Positions 1 to 64,000 of a stretch of DNA of 64,000 nucleotides are shown here, piece by piece. Source of the DNA: an uncultured Sphingomonadaceae bacterium. GTDB taxonomy: Bacteria; Pseudomonadota; Alphaproteobacteria; Sphingomonadales; Sphingomonadaceae. The notes below the pieces were generated by a model that was not told the DNA's origin, ran no database searches, and saw only the letters and a list, made by a program, of their open reading frames with translations. How positions within the stretch are numbered: position 1 is the stretch's first letter; each line of letters opens with the position of its first letter. Made by a program: the position numbers and the translations under genes. The stretch covers positions 186,001 through 250,000 of the forward strand of contig CAJXSN010000002.1 of assembly GCA_913060895.1 (NCBI GenBank), given 5' to 3'.

Positions 1-121
1 TACGGTTCAGGGCCTTGGCGATTTGTTTGATGCCTTGGCCCTTACCGGCGAGGAGCTTGAGCTTGCCCGCTTCCTCGCCGGTCCAGGGTTGTTTGTGCCG
101 CTCGAAGCGTTCTTTACCCAT
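1..121 (-). CDS. SANT/Myb-like small protein (partial, 3' end outside window)
   Basis: Only the first 40 codons are inside the window; no stop is reached. The visible residues contain WTGEEAGKLKLLAGKGQG and IKQIAKALNR, a Trp followed by acidic residues and then a helix-turn-helix-like stretch, which is the look of a Myb/SANT DNA-binding module. Its ATG overlaps the topA stop as TGATG, so it is probably co-transcribed and translationally coupled with topA. Small proteins of this kind are often seen next to topA in sphingomonads, but the function is not known to me; a DNA-associated role is inferred only from fold and neighbour. Confidence 0.6.
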   Translation of the reverse strand, partial: MGKERFERHKQPWTGEEAGKLKLLAGKGQGIKQIAKALNR

Positions 122-2745
122 CAGTCATCCTTGGCCGCAGGGGCCTTTTTCTTCGTTGCTGGCTTCTTGGGTGCTGGCTTCTTCTTTGCCGCCGCCTTCT
201 TGGCCGGAGCCTTCTTTGCTGCTGGTTTCTTCGCAGCGGGCTTCTTCTTCGGCGCGGCCTTCTTCTTAGCGCGCTTCTTCGGCGGACCTTTGGCAATCCG
301 TGCGTCGATCAACTCGATCGCCTGGGCCTCGGTCACGTCCTCCGGCTTAATGTCCTTCGGGATCGTGGCGTTGTTTGTGCCATCGGTAACGTAGGGGCCA
401 TAGCGACCCGGCAGGACCTTCATTTCGCCGCCGCTGGTCGGGTGCTCCTTGAACGTCTGTATCGGCTCGGCCTTCTGCCTGCCTCCCCCCTTGCGGTTGG
501 CAGCCTCGGCCAGCAGCGACACCGCCGCATTCATACCCGTTTCAAACACATCGACCGTGCTGGTTAGCTTGGCGTATTTGCCATCGTGCCGCAGATATGG
601 GCCGTAACGCCCTATGGCTGCTTCGATTTCCTTGCCTGTTTCGGGATGCTCGCCAACGATGCGCGGCAGGTCGATCAGCTTGATCGCCCATTCCAGATCG
701 AACCCGTCGAGATCCTTGGGAATGCTTGCGCGTTTGGCCTCCTTGCCTTCACCCATCTGTACGTAAGGCCCGAAGCGGCCCGACTTGCGCTCGATGGGCA
801 GACCCGTGATGGGGTGTTCGCCCAGCACGGCATCTTCAACTGCATCCTCCCCATCCGCGCCCGGCTGGGCAAAGCGGCGAGTGAACTTGCATTCGGGGTA
901 GTTGGCGCAGGCAACAAACGCGCCGTAGCGCCCGCCGCGCAATGCCAGACGGCCACCCTCGCGGCCTTCTTTCTCGCATAGCGGGCAAAAGCGCGCATCC
1001 TTGCCATCTTCGCGTTCGGGAAACAGGAAGTCGGACAGATATTCGTCCAGAACTTCAGTTACTTCGGACGGTAACTTCTCCATGACCTCATCGGCCTTGG
1101 GCTTGAAATCCTGCCAGAATTTGGCGAGCAGCGTCTTGTATTCCTCGCGTCCGTCGGAGACGACATCCAGCTCGTCCTCCATTCCCGCGGTGAAGTCATA
1201 CGCCACATAAGTGGGGAAGAACCGCTCCAGAAATGCGGTGAGAAGACGCCCCGATTCCTCTGCAAAGAAACGGTTTTTCTCCATCCGCACGTAATCGCGG
1301 TCGCGCACGGTCTGGATGGTGCTGGCATAGGTGGACGGCCGCCCGATGCCCAGTTCCTCCAGCCGTTTGACCAGGCTGGCTTCGGAGAAACGCGGCGGAG
1401 GCTGGGTGAAGTGCTGGTTAGCCTCTACGTCTTTCTTCGCCGGGGCATCACCCTTGCGCATGGTCGGCAGCAGGCCCTCCTCGTCATCCTCGCGGTCGTC
1501 GAAGCCTTCCTGATAAACAGCAAGAAAGCCGGGGAATTTTACAACCTGTCCGGTTGCCCGCAGCTCGTGCTGGCCGGTCGCATCACGCATGGTGATGGTC
1601 GTCCGCTCCAGCTGAGCAGTGGACATCTGGCTGGCCATTGCGCGCTTGAAAATCAAATCATACAGGCGGCCATCATCGCCCGCACCGGCGGATTTCTTGA
1701 GGAAACTGGTGGGGCGGATTGCCTCATGCGCTTCCTGAGTATTCTTGGCCTTCGTACTGTAAAAACGTGGTTTTTCCGGGCGATAGTCTTCGCTGTACCG
1801 GTCCACGATGGCATCGCGCGCGGCCATGATGGCCGACATATCCATTTGCACGCCGTCGGTCCGCATATAGGTGATCGCGCCTGCCTCGTACAAAGATTGC
1901 GCGCACCGCATGGTGTGACTAGCGGAAAAGCCCAGCTTACGCGCGGCCTCCTGCTGCAATGTGGAGGTCGTGAATGGCGGCGAGGGATTGCGTTTGAGCG
2001 GCTTGGTCTCGACTTCTTCGATGGTGAAGCGGCCCTGCTCCACTGCGGCCTTTGCAGCAGCGGCGCTGCCTTCATTGCCCAGCGTCAGCTTCTCCAGCTT
2101 CTTGCCGTCATATTTGACCAGCCGCGCATCGAAGGCGGTTCCGTCCTGCTCCATCTTCGCGACGATGGACCAGTATTCATCCGCCTTGAACGCCTCGATC
2201 TCGCGTTCCCGGTCGACGATCAGACGCAGCGTCACCGATTGCACCCGGCCCGCCGATTTCGCGCCGGGCAGCTTGCGCCACAGCACGGGGCTCAGCGTAA
2301 AGCCGAACAGGTAATCGAGCGCGCGGCGCGCCAGATAGGCATCGATCAGTGGCTGATCGAGTTCGCGGGGCTTGCCCATCGCCTCGGTCACCGCCTTCTT
2401 GGTGATGGCGTTGAAGGTCACCCTGTCGACCTTTGTCGGCAGCAGTTTGCGCTTCTTCAGCAGCTCCTGAACATGCCAGCTAATCGCCTCACCCTCGCGG
2501 TCGGGGTCAGTCGCGAGGATCAGTCGGTCGGCGCCCTTGGCCGCATCGCTGATTTCCTTGAAGCGCTTCTGCTTGTCCCGGTACAGCTCCCAATCCATTG
2601 CGAAGTCCTCGTCCGGGCGGACGCTGCCATCCTTGGGCGGCAGATCGCGGACATGGCCATAGGATGCGAGAACTTTGAAGTCCTTGCCGAGATAGCCTTC
2701 GATGGTCTTCGCCTTGGCAGGCGATTCGACGATAACGAGTTGCAT
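121..2745 (-). CDS. topA: DNA topoisomerase I (type IA)
   Basis: The 874-aa product relaxes negatively supercoiled DNA by transient single-strand cleavage. The N-terminal TOPRIM domain starts at MQLVIVESPAKAKTIEGYLG and holds the acidic DPDREGE motif. The catalytic tyrosine lies in GAITYMRTDG near residue 293. The C-terminal third has one clear Cys4-type zinc motif (FCPLC followed by CANYPEC) and then three degenerate repeats ending in GRFGPYV/GRYGPYL/GRYGPYV. The last roughly 50 residues are an almost pure Lys/Ala/Pro tail (KKKAAPKKKPAAKK and similar), resembling histone H1 tails and probably binding DNA non-specifically. The stop overlaps the next gene's ATG (TGATG). Family assignment is secure. 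Confidence 0.97.
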   Translation of the reverse strand: MQLVIVESPAKAKTIEGYLGKDFKVLASYGHVRDLPPKDGSVRPDEDFAMDWELYRDKQKRFKEISDAAKGADRLILATDPDREGEAISWHVQELLKKRKLLPTKVDRVTFNAITKKAVTEAMGKPRELDQPLIDAYLARRALDYLFGFTLSPVLWRKLPGAKSAGRVQSVTLRLIVDREREIEAFKADEYWSIVAKMEQDGTAFDARLVKYDGKKLEKLTLGNEGSAAAAKAAVEQGRFTIEEVETKPLKRNPSPPFTTSTLQQEAARKLGFSASHTMRCAQSLYEAGAITYMRTDGVQMDMSAIMAARDAIVDRYSEDYRPEKPRFYSTKAKNTQEAHEAIRPTSFLKKSAGAGDDGRLYDLIFKRAMASQMSTAQLERTTITMRDATGQHELRATGQVVKFPGFLAVYQEGFDDREDDEEGLLPTMRKGDAPAKKDVEANQHFTQPPPRFSEASLVKRLEELGIGRPSTYASTIQTVRDRDYVRMEKNRFFAEESGRLLTAFLERFFPTYVAYDFTAGMEDELDVVSDGREEYKTLLAKFWQDFKPKADEVMEKLPSEVTEVLDEYLSDFLFPEREDGKDARFCPLCEKEGREGGRLALRGGRYGAFVACANYPECKFTRRFAQPGADGEDAVEDAVLGEHPITGLPIERKSGRFGPYVQMGEGKEAKRASIPKDLDGFDLEWAIKLIDLPRIVGEHPETGKEIEAAIGRYGPYLRHDGKYAKLTSTVDVFETGMNAAVSLLAEAANRKGGGRQKAEPIQTFKEHPTSGGEMKVLPGRYGPYVTDGTNNATIPKDIKPEDVTEAQAIELIDARIAKGPPKKRAKKKAAPKKKPAAKKPAAKKAPAKKAAAKKKPAPKKPATKKKAPAAKDD

Positions 2746-2771
2746 TGTGGTGTGGGTATTCCCTTACGTGT

Positions 2772-2781
2772 GCGTATACGC
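2772..2781. promoter_or_regulatory. 10-bp palindrome GCGTATACGC upstream of topA
   Basis: A perfect palindrome lies 26 bp upstream of the topA ATG, in the short divergent spacer between topA and the membrane-protein gene at 2849. It could overlap a topA promoter or operator, but no experimental counterpart is known to me and short palindromes arise by chance. Confidence 0.2.
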
Positions 2782-2848
2782 GCGAAGGTGGGGTGCGTTT
2801 GGGGGCAGCGTCAAGTAAGGTTTTTGGACGATTGACCGACATCGATCC

Positions 2849-3202
2849 ATGCGCGAGTTAGCAAGTGTGAACAATGCCGATAAAGATTTGATGGGTTGGT
2901 CAGCGATTGTTTGGATACAGTGCTTTACCTTGGCGTTGGGGATGGTTGCTGCGAACTACATTTCCGCGCCGCTCGGTTTGCTGATTTTTGCAATCGACCT
3001 CGCTCTGATCGCAACCGCCTACTTGACTGATTGGCGCTATCGTTGGCGGTCGACGGTGACGCTGACGGGTGTCTTCGTTATGCATCTCGCCGTCTTTTTC
3101 AAACCCGATGATCAACCAACCGTAAGCCTGCCAATCGCTATAATTGCTATGATGATCTGGATTATTTCTCTCTTCATCCCTCGCTCGTCGCCCCGGACTT
3201 GA
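2849..3202 (+). CDS. Small hypothetical integral membrane protein
   Basis: The 117-aa product has about four hydrophobic segments (roughly residues 17-33, 38-58, 70-84 and 93-111) separated by short basic loops such as DWRYRWRS, so it is very likely an inner-membrane protein. I do not recognise a family. The gene is transcribed away from topA. The last residues, SSPRT, and the TGA stop are encoded inside a dispersed palindromic repeat (3186-3216), so the natural C-terminus may have been replaced when the repeat arrived. No convincing ribosome binding site precedes the ATG at 2849; an in-frame ATG at 2891 (MGWSAIVW) is an alternative start. Confidence 0.6.
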   Translation: MRELASVNNADKDLMGWSAIVWIQCFTLALGMVAANYISAPLGLLIFAIDLALIATAYLTDWRYRWRSTVTLTGVFVMHLAVFFKPDDQPTVSLPIAIIAMMIWIISLFIPRSSPRT

Positions 3203-3216
3203 TCCGGGGTCTCGCT
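3186..3216 (+). repeat. Palindromic repeat, left copy beside the GIY-YIG gene
   Basis: The core CCCCGGACTTGATCCGGGG (3191-3209) is a 7-bp stem with a 5-nt loop. Including flanks, 28 of 31 positions match the reverse complement of the copy at 3535-3565. It lies 7 nt past the GIY-YIG stop codon and contains the stop codon of the upstream membrane-protein gene. Related CCCCGGA-TCCGGGG palindromes are common intergenic repeats in alphaproteobacteria. Confidence 0.85.
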
Positions 3217-3223
3217 TGTCTTT

Positions 3224-3514
3224 TCAACCGTTGAAGCCATCGAATAAATCCCGCCATTCCGGGTTGGCCTTTTCGATCAACTCCAACTTCCAATCGCGAC
3301 GCCAGCGTTTCAGGCGTTTCTCGTGAGCGATGGCCAGCTCGATATTATCCGCGCTTTCGGCCCAAACTAGGCGCGTTAGATTATGCTCGGCGCAAAAATT
3401 GGATCCTTTGCCCTCACGGTGTTGGGTGACACGGGCGGCAAGGTCTGCGGTTACGCCGGTGTAGAGTGTGCCTCTGTAGCGGTTGGTCATGATATAGACC
3501 CAGCCGCCTGTCAT
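3224..3514 (-). CDS. GIY-YIG nuclease superfamily protein (YhbQ/UPF0213-like)
   Basis: The 96-aa single-domain protein has the GIY-YIG signature as VYI (residues 6-8) and YTG (18-20), then a likely catalytic Arg in LAARVTQH (residue 28) and the conserved Glu in AIAHEKRLKRW (residue 65). All core active-site elements are present, so it may be a functional metal-dependent endonuclease. The family also includes UvrC and homing endonucleases, but the role of these small stand-alone members is not established. The gene lies precisely between two inverted palindromic repeats, 7 nt on its 3' side and 20 nt on its 5' side, which suggests a mobile or repeat-associated unit. No strong ribosome binding site is visible. 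Confidence 0.9.
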   Translation of the reverse strand: MTGGWVYIMTNRYRGTLYTGVTADLAARVTQHREGKGSNFCAEHNLTRLVWAESADNIELAIAHEKRLKRWRRDWKLELIEKANPEWRDLFDGFNG

Positions 3515-3534
3515 CGGGTGTTGTGCCGGAAAGT

Positions 3535-3565
3535 AGCGGGGCCCCGGATCAAGTCCGGGGTGACG
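3535..3565 (-). repeat. Palindromic repeat, right (inverted) copy beside the GIY-YIG gene
   Basis: The core CCCCGGATCAAGTCCGGGG (3542-3560) is the exact reverse complement of the left core, and the flanks extend the match to 28 of 31 positions. It starts 20 nt upstream of the GIY-YIG ATG and lies just beyond the dprA stop. The two copies therefore form terminal-inverted-repeat-like ends of a 380-bp unit. Confidence 0.85.
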
Positions 3566-3590
3566 TTGTGGAGGGTGACGGCGGAGTTCT

Positions 3591-4679
3591 TCATTTCAGT
3601 GACACCCTACCCGCAGCGTGCCGCTCCAGCCGCCCGGCGATTTCCAGTTCCAGCAGCGCCAGTTGCACCGCCGCAGCGCCCTCGTCCGACTGGCGGATGA
3701 GTTCGTCTACGGCCACGGGTGCGGTGGTCAGGAGGCTGGCGATGTCGGCGGGCTCGGCGTCTGCCATTTCCTCTGGCGCGTAGTCGTAGGTGGCCACTGG
3801 TTCGCGAAAGGTTGAGCGGGGCTGGCCGTCGAAGCCGCGCATCAGTTCGGCCACGTCCTCGGGTGATTGCACCAGCACTGCGCCTTCGCGGATCAGGTGG
3901 TTGCAGCCGTGGCTGCGTGCTTCCAGCGGGCTGCCAGGGATCGCCATGACTTCGCGCCCCGCCTCGCCCGCCAGCCGGGCGGTGATCAGGCTGCCGGATT
4001 TGACCGCTGCCTCCACCACCAGCGTGGCTCCTGCCAGCCCGGCGATGATCCTGTTGCGGCTGGGAAAGTGGCTGCCGCGCGGTTCGGTGCCCGGCGGCTG
4101 TTCTGCGATCAGCAGGCCTTCGCTGGCGATACGTTCCTGCAAATCGGTGTGCTGCGGCGGGTAGGCGATGTCGATCCCGCTGGCGATCACGCCGATGGTG
4201 CGGGGTAAAGCCCCCTCGTGACACGCCCCGTCTATGCCGCGTGCGAGGCCGGAGACGACCGTGAAGCCATCTGCCGACAAAGCTAGAGCAAAGTCCCGCG
4301 CCAGCTTCACCGCCGCCGCACTGGCGTTGCGCGCACCGACCATCGCAACGCAGGGCCCGCTCGCCAGCGACAGGTCGCCGCGATAGGTGATGATTGGCGG
4401 AGCGCCGCCTATTTCGGCCAGCAGTGCGGGATAATCGGGCTGGTCGTGGAACAGGTATTTCGCGCCTGCTTTGCGGACCTCCTCCACCTCTCGCTCAACC
4501 TTGGCGACAGGCGCTGCGCGGTAGCTGGACCCACCCTTCTTGCCGAGATCGGGCAGAGCCTCCAGCGCGGCCACCGCAGAGCCGAACCGGGCAAGCAATT
4601 GCGCATAGCTCACCGGCCCGATGTGCGGGCTTCGCAGCAAACGGATGCGTGCAAAGGCTTCGGCCTGCGACAAGCTCAC
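3591..4679 (-). CDS. dprA: DNA-processing protein DprA
   Basis: DprA binds incoming single-stranded DNA during natural transformation and loads RecA. The 362-aa protein has an N-terminal helix-hairpin region (about 1-60), the central Rossmann-like DprA domain with VGARNAS (114-120) and SGLARGID (143-150), and a C-terminal winged-helix domain (about 300-362) ending in LERHAAGRVSLK. Length and domain order are normal. The start overlaps the plsY stop by 4 nt, so the pair is probably one transcript. The 3' end runs to within 26 bp of a palindromic repeat. Other competence genes are not in this window, so natural transformability cannot be inferred. Confidence 0.95.
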   Translation of the reverse strand: MSLSQAEAFARIRLLRSPHIGPVSYAQLLARFGSAVAALEALPDLGKKGGSSYRAAPVAKVEREVEEVRKAGAKYLFHDQPDYPALLAEIGGAPPIITYRGDLSLASGPCVAMVGARNASAAAVKLARDFALALSADGFTVVSGLARGIDGACHEGALPRTIGVIASGIDIAYPPQHTDLQERIASEGLLIAEQPPGTEPRGSHFPSRNRIIAGLAGATLVVEAAVKSGSLITARLAGEAGREVMAIPGSPLEARSHGCNHLIREGAVLVQSPEDVAELMRGFDGQPRSTFREPVATYDYAPEEMADAEPADIASLLTTAPVAVDELIRQSDEGAAAVQLALLELEIAGRLERHAAGRVSLK

Positions 4680-5260
4680 CTGTCTGCGCCGACCTTGGGT
4701 TCCTCACCCTTCATCAGCCTCGCAATGTTCTCGCGGTGAAGGTAGATAATCAGCGCCGCAATCGCCGCCAGAACAGGAAAGAATTGCGGATAGCCAAACA
4801 GGGGGCCAGCCGCAGCGGCGCCGACAACGGCCGCCATTCCGGCGAGCGAGGAAATGCGGAAAATAGCCAGCGTGCTCAGCCAGATGCCCGCATATGCAAG
4901 GCCGATGGGCCAGCCCAGCGCAAAGGCGACACCGGCATGGGTGGCCACGCCCTTCCCGCCTTTGAATTTCAGCCACATCGGGTAGCAGTGACCGATCACC
5001 ACGGCCCCTGCGGCAAAGGCCATCCCCTTCTCGTCCCAGATCTCACCAGCAGCAAATACCGCGACGAATCCCTTTGCCAGATCAAGCAGCAAGGTGGCAG
5101 CCGCCAGCCCCTTATTGCCCGTGCGCAGCACATTGGTCGCGCCGATATTACCGCTACCGATGGAGCGCACATCGCCCATTCCCGCTGCTTTCGTCAGCAA
5201 CAGGCCGAACGGTATCGAACCGACCAAATATCCGAGCAATGCGGGGTACCAGGCTTCCAT
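4676..5260 (-). CDS. plsY: Glycerol-3-phosphate acyltransferase PlsY
   Basis: PlsY transfers an acyl group from acyl-phosphate to glycerol-3-phosphate, the first committed step of phospholipid synthesis, in the inner membrane. The 194-aa product shows the family motifs GSIPFG, GSGNIGATNV, a GKGVATHAG-type glycine-rich segment and several membrane helices. I chose the ATG at 5260 over a TTG six bases upstream because AAGGA precedes it with a 6-nt spacer. It overlaps dprA by 4 nt downstream. Upstream, a long inverted repeat separates it from the divergent murI. Confidence 0.95.
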   Translation of the reverse strand: MEAWYPALLGYLVGSIPFGLLLTKAAGMGDVRSIGSGNIGATNVLRTGNKGLAAATLLLDLAKGFVAVFAAGEIWDEKGMAFAAGAVVIGHCYPMWLKFKGGKGVATHAGVAFALGWPIGLAYAGIWLSTLAIFRISSLAGMAAVVGAAAAGPLFGYPQFFPVLAAIAALIIYLHRENIARLMKGEEPKVGADR

Positions 5261-5302
5261 TATCAATCCTTATCCGCTCACACTGGCGGTGTCGAAAGGG
5301 GG

Positions 5303-5372
5303 GACCTTGTCGAAGGGTTGTATTTTACTCTAGGCGCTTCGTTAGAAGTAAGAACAGCCCTTCGACAAGGTC
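5303..5372. repeat. Inverted repeat GACCTTGTCGAAGGG / CCCTTCGACAAGGTC
   Basis: Two perfectly complementary 15-nt arms (5303-5317 and 5358-5372) flank a 40-nt AT-richer spacer between the divergent plsY and murI starts. The right arm ends 14 nt before the murI ribosome binding site. The core CTTCGACAAG resembles a repeat widely scattered in sphingomonad genomes; a related half-copy lies at 61323-61335. A transcript through it could form a long hairpin. Confidence 0.8.
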
Positions 5373-5395
5373 GGGGCGAACGGTAAAGGACCGTT

Positions 5396-6190
5396 GTGGA
5401 CGCGAACGCCCCCATCCTGCTGTTCGATTCCGGTGTTGGCGGTCTGTCCATTCTGCCTGCGGTGCGCGAATTGCTGCCCGATGCCCCCCTGCTCTACGCC
5501 GCCGATTTCGCCGGTCTGCCCTATGGCATGAAGACCGAGGCCGAGATTGCTGCGCGGGTTTGCGGGCTGCTGGGCCGAATGAGCGAGCGGTTCCAGCCGC
5601 GCCTGATCTGCATCGCTTGCAACACGGCCAGCACCATCGCGCTGGCAATGGTCCGCGATGTGTTGGAAGTGCCGATTGTCGGCACCGTCCCCGCAATCAA
5701 GCCGGCCGCGCGCGCGAGCACCACAGGCGTGTTCGGAATCCTTGGTACAGAGGCTACGATTCGCCAGAGCTATGTCGACGATCTGGAACGTGAGCACGCG
5801 GTGGGCAAAACCATGCTGCGCCATGCCGCGCCCGGTCTGGTAACACTGGCGGAAGCAAAACTGCGCGGCCACGCCGTGCCTCTTCCAGCCGTTGCGGAAG
5901 CCTGCGAGGGGCTGATATCCCAATCACGCGATATCAGCATCGACATCGTAGTTCTGGCGTGCACCCATTTCCCGCTGCTGCGCGAAGAATTGCAGCAGGT
6001 TTTCGGCCCTGCCGTAACTCTGGTGGACGGTGCAGAAGGAATTGCACGGCGGGTCGCGACGCTGGTGGACGGACAGGAGTTTGCACGCACTGGTCCTGAC
6101 AGGATGCTGGTGACGGGCGTAGCCGAACTGCCCGCCGCCCTTCGCCAGACCATGAGCATCTATGGCTTCGAATACGTTGATCGGTTTTAA
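5396..6190 (+). CDS. murI: Glutamate racemase
   Basis: MurI converts L-glutamate to D-glutamate for peptidoglycan, in the cytoplasm. The 264-aa product starts with DSGVGGLS (11-18) and carries both catalytic cysteines in IACNTAST (Cys75) and VLACTHFPLL (Cys189), so it should be active. The start is GTG at 5396, supported by AAGGA five bases upstream; that site lies in the loop of a tiny hairpin (CGGT-AAAGG-ACCG). Its promoter region holds the large inverted repeat at 5303-5372. Confidence 0.96.
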   Translation: MDANAPILLFDSGVGGLSILPAVRELLPDAPLLYAADFAGLPYGMKTEAEIAARVCGLLGRMSERFQPRLICIACNTASTIALAMVRDVLEVPIVGTVPAIKPAARASTTGVFGILGTEATIRQSYVDDLEREHAVGKTMLRHAAPGLVTLAEAKLRGHAVPLPAVAEACEGLISQSRDISIDIVVLACTHFPLLREELQQVFGPAVTLVDGAEGIARRVATLVDGQEFARTGPDRMLVTGVAELPAALRQTMSIYGFEYVDRF

Positions 6191-6268
6191 ACGGCCTTAA
6201 CGCGAACCGTTCGCAAAGATCGCGGTAGAAAATCGCGGATAACCTGCCTATCTGTCGTCACCGAAGCG

Positions 6269-7489
6269 ATGAATTACGAGCATATCTTTGATCAGGCGAT
6301 CGATCGCCTCCATGCCGAAGGGCGCTACCGCGTCTTTATCGACATCCTGCGCAACAAAGGCGCGTATCCCAACGCGCGTTGTTTTGCCGGGCATAACGGC
6401 CCGAAACCGATCACTGTCTGGTGCTCCAACGATTATCTGGCAATGGGGCAGCACCCTAAGGTGATCGGCGCGATGGAAGATGCCCTGCACGATGTCGGCG
6501 CAGGTTCCGGCGGCACGCGCAATATTGGCGGCAATACCCATTATCATGTCCAGTTGGAGCACGAGCTGGCTGACCTTCATGGCAAGGAAAGCGCCCTGCT
6601 GTTTACCAGCGGATACGTGTCCAACGACGCGACGCTCTCCACCCTGTCCAAATTGCTGCCCGGCTGTGTGATCTTCTCTGACGAATTGAACCACGCCAGC
6701 ATGATTGCCGGCATCCGCAATTCGGGCTGTCCGAAACGGGTGTTCCGACATAATGATTTGAACCATCTGGAAGAATTACTGGCTGCCGAAGATTCGGAAG
6801 CGCCCAAGGTCATCGCCTTTGAGAGCGTATATTCAATGGACGGTGATGTCGCTCCGATCCACGCGATCTGCGACTTGGCAGAGAAATACAACGCGCTGAC
6901 CTACATCGACGAAGTGCACGCCGTGGGTATGTACGGCCCACGCGGTGGCGGCATTTCCGAGCGGGACAAAGCTGCCGACCGGATCGATATTATCGAAGGC
7001 ACACTGGGCAAGGCGTTCGGCGTAATGGGCGGCTATATTGCGGCCGATGCCAAGATCATCGATTGCATCCGCAGCTACGCCCCCGGTTTCATCTTCACCA
7101 CCTCGCTCAGCCCCGCTCTGGTGGCTGGCGTTCTGGCATCGGTGAAACACCTCAAATCCTCCAGCGAGGAACGCGATGCGCAGCAGACCAACGCCGCTGC
7201 GCTCAAGCTGATGATGCGCGATGCCGGTCTGCCTGTAATGGACAGCACCACGCATATCGTCCCCCTGATGGTCGGCGATCCGGTGCGGGCCAAGAAGATC
7301 AGCGATATCCTGTTGGCCGAATACGGATGCTATGTGCAGCCGATTAATTACCCCACGGTGCCGCGCGGCACAGAGCGTTTGCGCTTTACCCCTGGCCCTG
7401 CCCACACCGAAGCCATGATGCGCGAGCTGACGGAAGCTTTGATCGAGATATGGGACCGTATGGATATGGAATTGGCCGCGGCGGCCTAG
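6269..7489 (+). CDS. hemA: 5-aminolevulinate synthase (C4 pathway)
   Basis: This PLP enzyme condenses glycine with succinyl-CoA to 5-aminolevulinate, the first step of tetrapyrrole synthesis in alphaproteobacteria. The 406-aa protein has the usual length, opening with [20 protein letters not shown]. It shows NDYLAMG, the glycine-rich GSGGTRNI region, the PLP-contacting YIDEVHAVG and the Schiff-base lysine in EGTLGKAFG (Lys248). The product could feed heme and, if the organism is phototrophic, bacteriochlorophyll; no photosynthesis genes are visible here. It stands alone in its orientation run, 78 bp after murI. Confidence 0.97.
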
Positions 7490-7556
7490 AGTTTCCATTC
7501 CTTGTGCTCTGCGCTCGCTTCGCTAGAGCCGCCTGAAACACATTCAGGAGCATTCG

Positions 7557-8258
7557 ATGAGCGGCACCCCGGACCAGACATTTGCAGAAGTTGTGCGCGG
7601 ACGAAAATCGATCCGCGGCTATCTGGACAAACCGGTACCGAAAGAACTGATCGAAGAGATACTCGGGCTGGCCATGCGCTCCCCTACCTCGATGAACACC
7701 CAGCCATGGCATTTTCACGTTATTTCCGGAGAGCCCCTTGATCGCATCCGCAAGGGCAACACCGAACGCATTCTGGCTGGCGAACCTGACAGCCGTGAAT
7801 TCCGCCGCGGAGAGCCCTTCGCAGGGGTTCACCGCGAACGTCAGATCGAGGTGGCAGTGCAGCTGTTCGGTGCGATGGGTATCGACCGAGACGACAAGGA
7901 AAAACGCCAGGACTGGGTGCTGCGCGGTTTCCGCCAGTTCGATGCGCCTGTCTGCGTCATCGTGACTTATGACCGTGAGCTGGGCACCAGCGACGACACC
8001 GCCTTCGATTGCGGGGCAGCTACCACTGCCTTGGTCAACGCCGCGTGGAGCCGGGGCCTTGGGTGCGTGATAAATTCGCAGGGCATCATGCAAAGCCCGG
8101 TCGTGCGCGAACACGCCGGTATCCCAGATGATCAGGTGATCCTGAAAGCCGTCGCTATGGGCTGGCCCGATCCCGATTTCCCGGCAAACAAGGTCTATAC
8201 CAATCGCAAGGAACCGGTTGATGCCGTCCGGTTCGTGGGCTTTGGAAACGATCAATAG
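7557..8258 (+). CDS. Nitroreductase family protein
   Basis: The 233-aa product belongs to the FMN-dependent nitroreductase fold, enzymes that reduce nitro groups, quinones or related acceptors with NAD(P)H. RKSIRGY near the N-terminus and RSPTSMNTQPWHF are the typical FMN-phosphate and ring-contacting segments; GLGCVINSQGIM and the C-terminal AMGWPDPDFPANK match the family core. AGGAG lies about 7 nt before the ATG at 7557. The substrate cannot be read from the sequence. It follows hemA by 67 bp and could share its transcript. Confidence 0.9.
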   Translation: MSGTPDQTFAEVVRGRKSIRGYLDKPVPKELIEEILGLAMRSPTSMNTQPWHFHVISGEPLDRIRKGNTERILAGEPDSREFRRGEPFAGVHRERQIEVAVQLFGAMGIDRDDKEKRQDWVLRGFRQFDAPVCVIVTYDRELGTSDDTAFDCGAATTALVNAAWSRGLGCVINSQGIMQSPVVREHAGIPDDQVILKAVAMGWPDPDFPANKVYTNRKEPVDAVRFVGFGNDQ

Positions 8259-8438
8259 AGAGACCTGCTAGCCAATCCATACTGTCGAGGAACTGCATGC
8301 CGTTACAGTCATCAACGGCCACTACCCGTGCCCCAGAATAATGCCCCCCCCGTTTTCCCCGATTTCTTAGCGGGTTGATAACCACATTACGCCTACTGCT
8401 ACTTTCACAAGTCGCAAGAAAGGTAGGTCGGCACAACG

Positions 8439-10700
8439 ATGTCGGTGCGTTCAATCCTAAGCAATCTGGGCAATCGCCCGGACGGCCAGCCGGTCGGTGC
8501 GCCTGCCAACGGGAACGCCAAGGGCAAACGCCGTGTCAATGCGCATGGGCTGTCCGCGCATGATACCGCTCTGCGTCTTCAGGTTATAGAGGATATCGAA
8601 GAAGCCGGGATTGGCTGGATATGGGCTAGCGACGCCGAAGGAACCCTTGTTTACATCACGGACGCCGCAGCGCAGTCTGTCGGATGCACGCCAGAGGATT
8701 TGACCGGCAGGAAAGTCGTCGATTTGTTCGAGACCGATCCCGACAACCCCGAGAGTGGTAATCAGCGACCATTCAATTTCCGGCTCAAAGCCCGCAACCG
8801 TCTCACCGGCCTCACTGTCCGCTTTGCTCTGAATAAATCGCGCCGCAATGCAAAACAGACATGGTGGACCATTACTGCACATCCCAAATTCGATACCGAG
8901 AAGAATTTCCTGGGCTATCGCGGATATGCAAAGGATATCACCGCCCGATACGAACGTGAGCTGATCGAGAGCCGGTTGGCCGAGTACGATTCCCTCACTG
9001 GGTTGGCCAACCGTCATTATATGAACAAACGGCTCGATAGTATTCTGGCCACCTATCGACAGGCAGAGCGGTCCTGCGCCTTGATGATGCTCGATCTCGA
9101 CAAGTTCAAACACGTCAATGATACGCTGGGCCATGCGGCCGGCGACAGCGTATTGGTGCAGGCATCGGAAAGGCTGAAAGCGGTTGTCGGCAATCGCGGC
9201 GATGTCGGACGGCTTGGCGGCGACGAGTTCCAGATCGTCCTGCCCGATATGGATGATCGCGGCACGCTTGGCGAATTGGCAGAGAAAATCATTGCCATTG
9301 TCAGCCAGCCTTACGCGCTGGACAATGAAAAACGCGCTATAATCGGGACATCTGTTGGTATCGCTATCGCGCCTTATGACGGGCTGGAGCGGGAAGACAT
9401 TAGCAAGGCGTCAGATCTCGCGCTGTATGCTGCCAAAAATGGCGGGCGTGGCCAGTTCCGCTTTTACGCATCCGATCTGAAGAACGAAGAGCAAGAGCGG
9501 CAGGCGTTGCTCGATGATTTGCGTGATGCCTTGGCCGACGGCGATCTGGAACTACACTACCAACCTGTCGTCAATGTGCATGACAACACCGTAGTTTGCA
9601 TGGAAGCACTTTTGCGCTGGCAGCATGCGGAACGCGGCTATGTCAGCCCAGACGTGTTTATCCCGGTTGCCGAAGAAAGCGATCTTATCAACCAGATCGG
9701 GGAATGGGCTCTGCGCCAGGCATGCAAAGACGCATCGCAATGGCCCAGTACGGTCTATGTTGCGGTCAACGTATCGGCTGTCCAGTTCGCCAATCGCGAT
9801 TTTCCTGATGTGGTGTCGAACGTGCTGACCGACAGCGGCTTCAACCCCTCCCGTCTGGAGCTGGAATTGACGGAAAGCGTTTTTCTGGGTGACAGCGAGT
9901 CGATCGACGAAACCTTCAAAACGCTGAAACATCTGGGCGTACGTCTGGCTCTGGATGATTTTGGTACTGGTTACTCCTCGCTCAGCTATCTGCGATCTGC
10001 ACCGTTCGACAAAATCAAGGTCGACCGCAGTTTCGTCGAATCCTGCACCGAAGAACAACAGAACAGCGCCAAAATCATCGCTGCCATTGTCGGACTGTCC
10101 AGTGCGCTCAGCATGGAAACAACGGTTGAGGGTGTGGAAGCATTTGACCAGTTGGAAGTGGTACGGGAAAAAGGCGCCAAATTAATTCAGGGCTGGCTGT
10201 TTTCGAAGGCCATGCGACAGGAAGTCATTCTGGAACGTATTGCCAGTGGCGAATTCAAAATCGAGCCCGAGGGCCCGGAACGCCATCGCCGCGAACGACG
10301 TTCGGTCTTCCGCAAGATCGGCATTATTCACAACGATCATCACTACCGGGCGACCATGCGCGACCTATCCACCAATGGCAGCAGGATCGAAGGTCTGATC
10401 GGCGTACCGGTCGGTACATCGCTGGTTCTTGATATGGGTGCTGGTCAATTGGTAGTATGCGAAGTCAAACGCTCGACCGATAATTTTATCGCGGTCGAGT
10501 TCGAGACACCGCTGGTTACCGACGGTGCAGGCGGCCTGTGTACGCGGCACCGTGTATCGCCTTATGCGCTGGCGACGGCCGGCATGCCCCTATCCGCGCT
10601 TCCCAGCGGTACCATCCAACCGCAGGCGACGCTATCTGGCCAAACGAAAAACAATCCGCAATTCATGGAAATACAGGTCGGTAGCAATCAAGCTGCCTAG
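8439..10700 (+). CDS. PAS-GGDEF-EAL-PilZ cyclic di-GMP signalling protein
   Basis: The 753-aa soluble protein has a PAS sensor (about 50-165), a diguanylate cyclase domain with intact GGDEF (260-264), an EAL phosphodiesterase domain with EALLR (389-393), DDFGTGYSS (506-514) and a retained Glu564 in TTVEGVE, and a C-terminal PilZ domain with basic RRSVFRK and DLSTNG (about 615-705). Both enzyme halves keep catalytic signatures, so it could make or break c-di-GMP. No RxxD inhibitory site lies at the usual distance before GGDEF; feedback could instead come through PilZ. AAGGTAGG precedes the ATG. The LOV-HTH regulator begins 51 bp downstream on the same strand. Confidence 0.93.
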   Translation: MSVRSILSNLGNRPDGQPVGAPANGNAKGKRRVNAHGLSAHDTALRLQVIEDIEEAGIGWIWASDAEGTLVYITDAAAQSVGCTPEDLTGRKVVDLFETDPDNPESGNQRPFNFRLKARNRLTGLTVRFALNKSRRNAKQTWWTITAHPKFDTEKNFLGYRGYAKDITARYERELIESRLAEYDSLTGLANRHYMNKRLDSILATYRQAERSCALMMLDLDKFKHVNDTLGHAAGDSVLVQASERLKAVVGNRGDVGRLGGDEFQIVLPDMDDRGTLGELAEKIIAIVSQPYALDNEKRAIIGTSVGIAIAPYDGLEREDISKASDLALYAAKNGGRGQFRFYASDLKNEEQERQALLDDLRDALADGDLELHYQPVVNVHDNTVVCMEALLRWQHAERGYVSPDVFIPVAEESDLINQIGEWALRQACKDASQWPSTVYVAVNVSAVQFANRDFPDVVSNVLTDSGFNPSRLELELTESVFLGDSESIDETFKTLKHLGVRLALDDFGTGYSSLSYLRSAPFDKIKVDRSFVESCTEEQQNSAKIIAAIVGLSSALSMETTVEGVEAFDQLEVVREKGAKLIQGWLFSKAMRQEVILERIASGEFKIEPEGPERHRRERRSVFRKIGIIHNDHHYRATMRDLSTNGSRIEGLIGVPVGTSLVLDMGAGQLVVCEVKRSTDNFIAVEFETPLVTDGAGGLCTRHRVSPYALATAGMPLSALPSGTIQPQATLSGQTKNNPQFMEIQVGSNQAA

Positions 10701-10716
10701 AACCTCATTTGCCCCG

Positions 10717-10747
10717 TTGATTTCGCACCGGACCACCCCAATATAAC
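10717..10747 (+). promoter_or_regulatory. Candidate promoter of the LOV-HTH gene
   Basis: A TTGATT (10717-10722) and a TATAAC (10742-10747) with a 19-nt spacer lie directly before the ATG at 10752. The -10-like box ends 4 nt before the start codon and there is no purine-rich ribosome binding site, so a leaderless transcript is possible. The spacer is longer than ideal, so this is tentative. Confidence 0.3.
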
Positions 10748-10751
10748 GCGT

Positions 10752-11411
10752 ATGAGCGATGGAACTGCTTCGTTCGGCACGGCAGGCGCAACACCGCCCG
10801 TTGATGGCGACCCTGTCCCACAATGGGTTCTGGACCTTATCGAGTGCAGCCCGGTCGCATCTGTCGTTTCGAATCCACGTTTGCCGGACAATCCTCTGGT
10901 CGCCATAAACAAGGCGTTCGAAGAACTAACCGGCTTTAGTTCGGACGAATGTATTGGCCGCAATTGCCGCTTTCTGGCGGGCAGCGAAACCGAACCGTTG
11001 CTGACCGAAAAGATACGCGAGGGCGTACGCGAGCGTAAACCTGTTCTGGTCGAGATTCTTAATTACAAGAAATGCGGGACGCCGTTTCGTAACGCAGTTC
11101 TGGTCGCGCCAATTTATGGCGATCACGACGAATTGCAGTATTTCCTCGGCAGCCAGGTGGAACTTGCCGATGACGACAGCAGCATAACTATCGGCCGTCG
11201 TCAGCGCGCCAACGAAGCGCTGAAAACGCTTTCACCGCGGCAGTTCGAGGTGACGCGGATGGTGGCATCGGGCCTGCGGAACAAACAAGTTGCCGCAGAA
11301 CTGGGTCTTTCGGAAAAAACGGTCAAAATGCACCGCGGTTTGGCGATGGAGAAACTGGGCTTTACCTCAAGCGCTGACCTGGTCCGTATAGCTGTCGAAG
11401 CCGGGATCTGA
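10752..11411 (+). CDS. Blue-light LOV-HTH transcription factor (EL222 ortholog)
   Basis: The 219-aa product aligns with EL222 of Erythrobacter litoralis along nearly its whole length, as I recall that sequence: QWVLDLIE, the LOV signature GRNCRFLAG with photoactive Cys72, [18 protein letters not shown] with the flavin-sensing Gln135, and the LuxR-type HTH (about 160-219) with [10 protein letters not shown] and [11 protein letters not shown]. In EL222, blue light forms a flavin-cysteinyl adduct that releases the HTH, allowing dimerisation, DNA binding and activation. Unusually, the conserved KKDGTPF is KKCGTPF here (Cys108). It lies directly after a c-di-GMP enzyme gene, which suggests but does not prove light control of c-di-GMP. 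Confidence 0.95.
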
Positions 11412-11460
11412 TCCGGTCTTTTGTGGATAATCCCCCCGGACCATCCGGCGGCGTTCTGCA

Positions 11461-12678
11461 TCAACGCAGATTGACCACATTGTCACTTTCCGGCCGCTCC
11501 CGGTCGCCGCGATACAGGCTCTCCATCGGCTCGTTAGTGACCACAGCGGTGATGGCCGCATCGAACCCGTTGAAACTGGTTTTCATTACCGCTCCATAAG
11601 CGCCCAGCATCCCGATCTCGATATAATCGCCTGCCTGCACATCTTCTGGCAGCGGGAACGGACCGGGCATGAAGTCGGCGTCGTCGCAGGTCGGGCCGTA
11701 AAATGCGAAATCCATATCCGGTTTTATCAGATCGTCCTCCAGTGCGCGCACCGGGAATTTCCAGTCGACATGCGCTGCATCGAACAAGGCACCATAAGCA
11801 CCGTCATTGATGTACAGCTCCGCCCCTCGGCGTTTCTCAACTTTCACGATCAGAGATGAATATTCTGCCGCCAGCGCACGTCCGGGTTCGCACCACAGTT
11901 CGGCATTATAAGCGATCGGCAGAGCGTAAAAATGCTGATGGATGATCTGGAAATAATCCTCCAGCGGCGGAGGTTCCATCCCCGGATAAACGCTAGGGAA
12001 ACCGCCACCAACATCGATCATATCGATCACCACCGAGGCTTCGGCAATTGCGGCGCGTGTCCGGTCCAACGCCTGGACAAAGGCAAACGGGCTCATGGCC
12101 TGGCTACCGACATGGAAGCAGACGCCAAGCCAGTCGGCGTGCTGACGGGCCTCACGCAGTAATACAGGCGCCTCGGTCAGATCGCAGCCGAATTTGGCCG
12201 CGAGCGAAAGTGCCGCGTGCTCGCTCGAAACGCGAAGGCGCACACACAGACGCAGGTCCGTGGCGGGATTGCCCGCTTCATCGCGGCAGGCATCGACAAT
12301 TTTCTCTAGCTCCTCTGCGCTGTCGAGGCTGAATGTTCTGACGCCGTGCTGGCGATACGCCTCACGGATTGCGCCGGATGCCTTGATTGGATGCATGAAG
12401 CACAGCGTTGCCTCAGGCAGTACAGAGCGCACAAGCCGCACCTCGGCAATCGAAGCGACATCGTAGTGGGTCAGCCCCGCATCCCACAGGGTACGCAGCA
12501 AATCGGGGGAGGGATTGGCCTTGACCGCGTAGAGCGACTTGCCCGGAAATTTCTCGATAAAGAAGCGAGCAGCGCGGGTGGCAGCGTGTGGCCGGGTCAG
12601 GATGACAGGTTCGTCCGGCCGCAGGGCGCGAACTACAGACCCTGCATCGGGGAAGACATCATCAGCATGAGTATGCAA
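11461..12678 (-). CDS. Type III PLP ornithine/lysine decarboxylase
   Basis: The 405-aa product has the alanine-racemase-like PLP barrel of eukaryote-type ornithine decarboxylases. The Schiff-base lysine is in YAVKANPSP (Lys53), the phosphate-binding glycines in DVGGGFPSVYPG, and the cross-subunit Cys/Asp in GPTCDDADFMPG. It should make putrescine from ornithine, or cadaverine from lysine; residues alone do not separate these. It fits as the first step of the polyamine set with the genes at 14480 and 15664. The start is TTG at 12678; no ATG is available nearby in frame. ODC is the best guess. Confidence 0.88.
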   Translation of the reverse strand: MHTHADDVFPDAGSVVRALRPDEPVILTRPHAATRAARFFIEKFPGKSLYAVKANPSPDLLRTLWDAGLTHYDVASIAEVRLVRSVLPEATLCFMHPIKASGAIREAYRQHGVRTFSLDSAEELEKIVDACRDEAGNPATDLRLCVRLRVSSEHAALSLAAKFGCDLTEAPVLLREARQHADWLGVCFHVGSQAMSPFAFVQALDRTRAAIAEASVVIDMIDVGGGFPSVYPGMEPPPLEDYFQIIHQHFYALPIAYNAELWCEPGRALAAEYSSLIVKVEKRRGAELYINDGAYGALFDAAHVDWKFPVRALEDDLIKPDMDFAFYGPTCDDADFMPGPFPLPEDVQAGDYIEIGMLGAYGAVMKTSFNGFDAAITAVVTNEPMESLYRGDRERPESDNVVNLR

Positions 12679-12769
12679 TTCAAGGGACCCCCGGACGGAC
12701 TGGATTCTGAACAGGGCTGCCTTGCGGGATCATACCGGCCTTCATTCGAAAGAAGGCAGCAGCGGAAGC

Positions 12770-12784
12770 GCGCATATAATGCGC
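12770..12784. promoter_or_regulatory. Palindrome GCGCATATAATGCGC upstream of the decarboxylase gene
   Basis: Six-base arms GCGCAT/ATGCGC surround an AT core that contains a -10-like TATAAT on the + strand and a CATTATAT on the - strand. It lies about 90 bp upstream of the decarboxylase start and about 100 bp past the lemA stop. It may be a promoter with an overlapping operator; this is only pattern-based. Confidence 0.25.
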
Positions 12785-12880
12785 CTCTCGTTAATCGCAA
12801 ATGAAATCAGAATGCGATGCCTGTGCATCACGACAATCCGCGACCCTGCGTGATGTTCCGTAAGCCTGACCTGCCGAAAA

Positions 12881-13438
12881 CTACTGGAAAGAAATACCCG
12901 GCACCTGATCAACCACACCCTGCTCACTATCGTCCAGCCGGTGAAAATCGGCCTGCTGGAAGCCGAGTGCTCCGGCAAACAGGATAGCCGGAAAGCTTTC
13001 ACGCGAAGTGTTGAAACGAGAGACTGCCGCGTTGAGCGCACGGCGCGAAGCAGCCAGCTTGTCTTCCACATCGGACAACTCGCGCTGCAATTCCTGAAAG
13101 TTCGTGTTCGCTTTCAGGTCCGGATAGGCTTCACCCAGAGCCAGCAGCTTGTCGAGAGCCACCTTGAACTGTGCTTCGTCCGACGATTTCACTTCGCCCT
13201 GTGCTGCTCGGTTGCGGGCGGAAATTACGCTGTCGAGTGTTTCTTGCTCGTGACTGGCATAGCCCTTTACCGTTTCTACAAGATTAGGAACCAGATCATG
13301 CCTTAGCCGAAGCTGCGCATCGATATCCGCCACACCCTGTTTTACATTCTGCCGCAGTGCAACCAGACGATTGTAAATGCCGATAACCAGCAGGACGAGT
13401 GCGCCCAGTACCGCCAGAATGATGATTACAGTCCACAT
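12881..13438 (-). CDS. lemA: LemA family protein
   Basis: The 185-aa protein has one N-terminal membrane helix (MWTVIIILAVLGALVLLVIG) followed by a helical bundle with the family's YNRLVALRQNV, DIDAQLRLRHDLVPNLV and VKGYASHE. The short C-terminal segment covers the usual VPVV-like region (FPAILFAGALGFQ). LemA proteins are membrane-anchored with a mostly cytoplasmic or periplasmic coiled domain; their biochemical role is unsettled. It is divergent from the DUF3137 gene at 13522, a frequent genomic partner of lemA. Confidence 0.92.
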   Translation of the reverse strand: MWTVIIILAVLGALVLLVIGIYNRLVALRQNVKQGVADIDAQLRLRHDLVPNLVETVKGYASHEQETLDSVISARNRAAQGEVKSSDEAQFKVALDKLLALGEAYPDLKANTNFQELQRELSDVEDKLAASRRALNAAVSRFNTSRESFPAILFAGALGFQQADFHRLDDSEQGVVDQVPGISFQ

Positions 13439-13521
13439 TGCTTCACCCCTGCTGATTCACGTCCGCACTTGTCCATATACGCCGATATTGGCACCACACA
13501 CATAGAAAGGGGTCAAGCAGT

Positions 13522-14472
13522 TTGGTTAAAATTCCCGATATAGACACCCTGATGGCCGGGCCGCTGGGTCGGTTCCTTACCGAGCAGCGCAGTGAGCGTG
13601 AGGCCGCAAAGGCGGATGCGTGGAACCGTGCATGGAAGGCCGCGATGGTTGGAGGCCCCATCGCCATTCTTGGGATTATTCTTGTGCCGGTCGATTTCGG
13701 CCTGAAAATGTGGGTCAGCTTTGCCGCACTCAGTTTTATCGGCGTTTGGGTCTGGAAGCCGATCGTGGCTGCGAAGAAGCGTGTCAAGATCGGCATCAAC
13801 GAAGGCATCGCCGAGGCGCTAGGCTTTACCTACCACCATGACGGCGAGAAGGGTCGCGAGTATGAACTGGCAGAACAATTCGGCCTGTTGCCCGATTGCG
13901 ATCGTGCTGGACTGGAAGATTTCTGGACCGGGACGCTGGGTGAACACAATTTCCACTTGCACGAGGCGCATCTGGAAGAGCGACGCGGCTCAGGCAAGAA
14001 CAGACGCTGGGTGACGGTGTTTCGCGGGGCCATCCTGCGCATCGGCAGCGGACGGACGTTTCACGGAATCACCCTGTTACAGCGGGCCGGCAAACACAAA
14101 AGATGGTTCGGCGGTCGCAAGGATTACGTCACATTCGATGGCCACCGGATGGACATGGTGGATATGGTTCATCCCGATTTCGACGATACATTCGAAGTCT
14201 GGAGCGACGACCAGACCGAAGCGCGCTATCTGGTCGATCCACTCTATGTCGAGCGCCTCCTGGAGCTGGAGAAATCGTTCGAAGGGAAGGACATCTGCTC
14301 CCTGTTTGTAGAGAACGACATCCTGGTCGCGGTGAAAAGCGGCAATATGTTCGAAGGCGGCACGATGAACCCCGCCAGCGATCGCTTCATGGTCGAAAAA
14401 TGCGCGCAGCAATTCGCTTCGATGGGCCAGCTCGCACAATCGGTGCGCAAGGATTTCGGCTTTACCCGGTGA
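13522..14472 (+). CDS. DUF3137 domain-containing membrane protein
   Basis: The 316-aa protein has two adjacent membrane helices (about residues 42-61 and 64-84, IAILGIILVPVDFGL and AALSFIGVWVWKPIV) followed by a soluble domain typical of DUF3137, with YEVWSDDQTEARYLV-like residues near 235 and a C-terminal RFMVEKCAQQF. No enzymatic motif is evident. The start is TTG at 13522 with AAGGGG about 9 nt upstream; an ATG at 13551 is the alternative. It is divergent from lemA across 83 bp, and the two may serve one envelope process, which is inferred from co-occurrence. Confidence 0.82.
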   Translation: MVKIPDIDTLMAGPLGRFLTEQRSEREAAKADAWNRAWKAAMVGGPIAILGIILVPVDFGLKMWVSFAALSFIGVWVWKPIVAAKKRVKIGINEGIAEALGFTYHHDGEKGREYELAEQFGLLPDCDRAGLEDFWTGTLGEHNFHLHEAHLEERRGSGKNRRWVTVFRGAILRIGSGRTFHGITLLQRAGKHKRWFGGRKDYVTFDGHRMDMVDMVHPDFDDTFEVWSDDQTEARYLVDPLYVERLLELEKSFEGKDICSLFVENDILVAVKSGNMFEGGTMNPASDRFMVEKCAQQFASMGQLAQSVRKDFGFTR

Positions 14473-14479
14473 TGGGCGT

Positions 14480-15664
14480 TCAGCTCAGACGATTGCGGAA
14501 ATCCTCGTAACCGAACTCTTTTACCTGATCCAGAATGTCGGTTTCGCTGTCCCATAACCAGATGCTCGGCAGCGGCACCCCATTGAAGGTGTTGGTCTTC
14601 ACCATCGAATAATGCGCCTGATCGAGAAACGCGATCCGCTGGCCCGCTTTTGCACCGCCGGGAATGCGATAATCGCCGATGATATCGCCAGCCAGACAGG
14701 ATGGTCCTCCCAGCCTGACAGGCGGCTGATCGGCCCCTTCCCCCAGCCCTTCGTTCAACATGGCAGGGCGGTAGGGCGCTTCGATAACGTCGGGCATATG
14801 GCACGTCGCGCTGATGTCCGTGATACCGAACGGCACTTCGTTGACACCGGTATCGAGGATGGTGCCGACCAGAATCCCTGCATCCAGCGCTACCGCTTCG
14901 CCCGGCTCCAGATAGATTTCCGCGCCTGTATCTTCCTTCGCATCCTTCAGGAATTCGACCAGCTCTTCCCGCTGGTAATCGGCGCGGGTGATGTGGTGCC
15001 CGCCGCCCATGTTGATCCATTTCAGCTGGCCGAAATACGGCTCAATCGCATCGAACACCTTGTCCCAGGTTCGGGCCAGTGGCTCGAAATCCTGTTCACA
15101 AAGATTATGGAAATGGATGCCCTCCACTCCTTCCATATGCTCCTCGGTAAGCTGGTCGAGCGGAAAGCCGAGCCTGCTGCCGGGGCTGGAGGGATCGTAA
15201 CGCGGCACTTCGCCTGTTGGCACCTGAGGATTTATTCGCAGACCTACGGATACGTCTCCTCCCGTCAGCCGCGCCTGATCGAGAATTAAGGCCGCACGGG
15301 CCATCTGCGCAGGCGAATTGAAGATGACATGATCGGACAGGCGGCAGACTTCTTCCAGATCCTCCGGCTTGTATGCAGCGGAATACGTGCTGATCTCGCC
15401 ATCATAGTATTCGGATGCCAGCCGCGCTTCCCACAGGCCGCTGGTGCATGCACCGTCGAGATACTCCCCTATCATCGGCGCTACAGAAAACATGCTGAAT
15501 GCCTTCAACGCCGCCAGCATCTTGATATCTGCCTCGTCGCGGATTGCAGCCAGAACCTGTAAGTTGGACCGCAGCTTCGCAGCGTCCACCACAAAAGCCG
15601 GTGTGTCGACACGGCTCAAATCGAATTGGGCAAAGGCGCCCGGATCGCCAGCTTTGGTTTCCAT
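14480..15664 (-). CDS. nspC: Carboxynorspermidine/carboxyspermidine decarboxylase
   Basis: The 394-aa PLP enzyme decarboxylates carboxy(nor)spermidine to (nor)spermidine, the last step of the alternative polyamine pathway. DTPAFVVDAAKL, the PLP lysine region MLAALKAFS, INMGGGHHITRADY and the C-terminal GPSCLAGD with its Cys are typical. I place the start at 15664, giving TGATG overlap with the dehydrogenase stop, rather than at an upstream ATG that would overlap by 40 nt. With the dehydrogenase it forms a two-gene operon; the decarboxylase at 11461 may supply putrescine. Confidence 0.93.
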   Translation of the reverse strand: METKAGDPGAFAQFDLSRVDTPAFVVDAAKLRSNLQVLAAIRDEADIKMLAALKAFSMFSVAPMIGEYLDGACTSGLWEARLASEYYDGEISTYSAAYKPEDLEEVCRLSDHVIFNSPAQMARAALILDQARLTGGDVSVGLRINPQVPTGEVPRYDPSSPGSRLGFPLDQLTEEHMEGVEGIHFHNLCEQDFEPLARTWDKVFDAIEPYFGQLKWINMGGGHHITRADYQREELVEFLKDAKEDTGAEIYLEPGEAVALDAGILVGTILDTGVNEVPFGITDISATCHMPDVIEAPYRPAMLNEGLGEGADQPPVRLGGPSCLAGDIIGDYRIPGGAKAGQRIAFLDQAHYSMVKTNTFNGVPLPSIWLWDSETDILDQVKEFGYEDFRNRLS

Positions 15665-16902
15665 CAGAAGCCAACCGGTCCGGCCAGTTCTTTCACGTTC
15701 CACGGAAGGCCATGCTCGCTGAGCATTTCCATGAACGGGTCCGGATCAAACTGCTCCATGTTGAACACTCCGTCGCCGTTCCAGGCGCCGGTCAGCATCA
15801 TTGCGCTACCGATCATGGCGGGGACGCCGGTGGTGTAGCTTACGCCTTGATTGCCGGTTTCTTCGTAAGCGGCCTCATGGCTGCAAATGTTGTTGATGTA
15901 GAACGTCTTATCGCCCGATCCGTCCAGTGCTTCGCCAGTTGCGATGCAGCCGATATTCGTGTTGCCGGTGGTCGTCTCGCCCAGCGTTTCAGGCTTGGGC
16001 AGGACGGCGGCGAGAAATTGCAGGGGGACGATTTCTTTCCCCTGATATTTGATTGGCTTGATGCCCGTCATGCCGACATTCTGCAGCACGGTCAGATGTT
16101 TGATGTATTCATCGCCAAAGGTCATCCAGAAACGGGCGCGCTCCAGTTCAGGAATGAACTTGGACAGGCTCTCCAGCTCCTCGTGATACATCAGATAGGC
16201 ATTGCGCTTGCCCACCTGATCGAAGTCGAACTCGGTCCTCACCTGCATGGCAGGCGTTTCCACCCACTCGCCATTTTCCCAATGCCGCGCAGGTGCCGTC
16301 ACTTCGCGGATGTTGATTTCAGGATTGAAATTGGTCGCGAACGCCTGGCCGTGGTCACCACCATTGCAGTCCAGAATATCCAGCTGGCGAATGGTCTTCA
16401 GCTTGTGCTTCTTCAGCCACATTGTGAAGACACTGGTAACGCCGGGATCGAAGCCGGAGCCGAGCAGTGCCATCAGGCCCGCTTCCTTGAACCGGTCGTG
16501 ATAGGCCCATTGCCAGTGATACTCGAACTTTGCATCATCCTTGGGCTCGTAATTCGCTGTGTCGAGGTAATTCACCCCCGCTTCAAGACATGCATCCATG
16601 ATTGGCAGATCCTGATACGGCAAGGCCAGATTGACTACCAGCGAAGGGCCTACCTGGCGGATGAGGTTGACCATTGCAGGCACTTCATCCGCGTCGATTT
16701 CGTATGTGGAGATGCTGCGCCCGGTTCGTTTTTTTACACTGGCCGCGATGGCATCGCATTTCGATTTGGTGCGACTGGCAAGATGGATATCGGCAAAGAT
16801 ACCGGCATTTTCCCCCTTTGCCAATTGGGCCATCTTGTGGACGCAGACGGAACTGACGCCGCCGGCGCCGATGACGAGAACTGTTGCAGGCTTGGGGGAC
16901 AT
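15664..16902 (-). CDS. Carboxy(nor)spermidine dehydrogenase, saccharopine dehydrogenase family
   Basis: The 412-aa NAD(P)H enzyme has an N-terminal Rossmann fold with VIGAGGVSS (about 10-18) and the saccharopine-dehydrogenase-like catalytic domain with YEPKDDAKFEYHWQW and GFDPGVTSVF. In this context, directly before nspC, it most likely condenses putrescine (or diaminopropane) with aspartate semialdehyde to carboxy(nor)spermidine. A lysine-degradation role is possible for the fold but is disfavoured by the neighbour. Its start is divergent from the threonine dehydratase-like gene across 62 bp. Confidence 0.92.
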   Translation of the reverse strand: MSPKPATVLVIGAGGVSSVCVHKMAQLAKGENAGIFADIHLASRTKSKCDAIAASVKKRTGRSISTYEIDADEVPAMVNLIRQVGPSLVVNLALPYQDLPIMDACLEAGVNYLDTANYEPKDDAKFEYHWQWAYHDRFKEAGLMALLGSGFDPGVTSVFTMWLKKHKLKTIRQLDILDCNGGDHGQAFATNFNPEINIREVTAPARHWENGEWVETPAMQVRTEFDFDQVGKRNAYLMYHEELESLSKFIPELERARFWMTFGDEYIKHLTVLQNVGMTGIKPIKYQGKEIVPLQFLAAVLPKPETLGETTTGNTNIGCIATGEALDGSGDKTFYINNICSHEAAYEETGNQGVSYTTGVPAMIGSAMMLTGAWNGDGVFNMEQFDPDPFMEMLSEHGLPWNVKELAGPVGF

Positions 16903-16964
16903 AGAACGATGGCTCCAGATACGATTCTTGCGCGTTCTCTAGTCGAATGCGCTAGGGCCGCCAA

Positions 16965-17996
16965 ATGATCCAAGCAGACAAAACTTTGCCAACATTGGCG
17001 GGCGTGGTTGCTGCGGCCAGATCCGTTGCCGCTATCCTGCCCCCTACTCCGCTCCTTCCGATCGAAATAGGCGGCGTCCGCTGCTATGTGAAAGCCGAGA
17101 CACTGCAGCCTGTCGGCGCGTTCAAAATACGCGGCGCATGGTGGCGGCTCTCCAACCTGTCTGCAGAGGAGCGTGAAGCGGGTGTGATCGCGGTCTCCAG
17201 CGGTAATCACGCGCAAGGGGTGGCATGGGCCGCGCGCCGACTGGGTATAGCTGCCACTATCGTCATGCCGCGCGACGCTCCGCAGGTAAAACTCGATGGC
17301 ACGCGGGCTCTGGGTGCTAAAATTGTGCTCTATGACCGGCCGGGCGAAGACCGGGATGAAGTTGCTGCCCGTCTGCTGGCTGAAAGCGGAGGCACGCTGG
17401 TCCATGCCTTTGGCGATCCCTGGGTGATTGAGGGGCAAGGCAGTGCCGGTATCGAAATTGCCGCGCAATTGGGCCGTGCGCCCTCCCGCATTCTGGTCTG
17501 CTGCGGCGGTGGCGGATTGTCGGCCGGACTTGCTCTGGGTTGCTCCGACAGTGACATTGTACCGGTGGAGCCGGTGGGCTGGGACATGGTTGGGCAGGCT
17601 ATGGCCAAGGGCACCATCGTTAATGTTGCCCAGCCCAAGCCTGCAACCATTTGCGACGCTCTGCAGCCCGACGCGACCAAGGCCGTCAATTTGTCTGTCC
17701 TGCAAGGCCGCGCAGAACCCGGCGTCACCGTGACGGATGACGAAGTTCGCGATGCACAGCGATTTGCTTTCAATAAGCTCAAGCTGGTTGTCGAACCCGG
17801 CGGAGCGGCGGCACTGGCAGCTGCTTTGGCAGGAAAAACTGCTCTGAACGAAAATACAGTTATCATGCTGACGGGCGGCAATGTGGACCCCCAGGCCTTC
17901 GCATCTACAATCAGCGCCCCTCAGACATCCGGACAGGATGCATTTGACAACGGGACGCTGCACTTGCAGCAAGGTGTTCAGGCAGGGGAGAAATAA
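16965..17996 (+). CDS. Threonine/serine dehydratase-like PLP enzyme
   Basis: The 343-aa fold-type II PLP protein carries the Schiff-base lysine in GAFKIRGA (Lys54), the substrate loop SSGNHAQG (78-85) and the phosphate-binding CCGGGGLSAG. It lacks the C-terminal ACT-like regulatory domain of biosynthetic IlvA, so it is of the short, catabolic threonine dehydratase/serine racemase type. The product would be an oxoacid plus ammonia, or D-serine if a racemase. It is followed after 2 nt by two MAPEG genes, so the three are probably one operon, though no metabolic link is obvious. Confidence 0.88.
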   Translation: MIQADKTLPTLAGVVAAARSVAAILPPTPLLPIEIGGVRCYVKAETLQPVGAFKIRGAWWRLSNLSAEEREAGVIAVSSGNHAQGVAWAARRLGIAATIVMPRDAPQVKLDGTRALGAKIVLYDRPGEDRDEVAARLLAESGGTLVHAFGDPWVIEGQGSAGIEIAAQLGRAPSRILVCCGGGGLSAGLALGCSDSDIVPVEPVGWDMVGQAMAKGTIVNVAQPKPATICDALQPDATKAVNLSVLQGRAEPGVTVTDDEVRDAQRFAFNKLKLVVEPGGAAALAAALAGKTALNENTVIMLTGGNVDPQAFASTISAPQTSGQDAFDNGTLHLQQGVQAGEK

Positions 17997-17998
17997 CA

Positions 17999-18451
17999 AT
18001 GCAGGCACAAATGCTAGCGCCAGCCGCCATATTGGTTGCGTGGTCGCTTATCATGCTGTTCTGGACAGCGGGCACCCGTTTTCCGGCTATGGCAAAATCT
18101 GGCGGAGACCTTAAAACGGCGAAACCGGGCGGGCGCGGTCAGGATCTTGAAGGTGTAGTTCCCGACAAGGTTAACTGGAAAGCGCACAATTACACGCACC
18201 TGATGGAACAGCCGACGATTTTCTATCCGACGGTGATCATGATCGCAATCATGGGCGCCTCTGGCTTCGATGTGCTGCTGGCATGGGTCTATGTCGGGCT
18301 GCGCATCGTCCATTCGATCTGGCAGGCTACGGTCAATGTAGTGACCATCCGGTTCCTGATCTTCGCCCTTTCCACACTGGCCCTGATTGTGCTTGCCGCC
18401 CGCGCTGTTATGGCGACCCTCTTCTTCGATCCCGGAGCACTGCCGACATGA
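17999..18451 (+). CDS. MAPEG family membrane protein, first copy
   Basis: The 150-aa product has four predicted membrane helices and the MAPEG core KAHNYTHLMEQPTIFYP followed by VGLRIVHS. The family covers glutathione- and eicosanoid-related membrane enzymes; bacterial members are mostly uncharacterised. The asparagine and glutamate of the HNYxHxxEQP segment, typical of the glutathione-binding region, are present. It overlaps the second copy by ATGA and follows the dehydratase by 2 nt. Confidence 0.9.
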   Translation: MQAQMLAPAAILVAWSLIMLFWTAGTRFPAMAKSGGDLKTAKPGGRGQDLEGVVPDKVNWKAHNYTHLMEQPTIFYPTVIMIAIMGASGFDVLLAWVYVGLRIVHSIWQATVNVVTIRFLIFALSTLALIVLAARAVMATLFFDPGALPT

Positions 18452-18882
18452 ACGATACGAGTATACTGCAGCCGACCGTGGCTCTGATGATCTGGACGAT
18501 GGTGATGTGGGCGTGGATGTACGTCACCCGTATCCCTGCGATGAGCAAGCTGAATGTCGCTCCAAACGATGCGGCGATGCCGCGATCACTGGATGAAACC
18601 CTGCCCGCCAATGTGCAGGCGAAAGCGCACAATTATAATCACCTGCATGAACAGCCCACGGTGTTCTATGCCACTGCGATCATTCTGGCTTTGACGGGTC
18701 AGGGACACGATATGAACACGTTGCTGGCGTGGATATATGTCGGCCTGCGCGTGGCTCATTCACTGGTGCAGGTAACGGCCAACGTCGTGATGGTCAGGTT
18801 TGTGCTGTTTGCCCTGTCCAGTGTGGTGCTGATTGTGCTGATCTTCCACACCGCAGTGCAGGTGTTCGACATTCACTTGTAG
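18448..18882 (+). CDS. MAPEG family membrane protein, second copy
   Basis: The 144-aa protein begins at the ATG at 18448, overlapping the preceding stop as ATGA; longer readings upstream lie within the first copy and are not credible. KAHNYNHLHEQPTVFYA and LLAWIYVGLRVAHS closely match the first copy, so the two arose by tandem duplication. Differences concentrate in the first helix and the loop after it. They may form mixed trimers, as MAPEG proteins are usually trimeric; this is inferred. Confidence 0.9.
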   Translation: MNDTSILQPTVALMIWTMVMWAWMYVTRIPAMSKLNVAPNDAAMPRSLDETLPANVQAKAHNYNHLHEQPTVFYATAIILALTGQGHDMNTLLAWIYVGLRVAHSLVQVTANVVMVRFVLFALSSVVLIVLIFHTAVQVFDIHL

Positions 18883-18907
18883 CGACTGCGGGCAATATAA
18901 CGAATGC

Positions 18908-18931
18908 GGGCCCCGGTTTGTACCGGGGCCC
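18908..18931. terminator. Hairpin between convergent MAPEG and trxB genes
   Basis: A 10-bp perfect stem GGGCCCCGGT/ACCGGGGCCC closes a TTGT loop in the 55-bp gap between two converging genes. Neither side has a strong U-tract, so termination may be inefficient or Rho-assisted. Confidence 0.6.
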
Positions 18932-18937
18932 TGTCGT

Positions 18938-19918
18938 TTACTCCGCTGCTTCAACAGCTGGCATTTCATCTTTCGCAAAGTCCAGCGTGGCGAGGAAGCG
19001 TTCAGCATCCAGGGCGGCCATGCAGCCTGTACCCGCAGCGGTAACAGCCTGACGGTAGATGTGATCCATAACGTCTCCACATGCAAACACGCCGGGCACT
19101 TCCGTTTTGGGCGTGCCTGCGTCGACCAGCAAATAGCCGCCATCGTCCATCGGTAGCTTGCCCTTGAACAGCTCGGTCGCCGGGGCGTGACCGATTGCAA
19201 CAAATGCTCCGTCCACTTCCAGAGTGGATGTCTCTCCGGTCTGCGTGTCTTTCAGCACGAGATGGTGAAGCGAACCGTCTTCGCCAGCTTCGAAACTGTC
19301 GACAGACTTGTTCCACAAAGGCTTGATCTTGTCCGAGGCGAAAACCCGTTCCTGCAATATCTTTTCCGCCCGAAGTTCATCGCGTCTGTGGATCAGCGTC
19401 ACATCGTCGGAATGGTTGGTCAGATAAAGCGCTTCCTCGACTGCGGTATTGCCGCCACCGATCACGGCCACTTTCTTGCCCCGGTAGAAGAATCCGTCGC
19501 AGGTCGCGCATGCGCTCACGCCTTTACCGCCTAATTCCTGCTCGCCCGGTGCGCCCAGCCATTTTGCCTGCGCCCCAGTAGCGATCACCAGTACGTCACC
19601 GATATACTCGTCGCCGCTGTCACCCACGGCGCGGAAGGGGCTGCCACCGGCAATATCGACATCGACGATGGTGTCCCACATCATCCGCGTGCCGACATGC
19701 TCGGCCTGTGCCTGCATCTGCTCCATCAGCCACGGCCCCTGCACCACATCCTTGTAGCCGGGATAATTCTCGACATCGGTAGTGATGGTTAGCTGGCCAC
19801 CTGGCTGAAGGCCCTGCACCACAATCGGTTCCATCATCGCGCGCGCGCCGTAGATAGCAGCGGAATATCCAGCCGGGCCGGAACCGATGATAAGCATTTT
19901 CGTGCGATGGGTAGCCAT
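18938..19918 (-). CDS. trxB: Thioredoxin reductase
   Basis: The 326-aa FAD/NADPH enzyme reduces thioredoxin. It shows IGSGPAGYSAAIY for FAD, the redox disulfide CATC (Cys137/Cys140), the NADPH-binding GGGNTAVEEALYL and the closing GDVMDHIYRQAVTAAGTGC. I prefer the ATG at 19918 because MATHRTKMLIIG is the normal N-terminus; a TTG 27 nt upstream would add nine residues and has no ribosome binding site. It is downstream of the phosphatase and trehalose genes on the same strand. Confidence 0.96.
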   Translation of the reverse strand: MATHRTKMLIIGSGPAGYSAAIYGARAMMEPIVVQGLQPGGQLTITTDVENYPGYKDVVQGPWLMEQMQAQAEHVGTRMMWDTIVDVDIAGGSPFRAVGDSGDEYIGDVLVIATGAQAKWLGAPGEQELGGKGVSACATCDGFFYRGKKVAVIGGGNTAVEEALYLTNHSDDVTLIHRRDELRAEKILQERVFASDKIKPLWNKSVDSFEAGEDGSLHHLVLKDTQTGETSTLEVDGAFVAIGHAPATELFKGKLPMDDGGYLLVDAGTPKTEVPGVFACGDVMDHIYRQAVTAAGTGCMAALDAERFLATLDFAKDEMPAVEAAE

Positions 19919-19982
19919 GAATGTCGTGTCCGTATGTTCGTTCAAAGGATTGCAGCGAACATGGGCAGTCGCTGCGCAAATG

Positions 19983-20759
19983 TCACTGGGTCAGGCGTTC
20001 ACGCAGCCGCGCGCGCATTGCATCGTCCACACCGATCGCCTGAGTCAGATAATTATCGAACGACCCATGCGATGCCTTAACCGATGCAATATAGGTGGCG
20101 AGATATTCGGCCCGCACTTCAAGAAGATTACGCACAGCCGTCTTGTCCAGCTTGCCCAGTCGAGCCTCCATTCCCGGCAAGGATTGCCGTGCGAGAACCT
20201 CCAGACTTGGCGCGTCATTGGTCCTCAGGAATTCCCGCTCTTGCAATTCGCGCGGTACACCCAGCACCTGCAGCAGCATAGTAGCGGCCACTCCAGTGCG
20301 GTCTTTCCCGGCGAAACAATGGACCAGGCTACCGCCATCACGCTCGTCCAGCGCCTTGAAATAGCGGCCGAACATCGAAATCATCGCAGGGTTTTCCGGC
20401 ATGCGTGTGTAAACCGCCATCATCCGCTGACGGGCGTATTCTCCGGTGGGCACACCATCACCGATATCTTCATGCGGAGGCGAACTGGTGGTTTCGCCCG
20501 GATGCATCAGCACCTCTGCACTGAAGCTATCGCTGCGGCGGCATGGATGTCTCTCGCGCTCGCTCTGGCCGCGCAGGTCGATAACCGTTCGTATATTCAG
20601 CGCGTCGAGCGCAGCCAGATCGGCGTCCTCGGCTTCGACATGCTGGCCCGAGCGGAACAGCACACCGGTACGCACGTGGCGCCCGTCTTGCGTTTCATAT
20701 CCGCCGTAATCCCGGAAATTGTGAATGCCTGTCATAGGCAGGAAAGGTTCTCGAATCAT
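19983..20759 (-). CDS. Tyrosine-protein phosphatase family protein
   Basis: The 258-aa product has the P-loop HCFAGKDRTG, i.e. the C(X)5R signature with Cys148 and Arg154, and the N-terminal NFRDYGGY and RSGQ segments typical of bacterial tyrosine/serine or phosphoinositide phosphatases (Y_phosphatase3 type). The Lys-Asp in the loop is shared with lipid phosphatases such as MptpB, so protein versus lipid substrate is open. I chose the ATG at 20759, which clears otsA; the ORF can extend into the otsA end. Co-direction with otsA at a 41-bp gap suggests co-transcription. Confidence 0.85.
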   Translation of the reverse strand: MIREPFLPMTGIHNFRDYGGYETQDGRHVRTGVLFRSGQHVEAEDADLAALDALNIRTVIDLRGQSERERHPCRRSDSFSAEVLMHPGETTSSPPHEDIGDGVPTGEYARQRMMAVYTRMPENPAMISMFGRYFKALDERDGGSLVHCFAGKDRTGVAATMLLQVLGVPRELQEREFLRTNDAPSLEVLARQSLPGMEARLGKLDKTAVRNLLEVRAEYLATYIASVKASHGSFDNYLTQAIGVDDAMRARLRERLTQ

Positions 20760-20800
20760 GCCGACGGTCGTGGCAGGCGCACCACCGCGCGGCAACCTGT

Positions 20801-22186
20801 TCAGATAGCCCCACCCGCTAGATCGGCTGTGAATTGCTCGGTCCACGCTTCCACATTATCATTCTGGACCGTAGCAACGCTGGCATTGTAACGCCGTATT
20901 CGTTCCGCCTTTGGCATATCCAGTGCCGTATCAATGGCATGGGCCAGATCGTCGGGGCTATGCGGATTAACCAGCAGAGCATCGGGCAGTTGCGCCGCCG
21001 CACCTGCAAAGCGCGACAGGATCAAAACGCCCGGATCTTCAGGGTCCTGCGCCGCAAGATATTCCTTTGCTACCAGGTTCATACCGTCACGCAGCGGCGT
21101 AACCATGCCGATCTTGGAAGCGCGGAAAAATCCGAATAATTCTGCATGGCTATAGCCGCGGTTGACGTAACGGATCGGCACCAGATCGACATCGGACCGC
21201 GCGCCGTTGATCTGGCCGGTCTTCTGCTCCAGTTCCTCGCGAATGCGCTGGTAACTGTCCACATCTTCGCGGCTTGGCGGCGCAATCTGGATAAATACCA
21301 AATCGCGCACACGCTCAGGGTGCTGATCGAAAAAGCGTCCGATGCCGTCAATGCGTTCGGGCAGGCCTTTGGAATAATCCAGCCGATCGACCCCGATCAT
21401 CGCGATCCGGTTACGCGTGGACGCAAGCAGACGTTTTTCCGCTGTACGCGCATCTTCGGTCTGCCCCTGTGCCTGAAAATGATCCCAGTCGATCCCGATG
21501 GGATAGGCCCGGGCGATGCACTTGCGCCCGCCATAGACAATTTCACCGGTATCTTCGTTGACTTGTGCGCCCAGTTCTTTCTGACAATAATGCAGAAAAC
21601 TCTCCAGCCATTCCTGTGTCTGGAAGCCGACTACATCATATTCGAGCATCGTCTTTACCAGACGCTCATGCGAGGGCAGCGACACGAACAGCCGGGTTGG
21701 TGGCCACGGTGTGTGGAGAAAAAACCCTATCCGGTTCTTCAGCCCGCGCGACCGTAGCCGCTCGCCCAGCGGCAGCAGGTGGTAATCATGTACCCAGACC
21801 AGATCGTCTTCTTCAATCAGCGGAGTAACACTTTCAGCGAAGCGCTCGTTTACCCGCTCGTATCCTTTCGCCGTCTCCCGCTCGTAACGGGTCAAATCTA
21901 GTCGGTAATGAAACAGTGGCCACAATGTTGAGTTGGCATAACCGTTATAGTAGTCATCCACTTCCTGCGGCGTCAGATCGATGGTCGCGGTGGTTACACC
22001 CTCGCTGCGCTGCATATTGATAGTGCCCGAAGGCTTCTTGCTCTCGTTGCCGGACCAGCCGAACCACACGCCCTTGTGCTTTTTCAGGGCGGAATTGAGC
22101 GCGCCTGCGAGCCCGCCCTGTGCACCGGCAGCTCCGCGCGCCTTGGGCACGGCAACACGGTTGGATATTACGACTAGACGACTCAA
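20801..22186 (-). CDS. otsA: Trehalose-6-phosphate synthase
   Basis: OtsA (461 aa, GT20 family) joins UDP-glucose and glucose-6-phosphate to trehalose-6-phosphate. LVVISNRVAVPK, the substrate-loop residues QGGLAGAL, WVHDYHLLPLG and GVDRLDYSKGLPERI are all present, and RDGMNLVAKEYLAAQ closes the nucleotide site. It follows a GH15 gene and is in the same operon as otsB, so the cell can make trehalose as an osmolyte or stress protectant. Confidence 0.96.
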   Translation of the reverse strand: MSRLVVISNRVAVPKARGAAGAQGGLAGALNSALKKHKGVWFGWSGNESKKPSGTINMQRSEGVTTATIDLTPQEVDDYYNGYANSTLWPLFHYRLDLTRYERETAKGYERVNERFAESVTPLIEEDDLVWVHDYHLLPLGERLRSRGLKNRIGFFLHTPWPPTRLFVSLPSHERLVKTMLEYDVVGFQTQEWLESFLHYCQKELGAQVNEDTGEIVYGGRKCIARAYPIGIDWDHFQAQGQTEDARTAEKRLLASTRNRIAMIGVDRLDYSKGLPERIDGIGRFFDQHPERVRDLVFIQIAPPSREDVDSYQRIREELEQKTGQINGARSDVDLVPIRYVNRGYSHAELFGFFRASKIGMVTPLRDGMNLVAKEYLAAQDPEDPGVLILSRFAGAAAQLPDALLVNPHSPDDLAHAIDTALDMPKAERIRRYNASVATVQNDNVEAWTEQFTADLAGGAI

Positions 22187-22210
22187 CGGAATTTTCTCAA
22201 CAGGCTTCTC

Positions 22211-24061
22211 TCATCGGACTTCGCTCCAGGGCTTGGACAGCAAACCGGCACAATTGATTATACCTACCAGCGAGTAGGTCTGGGGAAAGTTCCCCCACAA
22301 CTCACCCGTCTCCCAGTCCAGATCCTCACTCAGCATACCCGATCCGGTTGTATGCCCCAGCATAGTGCAGAACAGTCCGTGGGCCTCCTCGCTGCGTCCG
22401 GCCAGATGCAACGCCTCGATCAGCCAGAAGGTACAGACGTTGAAGGCCGTCTCCGGCGCTCCGAAGTCATCTTCTGCAGCGTAGCGCAGCATATGCTCGC
22501 CGCGCCGCAATTCCTTCTCGATGGCGGCGAAAGTGGATTGGAAGCGCGGATCGTCCGGCTTCAGGAAGCGCAGATCAATCATCTGCAGCAGGCTGGCGTC
22601 GAGGTAATCGCTCTGAAAACTGGCCTTGTAATGGCCTTCATCGCCGTTGCCGTCCGCTTCCACCCAGGCATTACGCTCAATGGTTGCGCGGATGGCATCG
22701 GCACGTTCACGCCAGTACGTTTCCCGCTCCGGCTTGCTCAGCAGCCCCGCTGTGTTGGCCAACCGGTCGCAGGCGGCCCAGCTCATCACGGCAGAATAGG
22801 TGTGGACTTCCTGCCTTGTACGGAACTCCCATAGCCCGGCGTCGGGCTGATCGTGCATCCTCCACGCCATTTCGCCCACCTCTTCGAGGCTCTCGAAATC
22901 ATGATTGTCGGCGATCCGCAGCAAACGTTTGTCGACGAAGCCCTGCACCGTGGGCAGTACAATTTGACCATAGCAATCATGCTGTATCTGTCTGTACGCT
23001 GCATTGCCGCGGCGCACCGGACCCATCCCGCGATAACCCGCCAGATGCACTGCCGTGCTCTCGTCCAGCTCGCTTTCACCCATTACCGAGTACAGCGGCT
23101 GAATCTGCCCCCCCTTCGCGGCATCGACGATATTGCGTAGATAGCCGAGATATTTCTCCAGCACATCAAGCGCGCCCAACCGGTTCAGCGCCTGGACGGT
23201 GTAATAGGAATCGCGGATCCAGCAGTAACGGTAGTCCCAATTGCGCTCCGACCCTGAAGCTTCCGGAATGGACGTGGTCAGCGCAGCGACAATCGCACCG
23301 GTTTCCTCGTGCTGGCACAATTTCAGCGTTATGGCACAGCGTATCACCTCGTCCTGCCATTCAAACGGGGTTGCGAGACCGCGCACCCATCTTTGCCAGT
23401 AGCTGCGAGTGGATTGCTCCATCCGGCGGATCTCTTCGCGCAGGTTTCCAACGAACGGTTCATCCGGGCCAAGGAAGAAATGGGTGTCTTCCTCAAGGCG
23501 GAAGGACCGCTGTTCCAATATATAGCCAACTGCGGCATCGGTGCTTAGGCGCATCGCCTGTTGTCCGACCAGATAACGAACGTGATTGGTGCCGTGGGTC
23601 GTGCCCGCAGGCTCTGCCCCGTAGTTCTTCATGGGGTTCAAAATAACGCGGATCCGCGGGATGCCCGCAATCGGCCGCACGATCCGGCCGTAAGCGACCG
23701 GGCGATACATTCGCCCCTTGCGTTCGTAGCGCGGGCAGAAATCGAGCACTTCGGCAACGCTACCGTCCTCTGCCTCCAGCCGGGTCACCAGTATCGGTGT
23801 GTTTCGAATATAGCTTTGGCTGGCAGATACCTGCCCCTCCAGTTCGAACCGCCAGATGCCGGTGTCGCGCCGCTCGCCGTTCAGCAGACTGCAGAAAACA
23901 GGATCGCCATCGACCCGCGGGACGCAGCCCCAGACCAGCCCGCCGCGTGCATCTATCAACCCGCTGACCTGGCAATTGCCAATGGGCCAGAGATCGAGAG
24001 TGGCTTCGGAGTGAAACTCGGGTGCGGGCTGTTGTTGATTATCGTTCACAGGCCCAACCAT
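22211..24061 (-). CDS. Glycoside hydrolase family 15 protein (glucoamylase/trehalase-like)
   Basis: The 616-aa protein has an N-terminal beta-rich domain starting near ATLDLWPIGNCQVSGLIDARG and a C-terminal (alpha/alpha)6 barrel with NWDYRYCWIRDSYYTV, EVHTYSAVMSWAACDRLA and the terminal SLVGIINCAGLL. These fit bacterial GH15 enzymes, some of which cleave trehalose or alpha-1,4-glucans. The ATG at 24061 is preferred because CGAGG precedes it by 7 nt; it overlaps otsB by 16 nt. Lying between otsB and otsA, it may recycle or trim trehalose, but substrate is inferred only from context. Confidence 0.9.
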   Translation of the reverse strand: MVGPVNDNQQQPAPEFHSEATLDLWPIGNCQVSGLIDARGGLVWGCVPRVDGDPVFCSLLNGERRDTGIWRFELEGQVSASQSYIRNTPILVTRLEAEDGSVAEVLDFCPRYERKGRMYRPVAYGRIVRPIAGIPRIRVILNPMKNYGAEPAGTTHGTNHVRYLVGQQAMRLSTDAAVGYILEQRSFRLEEDTHFFLGPDEPFVGNLREEIRRMEQSTRSYWQRWVRGLATPFEWQDEVIRCAITLKLCQHEETGAIVAALTTSIPEASGSERNWDYRYCWIRDSYYTVQALNRLGALDVLEKYLGYLRNIVDAAKGGQIQPLYSVMGESELDESTAVHLAGYRGMGPVRRGNAAYRQIQHDCYGQIVLPTVQGFVDKRLLRIADNHDFESLEEVGEMAWRMHDQPDAGLWEFRTRQEVHTYSAVMSWAACDRLANTAGLLSKPERETYWRERADAIRATIERNAWVEADGNGDEGHYKASFQSDYLDASLLQMIDLRFLKPDDPRFQSTFAAIEKELRRGEHMLRYAAEDDFGAPETAFNVCTFWLIEALHLAGRSEEAHGLFCTMLGHTTGSGMLSEDLDWETGELWGNFPQTYSLVGIINCAGLLSKPWSEVR

Positions 24062-24774
24062 TGATATACCTCGTCCACTCCGTCCAGCCGATACTGCGCA
24101 CAAGACGATAATCGTTCGCCCACAACGATACCGAAACCACCCGCCTCGGCGCAGGCGGCAAAGCCGTCCTCATCGGTCACATCGTCGCCTATGAAGATGG
24201 GCAGACGCTCGGCAAATTCGCTCTGCTGCATTAGCAGGCGCACCGCTCCGCCCTTGTCCGCGCCGGGCTGCACCAACTCGACCACTTGCTTGCCTGACTT
24301 GCATGAGAGGCCATGCTGATCGGCAATTCCGGCAGCAAAGTCGTTCATAGCAGCGAACTTGTCCGGTGTTTTGCGTGAATGCAGGCCCGCTCCGTGGGGT
24401 TTGCTTTCATAATACAATCCGTTCTGGCTGGCGTAGGTTTTTAGCGCGGTCTTGGCTTCGGGCGGAATTGCCCGGGCAGCGCGAATCGCCAAGCCGTCAG
24501 GCCCCACAATATGCGCACCGTGAGAACCCGCGCGGTAAAGTGACGGCTCGCCCATAAATGCAGTCAGATCGTCGATCGCACGGCCCGATACCAACGCGAG
24601 CCCCTGATCCAGCTTGCCCGCCAGTCGCACCAGCCTGCCTGCCAGATCATCGGGAACGACAATCGCACCGGGTTCCGGCGCAATCGGCACCAGAGTTCCG
24701 TCGAAATCGAGAAACAGTGCAGGCCGCTTCAATTCTGCAAATTGCGGGGGATTCGGTAGTGACGGTGCGCTCAT
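24046..24774 (-). CDS. otsB: Trehalose-6-phosphate phosphatase
   Basis: The 242-aa HAD-family phosphatase removes phosphate from trehalose-6-phosphate. The catalytic DFDGTLVPI, with nucleophile and acid/base aspartates, and the Mg-binding GDDVTDEDGF are intact; SGRAIDDL and the cap residues GSHGAHI fit the OtsB subfamily. The ATG at 24774 is preferred over a TTG 12 nt upstream. It is the first gene of the trehalose operon. Confidence 0.95.
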   Translation of the reverse strand: MSAPSLPNPPQFAELKRPALFLDFDGTLVPIAPEPGAIVVPDDLAGRLVRLAGKLDQGLALVSGRAIDDLTAFMGEPSLYRAGSHGAHIVGPDGLAIRAARAIPPEAKTALKTYASQNGLYYESKPHGAGLHSRKTPDKFAAMNDFAAGIADQHGLSCKSGKQVVELVQPGADKGGAVRLLMQQSEFAERLPIFIGDDVTDEDGFAACAEAGGFGIVVGERLSSCAQYRLDGVDEVYQWLGL

Positions 24775-24805
24775 GCTGCACTGCAATAACAGCTGAACCG
24801 GAAAA

Positions 24806-24882
24806 TGGTAGCGAAGGAGGGACTTGAACCCCCGACACCCGGATTATGATTCCGGTGCTCTAACCAGCTGAGCTACTTCGCC
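24806..24882 (-). tRNA. tRNA-Met(CAT), elongator type
   Basis: A 77-nt cloverleaf reading from 24882 to 24806 has the D-arm AGCTCAGCTGG, an anticodon stem CCGGA/TCCGG around ATCATAA (anticodon CAT), a T-arm GGGGGTTCAAGTCCC and an encoded CCA. The G1:U72 acceptor pair and overall sequence match alphaproteobacterial elongator tRNA-Met; tRNA-Ile2 (CAT, lysidine) is less likely because its acceptor stem differs. Confidence 0.93.
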
Positions 24883-25014
24883 ACATCGGCTGCACCGGGA
24901 TTGGCCACTGAAATTCGGCCCACCGGGCAGGCAGGCGGCGCTCTTACGGCCCCGTATTCACTTGGTCAACAGCGCACTGACAGGTCGCCCGCACCCAAGG
25001 CCACACCGCAGCCG

Positions 25015-25548
25015 TCAGCCCCGGAAAGCAAAGTCGCGCACCGCTTCCCAAGGGCCGCCGCGATAGCGGAACAGGGACAGCCCCCCAAACGCGAATTTAC
25101 GCGGCTCTATGGTGCCTTCCAGTTCGCCCTGTAGCGCCTTTGCCTCCTTGGACGTAACCTTGTTCTGGATGGTAACGTGCAGGCGCGGCCGGTGTTGGTC
25201 CTGCGCTGTCAGCAACCCACGGAACCGCTCGGCGATTTCGTCGCGTATATTCAGCATCTCCGGGCTTTCCAACTTTAACGCTGTACCCCCGCCCAGAGAC
25301 ATGATGCCGATCAGATGCGCCGGGACAGGTGCGATCTCCCCCGCCAGTCTAGCCAATGTACCAATAATCTCGTCACTGTAGGCCGCTGGAAGAGCGTGAA
25401 ACAGCGTCACATGCGCTTGCAGATAATTGCGTTCCGGCGGGAAATGCTGGGTCCGCAGGCCGGTTGCCCAGCTGTGCAGATCACGCGGCAACCGGGCAGT
25501 CATGATAAACGGAGCGTCGTCGCCTTTACTCGCTTCGTATGCGCTCAC
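25015..25548 (-). CDS. 2'-5' RNA ligase/2H phosphoesterase family protein
   Basis: The 177-aa protein carries the two HxT motifs of the 2H phosphoesterase superfamily, HVTLFHALP (around residue 46) and RLHVTIQNK (around 123). Members include ThpR and cyclic phosphodiesterases that act on 2',3'-cyclic phosphates or 2'-5' RNA; the substrate here is unknown. The start is GTG, overlapping the mltG stop as GTGA. It ends the fabF-mltG run just before tRNA-Met. Confidence 0.85.
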   Translation of the reverse strand: MSAYEASKGDDAPFIMTARLPRDLHSWATGLRTQHFPPERNYLQAHVTLFHALPAAYSDEIIGTLARLAGEIAPVPAHLIGIMSLGGGTALKLESPEMLNIRDEIAERFRGLLTAQDQHRPRLHVTIQNKVTSKEAKALQGELEGTIEPRKFAFGGLSLFRYRGGPWEAVRDFAFRG

Positions 25549-26513
25549 ATCTCACCACGCTCGCGGCGAAGATTGTACCATTCTTCGACATTGGCATTGT
25601 GATCTTCCAGCGTCGTAGCAAATTTATGCCCGCCAGTGCCATCGGCCACCATATACACCGCGTCGGTCGATTCAGGGTCGAGCACGGCGGCGATGGCTTC
25701 CCGGCCCGGATTCGTGATCGCCCCCACCGGGAGGCCGGTGCGGGTGTAGGTATTATAGCCGTTGATCGCGGCAATTTCCGACTGGCGGATACGGCGGCCC
25801 AGCGGCTTGCCCTTGGTCAATGGATAAATAATCGTCGGATCTGCCTGTAACAGCATCCCTGTTTTCACCCGATTGGAATAAAGCCCTGCGACCATCCTCC
25901 GCTCCCGCGCGACGCCGGTTTCCTTTTCGACGATACTCGCCAGCGTCACAGCTTCTTCGATATTGTCGACCGCGATGCCGGGTTTGCGCTTGGGCCATGC
26001 CTCTGCAAGATAATTGCGCATTGCCGCTTGCATTCGCGCCAGCACCGCCGTGCGGTCTTCACCGCGTTCGAAACTGTAAGTGTCGGGCAGTACGCTCCCT
26101 TCCACAGGCACCGGAATTTCGCCAGTCAGCAGCGGCTCTGCCATCAGTTTTTCGTGCACGATGATGGAGGGCGTGCCTTCCGGTATCGTCACGAAGCGGT
26201 TGATGACCTCCCCATGCTGAAAAGTGTCCAGCATGATCGCAGGCGAAGCGCCTTCCGGCACCAGAAATTCGCCCGCCTTTACCGGATCGCCGCTGCCAAG
26301 AATTTTCGCCCGCAACAGAAAACTGCTGGCGGAAGCTATCAGTTTTTCATCCTCCAGCTTGTTCGCAACCGATGTCAGGGTGGCGCCGGACGGAACGATG
26401 AAAGAGGTTTCTTCTTCCACCTGACCACCGGCCCACCAGCCGGATCCGAACCATGCGAACGCTGCCAGCACCACCAGCGCACCGGCGATGAACAAGCCTT
26501 TTATGGCTGTCAT
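25545..26513 (-). CDS. mltG: Endolytic transglycosylase MltG
   Basis: MltG cuts nascent peptidoglycan glycan strands at the inner membrane and is thought to set their length. The 322-aa product has an N-terminal membrane helix (IAGALVVLAAFAWFGSGWW), a LysM-like region around FIVPSGATLTSVANKL, and the YceG catalytic segment ASIVEKETGVARERRMVAGLY with the essential glutamate. LQADPTIIY and the C-terminal GHKFATTLEDHNANV are conserved. It follows fabF by 4 nt, the common fabF-mltG arrangement. Confidence 0.96.
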   Translation of the reverse strand: MTAIKGLFIAGALVVLAAFAWFGSGWWAGGQVEEETSFIVPSGATLTSVANKLEDEKLIASASSFLLRAKILGSGDPVKAGEFLVPEGASPAIMLDTFQHGEVINRFVTIPEGTPSIIVHEKLMAEPLLTGEIPVPVEGSVLPDTYSFERGEDRTAVLARMQAAMRNYLAEAWPKRKPGIAVDNIEEAVTLASIVEKETGVARERRMVAGLYSNRVKTGMLLQADPTIIYPLTKGKPLGRRIRQSEIAAINGYNTYTRTGLPVGAITNPGREAIAAVLDPESTDAVYMVADGTGGHKFATTLEDHNANVEEWYNLRRERGEM

Positions 26514-26517
26514 AGGT

Positions 26518-27777
26518 TCAGCTGACTTTACGCATAATCAGACTGGCATTGGTCCCGCCGAAACCAAAGCTGTTGTTAAGCGCAGCGCGGACTTCGCGTT
26601 TGCGAGCCTTCAGCGGCACCAGATCGACACCTTCGGTACCTTCATCGGGATTATGCAGGTTCAGCGTCGGGGGAACGACGCTGTCGCGCATGGCCAGAAG
26701 GCAGAATATTGCCTCCACCGCACCCGCGCCCCCCAGCAGATGGCCGATGGCGGATTTGGTGCTGCTCATGCTCGCCCCGCCCAGATCGCTACCCAGCACG
26801 CGCATAACAGCGGCCAGTTCGATGGTATCGGCCATTGTCGAGGTACCGTGAGCGTTTATGTAATCGATATCCGCCCCTGTCATGCCGGCCTTCTTCATGG
26901 CCATTTCCATCGCGAGTTGCGCGCCAAGGCCATCAGGATGCGGCGCGGTAACGTGATAGGCATCGCCCGACAGGCCGTAGCCTACAACTTCGCCATAAAT
27001 CGTCGCGCCGCGTGCTTTCGCCCGCTCGTATTCTTCCAGCACGACTACCCCTGCACCTTCGCCCATCACAAAGCCGTCGCGGTCCTTGTCATAGGGGCGG
27101 CTGGCTTCTTTAGGTCGGTCGTTCATGCTCATATTGAGCGCGCGGGCCTGAGCGAAACCGGCCACGCCAAGCGGGCAGACAGTACCCTCGGCACCGCCGG
27201 CCAGCATCACATCGGCATCATCGTCTCGGATCATGCGCGCCGCATCGCCGATGGAGTGCGCACCTGTCGAACAGGCAGTCACCACCGCGTGGTTGGGGCC
27301 CATGAAGCCATGCTGGATCTGCACTTGTCCGGTGACGAGATTGATCAGGCGTCCGTGAACGAAATGCGGTGAAACCCTGCCCGGACCACGCTCCGCCAAG
27401 ACCAGCGATTCCTTCTCGATCCCCGGCAATCCGCCAATACCCGATCCGATGGAGCAGCCCGTGCGGCGCTTTTCCGCTTCGCTCATATCGGTCAGCCCTG
27501 CATCTTCCAGCGCCTGCCCTGCGGCATCGATGCCATAAACGATGAACGGATCGACCTGCCGCTGGACCTTGTGGTCCACCCGCTTGTTCGGATCGAAGCC
27601 CCAGGGATGATCGGCAGGCTTCACCTCGCAGGCGATCTTGCACTTCTGGTCAACGGGATCGAAGCGCGTGATCGTGCCCGCGCCGCTTTCGCCCGCGATC
27701 AGGTTTTTCCAGGTGGTTTCAACATCCCCGCCCAGCGGGGTTACAAGGCCGAGGCCGGTGACGACTACACGCCGCAT
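26518..27777 (-). CDS. fabF: Beta-ketoacyl-ACP synthase II
   Basis: FabF elongates acyl-ACP with malonyl-ACP. The 419-aa thiolase-fold enzyme has the active-site Cys169 in TACSTGAHSIG and the two catalytic histidines in INAHGTSTMADT and SAIGHLLGGAGAVEA; the C-terminal NSFGFGGTNASL is typical. Length is normal. It lies downstream of acpP, separated by a hairpin that may lower its expression relative to acpP. Confidence 0.97.
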   Translation of the reverse strand: MRRVVVTGLGLVTPLGGDVETTWKNLIAGESGAGTITRFDPVDQKCKIACEVKPADHPWGFDPNKRVDHKVQRQVDPFIVYGIDAAGQALEDAGLTDMSEAEKRRTGCSIGSGIGGLPGIEKESLVLAERGPGRVSPHFVHGRLINLVTGQVQIQHGFMGPNHAVVTACSTGAHSIGDAARMIRDDDADVMLAGGAEGTVCPLGVAGFAQARALNMSMNDRPKEASRPYDKDRDGFVMGEGAGVVVLEEYERAKARGATIYGEVVGYGLSGDAYHVTAPHPDGLGAQLAMEMAMKKAGMTGADIDYINAHGTSTMADTIELAAVMRVLGSDLGGASMSSTKSAIGHLLGGAGAVEAIFCLLAMRDSVVPPTLNLHNPDEGTEGVDLVPLKARKREVRAALNNSFGFGGTNASLIMRKVS

Positions 27778-27815
27778 GCAATTTCTCCATCAGGAACATA
27801 ATTGGCCGTAAAACA

Positions 27816-27853
27816 CGTCAGGCCCGGCCCGGTTTTGCGGGTCGAGCCTGACG
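27816..27853 (-). terminator. Hairpin between acpP and fabF
   Basis: On the - strand, CGTCAGGC and GCCTGACG arms enclose a second GC-rich stem and loop, followed by TGTTTTA. It looks like a partial intrinsic terminator placed within the acpP-fabF spacer, consistent with acyl carrier protein being needed in excess. Confidence 0.55.
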
Positions 27854-27906
27854 GTACCCGAGCTAGTTGAGCCGGGAAAGGGACCTAGGGGCCAGCAGCC
27901 CCAAAA

Positions 27907-28143
27907 TCAGCCCTTGTTCTCTTCGATGTATTTCGTGGCATCGCCAACGGTTGCGATCTTTTCAGCCGCATCGTCGGGAATTTCCACGCCAAATTCTTCT
28001 TCGAAAGCCATCACCAGTTCAACGATATCAAGGCTGTCTGCGCCCAGATCGTCGATAAAACTGGCTTCCTGCGTTACCTTGTCGGCTTCGACACCCAGGT
28101 GCTCGACAACAATTTTCTGCACGCGGTCAGGAGTATCGCTCAT
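27907..28143 (-). CDS. acpP: Acyl carrier protein
   Basis: The 78-aa acidic protein carries the phosphopantetheine serine in [16 protein letters not shown] (Ser37) and the typical [14 protein letters not shown] helix. It shuttles acyl chains in fatty acid synthesis. AGAGGG about 10 nt upstream is a plausible ribosome binding site. It precedes fabF across 129 bp that hold a hairpin. Confidence 0.97.
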
Positions 28144-28311
28144 AGTAATCAGACCCTCTCATTCGGGAAGTTGAAATTTGTCTTTCGCCCTAATGAACGC
28201 ACGGGGGCAGCGCAAGGGTCCGCGTACAGGCGGCTTGCGCTGGCATAACCGTTTGACAGCACAGCCTATCTGCGGGTGCTTTTGCTTTCTTTACCAAATT
28301 CAGCAAAACCC

Positions 28312-28337
28312 GGGACCTTTTCCGCAATCCTGACGTT
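28312..28337 (+). promoter_or_regulatory. Candidate EcfG (general stress) promoter
   Basis: GGGAC at 28312 and CGTT at 28334 are separated by 17 nt, one mismatch from the alphaproteobacterial EcfG consensus GGAAC-N16/17-CGTT. It lies about 30 nt before the ATG of a stress-type four-helix-bundle protein. Support is from position and motif only. Confidence 0.5.
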
Positions 28338-28369
28338 ACATAAACATAAATTAAATCAGGAGATTACAT

Positions 28370-28801
28370 ATGACCAGCAAGACATTCAAAAGTCTCGTCG
28401 ACACCACTTTCGATTCTGTCGAAGGATACCGCAAGGCAGGTGAAAAGGCCGACAGCACCCAGCTTAAACAGGCTCTTGCGCATCGTCAGAAGCAGCGTGA
28501 GCAAACTCTGCAGCAGATGAATGGTGTGCTGAGGCAGCAGGGTGAGGAACTTGTCACCAAAGGTACGATGGCCGGTGAGGCCCATCAGATGTGGGCAAGC
28601 ATCACCGACATGTTCGAAAGTGGTAACGAAGCTGCTTCCGAGCGTGTGGAGGAAGGCGAGGATTACCTCAAAGGCAAGTTCGAGAGCGCGCTGGAAGACG
28701 ACAACCTTGAAGCGCCAGAACGTGCGATTGTTCAACAGTGCTTTGCAGAAATCTGCGAAGGTGAAAAGTTCGGCGATATGATCGAGAAGCAATACGACTG
28801 A
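28370..28801 (+). CDS. PA2169/DUF2383 family four-helix-bundle protein
   Basis: The 143-aa, strongly helical, polar protein contains LVDTTFDSVEGYRKAGEKA, followed by a Gln-rich helix and a C-terminal CFAEICEGEKFGDMIEKQYD, matching the PA2169-type ferritin-like helical bundle family. Its role is unknown; homologs are often stress-induced. AGGAG lies 8 nt before the ATG. A candidate EcfG promoter precedes it and a strong bidirectional terminator follows, so it is a single-gene unit. Confidence 0.85.
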   Translation: MTSKTFKSLVDTTFDSVEGYRKAGEKADSTQLKQALAHRQKQREQTLQQMNGVLRQQGEELVTKGTMAGEAHQMWASITDMFESGNEAASERVEEGEDYLKGKFESALEDDNLEAPERAIVQQCFAEICEGEKFGDMIEKQYD

Positions 28802-28830
28802 TTATTTGTCGACTTAGCGATATAAATGAA

Positions 28831-28859
28831 AAGGGCGCGGAGCAATCCGCGCCCTTTTT
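28831..28859. terminator. Bidirectional intrinsic terminator
   Basis: A 9-bp stem GGGCGCGGA/TCCGCGCCC with a GCAA tetraloop is followed by TTTTT on the + strand and, read from the - strand, by CTTTTC. It serves the four-helix-bundle gene and the converging aspS. Confidence 0.9.
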
Positions 28860-28890
28860 CGTATCTTGCGCTTTCCAGTGCTTTTACCGT

Positions 28891-30693
28891 TCAGGCGCTC
28901 TTGTCGGCGTTACCTTCAGGCTTTGGCGGCTCCACCGTACGGATGTGCACGTCCCGAAGCTGGCGATTGGAGACAGCGGACGGTGCGCCCATCATCAGGT
29001 CTTGAGCCTTCTGGTTCAGCGGGAAGGCGATGACTTCGCGGATATTGGGCTCATCCGCTAGCAGCATCACGATGCGATCAATACCCGGGGCGCTGCCGCC
29101 ATGCGGTGGTGCGCCCAGCTTGAATGCTTCGATCATGCCGGAAAATTCGCGGTCGACTGTTGCTTTGTCGTAACCGGCGATTTCGAATGCCTTGTACATG
29201 ATATCAGGCCGGTGATTACGGATTGCTCCAGAGGAAAGCTCGTACCCGTTGCAGACGATGTCGTACTGCCACGCCAGAATATCGAGCGGGTCCTTGGTTT
29301 CCAGCGCTTCCATCTCGCCCTGCGGCATGGAGAATGGATTGTGGCTGAAATCGACCTTCTTCGTATCTTCGTCATACTCGAACATCGGGAAATCGACGAT
29401 CCAGCAGAATTTGAAGCAGCCCTGTTCGATCAGTTCCAGCGTTTCGCCAACACGGGTGCGCGCGGCGCCGGCCAGTTTTGCTGCATCCTTCGTCTTGCCA
29501 GCTGCGAAGAACAGGCCGTCATTTTCGCCCAGCCCCAGTTCGTCATAGATGGCCTGCATACCTTCCGTGCCGTGGTTCTTGGCAATCGGGCCGCCAAACT
29601 CGCCTGACTTGCGGGTGACATAGCCCAGCCCGGCAAAACCTTCCTTGCGGGCCCAGTCATTCATTTCATCGAAGAATTTGCGGCTTTTCTCGTTTGTGCC
29701 CGGCGCCGGGATCGCGCGGACTGTTCCGCCGCTGCCAACGATTTTCTCGAACAGGCCGAAGCCCGATTTTTCGAAGTGCGCGCCAACATCGCTAATTTCG
29801 ATGGGATTGCGCAGATCGGGCTTGTCCGTGCCGTATTTCAGCATGGATTCTGCGTAAGGAATGCGCGGAAATTCGCCCGAGGAGGTGACTGTCTTGCCAC
29901 CGCTGAATTCGTCGAACACGCCTGCCAGCACTGGTTCCAGCGCCTGAAACACATCTTCCTGCGTCACGAAGCTCATCTCGAAATCGAGTTGATAGAACTC
30001 GGGGCTGCGGTCGGCGCGCAAATCTTCATCGCGGAAGCATGGCGCGATCTGGAAATAGCGATCAAAGCCCGCCACCATCAGCAGCTGTTTGAACATCTGC
30101 GGTGCCTGCGGCAGAGCGTAAAACTGGCCAGGATGCAGGCGGCTGGGCACGATGTAATCACGTGCGCCTTCGGGGCTGCTGGCGGCCAAGATAGGCGTCT
30201 GGAATTCCGTGAAGCCCTGATCCTGCATCCGGCGACGCAGGCTGGAAATCACCTGGCTGCGCAGCATGATGTTTGCGTGCATCGTCTCGCGCCGCAAATC
30301 AACAAACCGGTATTTCAGGCGGATATCCTCGGGATAGTCCTGCTCCCCAGCGACGGGCAGCGGCAATTCCTCGGCACGGCTTTGCACCGTGGCAGAGCGG
30401 GCAAAAACCTCAATCTCGCCAGTCGGCAGATTGGCATTCACCGTGCCTTCGCTACGTGCCTTCACTACGCCGTCGATGGTAACGACGCTTTCGAGTTTCA
30501 GGCCGTCGAGCAGCGCCAGAGCCTCGCTGTCTTCATCGGCAACGATCTGGGTTAAGCCGTAATGATCGCGCAAATCGACGAACAATACGCCGCCGTGATC
30601 GCGCTTCTTATGGACCCAGCCCGACAAGCGAACAGTGTCGCCAACATTGGCTTTGGTCAGCGCAGCGCAGTTGTGGGTACGATAGGCGTGCAT
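28891..30693 (-). CDS. aspS: Aspartate-tRNA ligase (bacterial type)
   Basis: The 600-aa class II synthetase charges tRNA-Asp, and in organisms lacking AsnRS also tRNA-Asn. It opens with an OB-fold anticodon domain ([23 protein letters not shown]), has class II motifs with LRYKFVDLRRE-like residues (LKYRFVDLR) and [18 protein letters not shown], the bacterial GAD insertion in the middle (about 300-420), and motif 3 in [12 protein letters not shown]. Discriminating versus non-discriminating specificity is not readable here. A TTGACA-type promoter is seen upstream. Confidence 0.97.
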
Positions 30694-30786
30694 GGTTTAC
30701 CGGCTTCCATTCTCGGGAGATAAGGTTAGGGCGCAGGGTGCGCGCATGGGTGCAGGCTCCTCTATAGGGCCTTTCCATCGCGCGCG

Positions 30787-30815
30787 CTAACAGGCGAAGC
30801 GCATTAATTTGTCAA
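30787..30815 (-). promoter_or_regulatory. Candidate sigma-70-type promoter of aspS
   Basis: On the - strand a perfect TTGACA (30815-30810) is followed 17 nt later by TGTTAG, a weak -10. It would give a leader of about 85-90 nt before the aspS ATG. The -10 match is poor. Confidence 0.35.
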
Positions 30816-30883
30816 GCTGGGGTTTGGCAAATGCCGCGCACGCGCGAGGGCGGTACTCCGCTCCACAGGGAAAGAAAAAGCTG

Positions 30884-32164
30884 ATGAAAATCCACGATCT
30901 GATAACCGATTCCGACACGCTTGCCGAATTGTGCGAGCGATTGGCGAAATCCGATTTTGTTTGCGTCGACACCGAATTTATGCGGGAAAATACTTTCTGG
31001 CCAGAGCTTTGCCTGGTGCAGTTGGGAAATTCCGAAGAAGCCGCTGCAGTCGATCCGCTGGCCGATGGCATCGATCTGACCCCAATGTGGAACCTGATGA
31101 CGGACAACGAAGATGTCCTGAAAATTTTCCACGCAGGCGGGCAGGATGTGGAAATCGTCTATAATTTCACAGGCAAGACCCCCCACCCCATCTTCGACAC
31201 GCAAATTGCGATGATGGCGATCAGCCAGTCCGAACAGATCGGCTATGCCAATCTGGTCGAAAGCTGGTTGGGGAAGACAATCGACAAGGGCGCACGCTTT
31301 ACGGACTGGAGCCGCCGTCCACTGACGGACCGGCAGATCGAATATGCTATTGGCGATGTAACCGATCTGGCGGTCATCTTCCCGATGATCCTGAAAAAGC
31401 TTATCAAGACGGGCCGGGGCGGCTGGCTCAATGCCGAAATGGAAAAGCTGGCCGATCCGGCCAATTACCAGAACGACGAAGGCGATGCGTGGAAACGCAT
31501 CCGGTCGCAGGGCCGCAATCCGCAGATGCTTGGTCGCCTGAAAGCCTTGGCCGCATGGCGCGAAGGCGAAGCAAAACACAAGAATCTGCCGCGTGGCCGC
31601 ATCATGCGCGACGAAACGCTGGCCGATGTTGCGAGCCATCCACCCAGGAAACAGGGCGATCTGGCCAAGGTTCGTGGCCTCTCGAATGCGTGGAAAGACA
31701 ATGATATAGGTAAACGCCTTATGAAGGTGTTGGAAGATGCCGAACCACTGCCGAAATCCGAAATGCCCGACAAGGCGAAGCGCGGCGCTCCTCTGGGCAA
31801 GGAAGGTGCGCTGGTTGCCGATCTTCTCAAGCTCCTTCTGAAGATCCGTAGCCGTGAGATCGACATCGCATCCCGTCTGTTGACCAAGGCAAACGAAATG
31901 GAAGCGCTGGCCGCCGGCGTACGCGACCTCCCGATCCTGAAAAGCTGGCGTTATGAAGTGTTTGGCAAAGATGCCTTGGATCTGGTCGAGGGCAAGCTGG
32001 CCTTTACCGTGCGCGGCGGCAAACTGCATATGACCCATGTGGATGATATACAGCAGGATATGCAGGACGAGAAAGCTGGCAGGGCCGAAGCCGGGCCGCA
32101 GGATCGCATCCAGGACAGGGCCGAAACCAAAGCAGCACTGGCCCAGGCAGCCGCTGCCGAATAG
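30884..32164 (+). CDS. rnd: Ribonuclease D
   Basis: RNase D is a 3'-5' exonuclease that trims tRNA and other small RNA ends. The 426-aa protein has the DEDD exonuclease fold: DTEF (29-32), FDTQIAMMA and the Tyr/Asp of YAIGDVTDL, then an HRDC domain (about 205-300) and a C-terminal second helical domain. I start at the ATG at 30884 because MKIHDLITDSDTLAEL is the normal beginning; the longer reading upstream is non-conserved. The last 30 residues are low-complexity Ala/Glu/Arg. oxyR begins 8 nt downstream. Confidence 0.95.
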   Translation: MKIHDLITDSDTLAELCERLAKSDFVCVDTEFMRENTFWPELCLVQLGNSEEAAAVDPLADGIDLTPMWNLMTDNEDVLKIFHAGGQDVEIVYNFTGKTPHPIFDTQIAMMAISQSEQIGYANLVESWLGKTIDKGARFTDWSRRPLTDRQIEYAIGDVTDLAVIFPMILKKLIKTGRGGWLNAEMEKLADPANYQNDEGDAWKRIRSQGRNPQMLGRLKALAAWREGEAKHKNLPRGRIMRDETLADVASHPPRKQGDLAKVRGLSNAWKDNDIGKRLMKVLEDAEPLPKSEMPDKAKRGAPLGKEGALVADLLKLLLKIRSREIDIASRLLTKANEMEALAAGVRDLPILKSWRYEVFGKDALDLVEGKLAFTVRGGKLHMTHVDDIQQDMQDEKAGRAEAGPQDRIQDRAETKAALAQAAAAE

Positions 32165-32172
32165 GACTGCCA

Positions 32173-33069
32173 GTGAGCACTTACCTCCCCACAATCAAGC
32201 AGCTGCAATATCTTGTTGCCCTGCACGAACACGGCCATTTCGGGCGTGCAGCCGAAGCCAGCTTCGTATCGCAATCGACGCTTTCTGCCGGTATCCGCGA
32301 ACTGGAATCGCTGCTCGGCACTACTCTGGTCGAGCGGTCACGCCGGGTGGTGCGCTTCACTCCGCTGGGCAATCAGGTGGTGGAAAAGGCGCACCGCCTG
32401 CTGCGCGAAGCCGAAGAACTGTCCGATCTGGTGCAGGCTGCGGGGAAGCCGCTGGCCGGGACTTTGCGCATGAGCGTTATTCCCACGATCGCGCCGTTCC
32501 TGCTACCGAAGATATTGCCCCGTCTGCGCCGCGAACGGCCCGAACTGAAACTGTTCCTGCGTGAGGAAACGAGTGCCGATGCGGTCGAGTCCCTGCAGCA
32601 CGGCCGCGTCGATTGCGTTCTGCTGGCGCTCCCCTTTCCCACCGGCGATGTGGAGAGCGAGGTCATTGGCGAAGACCGCCTGCTGATCGCGATGCCGAAG
32701 GACGATCCGCGCGACCCGCCCGAAAAAATGCGCCCCTCCGCCATCGATCAAGGCCGTCTGCTGATGCTGGAAGACGGGCACTGCCTACGCGATCATGCGT
32801 TGGCTGCGTGTAACCGGCCAGAATTGAAAGGCAACGCAGTGATGATCGGCACCAGTCTGCATACGCTGGTGCAAATGGTCGATAACGGTCTGGGCTGGAC
32901 CATGTTGCCGCAAATGGCGCTGGATGCCGGAATTCTTAACGGAACCGAAGTTGTCGCCCGGCCCCTTACCACCAGTAACGACACACGCAAGATCGCGCTG
33001 ATCTGGCGCAAGAACAGCCCGCGCGCGGAAGAATTCCGTTTACTGGCAGACGAGTTGAAGGCCGGGTGA
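32173..33069 (+). CDS. oxyR: Hydrogen peroxide sensor LysR-type regulator OxyR
   Basis: The 298-aa protein has the N-terminal LysR winged HTH (PTIKQLQYLVALHEHGHFGRAA, SQSTLSAGIRELE) and an effector domain carrying LMLEDGHCLRDHALAAC. Cys204 and Cys213 match in context and 9-residue spacing the Cys199/Cys208 peroxide-sensing pair of Escherichia coli OxyR, which makes this more specific than a generic LysR call. The start is GTG, 8 nt after the rnd stop. It probably controls catalase and peroxiredoxin genes located elsewhere. Confidence 0.94.
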   Translation: MSTYLPTIKQLQYLVALHEHGHFGRAAEASFVSQSTLSAGIRELESLLGTTLVERSRRVVRFTPLGNQVVEKAHRLLREAEELSDLVQAAGKPLAGTLRMSVIPTIAPFLLPKILPRLRRERPELKLFLREETSADAVESLQHGRVDCVLLALPFPTGDVESEVIGEDRLLIAMPKDDPRDPPEKMRPSAIDQGRLLMLEDGHCLRDHALAACNRPELKGNAVMIGTSLHTLVQMVDNGLGWTMLPQMALDAGILNGTEVVARPLTTSNDTRKIALIWRKNSPRAEEFRLLADELKAG

Positions 33070-33153
33070 AAGAGCCGCTTAATGGCTCGCATTCACTATT
33101 TCTTGGTAAAATATCCGATAAGGCCATTCATCCGGTCGTAAAGGATTTTTACA

Positions 33154-33531
33154 GTGCGCTCTTACAATCGTCTGTCTATGGATAGGGAAGTCGCCTGCCG
33201 CATTGATGGCAACCGCGACTTTGTAACTCTCTACAATATTTCCAGCGGTGGCTGCATGATCGAGAGCTTCAGCGATATGAATGTGGGCACGCGCATTGCC
33301 CTGGATCTGAACGGTATCACGACAATGGATGGCTGCGTTGTCTGGCGGATCGAAAAGAACGCCGGCGTCAAATTCGATGTGCCGCTGCACCCCGCCGCCG
33401 TCCAGTCGATGGATTTTGCCGCGATTGATGAAGATTTCGACCAGAACGATCCGCGGGATCGTTTCGGCATTCCGCTCGTCGGGACGTTGCATCGCGCGGC
33501 GGGACATTTCGGCTCTGGAGAAATAAGCTAG
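33154..33531 (+). CDS. PilZ domain protein
   Basis: The 125-aa protein is essentially one PilZ domain. RSYNR near the N-terminus gives the RxxxR switch and YNISSGG supplies NxSxxG, so it can be expected to bind cyclic di-GMP. The start is GTG, with AAGGA 8 nt upstream. It is a third c-di-GMP-related gene in this window. Its effector target is unknown. It is followed closely by the converging pgsA. Confidence 0.85.
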   Translation: MRSYNRLSMDREVACRIDGNRDFVTLYNISSGGCMIESFSDMNVGTRIALDLNGITTMDGCVVWRIEKNAGVKFDVPLHPAAVQSMDFAAIDEDFDQNDPRDRFGIPLVGTLHRAAGHFGSGEIS

Positions 33532-33549
33532 ACCCCGCTGCCTGCAAGT

Positions 33550-34116
33550 TCAGTCCATGTGTTTCAGGCCGACGCGCAGATAATCCCACCCTGTCACAAT
33601 AGTCAGCACGGCCGCCGCCCATAATGTGGTGAGCCCGGTCAGATGGATCCACTCGTATTGCGGCAAGGCCCCGCCACCAATCAGCGCACCGAGTGAGACA
33701 AGCTGGAACGTAGTCTTCCATTTGGCCAGTTGAGTCACAGGCACGGAAACCTGCAGCCCGGCAAGAAATTCGCGCAGTCCCGACACGGCGATTTCCCGTA
33801 TCAGGATAATCAGCCCGGCGATGACGTGAAAATCGCCCACAATCGGTCCGCGCAGGAACCCTTGCGCCGTAAGCACCAGAATAACCGCCGCCACCATGAT
33901 CTTGTCCGCAATCGGATCAAGAAATATACCCAACTTCGAAACGGTGCCCTGTGCCCGGGCGAGATATCCATCAAGATAATCGGTCAGGCTGATTATGCCG
34001 TAAAGCACGAACCCCATTGCATAGCCGAAAGTCCACCCGGGCCACCACAGAAGGTAGGCGAGCAATGGAACGGCGAAAATCCGTGACAAGGTGAGTATAT
34101 TAGGCAGTGTCAGCAT
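33550..34116 (-). CDS. pgsA: CDP-diacylglycerol-glycerol-3-phosphate 3-phosphatidyltransferase
   Basis: PgsA makes phosphatidylglycerol phosphate in the inner membrane. The 188-aa protein has the CDP-alcohol phosphotransferase signature as DYLDGYLARAQGTVSKLG followed by FLDPIADK, with all metal-binding aspartates. Several membrane helices follow. It begins MLTLPNILTLSRI, as usual. It is divergent from the LplT-like transporter; both concern phospholipids, which may explain the pairing. Confidence 0.95.
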   Translation of the reverse strand: MLTLPNILTLSRIFAVPLLAYLLWWPGWTFGYAMGFVLYGIISLTDYLDGYLARAQGTVSKLGIFLDPIADKIMVAAVILVLTAQGFLRGPIVGDFHVIAGLIILIREIAVSGLREFLAGLQVSVPVTQLAKWKTTFQLVSLGALIGGGALPQYEWIHLTGLTTLWAAAVLTIVTGWDYLRVGLKHMD

Positions 34117-34241
34117 AGGCTTGTTGTCCCCCTAGCCGATCAGGCAGGCGGGAAAAAGAACATCCTTGCCCTTGTCCGCCGACCAGTTGCCACTAGAACA
34201 AATCGCGATGGACCAAACGGTCTGCGATCGGGGATAATTTT

Positions 34242-35591
34242 TTGACGACTGTCAGACTGCTGAGCCGTCGCCGGTTCCTGCCATTGTTCATTACCCAACT
34301 GTTCAATGCCTTTAACGACAATCTGTACAAAACCGCGATGGTTTTATTCGTGGTGTACCAGGTGTACAATTCGGAAGAGGCAGAAGGCATCTTCAGCGCG
34401 GTTGCCTCAGGCCTGTTTATCCTGCCATTTTTTATTCTGTCTGCACTTGCCGGGCAGCTGGCCGACATGCGTGACAAGGCACGCATCATCCGGATCGTCA
34501 AATTGTGCGAAATCGCATTGATGACCATTGGCGCAACCGGCCTGTATCTATCGTGGCGCGGGTTCGAGATGCCCGTATCCATCCCGCTGGGCTTCACCAC
34601 CATCGACACCGGCTTGCCGATCGTCTTAATGCTGTTTGCCCTTTTCCTGACCGGAATACAGTCGACGTTTCTGGGGCCTATCAAATACGCCATTTTGCCG
34701 CAGCATCTTCGTAAAGACGAGGTACTGGCCGGAACTGGGCTGGTCGAAGCGGGAACCTATGTAGCCATCCTTGCGGGCACCATTCTGGCAGGTTGGATAC
34801 CGGTCGAATATGCTGCGGGTGCGATTATCGTGGTATCGGTGATGGGCTATGTCTCCGCCCGGCAGGTGCCCGCCGCCCCGCCTCTGGGACAGGTCGAGAA
34901 GCTGGACTGGCATATCCTGCGCGCCTCTACCCGGCTGATCCGCAAAACAATGGATGATCGCCAGGTTTATTACGCGATACTCGCAATCAGCTTCTTCTGG
35001 ACCATCGGCGCAGTGCTTTTCATCCAGTTTCCTCCTCTTGCCAAGAACGTCATCATGGCCAGCAAGGAAGTGGCCAGCGTGTTCCTCGTGGTGTTTTCCG
35101 TCGGTGTTGCCATCGGATCGGTTGCCGTAAACAAACTGCTCAAAGGAACGGTGTCCGCGCGGTTCGCACCTGCTTCGGTGCTGGTGATGGCCCTATTTGT
35201 GGTGGCGTTCTACATCGTGTGCAAGCTGTGGCAGGCGGACCAACCGACAGAGTTGCTGGATGTGGCCAGCTTTATCTCCTGGCCGATGGCCAGCATCCTG
35301 TTGCTATGCTTGCTGGGTATTTCGGTATCAGGCGGAATGTTCGTGGTGCCGCTTTACGCATTCCTGACCACCCGTGTTGCGAAGGATCAGGCCGCGCGAA
35401 CTATTGCTGCCAACAATATCGTGAACTCCGGCGCTATGGTCGGCGGATCGCTGCTTGCAATGGTGCTTACAGCAGCGGGAGTACCGATTGCGGAGCAGAT
35501 CCTGCTCAGCGCAGGGATGTGCATCATATCGGCATGGCTGGGTCTGCGCCTGTACAATGCAGAAAAAACCGATAGTTTCGTGGCGGCTTAA
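34242..35591 (+). CDS. MFS transporter, lysophospholipid transporter LplT-like
   Basis: The 449-aa protein has about 12 membrane helices. The N-terminal FITQLFNAFNDNLYKTA, the inter-helix AGQLADMRDKARII and FLGPIKYAILPQHL closely resemble LplT-type major-facilitator proteins, which flip lysophospholipids inward for re-acylation. No acyltransferase domain is fused. The start is TTG at 34242 after GGGGAT. Its neighbour pgsA supports a lipid role. The stop overlaps a small opposite-strand ORF. Confidence 0.85.
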   Translation: MTTVRLLSRRRFLPLFITQLFNAFNDNLYKTAMVLFVVYQVYNSEEAEGIFSAVASGLFILPFFILSALAGQLADMRDKARIIRIVKLCEIALMTIGATGLYLSWRGFEMPVSIPLGFTTIDTGLPIVLMLFALFLTGIQSTFLGPIKYAILPQHLRKDEVLAGTGLVEAGTYVAILAGTILAGWIPVEYAAGAIIVVSVMGYVSARQVPAAPPLGQVEKLDWHILRASTRLIRKTMDDRQVYYAILAISFFWTIGAVLFIQFPPLAKNVIMASKEVASVFLVVFSVGVAIGSVAVNKLLKGTVSARFAPASVLVMALFVVAFYIVCKLWQADQPTELLDVASFISWPMASILLLCLLGISVSGGMFVVPLYAFLTTRVAKDQAARTIAANNIVNSGAMVGGSLLAMVLTAAGVPIAEQILLSAGMCIISAWLGLRLYNAEKTDSFVAA

Positions 35592-35791
35592 GCCAGAAAA
35601 ACCAGCGCCGCCGCCAGCGTGGCGAAGTAGGTGGTGGCAAATCCGCGAATATCATCGCGTGTCGCTATGAAGCCGCTCCACGCCTTTGCCACATGCTGCT
35701 CTTCCGGCAAATGCGGCGGCAGGGAAGCGCGAAAGGGGTGGCGGGCTGTTTCGTCTGTCAGGACGAGAGAGCGTCTTGTTCGTTTCATCAT
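35588..35791 (-). CDS. Small hypothetical protein with C-terminal membrane helix
   Basis: The 67-aa ORF begins MMKRTRRSLVLTDETARHP, is polar and basic, and ends in a hydrophobic stretch FATTYFATLAAALVFLA, so it may be a tail-anchored membrane protein. The organised polar-then-hydrophobic layout looks like a real protein rather than a shadow, but there is no clear ribosome binding site and I do not recognise a family. It overlaps the transporter gene end by 4 nt in convergent orientation and is divergent from the TPP enzyme gene. Confidence 0.5.
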   Translation of the reverse strand: MMKRTRRSLVLTDETARHPFRASLPPHLPEEQHVAKAWSGFIATRDDIRGFATTYFATLAAALVFLA

Positions 35792-35932
35792 CAAGCGCTT
35801 AACGTTTTGATAACCATTACGCTCCCGCGGAAAGCCGGGTGTCGCGTGGCGGGACAGTAACCGTGATGCTTCGCTTCGTGACGGCCATCGGCGCAATTGC
35901 CGCAATGCGCCCGCCCCGCTAGGCATCAAGGC

Positions 35933-37621
35933 ATGAGACAAACGACAACGCCCGATGCCGCCCGCCTTCTGGTCGATTGCCTGAAGGAACAGGGATGCGA
36001 CCGAATATTCACCGTGCCGGGCGAGAGCTTCCTTCAGGTTCTCGACGGGCTGGAGCAGCAGCATTCCATTGATGTCGTGACCTGCCGTCAAGAAGGCGGG
36101 GTCGCCTTTATGGCCTGCGCCGACGGAGCGATGAATGCCGCCGGGACTTGCAAGCCGGGCGTGGCGTTTGTCACTCGCGGCCCGGGGGCCACCAATGCCA
36201 GCATCGGGGTGCATGTGGCGCATCAGGATAGCCAGCCGATGATCCTGTTCGTTGGCGACGTGGCCCGCGATATGCGGGAACGGGAAGGCTTTCAGGAAAT
36301 CGACTTTCCCGTTTTCTTCGGCCCCATTTGCAAATGGGCTGCACGTATTGAGAGTGCAGACCGCATTCCTGAATTTGTTGCCCGTGCCTATTCCGTCGCA
36401 GTCTCCGGCCGGCCCGGTCCGGTGGTTCTGGCCTTGCCCGAAGATATGTTGTCCGATGCAACGCAGGCTGTTCCACGGCCCGCAATAACCCGTCCCGCTC
36501 AGGCCCCCTGCCCCGATGCGATGCAGGCATTGATGGCCATGATTGGCGATGCAGCCAGCCCGGTTGCCATAATCGGCGGCGCTGGCTGGGATGCCAAGGC
36601 CCGCGAACACTTCCAGCTGTTCGCCGAACGGATCGGGCTGCCAGTGGCGACCGCGTTTCGCAGGCAGGACGCAATCAGCCCCTCTAGCAGGGTCTATGCA
36701 GGCAATCTGGGCTACGGCCCCAATCCCCGCCTTGTCGAGCGGGTGAAAAACGCCGATCTGATTGTCGCCGTCGGGACACGGTTAGGTGAGGCAACCACCG
36801 ATGGATACACTGTCGTGACGCCCGAGCATTCCGGCCAGCAACTGGTGCACATTCATCCCGATCCCGGCGAACTGGGCCGAGTATACAGGACCGATCTGGC
36901 GATTTGCGCCGACATGGCCGAATTTGCCGAAAGCGCCGCGTTATGGGATGATGGCGATGTCCTGCCCTTCGATGCTGGCGCGCAGGCCCACTCCGAATGG
37001 GACGAATGGGCAACTGCGCAGCCAGCGACAGTGGAAAACACCAGCTACCCCCTCGAACTTGCCGCCTGTGTTACCTTCATGCGCGACACGCTGCCTGCCG
37101 ATACGATTATCTGCAATGGAGCAGGCAATTTCGCCGGATGGTGGCACCGGTACTGGCGCTACGCAGGTTATCCGTCCCAGCTTGCACCGACCTGCGGCGC
37201 AATGGGGTACGGCGTACCAGCGGCTGTGGCTGCTTCACTACGCTTTCCCGATCGCACCATCGTTGCCGTTGCCGGAGACGGCGATTTCCTGATGAACGGA
37301 CAGGAACTGGCAACCGCGGCCCAGCATAACTGCGACATAATGGTGATAGTAATCGATAACGGCGCTTATGGCACCATCCGGATGCATCAGGAGCGCGAAT
37401 TCCCTGGCCGCATCTCGGCAACCAAGCTCAGCAATCCCGACTTTGCAGCGCTGGGTGCATCTTACGGCGCATGGAGCGCACGGGCCGAAACCACTGCACA
37501 ATTCCGCGATGCGCTGGTGGAAGCAAAGGGCCGCACCGGCATACGCCTGATCCATTGTCTGATCGATGTCGAACAACTGGCCGCCAGCGGGGCGACCATC
37601 AGCGGGCTACGCACAAACTAA
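35933..37621 (+). CDS. Thiamine pyrophosphate-dependent enzyme, acetolactate synthase-like
   Basis: The 562-aa protein has the three-domain TPP fold. The catalytic Glu is in CRQEGGVAFMACADG near residue 50, the central FAD-like domain is intact (GGAGWDAKAREHF), and the C-terminal TPP-binding motif runs from GDGDFLMNG to VIDNGAYG. No acetolactate regulatory subunit gene is adjacent, so it may be a catabolic or decarboxylating family member rather than IlvB. The ATG at 35933 is preferred; an earlier ATG adds twelve non-conserved residues. Confidence 0.88.
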   Translation: MRQTTTPDAARLLVDCLKEQGCDRIFTVPGESFLQVLDGLEQQHSIDVVTCRQEGGVAFMACADGAMNAAGTCKPGVAFVTRGPGATNASIGVHVAHQDSQPMILFVGDVARDMREREGFQEIDFPVFFGPICKWAARIESADRIPEFVARAYSVAVSGRPGPVVLALPEDMLSDATQAVPRPAITRPAQAPCPDAMQALMAMIGDAASPVAIIGGAGWDAKAREHFQLFAERIGLPVATAFRRQDAISPSSRVYAGNLGYGPNPRLVERVKNADLIVAVGTRLGEATTDGYTVVTPEHSGQQLVHIHPDPGELGRVYRTDLAICADMAEFAESAALWDDGDVLPFDAGAQAHSEWDEWATAQPATVENTSYPLELAACVTFMRDTLPADTIICNGAGNFAGWWHRYWRYAGYPSQLAPTCGAMGYGVPAAVAASLRFPDRTIVAVAGDGDFLMNGQELATAAQHNCDIMVIVIDNGAYGTIRMHQEREFPGRISATKLSNPDFAALGASYGAWSARAETTAQFRDALVEAKGRTGIRLIHCLIDVEQLAASGATISGLRTN

Positions 37622-37639
37622 GCCCGGCCTGCCGACGGA

Positions 37640-38050
37640 TTAAATTCCCGCCATCGACATGATGATGGACCACTCTTCCTCTTTGAGTTCAGCCACGGAA
37701 AGGCGGGACAGTCGTACCAGCTCACAATCGGCCAGCTGCGGCTCCGCCTTGATCTGTTTGAGGGTCACGGGATTGGGCAACTTCGTCTTGGGCACGACTT
37801 TTACTGCTGCCCACTTGCCTTCGGGATCGGTCGGGTCGGTAATACCCGCCACACTGACTTCACAGATACCGACAATCTCCAAGCCCTCACGCGAGTGGTA
37901 GAAAAACACCTGATCGCCGACTTCCATCGCTGCCAGATTGTTCTTTGCGCGATGATTGCGCACCCCGTCCCATGTGCCTTCTTTTTCGGCGACCAGATCG
38001 TCCCATCCATATTTGAAGGGTTCCGATTTCATCAGCCAATATCGGGCCAT
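37640..38050 (-). CDS. EVE domain-containing protein
   Basis: The 136-aa protein is a single EVE domain, a PUA-like fold that in relatives binds modified bases in DNA or RNA. It begins MARYWLMKSEPFKYGWDDL and contains WDGVRNHRAKNNL and VFFYHSREG, the hallmark segments. It converges on the TPP enzyme gene across 18 bp. No restriction or modification genes are nearby. Confidence 0.93.
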   Translation of the reverse strand: MARYWLMKSEPFKYGWDDLVAEKEGTWDGVRNHRAKNNLAAMEVGDQVFFYHSREGLEIVGICEVSVAGITDPTDPEGKWAAVKVVPKTKLPNPVTLKQIKAEPQLADCELVRLSRLSVAELKEEEWSIIMSMAGI

Positions 38051-38166
38051 ACGCTGGACTTTCTCAGTTGCTGGTCAGAAAATTTTATCCAGCATTGGTG
38101 ATTACGTGGGCAAAGGTCAAACCCGCATTAACCGGAATTTCAACATAGGCTGGTAGCTGCGACGGT

Positions 38167-39861
38167 ATGAGACTTGCGTCCAAACATCTATCGGGCAAGC
38201 AATCGCCGTCACGAGCGCTTGAAGCAGCCGCATCGTCGCGGTCTTTACGCGCGGAAAAGCGCGATCTTATGGCCTTGGGCATCGCCGCAGCAGCCATCAT
38301 ACTGTTCCTCGGCACCGGCGGCAAAATGGTTAGCCAGATGGCTCGCAGCTGGGCCAGCGAAAGCAGCGGAGGGGTCGATCCCACCGTCGTTTCCACCCTG
38401 ATGCTGAACGTGGCGCTGATTATTTTTATAATGCGCCGTCACCGTGATCTGGTTCGCGAAGTTGCCGAACGGCGCAAAGCAGAGGATCTTGCGCGCGAAC
38501 TTGCAGATATCGACCCCCTCACCGGCTGCCTTAACCGGCGCAGCATACCCCCCGCGACCGATAAGTTGATGGAAGAAGCGAGCCGGAGCAGCCGCGGTAT
38601 CGCCTTTATCATGATCGATCTCGACGATTTCAAACAGGTCAACGATCTGAACGGCCATCAGGCCGGCGATGAAATTCTGCGCACGGTGGCAGAGCGTATC
38701 CGCAACCTGCTCCCGCGCGACGCGCTGCTGGGGAGGCTGGGCGGTGATGAATTTGCCATCGTCGTAAGCTACCAACCCATGCTGCCCGAACGGATCAACG
38801 CGCTTATAACGCGGATTATCGAGAGTATCGCCCAACCGTTCGAGCTGGGGGCTGCTACAGCTGAAATTACCATATCGGTTGGCATCGCCGCCAACCACGA
38901 TACCCTTGCGGAGACAGGCGAGCCATATGATGCGCAGACGCTGATTCACAAAGCCGATATCGCGATGTACGAGGCAAAGAAACATGGCAAGAACCGCTCT
39001 TGCTGGTTCGAAGCCCCGATGGAAAAGGCATTGCAGGTCCGCAACGAACTGGAAGCCGCGATCCGCAAGGGAGTTAAAACCGGCGAATTTGTTCCATTCT
39101 ACGAACAGCAGATCGATCTTGATACTGGCGAATTGGCCGGTTTCGAAATGCTTGCCCGTTGGCGTTCGCCCGACCTCGGTCTCATCGGCCCGGAAGTGTT
39201 CATTCCCATTGCCGAAGACATCGGCATTATCGGTGAGCTGTCGGAAAACCTGATCACTCAGGCGTTTGAGGATGCCCGTGACTGGGACCCGGCGCTAACC
39301 CTGTCGGTCAACATTTCACCGGTCCAATTACGGGATCCGTGGTTTTCGCAGAAAATTCTCAAACTACTCCTGGAAAGCGGATTTTCCGCCAATCGCCTGG
39401 ATCTCGAAATCACCGAAAGCTGCTTGCTCGAAAACATCGGGGTAGTCCGCTCCATGATAACCAGTTTAAAGAATCAGGGTGTAAAGATCAGCCTCGATGA
39501 TTTTGGCACCGGCTATTCCAGCCTGGCGATGCTCCGTTCCCTGCCGTTCGACCGGATCAAGGTCGACCGCAGTTTCGTCGGCGATATCGGCAAAGACGAG
39601 AACGGAAGCAAGATTATCAAGGCGATTGCCTCACTGGGCGACGGTCTGAAAGTGCCGGTCACGGCCGAAGGAATCGAGAACACTATAATTTTGGAAACAC
39701 TGAAAAAGGTCGGCAAGCTAAAGGGGCAGGGCTATCATTACGGTAAACCCGAGGACGCGAAAGCGGTGCGTAAGCGACTGGTAGCCGCCGACCGTATGGC
39801 GTCACTGCTTGACACCCCCGCGGCCCCAGAAGACGACGCCCGGCGCCACTCACACGGCTAA
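38167..39861 (+). CDS. Membrane GGDEF-EAL cyclic di-GMP protein
   Basis: The 564-aa protein has two N-terminal membrane helices (about residues 37-53 and 78-92) and a short helical linker, then a diguanylate cyclase domain with GRLGGDEFAIV and a phosphodiesterase domain with FEMLARW (ExLxR), ITESCLLEN, DDFGTGYSS, KVDRSF and TAEGIE. Catalytic residues of both domains are retained. No RxxD inhibitory site is at the normal position. It has no recognisable periplasmic sensor domain beyond the short loop between helices. It is a single gene, divergent from the EVE gene. Confidence 0.93.
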   Translation: MRLASKHLSGKQSPSRALEAAASSRSLRAEKRDLMALGIAAAAIILFLGTGGKMVSQMARSWASESSGGVDPTVVSTLMLNVALIIFIMRRHRDLVREVAERRKAEDLARELADIDPLTGCLNRRSIPPATDKLMEEASRSSRGIAFIMIDLDDFKQVNDLNGHQAGDEILRTVAERIRNLLPRDALLGRLGGDEFAIVVSYQPMLPERINALITRIIESIAQPFELGAATAEITISVGIAANHDTLAETGEPYDAQTLIHKADIAMYEAKKHGKNRSCWFEAPMEKALQVRNELEAAIRKGVKTGEFVPFYEQQIDLDTGELAGFEMLARWRSPDLGLIGPEVFIPIAEDIGIIGELSENLITQAFEDARDWDPALTLSVNISPVQLRDPWFSQKILKLLLESGFSANRLDLEITESCLLENIGVVRSMITSLKNQGVKISLDDFGTGYSSLAMLRSLPFDRIKVDRSFVGDIGKDENGSKIIKAIASLGDGLKVPVTAEGIENTIILETLKKVGKLKGQGYHYGKPEDAKAVRKRLVAADRMASLLDTPAAPEDDARRHSHG

Positions 39862-39950
39862 ACGGCCACCGCGCGAGCCGATCTCTGATGCGCGGCAATA
39901 CGACACGCGGCCTTTACCTGCAGGGCAGCGAGCCATAGATGCGCTGCACG

Positions 39951-40772
39951 ATGCAGGTTGATTTCACAAAAATGCACGGTCTCGGCAACGATTTCGTAGT
40001 GCTGGATGGACGCGAGGTCGCCTTGCCTGCGATGACGCCGGCCGTCGCAAAAGCTTTGGCCGACCGCAACACCGGGATCGGCTGTGACCAGTTGATTGTG
40101 CTGGAGCCGAAAGGAGATACTGCTTCGAAGGCCGATTTCCGAATGCGGATATACAATCATGATGGAGGTGAAGTGGGCGCGTGCGGCAATGCTTCGCGGG
40201 CTGTCGCCCTGCTGCATGGCAATGATGCGCGGGTGGAAACTGCAGGCGGTGTCATCGATGTGTCGCCCGTTCACGGCGGCGCACAGGTCGATATGGGCGT
40301 ACCGCGCTTCGACTGGGAGGATATTCCGCTGGCCTATGCAATGGACACGGCCGCCATGCCTGTCGGCTGGGAGGAACTCAGCGATCCCGTGGCGGTCAAT
40401 GTCGGCAACCCGCACGTTGTGTTCTTTGTTGATAACGCCGATGCGGTCGATCTTGCCCGCCTCGGACCACTGATCGAGAGCGACGCGCTGTTTCCCGAGA
40501 GGGTGAACGTCAATGTCGCCAGCCTGGCTGAAGACGATCATTTGCATCTGCGTGTGTGGGAACGTGGTGCCGGTCTGACCCGGGCATGCGGCACCGGAGC
40601 CTGCGCCACTGCAGCCGCCGCCTTCTGTCGCGGGTTAACCGGACGCAACGTCACCGTGAGCCTTCCCGGCGGCGATCTGGCGATTGCTTATGATGAAGAA
40701 GGCCGCATCACCATGACTGGCCCTGCAAAGGAGAGTTTTCGCGGCTGCTTCGAATGGAGCAACTTCGCATGA
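39951..40772 (+). CDS. dapF: Diaminopimelate epimerase
   Basis: DapF converts LL- to meso-diaminopimelate for lysine and peptidoglycan. The 273-aa protein has both active cysteines, Cys78 in GGEVGACGNASRAV and Cys213 in TRACGTGACAT, so it should be active. The start at 39951 (MQVDFTKMHGLGNDF) matches the family; a further ATG 12 nt upstream is possible. It overlaps mtaB by ATGA. Confidence 0.96.
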   Translation: MQVDFTKMHGLGNDFVVLDGREVALPAMTPAVAKALADRNTGIGCDQLIVLEPKGDTASKADFRMRIYNHDGGEVGACGNASRAVALLHGNDARVETAGGVIDVSPVHGGAQVDMGVPRFDWEDIPLAYAMDTAAMPVGWEELSDPVAVNVGNPHVVFFVDNADAVDLARLGPLIESDALFPERVNVNVASLAEDDHLHLRVWERGAGLTRACGTGACATAAAAFCRGLTGRNVTVSLPGGDLAIAYDEEGRITMTGPAKESFRGCFEWSNFA

Positions 40773-41965
40773 CTGCGCCCATCGAAGACAAACCCAAACC
40801 GGCAGAAGTCATCTCGCTTGGTTGCCGTCTCAACATTTCCGAAAGTGAGCGCATCGGCGCGATGCTAGCAGGCGAGGACATTGTGGTAATCAACAGCTGC
40901 GCCGTCACCAGCGAAGCCGTGCGGCAAACCCGCCAAGCCATTCGCAAGGCCCGCAGGGCCCGTCCCGATGCCCGCCTGCTGGTGACCGGTTGCGCCGCAG
41001 ATATAGAACGAGACGCGCTGGTTGCCATGCCCGAAGTCGATGGTTTGATTGCAAACGCTGGCAAGCTGGATCCGCGCATGTGGAATGCACCGCTCGACGC
41101 GGCACCTGTTGTGCCCGCCCGCACTCGCGCCTTTGTTGGGGTGCAGAACGGTTGCGACCATTCCTGCACCTTCTGCGTGATACCCCAGGGCCGCGGCGTC
41201 AGCCGATCCCTGCCCGTGGCCGATGTGCTGAAGGTGATAGAGCGCCATTTGGAGCAGGGCGCGCCCGAAGTGGTGTTGACCGGCGTCGATCTGACGTCAT
41301 GGGGCCATGATCTGCCCGATGCGCCCGGCCTCGGCACTCTGGTGCAGGCTATCCTGCGGGCCTTCCCGGCCCTGCCCCGTCTGCGACTGTCTTCAGTCGA
41401 CGGGATAGAGATCGATCCGTTGTTGTTCGACGTTATTTCCAGCGAGCAGCGGATCATGCCACACCTTCATCTATCGCTTCAGCACGGGCACGACCTTATC
41501 CTGAAACGCATGAAGCGGCGCCACAGCCGCGCCGATGCGGTGGACATCGTGGGCCGTTTGAAAGCCCGCCGCCCGGAACTTTCCATCGGCGCAGATCTGA
41601 TCGCCGGCTTTCCGACCGAAACGGACGAGCATCACGCTGCCAATCTTTCGATTATCGCGGAACTGGCTGTGGTTCACGGCCACATCTTCCCCTACTCGCC
41701 TCGCTCAGGCACACCTGCCGCGCATATGCCACAAGTTGAACGTGCGGTAGTGAAAGGCCGCGCCGCGGATCTGCGAGCCGCCACATCCGCCCAGCGCGGC
41801 ACCTGGCTGGAAAGCTTGCTCGGCACAACTCAGGAAGTCCTCGCCGAACGCGACGGGACAGGTTACGCACCCAACTTCGCCCGGGTAAATGTTCCCGCTG
41901 GAACACCCGCCGGAACCATCCTGACTATTACACCCGAACACATTGAAAAGGGCATGCTCCTTTGA
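40769..41965 (+). CDS. mtaB: tRNA (N6-threonylcarbamoyladenosine(37)-C2)-methylthiotransferase MtaB
   Basis: MtaB adds a methylthio group to t6A37 in tRNAs reading ANN codons. The 398-aa protein has the N-terminal UPF0004 domain with cysteines 19, 44 and 75, the radical-SAM cluster CDHSCTFC (Cys129, 133, 136), and a C-terminal TRAM-like domain. MiaB is a paralog but the N-terminal spacing and RIMPHLHLSLQHG fit MtaB. It is translationally coupled to dapF and ftsY by start/stop overlaps. Confidence 0.92.
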   Translation: MTAPIEDKPKPAEVISLGCRLNISESERIGAMLAGEDIVVINSCAVTSEAVRQTRQAIRKARRARPDARLLVTGCAADIERDALVAMPEVDGLIANAGKLDPRMWNAPLDAAPVVPARTRAFVGVQNGCDHSCTFCVIPQGRGVSRSLPVADVLKVIERHLEQGAPEVVLTGVDLTSWGHDLPDAPGLGTLVQAILRAFPALPRLRLSSVDGIEIDPLLFDVISSEQRIMPHLHLSLQHGHDLILKRMKRRHSRADAVDIVGRLKARRPELSIGADLIAGFPTETDEHHAANLSIIAELAVVHGHIFPYSPRSGTPAAHMPQVERAVVKGRAADLRAATSAQRGTWLESLLGTTQEVLAERDGTGYAPNFARVNVPAGTPAGTILTITPEHIEKGMLL

Positions 41966-42885
41966 CGCAATCGAGCTGGACCGAACGCCTGCTGGGCGGG
42001 TTTCGTAAAACATCCGACCGGCTGGGCGAGAACCTGACCGCTGTTGGCGGCACATCGAAGCTGGACGAAGCCACGCTCGACGAGGTGGAGGATGCGCTGA
42101 TCACGTCCGACCTGGGTCCAGCAGCAGCAGCCCGTATCAAGGACAAGCTGCGCGAACGCCGCTTTGGTCTCGAGATAACCGAGCGCGAATTGAAAGAGGC
42201 TGTGGCCGACGAAATCGCAGCGATCCTGCGGGCTGTTGCCAAGCCGCTGGAAATCAGCGCCTTCCCACGCCCGCAGGTCATTCTGGTGATCGGAGTGAAT
42301 GGCAGCGGCAAGACGACCACCATCGCCAAATTGGCGCATTGGCTGCAGGAAGACGATTATGGCGTCATGTTGGCTGCTGGCGATACATTCCGCGCCGCCG
42401 CGATCGGACAGCTGGCGACGTGGGCAGAGCGCATCGGCGCGCCAATTATTCGCGGTGCAGAAGGCGGCGATCCCGCGAGTATCGTGTTCGACGGAGTGAA
42501 AGCCGCGACCGATCAGGGTATCGACGCTCTGGTCGTCGACACTGCAGGCCGCCTTCAGAACAAACGCGAGTTGATGGATGAACTGGCCAAGATCAGAAAG
42601 GTTCTCGGCCGGCTGAACCCTGAGGCGCCGCACAATGTGTTACTGGTGCTGGACGCGACCAACGGGCAGAACGCATTGTCGCAGATCGACGTTTTCAAGG
42701 AAGTTGCCGGAGTGACCGGCCTGATCATGACCAAACTGGACGGTACCGCACGCGGCGGTGTTCTGGTTGCAGCGGCGGAGCAATACGGTCTGCCAATTCA
42801 CGCCATCGGCGTGGGCGAAACGATCGACGATCTGCGACCCTTCGATCCCGATCTGGTCGCCCGAGTGATTGCCGGGGTTGCCTAG
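41962..42885 (+). CDS. ftsY: Signal recognition particle receptor FtsY
   Basis: FtsY is the membrane receptor GTPase that receives SRP-ribosome complexes. The 307-aa protein has the N domain (about 1-95) and the G domain with [10 protein letters not shown] (111-120), the DTAGR motif, and [10 protein letters not shown]. It lacks the long acidic A domain of enterobacterial FtsY, as is usual in alphaproteobacteria. The start is TTG at 41962, overlapping the mtaB stop as TTGA. Confidence 0.96.
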
Positions 42886-43018
42886 CACCGGACGCTCCAC
42901 ACAATTCACCGTTCATCCAAAGCCAGTACAAGTTAGCCTCTTTTCTCTGTCACGAATTTCAGATGCAAAGCAGTCACTCGGCAGGCTTGGGGCGAGCGAA
43001 CTTAGCGAGACAAAACCG

Positions 43019-43669
43019 ATGAGAGATACCGAAAACCAAAAGAAACCCGCCTCCGGGTGGGTCAGTATCCTGATCGATTACGGGCCGCTTCTGGCATTCT
43101 TCCTGACCTATCGCTGGTTCGCACCGGAAGATCCGGAGCCGATTGCCGAAGTCGGCGCGGTTATTCGCGGCACAATGGTCTTTATGGCCGCTTCGGTAGT
43201 GGCCATCAGTGTGTCCAAATGGCGCAACGGCAAAATTTCGCCGATGTTGTGGTTCTCGACTGTGCTGATCGTGGGCTTCGGCGCGCTAACTATCTTCTTC
43301 GGAGACCCGCTTTTCGTTCAGCTAAAGCCGACGATCATCTATATTGTGTTCGGTATAGCTCTGCTGATCGGGGCGTGGCGCGGCAAGGCGTTGCTCAAGG
43401 TGTTGCTGGAAGCTGCATTCGAGGGCTTGACCGATGAAGGCTGGCTCAAACTGAGCCGCAATTGGGGCGTGTTTTTTCTGGCTCTAGCAGGGCTCAATGA
43501 ATTCCTGCGCTGGTATCTCGATTTTGGCGGATGGCTGGCGGCGAAGCTTTGGGTGTTTTTGCCCCTCACATTCCTGTTCACCTTCACCCAGATCCCGATG
43601 CTGTTGAAGCATGGGCTGGGCCCAGAAGCGAAGGATGATGTGCTGGAGGAAGAACCGCCGACCGGCTGA
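43019..43669 (+). CDS. yciB: Inner membrane protein YciB/IspZ (septation protein A)
   Basis: The 216-aa protein has about five membrane helices with the family's DYGPLLAFFLTYRWF, SKWRNGKISPMLWFST and WLKLSRNWGVFF segments. YciB/IspZ is an inner-membrane protein linked to cell envelope and septation, biochemical role unknown. The ATG at 43019 is preferred; the 50 codons upstream are not conserved. It follows ftsY by 133 bp on the same strand. Confidence 0.9.
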   Translation: MRDTENQKKPASGWVSILIDYGPLLAFFLTYRWFAPEDPEPIAEVGAVIRGTMVFMAASVVAISVSKWRNGKISPMLWFSTVLIVGFGALTIFFGDPLFVQLKPTIIYIVFGIALLIGAWRGKALLKVLLEAAFEGLTDEGWLKLSRNWGVFFLALAGLNEFLRWYLDFGGWLAAKLWVFLPLTFLFTFTQIPMLLKHGLGPEAKDDVLEEEPPTG

Positions 43670-43884
43670 AGGTGCTGATCTGAATGGGGCTCTGGCTATG
43701 CCAAACGGATTGGCTGCTCTTCTTTAGCTAAATCCCAATATTGTTTGCGAGGTTTACGTTAGCGCCTCAATCTCGCTTCCGGCTCTCTTGCGCGGATATG
43801 CGAGAATAATCAGGAGCAGGTCAGCTTTCGCGCGCAAGACTTTCATATAATCCAAGAGACGTATGGCAGGCATGCCAGCGCGCG

Positions 43885-45813
43885 TCAGATCCGCACCTGA
43901 CTGCCCAGTTCCACAACGCGGTTGGTCGGCAAACGGAAGAATTCCATCGCTGTTGCCGCATTGCGCAGCATCCAGGAGAATATCTTTTCGCGCCAGATCG
44001 GCATGGCGGGATTGTCGCTGGGAAGCAGGGTCTGACGGCTGAGGAAAAAGCTGGTCTGCATCATGTCGAACTCGCCGCCGCATTGCTGCATAGTCTTCAG
44101 GCCAGTAGGCACATCGGTTTCTTCCATGAAACCATAATGCAGCACAGCGCGGAAGAAGCCGTCGCCGATTTCGCTGTATTCACACCTCTTGTCCGGATCG
44201 ACATAGGGAATATCGGCAATCGTCACAGTCAGGATGACCACCCGCTCGTGCAGGACCTTGTTGTGCTTGATATTGTGCAGCAGCGCACTGGGTACACCAG
44301 CGGTGCTGCTGGCCATGAAAATAGCAGTACCGGGCACGCGAGTGGCGGAATTCTTGGCGCTCTTGGCGAAAATTTCAATCGGCAGGGCAACCTCGGTCAT
44401 CCGTTCCCGCATGACCTTGCGGCCTCGCGCCCACGTGGTCAGCAGCGTGAACACCACTGCCCCCACCATCAACGGGAACCAGCCGCCGTCGCCGACTTTG
44501 GTCAGGTTCGCCGCGAAGTAAGCTCCGTCGATAATCAGGAAAAACAGGACAATGGGCGCTGCAACCCACCACTTCCATTTCCAGACACCGACAAACAACA
44601 CACCCATCAGCAGCGTATCGATGGTGACGGCGCCGGTCACAGCAATACCATACGCGCTCGCCAGATTGGAGGAATTCTGGAACGTCAGAACCAGCACGAT
44701 CACCGCAATCATCAGCGCCCAATTCACAACGGGGATGTAAATCTGTCCCGAATGCGCGTCGCTGGTATGGCGGACCGACAGGCGAGGAACAAAGCCCAGC
44801 TGGATCGCCTGATGGGTGATCGAGAACGCGCCCGAAATAACCGCCTGGCTGGCGATAAAGGTGGCGAATGTCGCCAGGATAACCAGCGGCAGTCGCCATG
44901 CCTCTGGTGCCAGAATGAAGAACGGGTTCTGGATCGCTTCCGCGGCTTCTGCTCCTGACAGCGACACGATCATCGCGCCTTGCCCGAAATAGTTGAGAAG
45001 CAGGCAAGGCATGACAAAACCGAACCAGCTCAGCCGCATTGGTCCGCGCCCGAAATGCCCCATATCGGAATACAGCGCCTCCGACCCAGTCACCGCCAGC
45101 ACTACGGAGCCAAGCGCCAGAAACGCCAGGAACCCATCGTTCACGAAGAACATTACCGCGTAATACGGATTGAGTGCGTAGAAAATATCGGGATGCTGGA
45201 CGATCTGGATGATGCCCAGCAGCGCAATCACTACGAAATAAACGACCATCACAGGCGCGAACAGAGCACCGACCTTTGCCGTGCCACTTCGCTGGATCAT
45301 GAAAAGGAATATAAGCAGGATCAGTGCGATGGGAATGACATAGGGCTGCAGGCCCTGATCGACCACGGTCAGCCCCTCAACCGCTGAGAGAACCGAAATG
45401 GCGGGCGTAATCATACTGTCGCCGTAAAACAGCGATGTCGCAAATACGCCTAGCAGCACGACCAGCCAGCCATACCGCGTGGTCCCGATATTGCGGCTGA
45501 TCAGCGCGACCAGAGCAAGGCTGCCGCCCTGCCCCTTGTTATCGGCCCGCATCAGGATGGTCACATACTGGATCGCCACGATCAGCGTCATCGACCAGAA
45601 GATCAGGCTGACCACGCCCAGCACATGATTGTAATCTATCGGCAGCGGGTTGGGCCCAACAAATGTCTCCCGGAAGGCATAAAGCGGGCTGGTGCCGATA
45701 TCGCCAAAAACGATGCCAATTGCGCCCACTGCCATCTTGGTAGTGGAATCTATATGGGCCGGGCCGCCCCCCGGGGGTGCGCGGTCGATTGCTGCTGGTG
45801 CGCTGTCGCTCAT
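43885..45813 (-). CDS. kup: Low-affinity potassium transporter Kup
   Basis: Kup is a proton-coupled K+ importer. The 642-aa protein has about 12 membrane helices ([21 protein letters not shown] is the highly conserved first helix region) and a C-terminal cytoplasmic domain of about 150 residues. It stands alone, with 118 bp to the ccm operon upstream. A second ion transporter gene, of the K+/H+ antiporter type, begins at the other end of the window. Confidence 0.95.
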
Positions 45814-45932
45814 CCGTCAGGAGACCTTACTTAGACTGACCCGTTGTCTTGGCAGTACGCGGCTCTCTGGGCGGCGTTGATGCAAAGCAAGGCGCGCCGG
45901 TAGCAGTGGCAACCATGCCGCGCAACAGCCGC

Positions 45933-46574
45933 TCAGGACCCCGCCTGCGCGGCAATCGCTGCCAGCAGGGTGTCGAGCGAGTTCAAACGCTCCTGCATAT
46001 ACGCTAGCCCGGCGGCATTTTTGCTGGCCCCTGCCAGTGCCTCTGCCCATAAATCGCGGGTTTCGAGCAGGCGCCCTGCACGCAATTCGGGCAGGGCGGC
46101 AAAGTAACCAACTGCGGGATTGCCTGGCAGGGCATCACGGGCCCGCTGATATGCATACAGAGCAGCCGGTGTGCCGTGTCCGTCTGAATACTCGACCAGC
46201 GCAACTGCCAGTGCGAGCCAGCCTTCGCCGTCATTAGGGTTTTCGGCAACGGCGTTGCGATAAAAGCCGGCAGCCGTTTCGAATTCGCCCCGCCGAGCAT
46301 AGGTGTCGCCCGTCAGAACATAACGGCTGGGCGGGCCGGCATTGTCGAAAAATTCGCGGCGCGCATCGATCAGAACGGGGCTGGCGCGTACATCGGGGCT
46401 TTCGGCAGATCGCGGAGCGGAGGGCATTCCTGGAAAACCCTGCCACGCATATCCGGCAAGCCCGAACATCAATGTTGCAGCGAACAGCGTCCAGTAACTG
46501 CGTGCATGGCGCAGCAACACCGTGCCTGCGCCAAGCGCGCCCACACCCAGCAGGACGACGAACAACCATGTCAT
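45933..46574 (-). CDS. ccmI: TPR cytochrome c biogenesis protein CcmI-like
   Basis: The 213-aa protein has a short N-terminal membrane segment (WLFVVLLGVGALGAG), a second hydrophobic stretch after residue 28, and TPR-like helices (TYARRGEFETAAGFYRNAV, GWLALAVALVEY). In this position, last in a ccm operon, it should be CcmI/CycH, which brings apocytochrome c to the heme ligation complex. It is shorter than full CcmI, so only the membrane part and a few TPRs are present. Its start overlaps ccmH by 4 nt. Confidence 0.82.
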   Translation of the reverse strand: MTWLFVVLLGVGALGAGTVLLRHARSYWTLFAATLMFGLAGYAWQGFPGMPSAPRSAESPDVRASPVLIDARREFFDNAGPPSRYVLTGDTYARRGEFETAAGFYRNAVAENPNDGEGWLALAVALVEYSDGHGTPAALYAYQRARDALPGNPAVGYFAALPELRAGRLLETRDLWAEALAGASKNAAGLAYMQERLNSLDTLLAAIAAQAGS

Positions 46575-46981
46575 GACCTTCCCCGCAGTCGCCGCAGGAA
46601 AAGCGCAATACCAACCAGCAATAGCAAACCCGGAATGGCATAAAGCGGCCAGTTCGGGCCAATTACATCGGGAGAATAGCTTACATAATCCCCGTAACGT
46701 TCAACCAGCCAGTTACGGATTTCGTCGGAGCTTTCACCCGCCTGCACCCGGGTGCGGACAAGGTGGCGCATATCTTCCGCCATTTCAGCGTCGCTGTCGG
46801 CAATGGATTGGGACTGGCAGGTCAGGCAGCGCAGGCTTTCCATCAGTTCCTTTGCCTTAGCCTCCTGTACCGGGTCGGACAGCTGGACGTTGGCAAGTGA
46901 AGTTTCCTGCGCGCTAAGCGGCACGGCACTGGAAGAAATTGCTATCAGGAGAGCAGCAAGAAAAGCGAGATAGCGAATCAT
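46571..46981 (-). CDS. ccmH: Cytochrome c biogenesis protein CcmH
   Basis: The 136-aa protein has a cleavable-looking signal (AFLAALLIAISSSAVPLSAQ), the apocytochrome-reducing motif LRCLTCQ (Cys52, Cys55), RNWLVERYGDYVSYSP, and a C-terminal membrane helix. It resolves the disulfide in apocytochrome before heme attachment. Overlaps of 4 nt join it to ccmG and ccmI. Confidence 0.96.
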   Translation of the reverse strand: MIRYLAFLAALLIAISSSAVPLSAQETSLANVQLSDPVQEAKAKELMESLRCLTCQSQSIADSDAEMAEDMRHLVRTRVQAGESSDEIRNWLVERYGDYVSYSPDVIGPNWPLYAIPGLLLLVGIALFLRRLRGRS

Positions 46982-47508
46982 CGGCGCGCATCCTCCAGTT
47001 CCTGCAGCAATATCGGGATATCGCGCTCGCGAATATCGCCAATATGCTGGTGGCGGATGATGCCCTTGCCGTCGATCACGAAGGTTTCCGGCACGCCGCT
47101 AGAGCCGATGCCCAGTTGGACCATCGACCTCTGGTCGATTGCCAATCCGGTATAAGGATCGCCGTGGGTTTCCAGAAACTGCGCGATATCCTCAGGCGTA
47201 TCGCGGATCGCGAGGCCTACGATCGGCACACCCGCCTCCTTCAAGGCTTCCAGCTGCGGAGCCTCCGCAATGCAAGGCAGGCACCATGTCGCCCAGATAT
47301 TGAGCAGGCGGGGCTTACCATCGGTGAAATCGGCATTCGTTACCGGCACGCCGTTGGCACGGCCCGCAGGAAGCTCGAACACTGGTAGCGGCTTGCCCAC
47401 CATTCGGCTGGGTACCGCGTCATCCTTCGGCTGCGTCAGCTGATAGGACGCGATTCCGACAAACAGCGTGAACATCGCCAACGGGATAAAGAATATGGCG
47501 CGTTTCAA
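46978..47508 (-). CDS. ccmG: Thiol:disulfide interchange protein CcmG/DsbE
   Basis: The 176-aa thioredoxin-like protein has an N-terminal membrane helix (FFIPLAMFTLFVGIASY) and the active site WATWCLPC (Cys76, Cys79), facing the periplasm, to keep apocytochrome cysteines reduced. I place the start at TTG 47508, overlapping the ccmF stop as TTGA; the longer reading upstream is the end of ccmF in another frame. It matches the tight coupling of the rest of the operon. Confidence 0.93.
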   Translation of the reverse strand: MKRAIFFIPLAMFTLFVGIASYQLTQPKDDAVPSRMVGKPLPVFELPAGRANGVPVTNADFTDGKPRLLNIWATWCLPCIAEAPQLEALKEAGVPIVGLAIRDTPEDIAQFLETHGDPYTGLAIDQRSMVQLGIGSSGVPETFVIDGKGIIRHQHIGDIRERDIPILLQELEDARR

Positions 47509-49466
47509 GCCAGTGCCGCCTCTTCTGCCCGGCGCTCTTTCAGCCGCACTACCAGACGGCGGCGGCGGTGGCCGGTCATAATATGGCCCACTGCGGCCAT
47601 CGCCCCGCCAAGAGCGATCAGAATCGAACCGTACCAGATCAGCGTCACGAAAGGTTTCCACCAAAGGCGCAACTGCCAGCGTCCATCACCCGCAGCCTGC
47701 CCCAGCACGACGTAAAGTTGCCCGTCCCACCGGTTGTGCAGCGCGCTTTCCGTTGTTGTTTGGACTGGCTGGACATAGCTGCGCGATTGCGGGCGAAGAA
47801 CAACCGGCTCGCTTCCATCACTCACTGACAGGCGAGCTTCCAGCGCAGTCCAGTTCGGCCCGGCAAGGGGCTCCACTCCAAGCAGAGTGACTTCATAAGG
47901 ACCGATTGCGGCGCTTTCGCCTGCGCTGACAGCCGCCAGCGTTTCCTTTGAAAAACCGCTTTCGCTCGCCATGCCGAACAGCGACACAGCAATCCCGAGA
48001 TGCGCCAGTACCATACCCCATGTCGCCAGCGGCGTGCGACGCAGGCTTCGGCTATAGAGTGGCAAGACGCTTGCAACGCCCAGAACGGCAGCAAAGGCGA
48101 GGCCCAGCAGCGGCAGGATGCCCGCATCGCTGGCCAGCCAGCCCGCCACGAACGTCACGATACCAATAGCTGCCAGCAGGATCGCGGCCTTGGAAATGCG
48201 TCCGCCACTGTCCTGCCGCCAGCGCAGGATCGGGCCGACAGCCATTATTGCGAACATCGGCAGCGCGAACACCGCGCTGACCGAATTGAAATAGGGCGCA
48301 CCTACGGAAACCCGGTCACCCATTGCCTCGGCCATCAGGGGATACAGAGTGCCGAGGAGGACCACGCCCAGAATGGCGCAAAGCATAATGTTGTTGAACA
48401 CCAGCGCGGCTTCACGGCTGGCCAGAGCGAACCGTTTTCCCTCCGATATTGTGCCCGCCCGCCAAGCAAAAAGCGCCAACGCGCCGCCGATGTAAATCGC
48501 CAACAATATCAGGATAAACGCCCCCCGTTCCGGGTCCACGGCGAAGCTGTGGACGCTGGTCAGAACACCGGAGCGGACGATAAATGTGCCCAGCATACTC
48601 ATGGAAAAAGCCACCACGCCCAGCATCACAGTCCATGTTCGCAAAGCGTCACGCGCAGCCAGCACGGTGACCGAATGCAACAATGCCGTCGCCGCCAACC
48701 ACGGCATCAGCGATGCGTTCTCCACCGGATCCCAGAACCACCAGCCGCCCCAGCCAAGCTCGTAGTACGCCCACCAGCTACCCGCTGAAATCCCCAGGGT
48801 CAGAAACACCCATGCGCCCAGCACCCACGGCCGCATCGCACGAGCAAAATCCGGTGTGACCTGCCGCGTAACCAGCGCACCGACCACGAAACTGAAGGCA
48901 ACCGAAAGCCCGACATAACCCATGTACAAAGTGGGGGGATGGAAGGCGAGGCCGAAATCCTGCAGCAACGGATTGAGGCCGGCACCCTGCGCTGCGGGTG
49001 TAGGCAGTCGTTCGAACGGATTGGAGCTGCCGATAATAAAGGCATAGAACCCGGCACCGACTGCGCCCTGAGCCGCCAGAACAGCCTGTATCGTCTTTTC
49101 GGGCAGGCGTTTCTCCAACGCTCCGATGGCCGCGCCCGACAGGGCCATCACAGCGATCCACAGCGACATGGAACCTTCGTGATTACCCCACGCACCGGTG
49201 ATCTTATACAGCAGCGGTTTGTCGGAATGCGAATTGCTCGCGACCAGTTTCACTGACAAATCTGTGATGGCAAACAGCCAAAGCAGGCAGACAAAGGCCG
49301 TCATCGCCAGCAGGCCCTGCACGATGGCGGCAGGCCGGGTGATCGCGCCTATGTCTGCGCCTTCACTAACTGTATCGGCGCGAAGCGCCAGCGCACCGGT
49401 AATGAACTGCATGACGCAAAGCGCCGCTGCCATCCACAGCGCGGCAAGACCGATTTCTGCTGTCAC
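47505..49466 (-). CDS. ccmF: Heme lyase CcmF
   Basis: CcmF is the core of the heme-apocytochrome ligase. The 653-aa integral membrane protein has about 14 helices and the WWD heme-handling motif (GWGGWWFWDPVENAS near residue 240), plus conserved periplasmic histidines. It overlaps ccmE upstream and ccmG downstream by 4 nt each. Confidence 0.97.
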   Translation of the reverse strand: MTAEIGLAALWMAAALCVMQFITGALALRADTVSEGADIGAITRPAAIVQGLLAMTAFVCLLWLFAITDLSVKLVASNSHSDKPLLYKITGAWGNHEGSMSLWIAVMALSGAAIGALEKRLPEKTIQAVLAAQGAVGAGFYAFIIGSSNPFERLPTPAAQGAGLNPLLQDFGLAFHPPTLYMGYVGLSVAFSFVVGALVTRQVTPDFARAMRPWVLGAWVFLTLGISAGSWWAYYELGWGGWWFWDPVENASLMPWLAATALLHSVTVLAARDALRTWTVMLGVVAFSMSMLGTFIVRSGVLTSVHSFAVDPERGAFILILLAIYIGGALALFAWRAGTISEGKRFALASREAALVFNNIMLCAILGVVLLGTLYPLMAEAMGDRVSVGAPYFNSVSAVFALPMFAIMAVGPILRWRQDSGGRISKAAILLAAIGIVTFVAGWLASDAGILPLLGLAFAAVLGVASVLPLYSRSLRRTPLATWGMVLAHLGIAVSLFGMASESGFSKETLAAVSAGESAAIGPYEVTLLGVEPLAGPNWTALEARLSVSDGSEPVVLRPQSRSYVQPVQTTTESALHNRWDGQLYVVLGQAAGDGRWQLRLWWKPFVTLIWYGSILIALGGAMAAVGHIMTGHRRRRLVVRLKERRAEEAALA

Positions 49467-49936
49467 CGGCCCCCGCCAGTCTCGGTCTCTGCGACCACTT
49501 GCCGGGCCTGATACTCGGTCATTTCCTGTAACTCGCGGGGGACATAATTCTCGTCATGTTTGGCCAGCAGGGAATCGGCCATGAATGCAGTCGGCCCCAT
49601 CCGTCCCTCCGCCACAACGCCGGATCCTTCCACGAAAAGATCCGGCACGATGCCAGTGAAACGTACCGGAACTTCGGCTTCGCCATCACCGACCGTAAAA
49701 CGTATCGAGACGCCATCGTCCAATTGCTGGATTGATCCCTCGCGGACCATACCGCCAAGCCGGATCATACGACTGTATACTGGCGGATCGGCCGCGAGCT
49801 GGCTGGGTGTATAAAAGTAGTTTGCTTCGCTGCGCAGGCCCCATGCGGCCAAAAATCCGGCCCCAACCAGTACAATCAGAGCAATAACGACCAGCACCAG
49901 ACGCTGGTGCTTGGGCTTGGGGCGCAAAGTATTCAT
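49463..49936 (-). CDS. ccmE: Heme chaperone CcmE
   Basis: CcmE carries heme covalently in the periplasm. The 157-aa protein has an N-terminal membrane helix (RLVLVVIALIVLVGAGFLAAWGL), an OB-fold body, and the heme-binding LAKHDENYVP with His127 and Tyr131. The ATG at 49936 overlaps the ccmD stop as ATGA; a longer in-frame reading upstream runs through ccmD and is rejected. Confidence 0.96.
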   Translation of the reverse strand: MNTLRPKPKHQRLVLVVIALIVLVGAGFLAAWGLRSEANYFYTPSQLAADPPVYSRMIRLGGMVREGSIQQLDDGVSIRFTVGDGEAEVPVRFTGIVPDLFVEGSGVVAEGRMGPTAFMADSLLAKHDENYVPRELQEMTEYQARQVVAETETGGGR

Positions 49937-50073
49937 TTGCGTTTCGCCCTGTCCCGTCGTGCTTCGGCCCGGCGCATGGTTACGACGGCCCACACAACCA
50001 ACAGTCCAACTGCGATGCCGCCCACTGCGTATGACCAGAGCACGAAATCCCATTGGTTGAGACCTTCGCGCAT
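49933..50073 (-). CDS. ccmD: Heme exporter protein CcmD
   Basis: A 46-codon gene fits exactly between ccmC and ccmE, with a TGATG overlap upstream and ATGA downstream. The protein has a single membrane helix (YAVGGIAVGLLVVWAVVT) followed by a basic cytoplasmic tail (MRRAEARRDRAKRK), the standard CcmD layout. CcmD stabilises the CcmABC complex and helps release holo-CcmE. It is too short for many gene callers. Confidence 0.92.
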   Translation of the reverse strand: MREGLNQWDFVLWSYAVGGIAVGLLVVWAVVTMRRAEARRDRAKRK

Positions 50074-50795
50074 CAGGCCGCCTCCATTGCCTTGCGCCGC
50101 AGACGGGCCTCGGCTTGCATATCCGCAAGCAAAGCGCGCATCCGGGCCAGCACGACGCCGCCAAACAGCAGCGAATATCCCAATACTGCAATCAGCAGCG
50201 GCCAGAGATAAGCCGGATCAATGGCGCTTTTCCCCACAGTGATGCTGGGCGGCTGATGCAGCGAATTCCACCATACGACGGAGCGATTGATTATCGGAAT
50301 ATTAATCGCGCCGACCAGCGCGAAAATCGCCGGTATCCGGTCCGACACACCTTCACGTGCGCTTGCCTGCGACAGCGCGACGTATGCAGCGTAGAGGAAC
50401 AGCAGCACCAACATACTCGTCAACCGCCCATCCCACACCCACCAGGCACCCCATGTCGGGCGCCCCCACAGGGATCCGGTGGCGAGGCAAATGGCAGTAA
50501 AGACCATCCCCGGTGCAGCGGCTGCGCGCGCCGCAATGGCGGATAGCGGATGACGCCAAATCAATAGGGCTGCACTTGCGCCTGCAATAACGGCCCATCC
50601 GCCCATACCCAGCCATGCGGCGGGAACATGTATAAACAGAATGCGCACCGTTTCGCCCATCAGCCGATCAGGTGGAACCTGCGTCAGGCCCCACCACGTC
50701 GCGCCGCACGACAGAACGATGCCCGACACCAGCATAACCGGCGTAAGCCAGCGAGCTAGCGCCAGAAAGCGGCGAGGATTGGCGAAACCGTGCAT
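50073..50795 (-). CDS. ccmC: Heme exporter protein CcmC
   Basis: CcmC delivers heme to CcmE. The 240-aa protein has six membrane helices and the WWD-type motif TWGAWWVWDGRLTSM, with conserved histidines flanking it. It is the first gene of this operon; ccmA and ccmB are not next to it and must lie elsewhere. Confidence 0.97.
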   Translation of the reverse strand: MHGFANPRRFLALARWLTPVMLVSGIVLSCGATWWGLTQVPPDRLMGETVRILFIHVPAAWLGMGGWAVIAGASAALLIWRHPLSAIAARAAAAPGMVFTAICLATGSLWGRPTWGAWWVWDGRLTSMLVLLFLYAAYVALSQASAREGVSDRIPAIFALVGAINIPIINRSVVWWNSLHQPPSITVGKSAIDPAYLWPLLIAVLGYSLLFGGVVLARMRALLADMQAEARLRRKAMEAA

Positions 50796-50896
50796 TTGGT
50801 GCTTTCGCGGACGTACAACTAGGGAAGCAGCCTCTTACAACCGGATATCGCGATAGGAAAGACAACCCTGAAGTCGCGCCTGCTCCGAGAGTGCGC

Positions 50897-51958
50897 CTAC
50901 CGCCCGATCAGCTTCTGCGCCATCCGGTCGGCAACCGTATCGGAGGGCACACCGCTGCTGGCGCTTTCCTCCCAGATCTCCTCCAGGCGGCCGGGGATCT
51001 GTGCCAGACGTTTGCGCACTTCGTTGATATTGCCTGCTGCCCCGAGGCACCGCGACAGATATTCCATCGTAACGCTGATTATGCCGCCTGCATTGATGAC
51101 ATAATCCGGAGCATACAGAATACCGCGCTCGGCCAGCTGCGCGCCATGATGGGAGCGGGCCAGTTGATTGTTGGCCCCGCCAGCAACAATCGGGCAATCG
51201 AGACGGGCAATGCCCTCATCATCCAGAATCGCGCCCAGCGCATTGGGGCTGAAGACATCGCACGATGTGCTCATAATCGCATCGGCAGAAGCGGTTTCGC
51301 AGCCCAGCTCTACCGCCAGCGCCTTGGCGCGGTCATTATGGATGTCGGAAAGGGTCAGCTTCGCACCGTCTTGAGCGAGCAATTTGGCGACACCTCCGCC
51401 GACGCTGCCCGTGCCCTGCACGGCGACGTGGACACCTTTCACGCTGTCCTTGCCGAGCTTGTAACGAACAGCCGACTTGATACCGTGATAAATGCCCATA
51501 GCGGTAAACGGACCGGGATCGCCTCCCGCTTCGTCTCCTTCGACTGGCAGACCGGAAACATGGGCAGTGCGCTTGGACACGGCGACCATGTCCTGTTCGC
51601 TGATGCCGACATCTTCTGCCGTGACATAACGGCCACCCAGAGCTTCGACAGCATCACCGAAAGCGGCGAGCATCTCGGGCGACTTTTGCCTGTCGTCGTC
51701 AGCCAAGATCACTGCCTTGCCGCCGCCCATCGGCAAACCGGCCATCGCGTTCTTGTAGCTCATCCCGCGGCTCAGCCGCAGAGCATCGCGCATTGCGGCC
51801 TTGGGCTCGGCATAATGCCAGAACCGCGTACCACCCGCGCCAGGGCCAAGGTGGGTGGAATGAAGCGCGATAATCGCGGTCAGGCCGCTTTCCGGATGGC
51901 GTACGAGCTGCACCAGCTCGTGATCGTCGTAATCGGGTTCAGTCCAGAAAGCGGTCAT
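50897..51958 (-). CDS. Glu/Leu/Phe/Val dehydrogenase (leucine dehydrogenase-like)
   Basis: The 353-aa NAD-dependent enzyme interconverts branched-chain or aromatic amino acids and 2-oxo acids. GPGAGGTRFW, the catalytic lysine segment MAGLPMGGGKAVI and the Rossmann GTGSVGGGVAKLL are present. Its length fits leucine/valine/phenylalanine dehydrogenases rather than larger glutamate enzymes. Substrate among these cannot be decided. It is transcribed alone, beside tRNA-His. Confidence 0.9.
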   Translation of the reverse strand: MTAFWTEPDYDDHELVQLVRHPESGLTAIIALHSTHLGPGAGGTRFWHYAEPKAAMRDALRLSRGMSYKNAMAGLPMGGGKAVILADDDRQKSPEMLAAFGDAVEALGGRYVTAEDVGISEQDMVAVSKRTAHVSGLPVEGDEAGGDPGPFTAMGIYHGIKSAVRYKLGKDSVKGVHVAVQGTGSVGGGVAKLLAQDGAKLTLSDIHNDRAKALAVELGCETASADAIMSTSCDVFSPNALGAILDDEGIARLDCPIVAGGANNQLARSHHGAQLAERGILYAPDYVINAGGIISVTMEYLSRCLGAAGNINEVRKRLAQIPGRLEEIWEESASSGVPSDTVADRMAQKLIGR

Positions 51959-52020
51959 GTTGCGTCCCTACGCAGATGCGAGAATATGCACATCGAAGTT
52001 GCAGAATGCGTGGAGAAAAA

Positions 52021-52098
52021 TGGGGCGACCGAGGGGTCTCGAACCCCCGACCTCCGGTACCACAAACCGGCGCTCTAACCAACTGAGCTACGATCGCC
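52021..52098 (-). tRNA. tRNA-His(GTG)
   Basis: A 78-nt cloverleaf with encoded G-1 opposite C73, D-arm AGCTCAGTTGG, anticodon loop TTGTGGT between CCGGT/ACCGG (anticodon GTG), T-arm GGGGGTTCGAGACCCC and encoded CCA. G-1:C73 is the histidine identity element. Confidence 0.96.
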
Positions 52099-52296
52099 AT
52101 ATGCCCCGAAACTGCCGTGCATGTCGGGGCTGTTACGCGTGCAAACATTCCCGTCAAGGGTGCTCACTAGCGGGGGCGAGCCTGTTGCATAGGTAGTGCC
52201 TATTGGGAAGCGAAAACTGCGCTGGCATTGCTCAGACGTAACATTCTTACTTTGCGCCTTGCGAACGAAGCGACGATAAATGATGCTGCGTCGGCA

Positions 52297-52935
52297 ATGA
52301 CAGCGCAAAACGAATCCTCTGCCGATCATCTGCTGTCTTATGGCGGGGTGCAGAGGCTGCCTTACAAAAAGATCGAGTTGCTCCAGCGACGCGCCTTTGC
52401 AGATCCCGTCCTGTGTGCTGATCTGGTTGCTTTGATCGAGCGGGAACGCCGCCCCTCTACCCTCGCAGATGCCAATGGCGACGAGTATTTCCGCACCAGC
52501 GAAACCTGTGATCTGGCCCCGGATCACCCTGCTGTGCGTAGCGTCGAAGCTATGCTGGATGAATTGACCGGCATCGACCCGGCTTATGGCGAACCCTTGC
52601 AGGGCCAGAAATATGACGTGGGACAAGAGTTCAAAGCCCACACCGATTATTTCGCACCCGACGGGGAAGATTACGACCGGTTCTGTTCGGTCGCCGGTCA
52701 ACGGACATGGACCTGCATGATCTACCTCAACAATGTGGAGGCAGGCGGCGCGACCCGTTTCAAGGTTCTGAAAAAGAACGTCCAGCCCGAGACCGGAAAA
52801 CTGCTGGCATGGAACAACCGCCGCCCCGACGGCGGTGTGAACCCGAATACGCTCCACCACGGGATGAAGGTGCGTCAGGGACTCAAATATGTGCTGACCA
52901 AATGGTACCGCGAGAAACCGTGGGGGTGGGAGTGA
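52297..52935 (+). CDS. 2OG-Fe(II) oxygenase, prolyl 4-hydroxylase-like
   Basis: The 212-aa protein has the jelly-roll oxygenase core with the metal ligands His/Asp in FKAHTDYF and the distal His in PNTLHHGMKV, followed by Lys in LKYVLTKWY, which could bind 2-oxoglutarate. Such bacterial P4H-like enzymes hydroxylate prolines or other side chains; the target is unknown. I choose the ATG at 52297; a TTG at 52228 is an alternative with no better ribosome binding site. The stop overlaps the GTG of the next gene (GTGA). Confidence 0.85.
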   Translation: MTAQNESSADHLLSYGGVQRLPYKKIELLQRRAFADPVLCADLVALIERERRPSTLADANGDEYFRTSETCDLAPDHPAVRSVEAMLDELTGIDPAYGEPLQGQKYDVGQEFKAHTDYFAPDGEDYDRFCSVAGQRTWTCMIYLNNVEAGGATRFKVLKKNVQPETGKLLAWNNRRPDGGVNPNTLHHGMKVRQGLKYVLTKWYREKPWGWE

Positions 52936-53219
52936 GGCCGGGGTTCGTCGCGATATACCGATGGAAGATCTCACCCGAGCATGTCGACGCTTTCCGCAAG
53001 CGCTGGCTGGCGGCGACGAAGCAACTTTATCAGGTCGGAGGGCAAGGCTCGCTTCTCGGCAAGGCTGACGACGGGACATATGTTGCCGTGGCGCTTTGGC
53101 CAGACCGCAAAGCCCGTGATCTTGCTTTCAGCGAAATCGGCGCCCGAGACGAGTGGCCACCTGCCGAAAGGCTTGAACCGATCCTCATTGATCCGATCGA
53201 AAACCTCTGGCAGCATTAA
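52932..53219 (+). CDS. Small ABM-like dimeric alpha/beta-barrel protein
   Basis: The 95-aa product starts GTG, overlapping the oxygenase stop as GTGA. VAIYRWKISPEHVDAFRKRW and GTYVAVALWPDRKARDLAF have the beta-alpha-beta look of antibiotic-biosynthesis-monooxygenase-type proteins, which act as small monooxygenases or stress proteins. No cofactor residues are diagnostic. Translational coupling to the oxygenase suggests a joint role, which is inferred. Confidence 0.65.
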   Translation: MRPGFVAIYRWKISPEHVDAFRKRWLAATKQLYQVGGQGSLLGKADDGTYVAVALWPDRKARDLAFSEIGARDEWPPAERLEPILIDPIENLWQH

Positions 53220-53230
53220 AATTGAACCAA

Positions 53231-53257
53231 AAAGGGCGGCCCAAAGGACCGCCCTTT
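53231..53257. terminator. Bidirectional intrinsic terminator
   Basis: AAAGGGCGG and CCGCCCTTT arms form the outer stem, with an inner CC/GG pair and AAA loop, one C-A mismatch between them. It serves the ABM-like gene and the converging rpmE. Confidence 0.85.
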
Positions 53258-53293
53258 AGTCTTGTCATCGCGCCAAAAGACGCGGGAAAAGCG

Positions 53294-53518
53294 TTACTTC
53301 TTGAGGCTGAGCCCGCCGAAACGCTTGTTAAAGGCTGCAACGCGGCCGCCTTCCTGAAGCTGCTGTTTGCCGCCGGTCCACGCCGGGTGGCTGGTGGGGT
53401 CGATGTCGAGGGTCATCGTATCGCCCTCTTTACCCCAGGTGGAGCGCGTCTGGAATTCGGTACCATCGGTCATCTTGACGTTGATGGTGTGATATTCTGG
53501 ATGTGTTTCGGCCTTCAT
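53294..53518 (-). CDS. rpmE: 50S ribosomal protein L31
   Basis: The 74-aa basic protein matches L31 with [33 protein letters not shown] and [13 protein letters not shown]. No cysteines are present, so it is the zinc-independent form. AAGGA precedes the ATG. Upstream, a -10-like TATACA and a 7-bp hairpin form a short leader. Confidence 0.96.
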
Positions 53519-53541
53519 GGCGTATCGTCCTTAAAGCTGTT

Positions 53542-53573
53542 GCCCGGTACCGACCGGGCGCGCTGTTTGTATA
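53542..53573 (-). promoter_or_regulatory. rpmE promoter -10 and leader hairpin
   Basis: On the - strand, TATACA (53573-53568) is followed by a GCCCGGT-CGGT-ACCGGGC hairpin (53559-53542) within the first bases of the predicted leader and then the AAGGA site. L31 leader elements with autoregulatory roles are known in other bacterial groups; no match can be claimed here. Confidence 0.4.
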
Positions 53574-53614
53574 GAAAGCGCGCGATTAAGCGTGCGCGCC
53601 GGATTTTGCAACCA

Positions 53615-54070
53615 TCAACTCGGGTCGGCGATCATGGCAGTGAACTCGGCTTCACTGCTGGTTAGCCCCTCTACGCTCGCACGGCCCTTGAACTTGTAGA
53701 CACGGCTACGCTTCCGGGTGAACTCTACTTCCAGATCGAGCAGACAGCCGGGTGTCACGGGGTTGCGGAACTTCGCGTTCTCGATACCCATAAAAAACAC
53801 CAGCTTGCCCGACCCGGCCAGATCCAGCGTTTCAATGCCCAGGATCGCGGCGGCCTGCGCCATTGCCTCGATCTGCAGCACGCCGGGCATAATCGGCTGA
53901 CCGGGGAAATGCCCCTGAAAGAAATCCTCGTTGAAGGTCACGCCCTTAACCGCATGGATTTTCTCGCCGAGCGTTATGGACTTTACCCGGTCCACCAGCA
54001 GCATGGGGTAACGATGAGGCAAAGCCTCCAGCACACGCCGGATATCATATGGCTTGTCTGTGTCCATCAT
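53615..54070 (-). CDS. fabZ: 3-hydroxyacyl-ACP dehydratase FabZ
   Basis: FabZ dehydrates 3-hydroxyacyl-ACPs in fatty acid synthesis. The 151-aa hot-dog protein has the catalytic His54 and Glu68 in [21 protein letters not shown]-type sequence and an N-terminal [13 protein letters not shown]. Here it ends the bamA-ompH-fabZ arrangement seen across proteobacteria, where lpxD is often inserted but is absent. AGGG precedes the ATG pair. Confidence 0.97.
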
Positions 54071-54095
54071 CGTTACCCTGCTCTGCTATTTAAAC

Positions 54096-54770
54096 TTAGC
54101 GGCCGCTTGGCTGCTGCGTGGTTGCACCCTGTTGGGCCGCTTGCGCTGACTGCTGCTGCGCCAGACCCGCAAGAATCTGCTGCACAGCTTGTTGCAGAGC
54201 CAGCGATTCGCGGCGCGGGCGCCAATTGGCTGGCGGGGTTGCCTGAACAGTCGGCATACGCTGGTCGAGCACGGCGACAATGTCCGCGGTGACATCGGCG
54301 GCATCAGCTGCGAACTGCACACTATCAGCAGGCAGCAACAGCTGGATATTCTTGGACTGGATAACCTGCTGCTGCGCATTGTTGTAATCAATCAAAAGCT
54401 GCTCGATCACATAGGTCTGCGCGAGAGTAATCGGCTGGCCTGCTTGCGAGATTTGCTGAAGCTTTTGCTGGACCTGTGTAGTCACACTTTGATTGGCACT
54501 GGCTTCGGCATCGGTCAGCTGGCCATCTCCATTCGTATCGAGGCTTTGCTGAAGCGTCTGCGCTTCCTGCCGCATGGTTCCAATCTGCTGCAGCTGCGTA
54601 GCATATGTTTGCGAAATCTGCTGGTAAGCAGCCTGCCGCGCGGCTGAGCGCAGGAAGACTGCCTCTGGGCTGCTGATGGCAATACCATTGACCTGCGCTG
54701 CAGCAGGGGCGCCGGCGAAGGTTGCGGTTGCGATGCTGGCAGCAGTGAGCGTTTTGGCGAAAATTTTCAT
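54096..54770 (-). CDS. OmpH/Skp family periplasmic chaperone with EF-hand loop
   Basis: The 224-aa protein has a signal peptide ending near APAAAQ and a long helical, Gln-rich coiled region, as in Skp-type chaperones that guide outer-membrane proteins to BamA. Between the two arms sits DTNGDGQLTDAE (residues 78-89), a canonical EF-hand calcium loop not found in classical Skp. Its ATG overlaps the bamA stop as TAATG. Family assignment rests partly on position next to bamA. Confidence 0.85.
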   Translation of the reverse strand: MKIFAKTLTAASIATATFAGAPAAAQVNGIAISSPEAVFLRSAARQAAYQQISQTYATQLQQIGTMRQEAQTLQQSLDTNGDGQLTDAEASANQSVTTQVQQKLQQISQAGQPITLAQTYVIEQLLIDYNNAQQQVIQSKNIQLLLPADSVQFAADAADVTADIVAVLDQRMPTVQATPPANWRPRRESLALQQAVQQILAGLAQQQSAQAAQQGATTQQPSGR

Positions 54771-57457
54771 TAGAACTGTGTTCCTACATTGAAAGATAGT
54801 GATTTTGTGTCGTCGCCCGGCTGCTTCTTGAGCACGCGGGCAAAGTCGATCCGGAACGGACCGAACGGTGAATTCCAGTTGACCCCAATACCGACCGAAA
54901 TGCGTGGTGCGGATGAGTTTCCAAGAAACACTTCTTGAAATCCTGAATTCTGGCTAATTTTTACGTTCTCGGTCCCGTCAGGGGCAAACTGGTTTTCCAC
55001 TATAGACGTAGTATCACCTATGGTTTGGGCATAAAGATTGAAGCCCTCCGGTCGGCTGGTAAGAACCGGCGTCGTCACATTGAACAACGCCCCGACATCC
55101 ATGAATATAGATGGCCGTAAACCTAATTCACGCACGCCGGAGCCGAGCGGGATTTCAAGCTCGGCCCGCCCGAGATAATATGCATTACCGCCAAGTGCGT
55201 CGTCTTGAAGAAGTTGGTCGCGGTCTGTGATTACAATCTGATTGCCATCATCATCCGTTTCAACCCTTTGACGCAGAACACGCGGGCCGACGCCTCGGAT
55301 ATCGAAGCCGCGGATCTGAGGCTCCCCCAGAAAGAATCTATCGGTCAGCAGAACATCATCGACGCCCTCGCCCTCTCGATCCTTCAATCCTTTTATATAA
55401 CCGCCCTCAGCTGTCAGCGAAAAGATAAACCCGTTAAACACAGACCAATATTTCGCTGCCTTCCCACGAATACGGGCGTACTCCACCGAACCGCCTAGAC
55501 CGGCATACTCCCCTGTTATGCTAAAAGTTTCACCGCGCGTCGGGCGGAACCGGCTATTGGTCGAGTTATAATTCAGAGTCAGCCCGGCAATCGAGCTGGT
55601 CCGCTTACCTAAGGAATCGCACAGGAACCGTCCGGCTATAAGAGGCTCACAAGTTGAAATGCCATCACCGTCCAGATCGGCAAAGTACTGGTTTTCATCC
55701 AACGACACATCGTCATAGTTCAGCGTATAACTGCCGATCAGGGACATGTATTCTGTAACCGGCACACCAACCCGCAACGAGCCACCAGTGGTTGCCTGCT
55801 CAAAAGTCGTATTGCGATCAGTATTGGTAAAATTGAAGCTGCTATAATCACGGCGATAGAGATCGATACCGGCCGAGATATTACGATCAAACAAGTAAGG
55901 TTCGCTGAAATTAATTCCGAACGAGCGCGAGTAGCGCGACCAGTTGACCGAAGCGCCGACAGTCTGGCCGCGACCACGGAAGTTGCGCTCGCGAATAGAA
56001 GCCGACAGCAGGAAGCTTTCGATCGAGGAGAAGCCGGCCGACAGCTGCAATTCGCCAGTCGGCTGGTCTTCGACATTGGCTTCCAGAATAATCCGGTCTG
56101 GCTGCGAACCCGGTTTCTGCTCGATCTCGAAATTCTCTTGGAAGAACCCGAGCGAGTTAATCCGATTGGTCGAGCGCGCAACCTGAAGGGAGTTGAAGGC
56201 GTCGCCTTCGGCCAGACGCATTTCGCGGCGGATAACCTTGTCCTGCGTCAGTGTATTACCGTTGATGTCGACCCGCTCGATGTAAACGCGCGGTGCTTCG
56301 CGCAATACAAACGAGACATCCATTGTCTTGGTTTCACTGTTGCGGGCAAATTCCGGCTGAACATCGGCAAAGGCATAGCCGAACGTACCGGCCAGCTCGC
56401 TCAGCTGTTCGACCGTATCCTCGACCAGTTTCGCATTGTATCCGTCACCGGTTTCCATCGGCAGATTGGCGCGCAAGCCCTCACTGGAAAAGTCGCGCAA
56501 CTGGCTTTCCACGGTAACATCGCCAAAATTGTATTTCTCGCCCTCTTCAACGACGTAAGTGATGATGAAATCACGTTTGTCGGGCGTCAGTTCGGCAACG
56601 GCAGATACAACACGAAAATCGACATAACCTTCGGTTAGGTAGAATTCGCGCAGCTTCTGCTGGTCGAATGCAAGGCGATCAGGATCGTAACTTGTGTTGG
56701 AAGACAGGAAGCTGGTGAGGCGCGCCTGCTTGGTGACCATTTCACCGCGCAGCGTTCCATCGCCGAACACTTCGTTACCAATAATGTTGATCTGGCGGAC
56801 CTTGGACTTGGGCCCTTCGCTGATTTCGAACACCAGATCGACGCGGTTCTGGCTTAGCTCGACAATCTTTGGCTCGACGGTAGCTGCAAACCGGCCCTGC
56901 CGTTTGTACAGCTCGATAATGCGCGCAACGTCCGCACGGGTCTTGGAACGGGTGAATATCTGGCGCGGGGACAGCTTAATCTCCGGCAGGATTTTGTCGT
57001 TGTCCAGCCGATCGTTGCCTTCCAGAATAATTCGGTTGATGACCGGGTTTTCCACCACGGTGATAATTATATTTCCGCTTTCATTGCGGATAGAGAAATC
57101 GGAGAACAGCTCCGTGTCTGCCAGTTCTTTCAGTGTCTGATCACCCAGAGCCGCCGTATAAGTCTGGCCCGGCCGGATCTTGATATAAGACAGGATCGTC
57201 TGCGGCTCCAGCCGCTGCGCGCCGGAAACTGCGATAGTCTGGATCACATCGGCTTGCGCCTGGGGAGCGATGGTAGAAGCTTCGCCCGACTGGACCTCCG
57301 GCCCCGCCTGCTCGATCGGAAGCGGTTCCGGATCGCCAGCCTCTTGCGCCAGCGCGCCTGCAGGCAGACCGGCCAGAATTGTGCCGGAAAGGAGAGCCAG
57401 CGCGAATGTGCCCTTATGGTGCACAACCTTGGCGCCTGGCGTAGATTTACGGTTCAT
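54770..57457 (-). CDS. bamA: Outer membrane protein assembly factor BamA
   Basis: BamA inserts beta-barrel proteins into the outer membrane. The 895-aa protein has a signal peptide (LALLSGTILAGLPAGALAQ), five POTRA domains (about 70-430) and a C-terminal barrel ending in SLSFNVGTQF with the terminal aromatic. A short extracellular loop carries two cysteines (CEPLIAGRFLC). I choose the ATG at 57457 because the 33 codons upstream lack signal-like character. Confidence 0.96.
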   Translation of the reverse strand: MNRKSTPGAKVVHHKGTFALALLSGTILAGLPAGALAQEAGDPEPLPIEQAGPEVQSGEASTIAPQAQADVIQTIAVSGAQRLEPQTILSYIKIRPGQTYTAALGDQTLKELADTELFSDFSIRNESGNIIITVVENPVINRIILEGNDRLDNDKILPEIKLSPRQIFTRSKTRADVARIIELYKRQGRFAATVEPKIVELSQNRVDLVFEISEGPKSKVRQINIIGNEVFGDGTLRGEMVTKQARLTSFLSSNTSYDPDRLAFDQQKLREFYLTEGYVDFRVVSAVAELTPDKRDFIITYVVEEGEKYNFGDVTVESQLRDFSSEGLRANLPMETGDGYNAKLVEDTVEQLSELAGTFGYAFADVQPEFARNSETKTMDVSFVLREAPRVYIERVDINGNTLTQDKVIRREMRLAEGDAFNSLQVARSTNRINSLGFFQENFEIEQKPGSQPDRIILEANVEDQPTGELQLSAGFSSIESFLLSASIRERNFRGRGQTVGASVNWSRYSRSFGINFSEPYLFDRNISAGIDLYRRDYSSFNFTNTDRNTTFEQATTGGSLRVGVPVTEYMSLIGSYTLNYDDVSLDENQYFADLDGDGISTCEPLIAGRFLCDSLGKRTSSIAGLTLNYNSTNSRFRPTRGETFSITGEYAGLGGSVEYARIRGKAAKYWSVFNGFIFSLTAEGGYIKGLKDREGEGVDDVLLTDRFFLGEPQIRGFDIRGVGPRVLRQRVETDDDGNQIVITDRDQLLQDDALGGNAYYLGRAELEIPLGSGVRELGLRPSIFMDVGALFNVTTPVLTSRPEGFNLYAQTIGDTTSIVENQFAPDGTENVKISQNSGFQEVFLGNSSAPRISVGIGVNWNSPFGPFRIDFARVLKKQPGDDTKSLSFNVGTQF

Positions 57458-57644
57458 TTCGGAAGTTGTCCCGTCAATAGATTTTCGGTCCGGACCTGAG
57501 GCCCAGTTTGATCGGCTGTTATCATTCTGCAGCCGCCACGAAGTGATTGTCGCCAATGCCCGATGCGCCTGTTCCTTTCAAGAAGGAGTGGCCCGTCATG
57601 ACCCGCCTTTCGTACCGCCTGACCTGTCTTTGCCTTATGGGCTA

Positions 57645-58760
57645 TCACCCGAACAAGGAAAGCGAGGCCAGATCGTTAAATGTGACGAACAGCATTAACA
57701 TGAGCACAAGTGCCATGCCGGTGCGATACGCCATCTCCATTCCTCTGGCACCAACTGGTTTCCGGCGCACTGCTTCAGCCGCGTAGAAAGCCAGATGCCC
57801 GCCGTCGAGCGCCGGGATTGGCAGGAGGTTAATGAATGCCAAGTTAAGCGAGATAAGGGCGGCAAAGTTTGCAAAGGCCAGCCAGCCCAAACTCAACTGC
57901 TCACCGGAATACTTCGCAATCTTTATCGGTCCCCCCAGTTCTTTCACCGAGCGGTCTCCGGTTACGATCTGAACAATCCCCGTAACCATCATATCGACCA
58001 GGCCGACCGTCTGCGCCCACGCCAGCGACAGCGCCTGGAGCGGGCCAACCGGCGTAATTTCGGGCGTACCCGATGCCACGCCCAGCCGGCCGATGCGCGA
58101 TTCATTCCCGAACCTGTCGGTTTCAGTGACACTGGCTATAGTCAGCGGAATTTCCATCCGGTCACCGCCGCGCTCAACGGTCAGACTGACGTTTTCGCCG
58201 GGATACATCAGAACACGGCTACCAATTTCCTGAAATGACGGAGTGGCCTCCCCATCGATGGCCACGATCCTGTCGCCTACTTCCAGACCGGCATCCCGCG
58301 CTATAGAGCTTTCCGCGAAACCACCGATGGCATTGGTGGATTCGACTTTACCGTAAGCCAGATTGAATGCGCCAAAAATCGCCAGAGTGACGATCAGATT
58401 GGTCGCAGGCCCCGCAAAAACGATCAGCGCCCGTTTCCACAGTGCCGCATATTGAAACGCGCCTTGCCGTTCTTCTGCGCTCAAAGTGTCGCCGGACTCC
58501 GGATCTGGTATGCTGGCGGGGTTCATATCGCCCTTGAACTGGACATATCCCCCCAATGGCAGGGCGGAGACTTTCCAGCGCGTCCCATATTTGTCTGTGC
58601 GGCCCCACAATTCCTTACCAAAACCGATGGAGAACGCCTCTGCCTGCACACCGAACCAGCGACCGACCAGATAATGGCCCAGCTCGTGCACGGTAATCAA
58701 TGGTCCCAGCAGCAGCAGGAAACCGGCGATCCACATCCAGAAAGGAGTCGTTTCGAACAT
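57645..58760 (-). CDS. rseP: RIP zinc metalloprotease RseP
   Basis: RseP is an intramembrane protease that cleaves anti-sigma factors or signal peptides. The 371-aa protein has the HELGH zinc motif (25-29) in the first helix, a PDZ domain (about 120-215), and the third ligand in NLLPIPALDGGH. One PDZ domain is visible, compared with two in the enterobacterial protein. It follows dxr with no gap. Confidence 0.95.
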   Translation of the reverse strand: MFETTPFWMWIAGFLLLLGPLITVHELGHYLVGRWFGVQAEAFSIGFGKELWGRTDKYGTRWKVSALPLGGYVQFKGDMNPASIPDPESGDTLSAEERQGAFQYAALWKRALIVFAGPATNLIVTLAIFGAFNLAYGKVESTNAIGGFAESSIARDAGLEVGDRIVAIDGEATPSFQEIGSRVLMYPGENVSLTVERGGDRMEIPLTIASVTETDRFGNESRIGRLGVASGTPEITPVGPLQALSLAWAQTVGLVDMMVTGIVQIVTGDRSVKELGGPIKIAKYSGEQLSLGWLAFANFAALISLNLAFINLLPIPALDGGHLAFYAAEAVRRKPVGARGMEMAYRTGMALVLMLMLFVTFNDLASLSLFG

Positions 58761-59912
58761 TCAGTTGCTTTCTAACATGGCGGACGCTCTTGCGCGCGCA
58801 TCGGTATCTATGGCCATTACATCCGCCAGCGTTGCGGGCGGCGGGGGAGCGTAATTGGCGAGGGTATTGGCCACCACTACTGCAATCTGCGTGAACTGTA
58901 TCTTACCATCCAGAAATGCGGCCACGGCCACTTCGTTCGCGGCGTTGAGCACAGCAGGGGCAGCCCCGCCCGCCAGCGCCGCCTCGCGCGCAAGGCGGGT
59001 TGCCGGAAAACGATCCTCGTCCGGCGTTTCGAAGGTCAGCGTGCCGATACCCGCCAGATCAAGCGGCTCGCACGGCGTATCCATCCTGCCCGGCCATGCA
59101 AGGCAGGACGCAATCGGCACTTTCATGTCGGACGGGCCCAGCTGGGCCAGCGTCGATCCGTCGCGGTATTCGACCATAGAGTGAATAACGCTCTGCGGAT
59201 GAACCACGATGCGCAATTTATCCAAGCCGACCGGGAACAGGTGATGCGCCTCGATCAGTTCCAGCCCCTTGTTGAACATGGTCGCGGAATCAACACTGAT
59301 TTTCGCGCCCATGTCCCAGTTGGGATGGGCCACGGCTTGGGCCGGTGTCGCTGCGGCCAGCCGTTCCTGAGACCACGTGCGCAAGGGCCCGCCACTGGCC
59401 GTCAGTGTGATCCAGCGCACGTCTTCCGTCCTGCCGCCCTGCAGGCACTGGAAGATCGCATTGTGCTCGGAATCCACCGGAAGAAGCGTCGCGCCATGGT
59501 TCTTCACAGCGGCGGTCATCACTTCGCCTGCGGAAACCAGCGCTTCTTTGTTGGCGAGCGCAATCGTATTGCCCTGCTCGATTGCGGCCATGACCGGTTC
59601 CAGCCCGGCACACCCGACAATCGCGGCGACGGTCACATCGGCAGTGATCGCCGCAGCTTCACATAAAGCAGCCCGCCCCCCCGACACGGCAATGCCAGAG
59701 CCTGCGAGAGCATCGCGCAATTCCGGCAGACAGTTTTCGTCCGCCACCACCGCGTCCTGCACATTGAATTCACGGGCCAATGCTGCCAGCGCACCCGCGT
59801 TACGATTGGCGGTCAGGACTTTTACACCCCACGCGGACCGGTCCTGCCGAACCAAATCCAGTGTCGATGTGCCGACCGAGCCTGTCGCTCCGAAGATGGA
59901 AATGCTGCGCAT
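58761..59912 (-). CDS. dxr: 1-deoxy-D-xylulose 5-phosphate reductoisomerase
   Basis: Dxr makes 2-C-methylerythritol 4-phosphate, the committed step of the MEP isoprenoid pathway. The 383-aa protein has the NADPH motif GATGSVGTSTLDLV and the catalytic SEHNAIFQCLQG and LTASGGPLR segments. It lies between cdsA and rseP with tight spacing. Confidence 0.97.
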   Translation of the reverse strand: MRSISIFGATGSVGTSTLDLVRQDRSAWGVKVLTANRNAGALAALAREFNVQDAVVADENCLPELRDALAGSGIAVSGGRAALCEAAAITADVTVAAIVGCAGLEPVMAAIEQGNTIALANKEALVSAGEVMTAAVKNHGATLLPVDSEHNAIFQCLQGGRTEDVRWITLTASGGPLRTWSQERLAAATPAQAVAHPNWDMGAKISVDSATMFNKGLELIEAHHLFPVGLDKLRIVVHPQSVIHSMVEYRDGSTLAQLGPSDMKVPIASCLAWPGRMDTPCEPLDLAGIGTLTFETPDEDRFPATRLAREAALAGGAAPAVLNAANEVAVAAFLDGKIQFTQIAVVVANTLANYAPPPPATLADVMAIDTDARARASAMLESN

Positions 59913-59916
59913 CGGG

Positions 59917-60627
59917 TCAGGTAAATGTCATGCCGATAAATCCTACAATCAAAGCCACCGGCAGCAAACCATCGGTGCGGTCGAAAAATCCGCCATGCCC
60001 GGGGATCAGGTTGGAGCTATCCTTCATCCCCGCCCGGCGTTTCAGCCAGCTTTGAAAGAAGTCCCCGAATTGCGCGGTAATTGCCAGTATCGCACCGACA
60101 ACGGCAGCGCCGCTGGCATCGGGCCAGGCAATATCGAACAGCTCGCTCCATGTGGTGTAGCCGCTGGTATAATGAAACGCGCCAACCATCAGGATCAGGA
60201 AAGATGCGGCAAACAGCATCCCGCCAAACAGACCCGCCCACGTTTTCGATGGACTTATCGACGGCGCAATCTTCGGCCCGCCGATCGTGCGCCCTACGAA
60301 ATACGCCCCCACATCGGTGGCAACAACCACGCCGATTGCTGCAAGCAGATAGTAGGACTCAAGACCCGCAATAACGAGGCCGGCCAGGCCGATATAGATG
60401 GCCCCAGCCGCAATCGCTGTAACGCGGTACAACGGGTTTTCCGTGGCCCGCAGCACCAGCCGGACGAACTCCGCAAATGTAACCGCAGTGACCGCCCCCA
60501 CAAACAGATCGAACCAGACACCGCCTGCCGCAAACGCAGCTGCGAGCACTGCCAGCATGACCAGTGCCGAAACAAACCGGACAGGAAGGTCGGCGTTCTT
60601 TTGGGGCGAGAGGCTACCTCCCACCAT
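59917..60627 (-). CDS. cdsA: Phosphatidate cytidylyltransferase
   Basis: CdsA makes CDP-diacylglycerol, the precursor of membrane phospholipids. The 236-aa protein has about seven membrane helices and the full signature SWLKRRAGMKDSSN followed by PGHGGFFDRTDG. The ATG at 60627 is supported by GAGGGAG 7 nt upstream, overlapping uppS by 14 nt; the longer reading upstream runs antiphase through uppS. Confidence 0.95.
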   Translation of the reverse strand: MVGGSLSPQKNADLPVRFVSALVMLAVLAAAFAAGGVWFDLFVGAVTAVTFAEFVRLVLRATENPLYRVTAIAAGAIYIGLAGLVIAGLESYYLLAAIGVVVATDVGAYFVGRTIGGPKIAPSISPSKTWAGLFGGMLFAASFLILMVGAFHYTSGYTTWSELFDIAWPDASGAAVVGAILAITAQFGDFFQSWLKRRAGMKDSSNLIPGHGGFFDRTDGLLPVALIVGFIGMTFT

Positions 60628-61300
60628 AACGACGCTCCCTCTGCGCGAAATCGTCCAGCGCCTGCTGGAGATGGTCAGGCGTGAAATCCGGCCACAGCGT
60701 GTCGACGAAAACCATTTCTGCATAAGCGGATTGCCACAGCAGAAAATTGGAGAGACGCACTTCGCCGCTGGTACGCACCAGCAGATCGAGTGGCGGCAGG
60801 TCTGCGGTGTAGAGATGCGCGGCAATCGTGTCGGCAGTCACCTCACCAGCTGCCGCCGCCCGGGCAGCCGCGGCAGCAATTTCTTGCTGTGATCCGTAAT
60901 TGAGGGCCACCGCCAGAATATATTTCCCGCCTGCGGTCCGTTCCAGTGCATCTTCCAGCATCGTCACAATATCGGGGGCCAACCCCTGCCAGTCGCCGAT
61001 AATTTTCAGCCGCACATCATTGGCGATAAATTCCGGCAGATCCGATTTGATGAACTTGCGCATCAAATTCATCAGATCGTCAACCTCTTCCTCTGGCCGC
61101 TTCCAGTTCTCAGAACTGAAGGCATACAGCGTAAGGCACTCGATTCCCATCTGTCCGACATCGCGGACAAGTTTGCGCACGGCTTCCACACCGCGCTGGT
61201 GGCCAATGGCACGCGGCAAGCCCTTGGCGCTCGCCCAGCGGCCATTGCCATCCATAATGATGGCGACGTGCTTCGCCTGGCTGGTGGCCTCTTCGCCCAT
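60614..61300 (-). CDS. uppS: Isoprenyl transferase (undecaprenyl diphosphate synthase)
   Basis: UppS elongates farnesyl diphosphate to undecaprenyl diphosphate for wall synthesis. The 228-aa protein has HVAIIMDGNGRWA with the catalytic Asp17, the GHQRG segment and the C-terminal RTSGEVRLSNFLLWQ. I prefer the ATG at 61300, preceded by GGGGAG, over one 15 nt upstream with no ribosome binding site. Confidence 0.95.
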   Translation of the reverse strand: MGEEATSQAKHVAIIMDGNGRWASAKGLPRAIGHQRGVEAVRKLVRDVGQMGIECLTLYAFSSENWKRPEEEVDDLMNLMRKFIKSDLPEFIANDVRLKIIGDWQGLAPDIVTMLEDALERTAGGKYILAVALNYGSQQEIAAAAARAAAAGEVTADTIAAHLYTADLPPLDLLVRTSGEVRLSNFLLWQSAYAEMVFVDTLWPDFTPDHLQQALDDFAQRERRYGGR

Positions 61301-61322
61301 AACTCCCCGTTCCATTCTGGCC

Positions 61323-61335
61323 GAGCTTGTCGAAG
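61323..61335. repeat. Half-copy of the CTTCGACAAG-type repeat
   Basis: GAGCTTGTCGAAG lies 22 nt upstream of the uppS ATG, between frr and uppS. It shares the CTTGTCGAAG core with the inverted repeat at 5303-5372 but is a single arm. Confidence 0.55.
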
Positions 61336-61438
61336 CCCTGCTCTTTTTGTTTCGTCAGTCCTGAAAGAAGAACATCCCCCACACTAGCTCAGAGCGATAG
61401 GTTCAGGTGAATTCCTGCCAGCTTGTATTCCCGCCAGC

Positions 61439-61996
61439 CTACTGGGTCAGGATTTCCTTTTCCTTTGCTTCCGACACCGTGTCGCATTCCGCCACGAATT
61501 TGTCGGTCAATTTCTGCACTTCGTCCTCGGACCGCTTGCGGTCGTCTTCGGAGATTTCTTTCTTCTTTTCGTCTTCTTTCAGCGCTTCCATCCCGTCGCG
61601 GCGAACATTGCGGATCGCGATTTTGGCATTCTCGGCATAGGTTCCGGCCAGCTTGGCCAGTTCCTTACGGCGCTCCTCGGTCAGATCGGGCATCGGCAGA
61701 CGCACGGTCTGACCATCAGTCATCGGGTTCAGACCGAGATTGGCTTTGGAAATGCCCTTCTCCACCGCACTGACATTGCTTTTGTCCCATACCTGAACGC
61801 TCAACATGCGTGCCTCTGGCGCAGAGACTGTGGCCACCTGACTTAGCGGCATCATCGCGCCGTACACTTCGCACACAACCGGATCGAGCAGGCTGGTGTT
61901 GGCACGGCCTGTGCGCAATCCGCCCAGATCGCCCTTCAGGCTGTCCACGGCGCCCTGCATCCGGCGTTCGATATCTGCTTTGTCGTATTTGGCCAT
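61439..61996 (-). CDS. frr: Ribosome recycling factor
   Basis: RRF splits post-termination ribosomes with EF-G. The 185-aa helical protein has the family segments DLGGLRTGRANTSLLD, DGQTVRLPMPDLTEERRKEL and IRNVRRDG. It follows pyrH by 11 nt. Confidence 0.97.
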   Translation of the reverse strand: MAKYDKADIERRMQGAVDSLKGDLGGLRTGRANTSLLDPVVCEVYGAMMPLSQVATVSAPEARMLSVQVWDKSNVSAVEKGISKANLGLNPMTDGQTVRLPMPDLTEERRKELAKLAGTYAENAKIAIRNVRRDGMEALKEDEKKKEISEDDRKRSEDEVQKLTDKFVAECDTVSEAKEKEILTQ

Positions 61997-62007
61997 GTCG
62001 GCTCCCC

Positions 62008-62721
62008 TTACTGGTCTTGTACGATCGTCTGCGTGCCTGCGCCCGAAAGAACGCGGGCCAGATTGCCCTTGTCCCGGATGGAGAACACGACGATCGGTAT
62101 CTGGTTATCACGGCATAGCGCCACGGCGGAGGCGTCCATTACCTTGAGATTATCTGCAAGCACCTTGCCATAACTCACCGTATCAAAACGCACAGCGTCG
62201 GAATTTTTCTTGGGGTCGGTGTCATACACCCCATCGACGCTGGTGCCTTTGAGCAAGGCGTCGCATTTCATCTCGGCTGCACGCAAGGCGGCGCCGCTGT
62301 CGGTGGTGAAATACGGCGCGCCCACCCCTGCGGCGAAGATTACGATACGCCCTTTTTCCAGATGGCGTTCTGCGCGGCGACGGATCACCGGCTCACACAC
62401 CTTATCCATTTCGATGGCGGATTGCACACGAGTGGGGACGCCTAATTGCTCCAGCGCATTCTGCATGGCCAGCGCGTTCATCACGGTGGCCAGCATTCCC
62501 ATATAATCGGCCTGGGCCCGGTCCATTCCCTGCGCGGCGCCCGCCATGCCGCGAAAGATATTGCCTCCGCCGATCACCAGGCAGATTTCCAGCCCGGTCT
62601 CCTTGGCGGCCTTAACCTCATTCGCCAGCTCCGCCACGAAGGCAGAGTCGATCCCGAATTGCTGGTCGCCCATCAGAACCTCGCCCGAAAGCTTCAGCAG
62701 AACGCGCTTCATCTCAGGCAT
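62008..62721 (-). CDS. pyrH: Uridylate kinase
   Basis: PyrH phosphorylates UMP to UDP. The 237-aa amino-acid-kinase-fold protein has [24 protein letters not shown] and the C-terminal [10 protein letters not shown]. Length fits the family when starting at 62721 (MPEMKRVLL); a start at 62775 would add 18 residues. tsf and rpsB, the usual upstream partners, are absent; a K+/H+ antiporter gene lies there instead. Confidence 0.95.
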
Positions 62722-62845
62722 TGGTATTGCCGGAAGTGCTGGAGAGGAAACGTCTGAGGGCGATCCAGAAGGCATGGGCGCGCGGTTTTTCCGTATTGCT
62801 GCAGGGCGTCTCGCTCCTTAGCCACGAAGCGTCGGAGTCGCAAAG

Positions 62846-62891
62846 GGAAAGCCGTCTGGGAAAAGCGCCATTACAGCGGCGTCGGCTTTCC
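62846..62891. other. Nested hairpin upstream of pyrH
   Basis: Nine-base arms GGAAAGCCG/CGGCTTTCC enclose a second, shorter GC-rich inverted element (GCGCC and GGCG). It lies in the 190-bp gap between the antiporter stop and the pyrH start. It has no U-tract, so it may be a structured leader rather than a terminator. Confidence 0.45.
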
Positions 62892-62964
62892 AGTGTGTAG
62901 CCAACTCTCGTGAGCTGCGTTGTCGCAGTCGCGATTCGTTCATCTGTCTCACTCAGTATGAGCC

Positions 62965-64000
62965 TTATCCAAGTGGGCGTTCAGCAAGAGGATCGCTATC
63001 AGCAACCCTTTCGTCAGACCGTATTCCTGCACCAACATTCAATCGAATAGCCAGCCAGTTGATCGTCGGACCCTGAATAATGCTCGACATCAGGACCACG
63101 AAAAACACGATATTGAATATTGCGAAAGCGCTGGGAACCCCGGCAACCATCGGGAATGTCGCGAGGACGATCGGTACGGCGCCTCGCAGGCCCGCCCAGG
63201 ACACGAAGAGCTTCGCCCTCCAGTCGAACTGGCGAAACGGTGCAAGACAAATGAATACACTCATCGGGCGCGCGACGAGCATCAGGATGAATGTGATGGC
63301 CAAGCCCGGTGCAATCACGTCCTCCAGATTTGAAGGCGTGATGAGCAGGCCGAGCGTCAGGAACATCACGACCTGTGCAAGCCAGGCCATGCCGTCTTGA
63401 AAGGTCGAAACGATGTGACGTGCTCGGTATATCCGATTTCCGGCCACCAGTCCGGCGATGTAAGCTGCCAGGAAGCCGTTCCCGCCCAGTACTTCGGCCA
63501 AACCATAGGCGATGAGAGCCGCCGCGATAGAAATAACGAAGGCCAGGCCGCCATGCTTGTACTGAGTGCGTTTTAACACCTCTGGCAGGAGGTATCCTAC
63601 GCCCAGTCCGATGCCGACCCCCACTGCCATCTGGATGGCGAAGGCGGGAAACATGGATAGCGGGGAAGTGTCCGGTACGGTTATGAAGAGGATTGCCGCG
63701 CCGACCAGAAAAATGGCCATTGGATCGTTTGAGCCTGATTCCACTTCGATGACTGCAGGAACGTCACCATGAAGATCGAGCCCGGTAGAGCGCAGGATTG
63801 CAAACACTGCGGCCGCATCGGTGGACGCCACGATCGCGCCCAATAAGAAGCCTTGGTAGGGACCAAAACCGAGTATCAAAACCGATGCCAGCGCAACGAT
63901 CCCCGCGCTTATCAGCACGCCGAGTGTGGCGAGAATCAATGCGGGCATCGCGACGCGTCGAACATCGCGCCAGTCCGTGTCGAGACCACCGGAAAACAGG
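62965..64000 (-). CDS. CPA1-type K+/H+ (Na+/H+) antiporter, partial (start outside window)
   Basis: The visible portion, at least 345 codons, continues past the window edge: upstream of the MPALILATL methionine the frame reads LFSGGLDTDWRDVRRVA, a conserved stretch of NhaP2/CvrA-type antiporters. The ion-binding segment with Ser-Thr-Asp (ASTDAAAVFAIL) and Asn-Asp (SGSNDPMAIFL) is intact, and SWAGLRGAVPIVLA follows. It has about eleven or more helices in all. The short C-terminus ends soon after the last helix, so no TrkA-C regulatory domain is present on this side. It probably exports K+ or Na+ for pH or osmotic balance. Confidence 0.9.
   Translation of the reverse strand, partial: LFSGGLDTDWRDVRRVAMPALILATLGVLISAGIVALASVLILGFGPYQGFLLGAIVASTDAAAVFAILRSTGLDLHGDVPAVIEVESGSNDPMAIFLVGAAILFITVPDTSPLSMFPAFAIQMAVGVGIGLGVGYLLPEVLKRTQYKHGGLAFVISIAAALIAYGLAEVLGGNGFLAAYIAGLVAGNRIYRARHIVSTFQDGMAWLAQVVMFLTLGLLITPSNLEDVIAPGLAITFILMLVARPMSVFICLAPFRQFDWRAKLFVSWAGLRGAVPIVLATFPMVAGVPSAFAIFNIVFFVVLMSSIIQGPTINWLAIRLNVGAGIRSDERVADSDPLAERPLG

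What the first reader, a model, noticed from the sequence alone, without database searches (positions are those of the whole stretch)
3186..3565. GIY-YIG gene bounded by inverted palindromic repeats as a compact unit
Two 31-nt copies of a palindromic repeat (28 of 31 positions alike when one is inverted) lie 7 nt beyond the stop and 20 nt before the start of a 96-codon GIY-YIG gene. The layout resembles a minimal element: nuclease between terminal inverted repeats, like REP-associated RAYT transposases but with a different nuclease fold. GIY-YIG proteins are known in homing endonucleases and some transposons; a link between these small YhbQ-like proteins and CCCCGGA-TCCGGGG intergenic repeats is, to my knowledge, not described.
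Basis: partly seen in the sequence, partly recalled or inferred. Interest (0 to 1): 0.62.

Follow-up and report, generated by a model that had tools for sequence, protein, structure and literature searches.

The report
Nuclease gene between DNA hairpin repeats
A tiny nuclease gene sits between two matching hairpin-forming DNA repeats, and the same pairing recurs in many related bacteria, which makes this nuclease a strong candidate for the missing enzyme that spreads a large family of bacterial palindromic repeats.

Summary
Two inverted 31-nt repeats (28/31 alike) flank a 96-codon GIY-YIG gene (window 3186-3216, 3224-3514, 3535-3565). Each repeat is a CGTC-headed palindrome (REP), heads outward. 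Its exact core occurs four times in the 2.73-Mb genome; two copies are these.

The arrangement is general. In 40 relatives, 44 of 55 close homologues lie between matched inverted repeats (0 of 117 displaced control windows). In 80 named loci, 65 do (1 of 449 controls). A second GIY-YIG subfamily carries a different repeat (12 of 14). Samples of other Alphaproteobacteria (27/55, 23/28) and other Proteobacteria (9/19) show it too.

A unit's two arms match each other better than arms of other loci, and repeat type follows the nuclease tree. Catalytic residues are conserved. The unit is absent at its locus in two congeners, is present/absent on plasmids, and is multicopy in Erythrobacter sanguineus.

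Best reading: a minimal mobile unit whose Slx1-like nuclease processes its own REPs, a counterpart of REP-RAYT built on another nuclease fold. CGTC REPs were published as apparently lacking a dedicated transposase. Cleavage and movement are inferred, not shown.

The parts
3186..3565 (-). Whole REP-bounded GIY-YIG unit, 380 bp
   Evidence: Family-wide DNA search: matches to the unit in other genera begin at about window 3184-3186 and end at 3565, while the window's flanks do not match there; 84 comparable units have a median size of 386 bp.
3186..3216 (+). Left REP, CGTC head at its outer end; stem-loop 3191-3209 (CCCCGGA-CTTGA-TCCGGGG)
3224..3514 (-). GIY-YIG nuclease gene, 96 aa, Y7/Y18/G20/R28/H32/E65 present
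   Evidence: AlphaFold2 model mean pLDDT 94.3.
3535..3565 (-). Right REP, CGTC head at its outer end; stem-loop 3542-3560
3591..4679 (-). dprA, neighbour upstream of the GIY-YIG gene; not part of the unit
   Evidence: Pfam DNA_processg_A, DprA_N and DprA_WH.
2849..3202 (+). 117-aa ORF without a Pfam hit; its stop codon lies inside the left REP loop; neighbour, not part of the unit

Best explanation
The 380-bp unit is a minimal REP-bounded mobile element. The GIY-YIG protein is the dedicated nuclease of the CGTC-headed REPs at its two ends and, by extension, of gene-less inverted REP pairs of the same kind elsewhere in these genomes. Proposed steps: (1) the palindromes, or the two paired arms, extrude as hairpins or a cruciform in single-stranded or supercoiled DNA; (2) the Slx1-like enzyme recognises its own stem-loop type and nicks near the head/stem base by metal-dependent hydrolysis; (3) the unit, or a shorter derivative keeping only the two REPs, is released or copied by host repair and joined elsewhere without a target-site duplication; (4) deletion between the two arms can leave one palindrome with a head at each end. 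Shown here: anatomy, generality, cognate match of arms, tracking of the nuclease tree, conserved active site, purifying selection, presence/absence at orthologous places. Inferred: binding, nicking, movement, and all of steps 1-4.
For: Flanking repeats: 44 of 55 and 12 of 14 loci in relatives versus 0 of 117 control windows; 65 of 80 named loci versus 1 of 449; class and phylum samples 27/55, 23/28, 3/3, 9/19 versus 0 of 192. Both arms have a perfect stem of at least 6 bp in 74 of 82 units versus 78 of 5573 control sites; a unit's two arms agree at 25.2 of 27 positions versus 19.3 with same-type arms of other loci, 0 of 2000 permutations as high. REP type needs 8 changes on the GIY tree versus 39.0 shuffled. 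Active-site residues invariant or nearly so; dN/dS 0.06-0.20 in 8 of 12 pairs. Absent at the orthologous gap in two congeners; inverted in another genus. Present/absent at one place among Sphingobium and among Azospirillum plasmids. Seven near-full copies in E. sanguineus. Genomes carrying a unit of the CTTGA loop type have more copies of the palindrome (5.0 versus 1.0, p 0.005). No Y1 transposase in the own genome. Fold nearest to Slx1, which acts on branched DNA.
Against: No binding, cutting or movement was tested. No target-site duplication, and no junction clean to the base was found. About a fifth of close homologues and roughly half outside the order lack matched repeats. On three of 15 plasmid loci the arms do not have outward heads: N. 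gonorrhoeae arms point inward, Planktothrix and Sinorhizobium K101 matches are not headed stem-loops. The E. sanguineus copies printed share an outer repeat, so something else may have moved them. GIY-YIG enzymes are not known to me to act alone as transposases. Only one copy is present in the own genome, and the link with copy number was made after the fact.
Confidence: 0.7

Rival explanations
1. REP-targeting parasite: the GIY-YIG gene is homing-like and inserts into existing REPs or REP pairs, without being the enzyme that spreads REPs.
For: At the Sphingobium place two plasmids have, instead of the unit, a single palindrome with CGTC heads at both ends, and E. sanguineus has a GIY-less copy of the same kind; either could be the pre-insertion state. 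GIY-YIG is a homing-endonuclease fold (I-TevI Z 5.5).
Against: The two arms of a unit are inverted, not direct, copies, and match each other rather than REPs at large; the repeat type follows the nuclease tree, as expected of a unit carrying its own ends.
Confidence: 0.14
2. Regulatory or passive flanks: REP hairpins accumulate as terminators or mRNA-stabilising ends around small genes, and the nuclease is an ordinary repair protein.
For: REPs are common intergenic hairpins in these genomes; the protein is related to Slx1/UvrC-type repair nucleases.
Against: Displaced gene-sized windows in the same loci almost never show matched arms (1/449, 0/117, 0/192). The other two GIY-YIG loci of the own genome examined (L007, L008) have none. 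The gene is patchy and at varied places, with several broken copies.
Confidence: 0.08
3. REPs and the unit are moved by another transposase (RAYT or unknown), and the GIY-YIG gene is cargo.
For: Di Nocera et al. left open mobilisation of CGTC repeats by RAYTs or other transposases (PMC3733652). E. sanguineus units are nested in an outer repeat.
Against: No PF01797 match in the own genome nor in 30 of the other 39 searched, including unit carriers G004, G008 and G021. None of the 13 Y1 loci found has headed stem-loops on both sides within 700 bp. Cargo would not explain why each nuclease clade has its own REP type.
Confidence: 0.08

Closest known systems
REPtron: RAYT (Y1/HUH tyrosine transposase) flanked by GTAG-headed REPs, with gene-less REP pairs (REPINs)
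   Same: A small nuclease gene between two inverted, headed palindromes; gene-less inverted REP pairs in the same genomes; no target-site duplication found.
   Different: The nuclease is GIY-YIG, not Y1; the head is CGTC, not GTAG; chemistry must differ, as GIY-YIG enzymes form no covalent tyrosine-DNA link (general knowledge).
CGTC-tagged REP superfamily (Di Nocera, De Gregorio, Rocco 2013, PMC3733652)
   Same: CGTC head, GC-rich stem, 5-nt loop, frequent inverted dimers, mainly Alphaproteobacteria.
   Different: That paper reports no associated transposase gene; here a nuclease gene lies between the two repeats. The tail of the window's copies is not CCA.
Slx1 / UPF0213 (YhbQ, YazA) GIY-YIG nucleases
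   Same: Fold and active-site pattern; best structural matches are Slx1 (Z 7.2) and 1zg2 (Z 6.6); YhbQ is named an Slx1-family member in PMC7017083 (passage).
   Different: No zinc finger or Slx4 partner region in 96 aa; encoded between REPs.
GIY-YIG homing endonucleases (I-TevI) and Penelope-like retroelements (recalled)
   Same: GIY-YIG nuclease serving a mobile element.
   Different: No intron, intein, DNA-binding tail or reverse transcriptase; the unit is one 96-aa domain between palindromes.

Membership tests
GIY-YIG nuclease superfamily | GIY-YIG domain with the catalytic Tyr, Arg and Glu | tested here: met
   PF01541 45 bits; Y7, Y18, G20, R28, E65 invariant in 24 and 61 sequences, H32 invariant or nearly so; fold match.
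CGTC REP superfamily | Unpaired CGTC (or TGTC/CCTC) head at one end of a palindrome | tested here: met
   Both window repeats; CGTC leads most heads in 84 related units.
CGTC REP superfamily | Stem of 8-9 bp, loop of 4-5 nt | tested here: inconclusive
   Loop 5 nt; perfect stem 7 bp, the eighth pair being G-T on the left and A-C on the right (definition).
CGTC REP superfamily | Short tail, mostly CCA | tested here: inconclusive
   The window's tails are not CCA; many relatives' are. The paper says 'most', not all.
CGTC REP superfamily | Repeated in the genome, often as inverted dimers | tested here: met
   Four exact cores in the own genome, one in a gene-less inverted pair; more in relatives. 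Low copy here.
REP-RAYT (REPtron) | Y1 (HUH) tyrosine transposase | tested here: not met
   Only PF01541 in the protein; no PF01797 in the own genome.
REP-RAYT (REPtron) | GTAG/GGAG head | tested here: not met
   Head is CGTC.
Classical insertion sequence | Target-site duplication | tested here: not met
   k=5-9: at most 1 of 83 units; k=4: 2 of 83 versus 0.1 shuffled.
GIY-YIG homing endonuclease | Located in an intron or intein, or interrupting its own conserved target gene | tested here: not met
   Window copy is intergenic between an ORF and dprA; annotated plasmid copies lie between genes (where annotated).
REP-mobilising enzyme (function) | Cuts REP DNA and moves REPs | not testable with these tools
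   Needs the bench tests listed.

The most novel reading that the evidence does not exclude
Small GIY-YIG proteins are a new class of transposition enzyme: structure-selective, non-covalent nucleases that co-evolve with, excise and spread hairpin-ended minimal elements. They are the long-missing source of the CGTC REPs of Proteobacteria, and at least one second GIY-YIG subfamily does the same for the CCGTTCGTCCTGAGCTTGTCGAAGG-type repeats.
Probability: 0.55. Interest if true: 0.93.

Novelty: new variant of a known kind. Interest (0 to 1): 0.84.

Why it matters
CGTC REPs are widespread short repeats of Alphaproteobacteria, and a 2013 survey concluded that they apparently lack a dedicated transposase (PMC3733652). 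A 96-aa nuclease encoded between cognate CGTC REPs in most of the relatives' loci examined gives a concrete enzyme to test. If it acts on them, REP-based mobility has arisen on two unrelated nuclease folds, and many proteins annotated only as 'GIY-YIG nuclease family protein' gain a function.

Tried and rejected
Target-site duplication: k=2-9 with end offsets 0-2 in 84 units; nothing beyond shuffles except 2 versus 0.1 at k=4 and 2 versus 0.6 at k=3. Clean empty site: the dprA-topA gap of the congeners is too diverged to give the junction; the Sphingobium and Azospirillum places differ by more than the unit, and the Sinorhizobium pair aligned poorly.

E. sanguineus as proof that the unit moves by itself: weakened, because the copies printed share an outer repeat. 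RAYT as mobiliser: rejected for the own genome. Phage carriage: no match in 50,697 phage records at E 1e-6. The loose palindrome (up to 3 mismatches) is not above chance in the window.

Limits. The threshold of 18 of 22 was set after seeing 33 loci. Loci are related to one another, and E. sanguineus copies and two loci fetched twice (L013=L076, L035=L100) inflate counts across calls; and the tree drop those two. One search gave 74 rows: 4 fragment rows were merged with neighbours, 1 (G019:C1:2440980) was not examined, 69 loci were scored; I split them into subfamilies A and B by E-value, later supported. One search kept the best 80 of 378. In one search one row at a contig end (L362) was dropped and rows shared with other samples were not recounted. 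In one search locus L286 was read at a wrong position; redone it scores 20 of 22. In one search, 8 of 12 pairs give 0.06-0.20; two had saturated dS, one was misaligned, and one nearly identical pair gave 0.61. The tree is a quick one on 93 columns with 66 of 125 inner branches open; 25 of its 128 rows have no REP type and are not counted.

Papers: PMC3733652 seen as abstract, sections 6, 14, 17 and passages; PMC12306157, PMC6006769 and PMC7017083 as passages only; all others as search listings. Searches with GIY-YIG plus REPIN, 'repetitive extragenic palindromic', RAYT, extragenic, or transposase/inverted repeats/intergenic, and for CGTC REPs and YhbQ/UPF0213/COG2827, listed no paper whose title or shown abstract links GIY-YIG proteins to REPs. 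Most listed papers were not opened; subscription papers and preprints are not held.

Full report
WHAT IS THERE. The window holds a 96-codon GIY-YIG ORF at 3224-3514 on the minus strand, between two inverted 31-nt repeats, 3186-3216 and 3535-3565, alike at 28 of 31 positions. Each repeat has a CGTC head at its outer end, a perfect 7-bp stem CCCCGGA/TCCGGGG and the loop CTTGA. A scan for headed perfect stem-loops finds only these two in 64 kb. The exact core occurs four times in the 2.73-Mb assembly. One of the other two copies belongs to a gene-less inverted REP pair (L001); the other (L004) shows one clear arm. Neighbours are topA (121-2745, named from the sequence), a 117-aa ORF without a Pfam hit (2849-3202) and dprA (3591-4679). 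The genome is probably of the Sphingomonadales, judging by the nearest named relatives.

IS IT GENERAL. In 40 relatives the protein search gave 74 rows, scored as 69 loci. On 130 bp either side I looked for the best 22-nt inverted match. Of 55 close homologues (subfamily A) 44 reach 18 of 22; of 14 more distant ones (subfamily B) 12 do; 0 of 117 displaced gene-sized windows do. Of 80 named loci (best 80 of 378) 65 reach 18, versus 1 of 449 windows (120-bp flanks). In a sample of 115 genomes of the class, 30 of 58 loci do, or 27 of 55 outside the window's family (20 of 33 genomes). In a sample of 200 genomes of the phylum, loci not already counted gave 23 of 28 in other Alphaproteobacteria, 3 of 3 in the own family and 9 of 19 in other Proteobacteria; controls 0 of 192. 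The rate falls with distance but stays far above controls. Of 32 plasmid records hit I fetched 15; 13 reach 18 (140-bp flanks), but in N. gonorrhoeae the heads point inward and in Planktothrix and Sinorhizobium K101 the matches are not headed stem-loops. The other two GIY-YIG loci of the own genome, L007 (in a 668-codon open frame) and L008, have no such repeats.

ANATOMY OF THE UNITS. Of 135 subfamily-A loci 84 have GTC heads at both outer ends. CGTCA is the commonest head (58 left, 52 right), median size is 386 bp (343-540), and there is no target-site duplication. Outside the heads the flanks are pyrimidine-rich, mirrored on the two sides. With two duplicates dropped, both arms have a perfect stem of at least 6 bp in 74 of 82, against 78 of 5573 control CGTC/TGTC sites. 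A DNA search of 149 genomes of the family shows several whole-unit matches that begin at about window 3184-3186 and end near 3565.

CO-VARIATION OF REPEAT AND ENZYME. Stems change in a compensated way between relatives (CCCCGGA, CCCCGGG, CCCCGTG). Three loop types were told apart in subfamily A by pattern. On a tree of 128 proteins they need 8 changes versus 39.0 in shuffles, 0 of 200 as low. Within a type, a unit's two arms agree at 25.2 of 27 positions versus 19.3 with arms of other loci; 0 of 2000 permutations reach this. Subfamily B carries another repeat, typically CCGTTCGTCCTGAGCTTGTCGAAGG. The own genome's copy of it is a pseudogene with an in-frame TAG, about 4.2 kb outside the window.

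THE ENZYME. Y7, Y18, G20, R28 and E65 are invariant, and H32 invariant or nearly so, in 24 and 61 sequences. dN/dS is 0.06-0.20 in 8 of 12 pairs. The AlphaFold2 model has mean pLDDT 94.3. Foldseek finds no PDB match at E 0.001 or better (best 1zg2, 2.1e-3); the second aligner ranks Slx1 (Z 7.2, rmsd 2.9, 90 aligned), UPF0213 1zg2 (Z 6.6, rmsd 5.2, 78 aligned), UvrC and I-TevI (Z 5.0-5.8) first. These Z-scores are moderate, but the first 17 rows are all GIY-YIG proteins. Slx1 acts on branched DNA, which would suit hairpin or cruciform substrates (inference).

MOBILITY. The unit is absent between dprA and topA in the two congeners examined (DprA 94% and 88% identical); another genus (G021) has a unit in the same gap, in the other orientation and next to topA. 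Seven Sphingobium megaplasmids carry the unit between fnrL and a regulator gene (three read in full, one of these with a frameshift). Four others lack it; two of these have instead one palindrome with CGTC heads at both ends. Azospirillum lipoferum has the gene between two REP pairs inside sufB-sufC; A. ramasamyi (matching pieces 98.1% identical), A. oryzae and strain B510 have no GIY-YIG gene there. E. sanguineus DSM 11032 has seven near-full copies at different places and further partial ones at contig ends; the copies printed share an outer repeat, so what moved them is unclear. Among 40 genomes the exact palindrome averages 5.0 copies beyond the unit's own in the 9 that carry a REP-bounded GIY of that loop type and 1.0 in the other 31 (one-sided Mann-Whitney p 0.005; split made after the fact).

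WHAT IT WORKS LIKE. The layout is that of a REPtron: a nuclease gene between inverted REPs, with gene-less REP pairs elsewhere. It is not a RAYT: it has no Y1 domain and no GTAG head, the own genome has no Y1 transposase, and none of 13 Y1 loci of relatives has headed stem-loops on both sides. Its repeats fit the CGTC superfamily of Di Nocera et al. 2013 by head and loop; stem length and tail fit less well. That paper says these elements seem to lack a dedicated transposase and marks no association with transposase genes. The searches listed under Tried and rejected showed no paper linking GIY-YIG proteins to REPs; they cover open-access PubMed Central only.

VERDICT. The association is established well beyond chance. 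That the GIY-YIG protein is the dedicated REP-processing and mobilising enzyme is the best-supported explanation (0.70); its chemistry and movement remain to be shown.

Noticed in passing
G000:C2:181475-181759 (L279, L005), about 4.2 kb left of the window: A second GIY-YIG subfamily copy, a pseudogene with an in-frame TAG, between inverted CCGTTCGTCCTGAGCTTGTCGAAGG repeats, next to an ORF that looks like glucose-6-phosphate isomerase (my reading). Relatives of this subfamily carry the same kind of repeat.
   Followed up: partly
2849-3202: A 117-aa ORF without a Pfam hit whose TGA stop lies in the CTTGA loop of the left REP, so the repeat supplies its stop.
   Followed up: no
L094, L104, L105, L111, L113, L117 and L301-L306, L310-L312 (E. 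sanguineus); L307-L309: GIY units nested inside another repeat, roughly GCTGCCGTTCAGCNATCGACCCC ... ACCACCCA, in three genomes; this outer repeat may be a separate mobile family.
   Followed up: partly
L202, L203 (Sphingobium TomTYG64, TomTYG74); L299 (E. sanguineus): Single palindromes with CGTC heads at both ends where related places carry a full GIY unit: a deletion footprint or the pre-insertion state.
   Followed up: partly
L192 (S. meliloti Ak57 pSymB, gltA-lpxB): A run of REP-bounded units, one holding only the C-terminal remnant of a GIY-YIG gene next to an intact one.
   Followed up: no
L195 (N. gonorrhoeae): A GIY-YIG homologue beside CGTCATTCCCGC...GCGGGAAT repeats (dRS3-like by description in PMC3733652), with heads pointing toward the gene.
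   Followed up: no
L198 (Azospirillum lipoferum AZO_p3, sufB-sufC): A GIY-YIG gene between two complete inverted REP pairs, interrupting a suf gene cluster that is uninterrupted in three relatives.
   Followed up: partly
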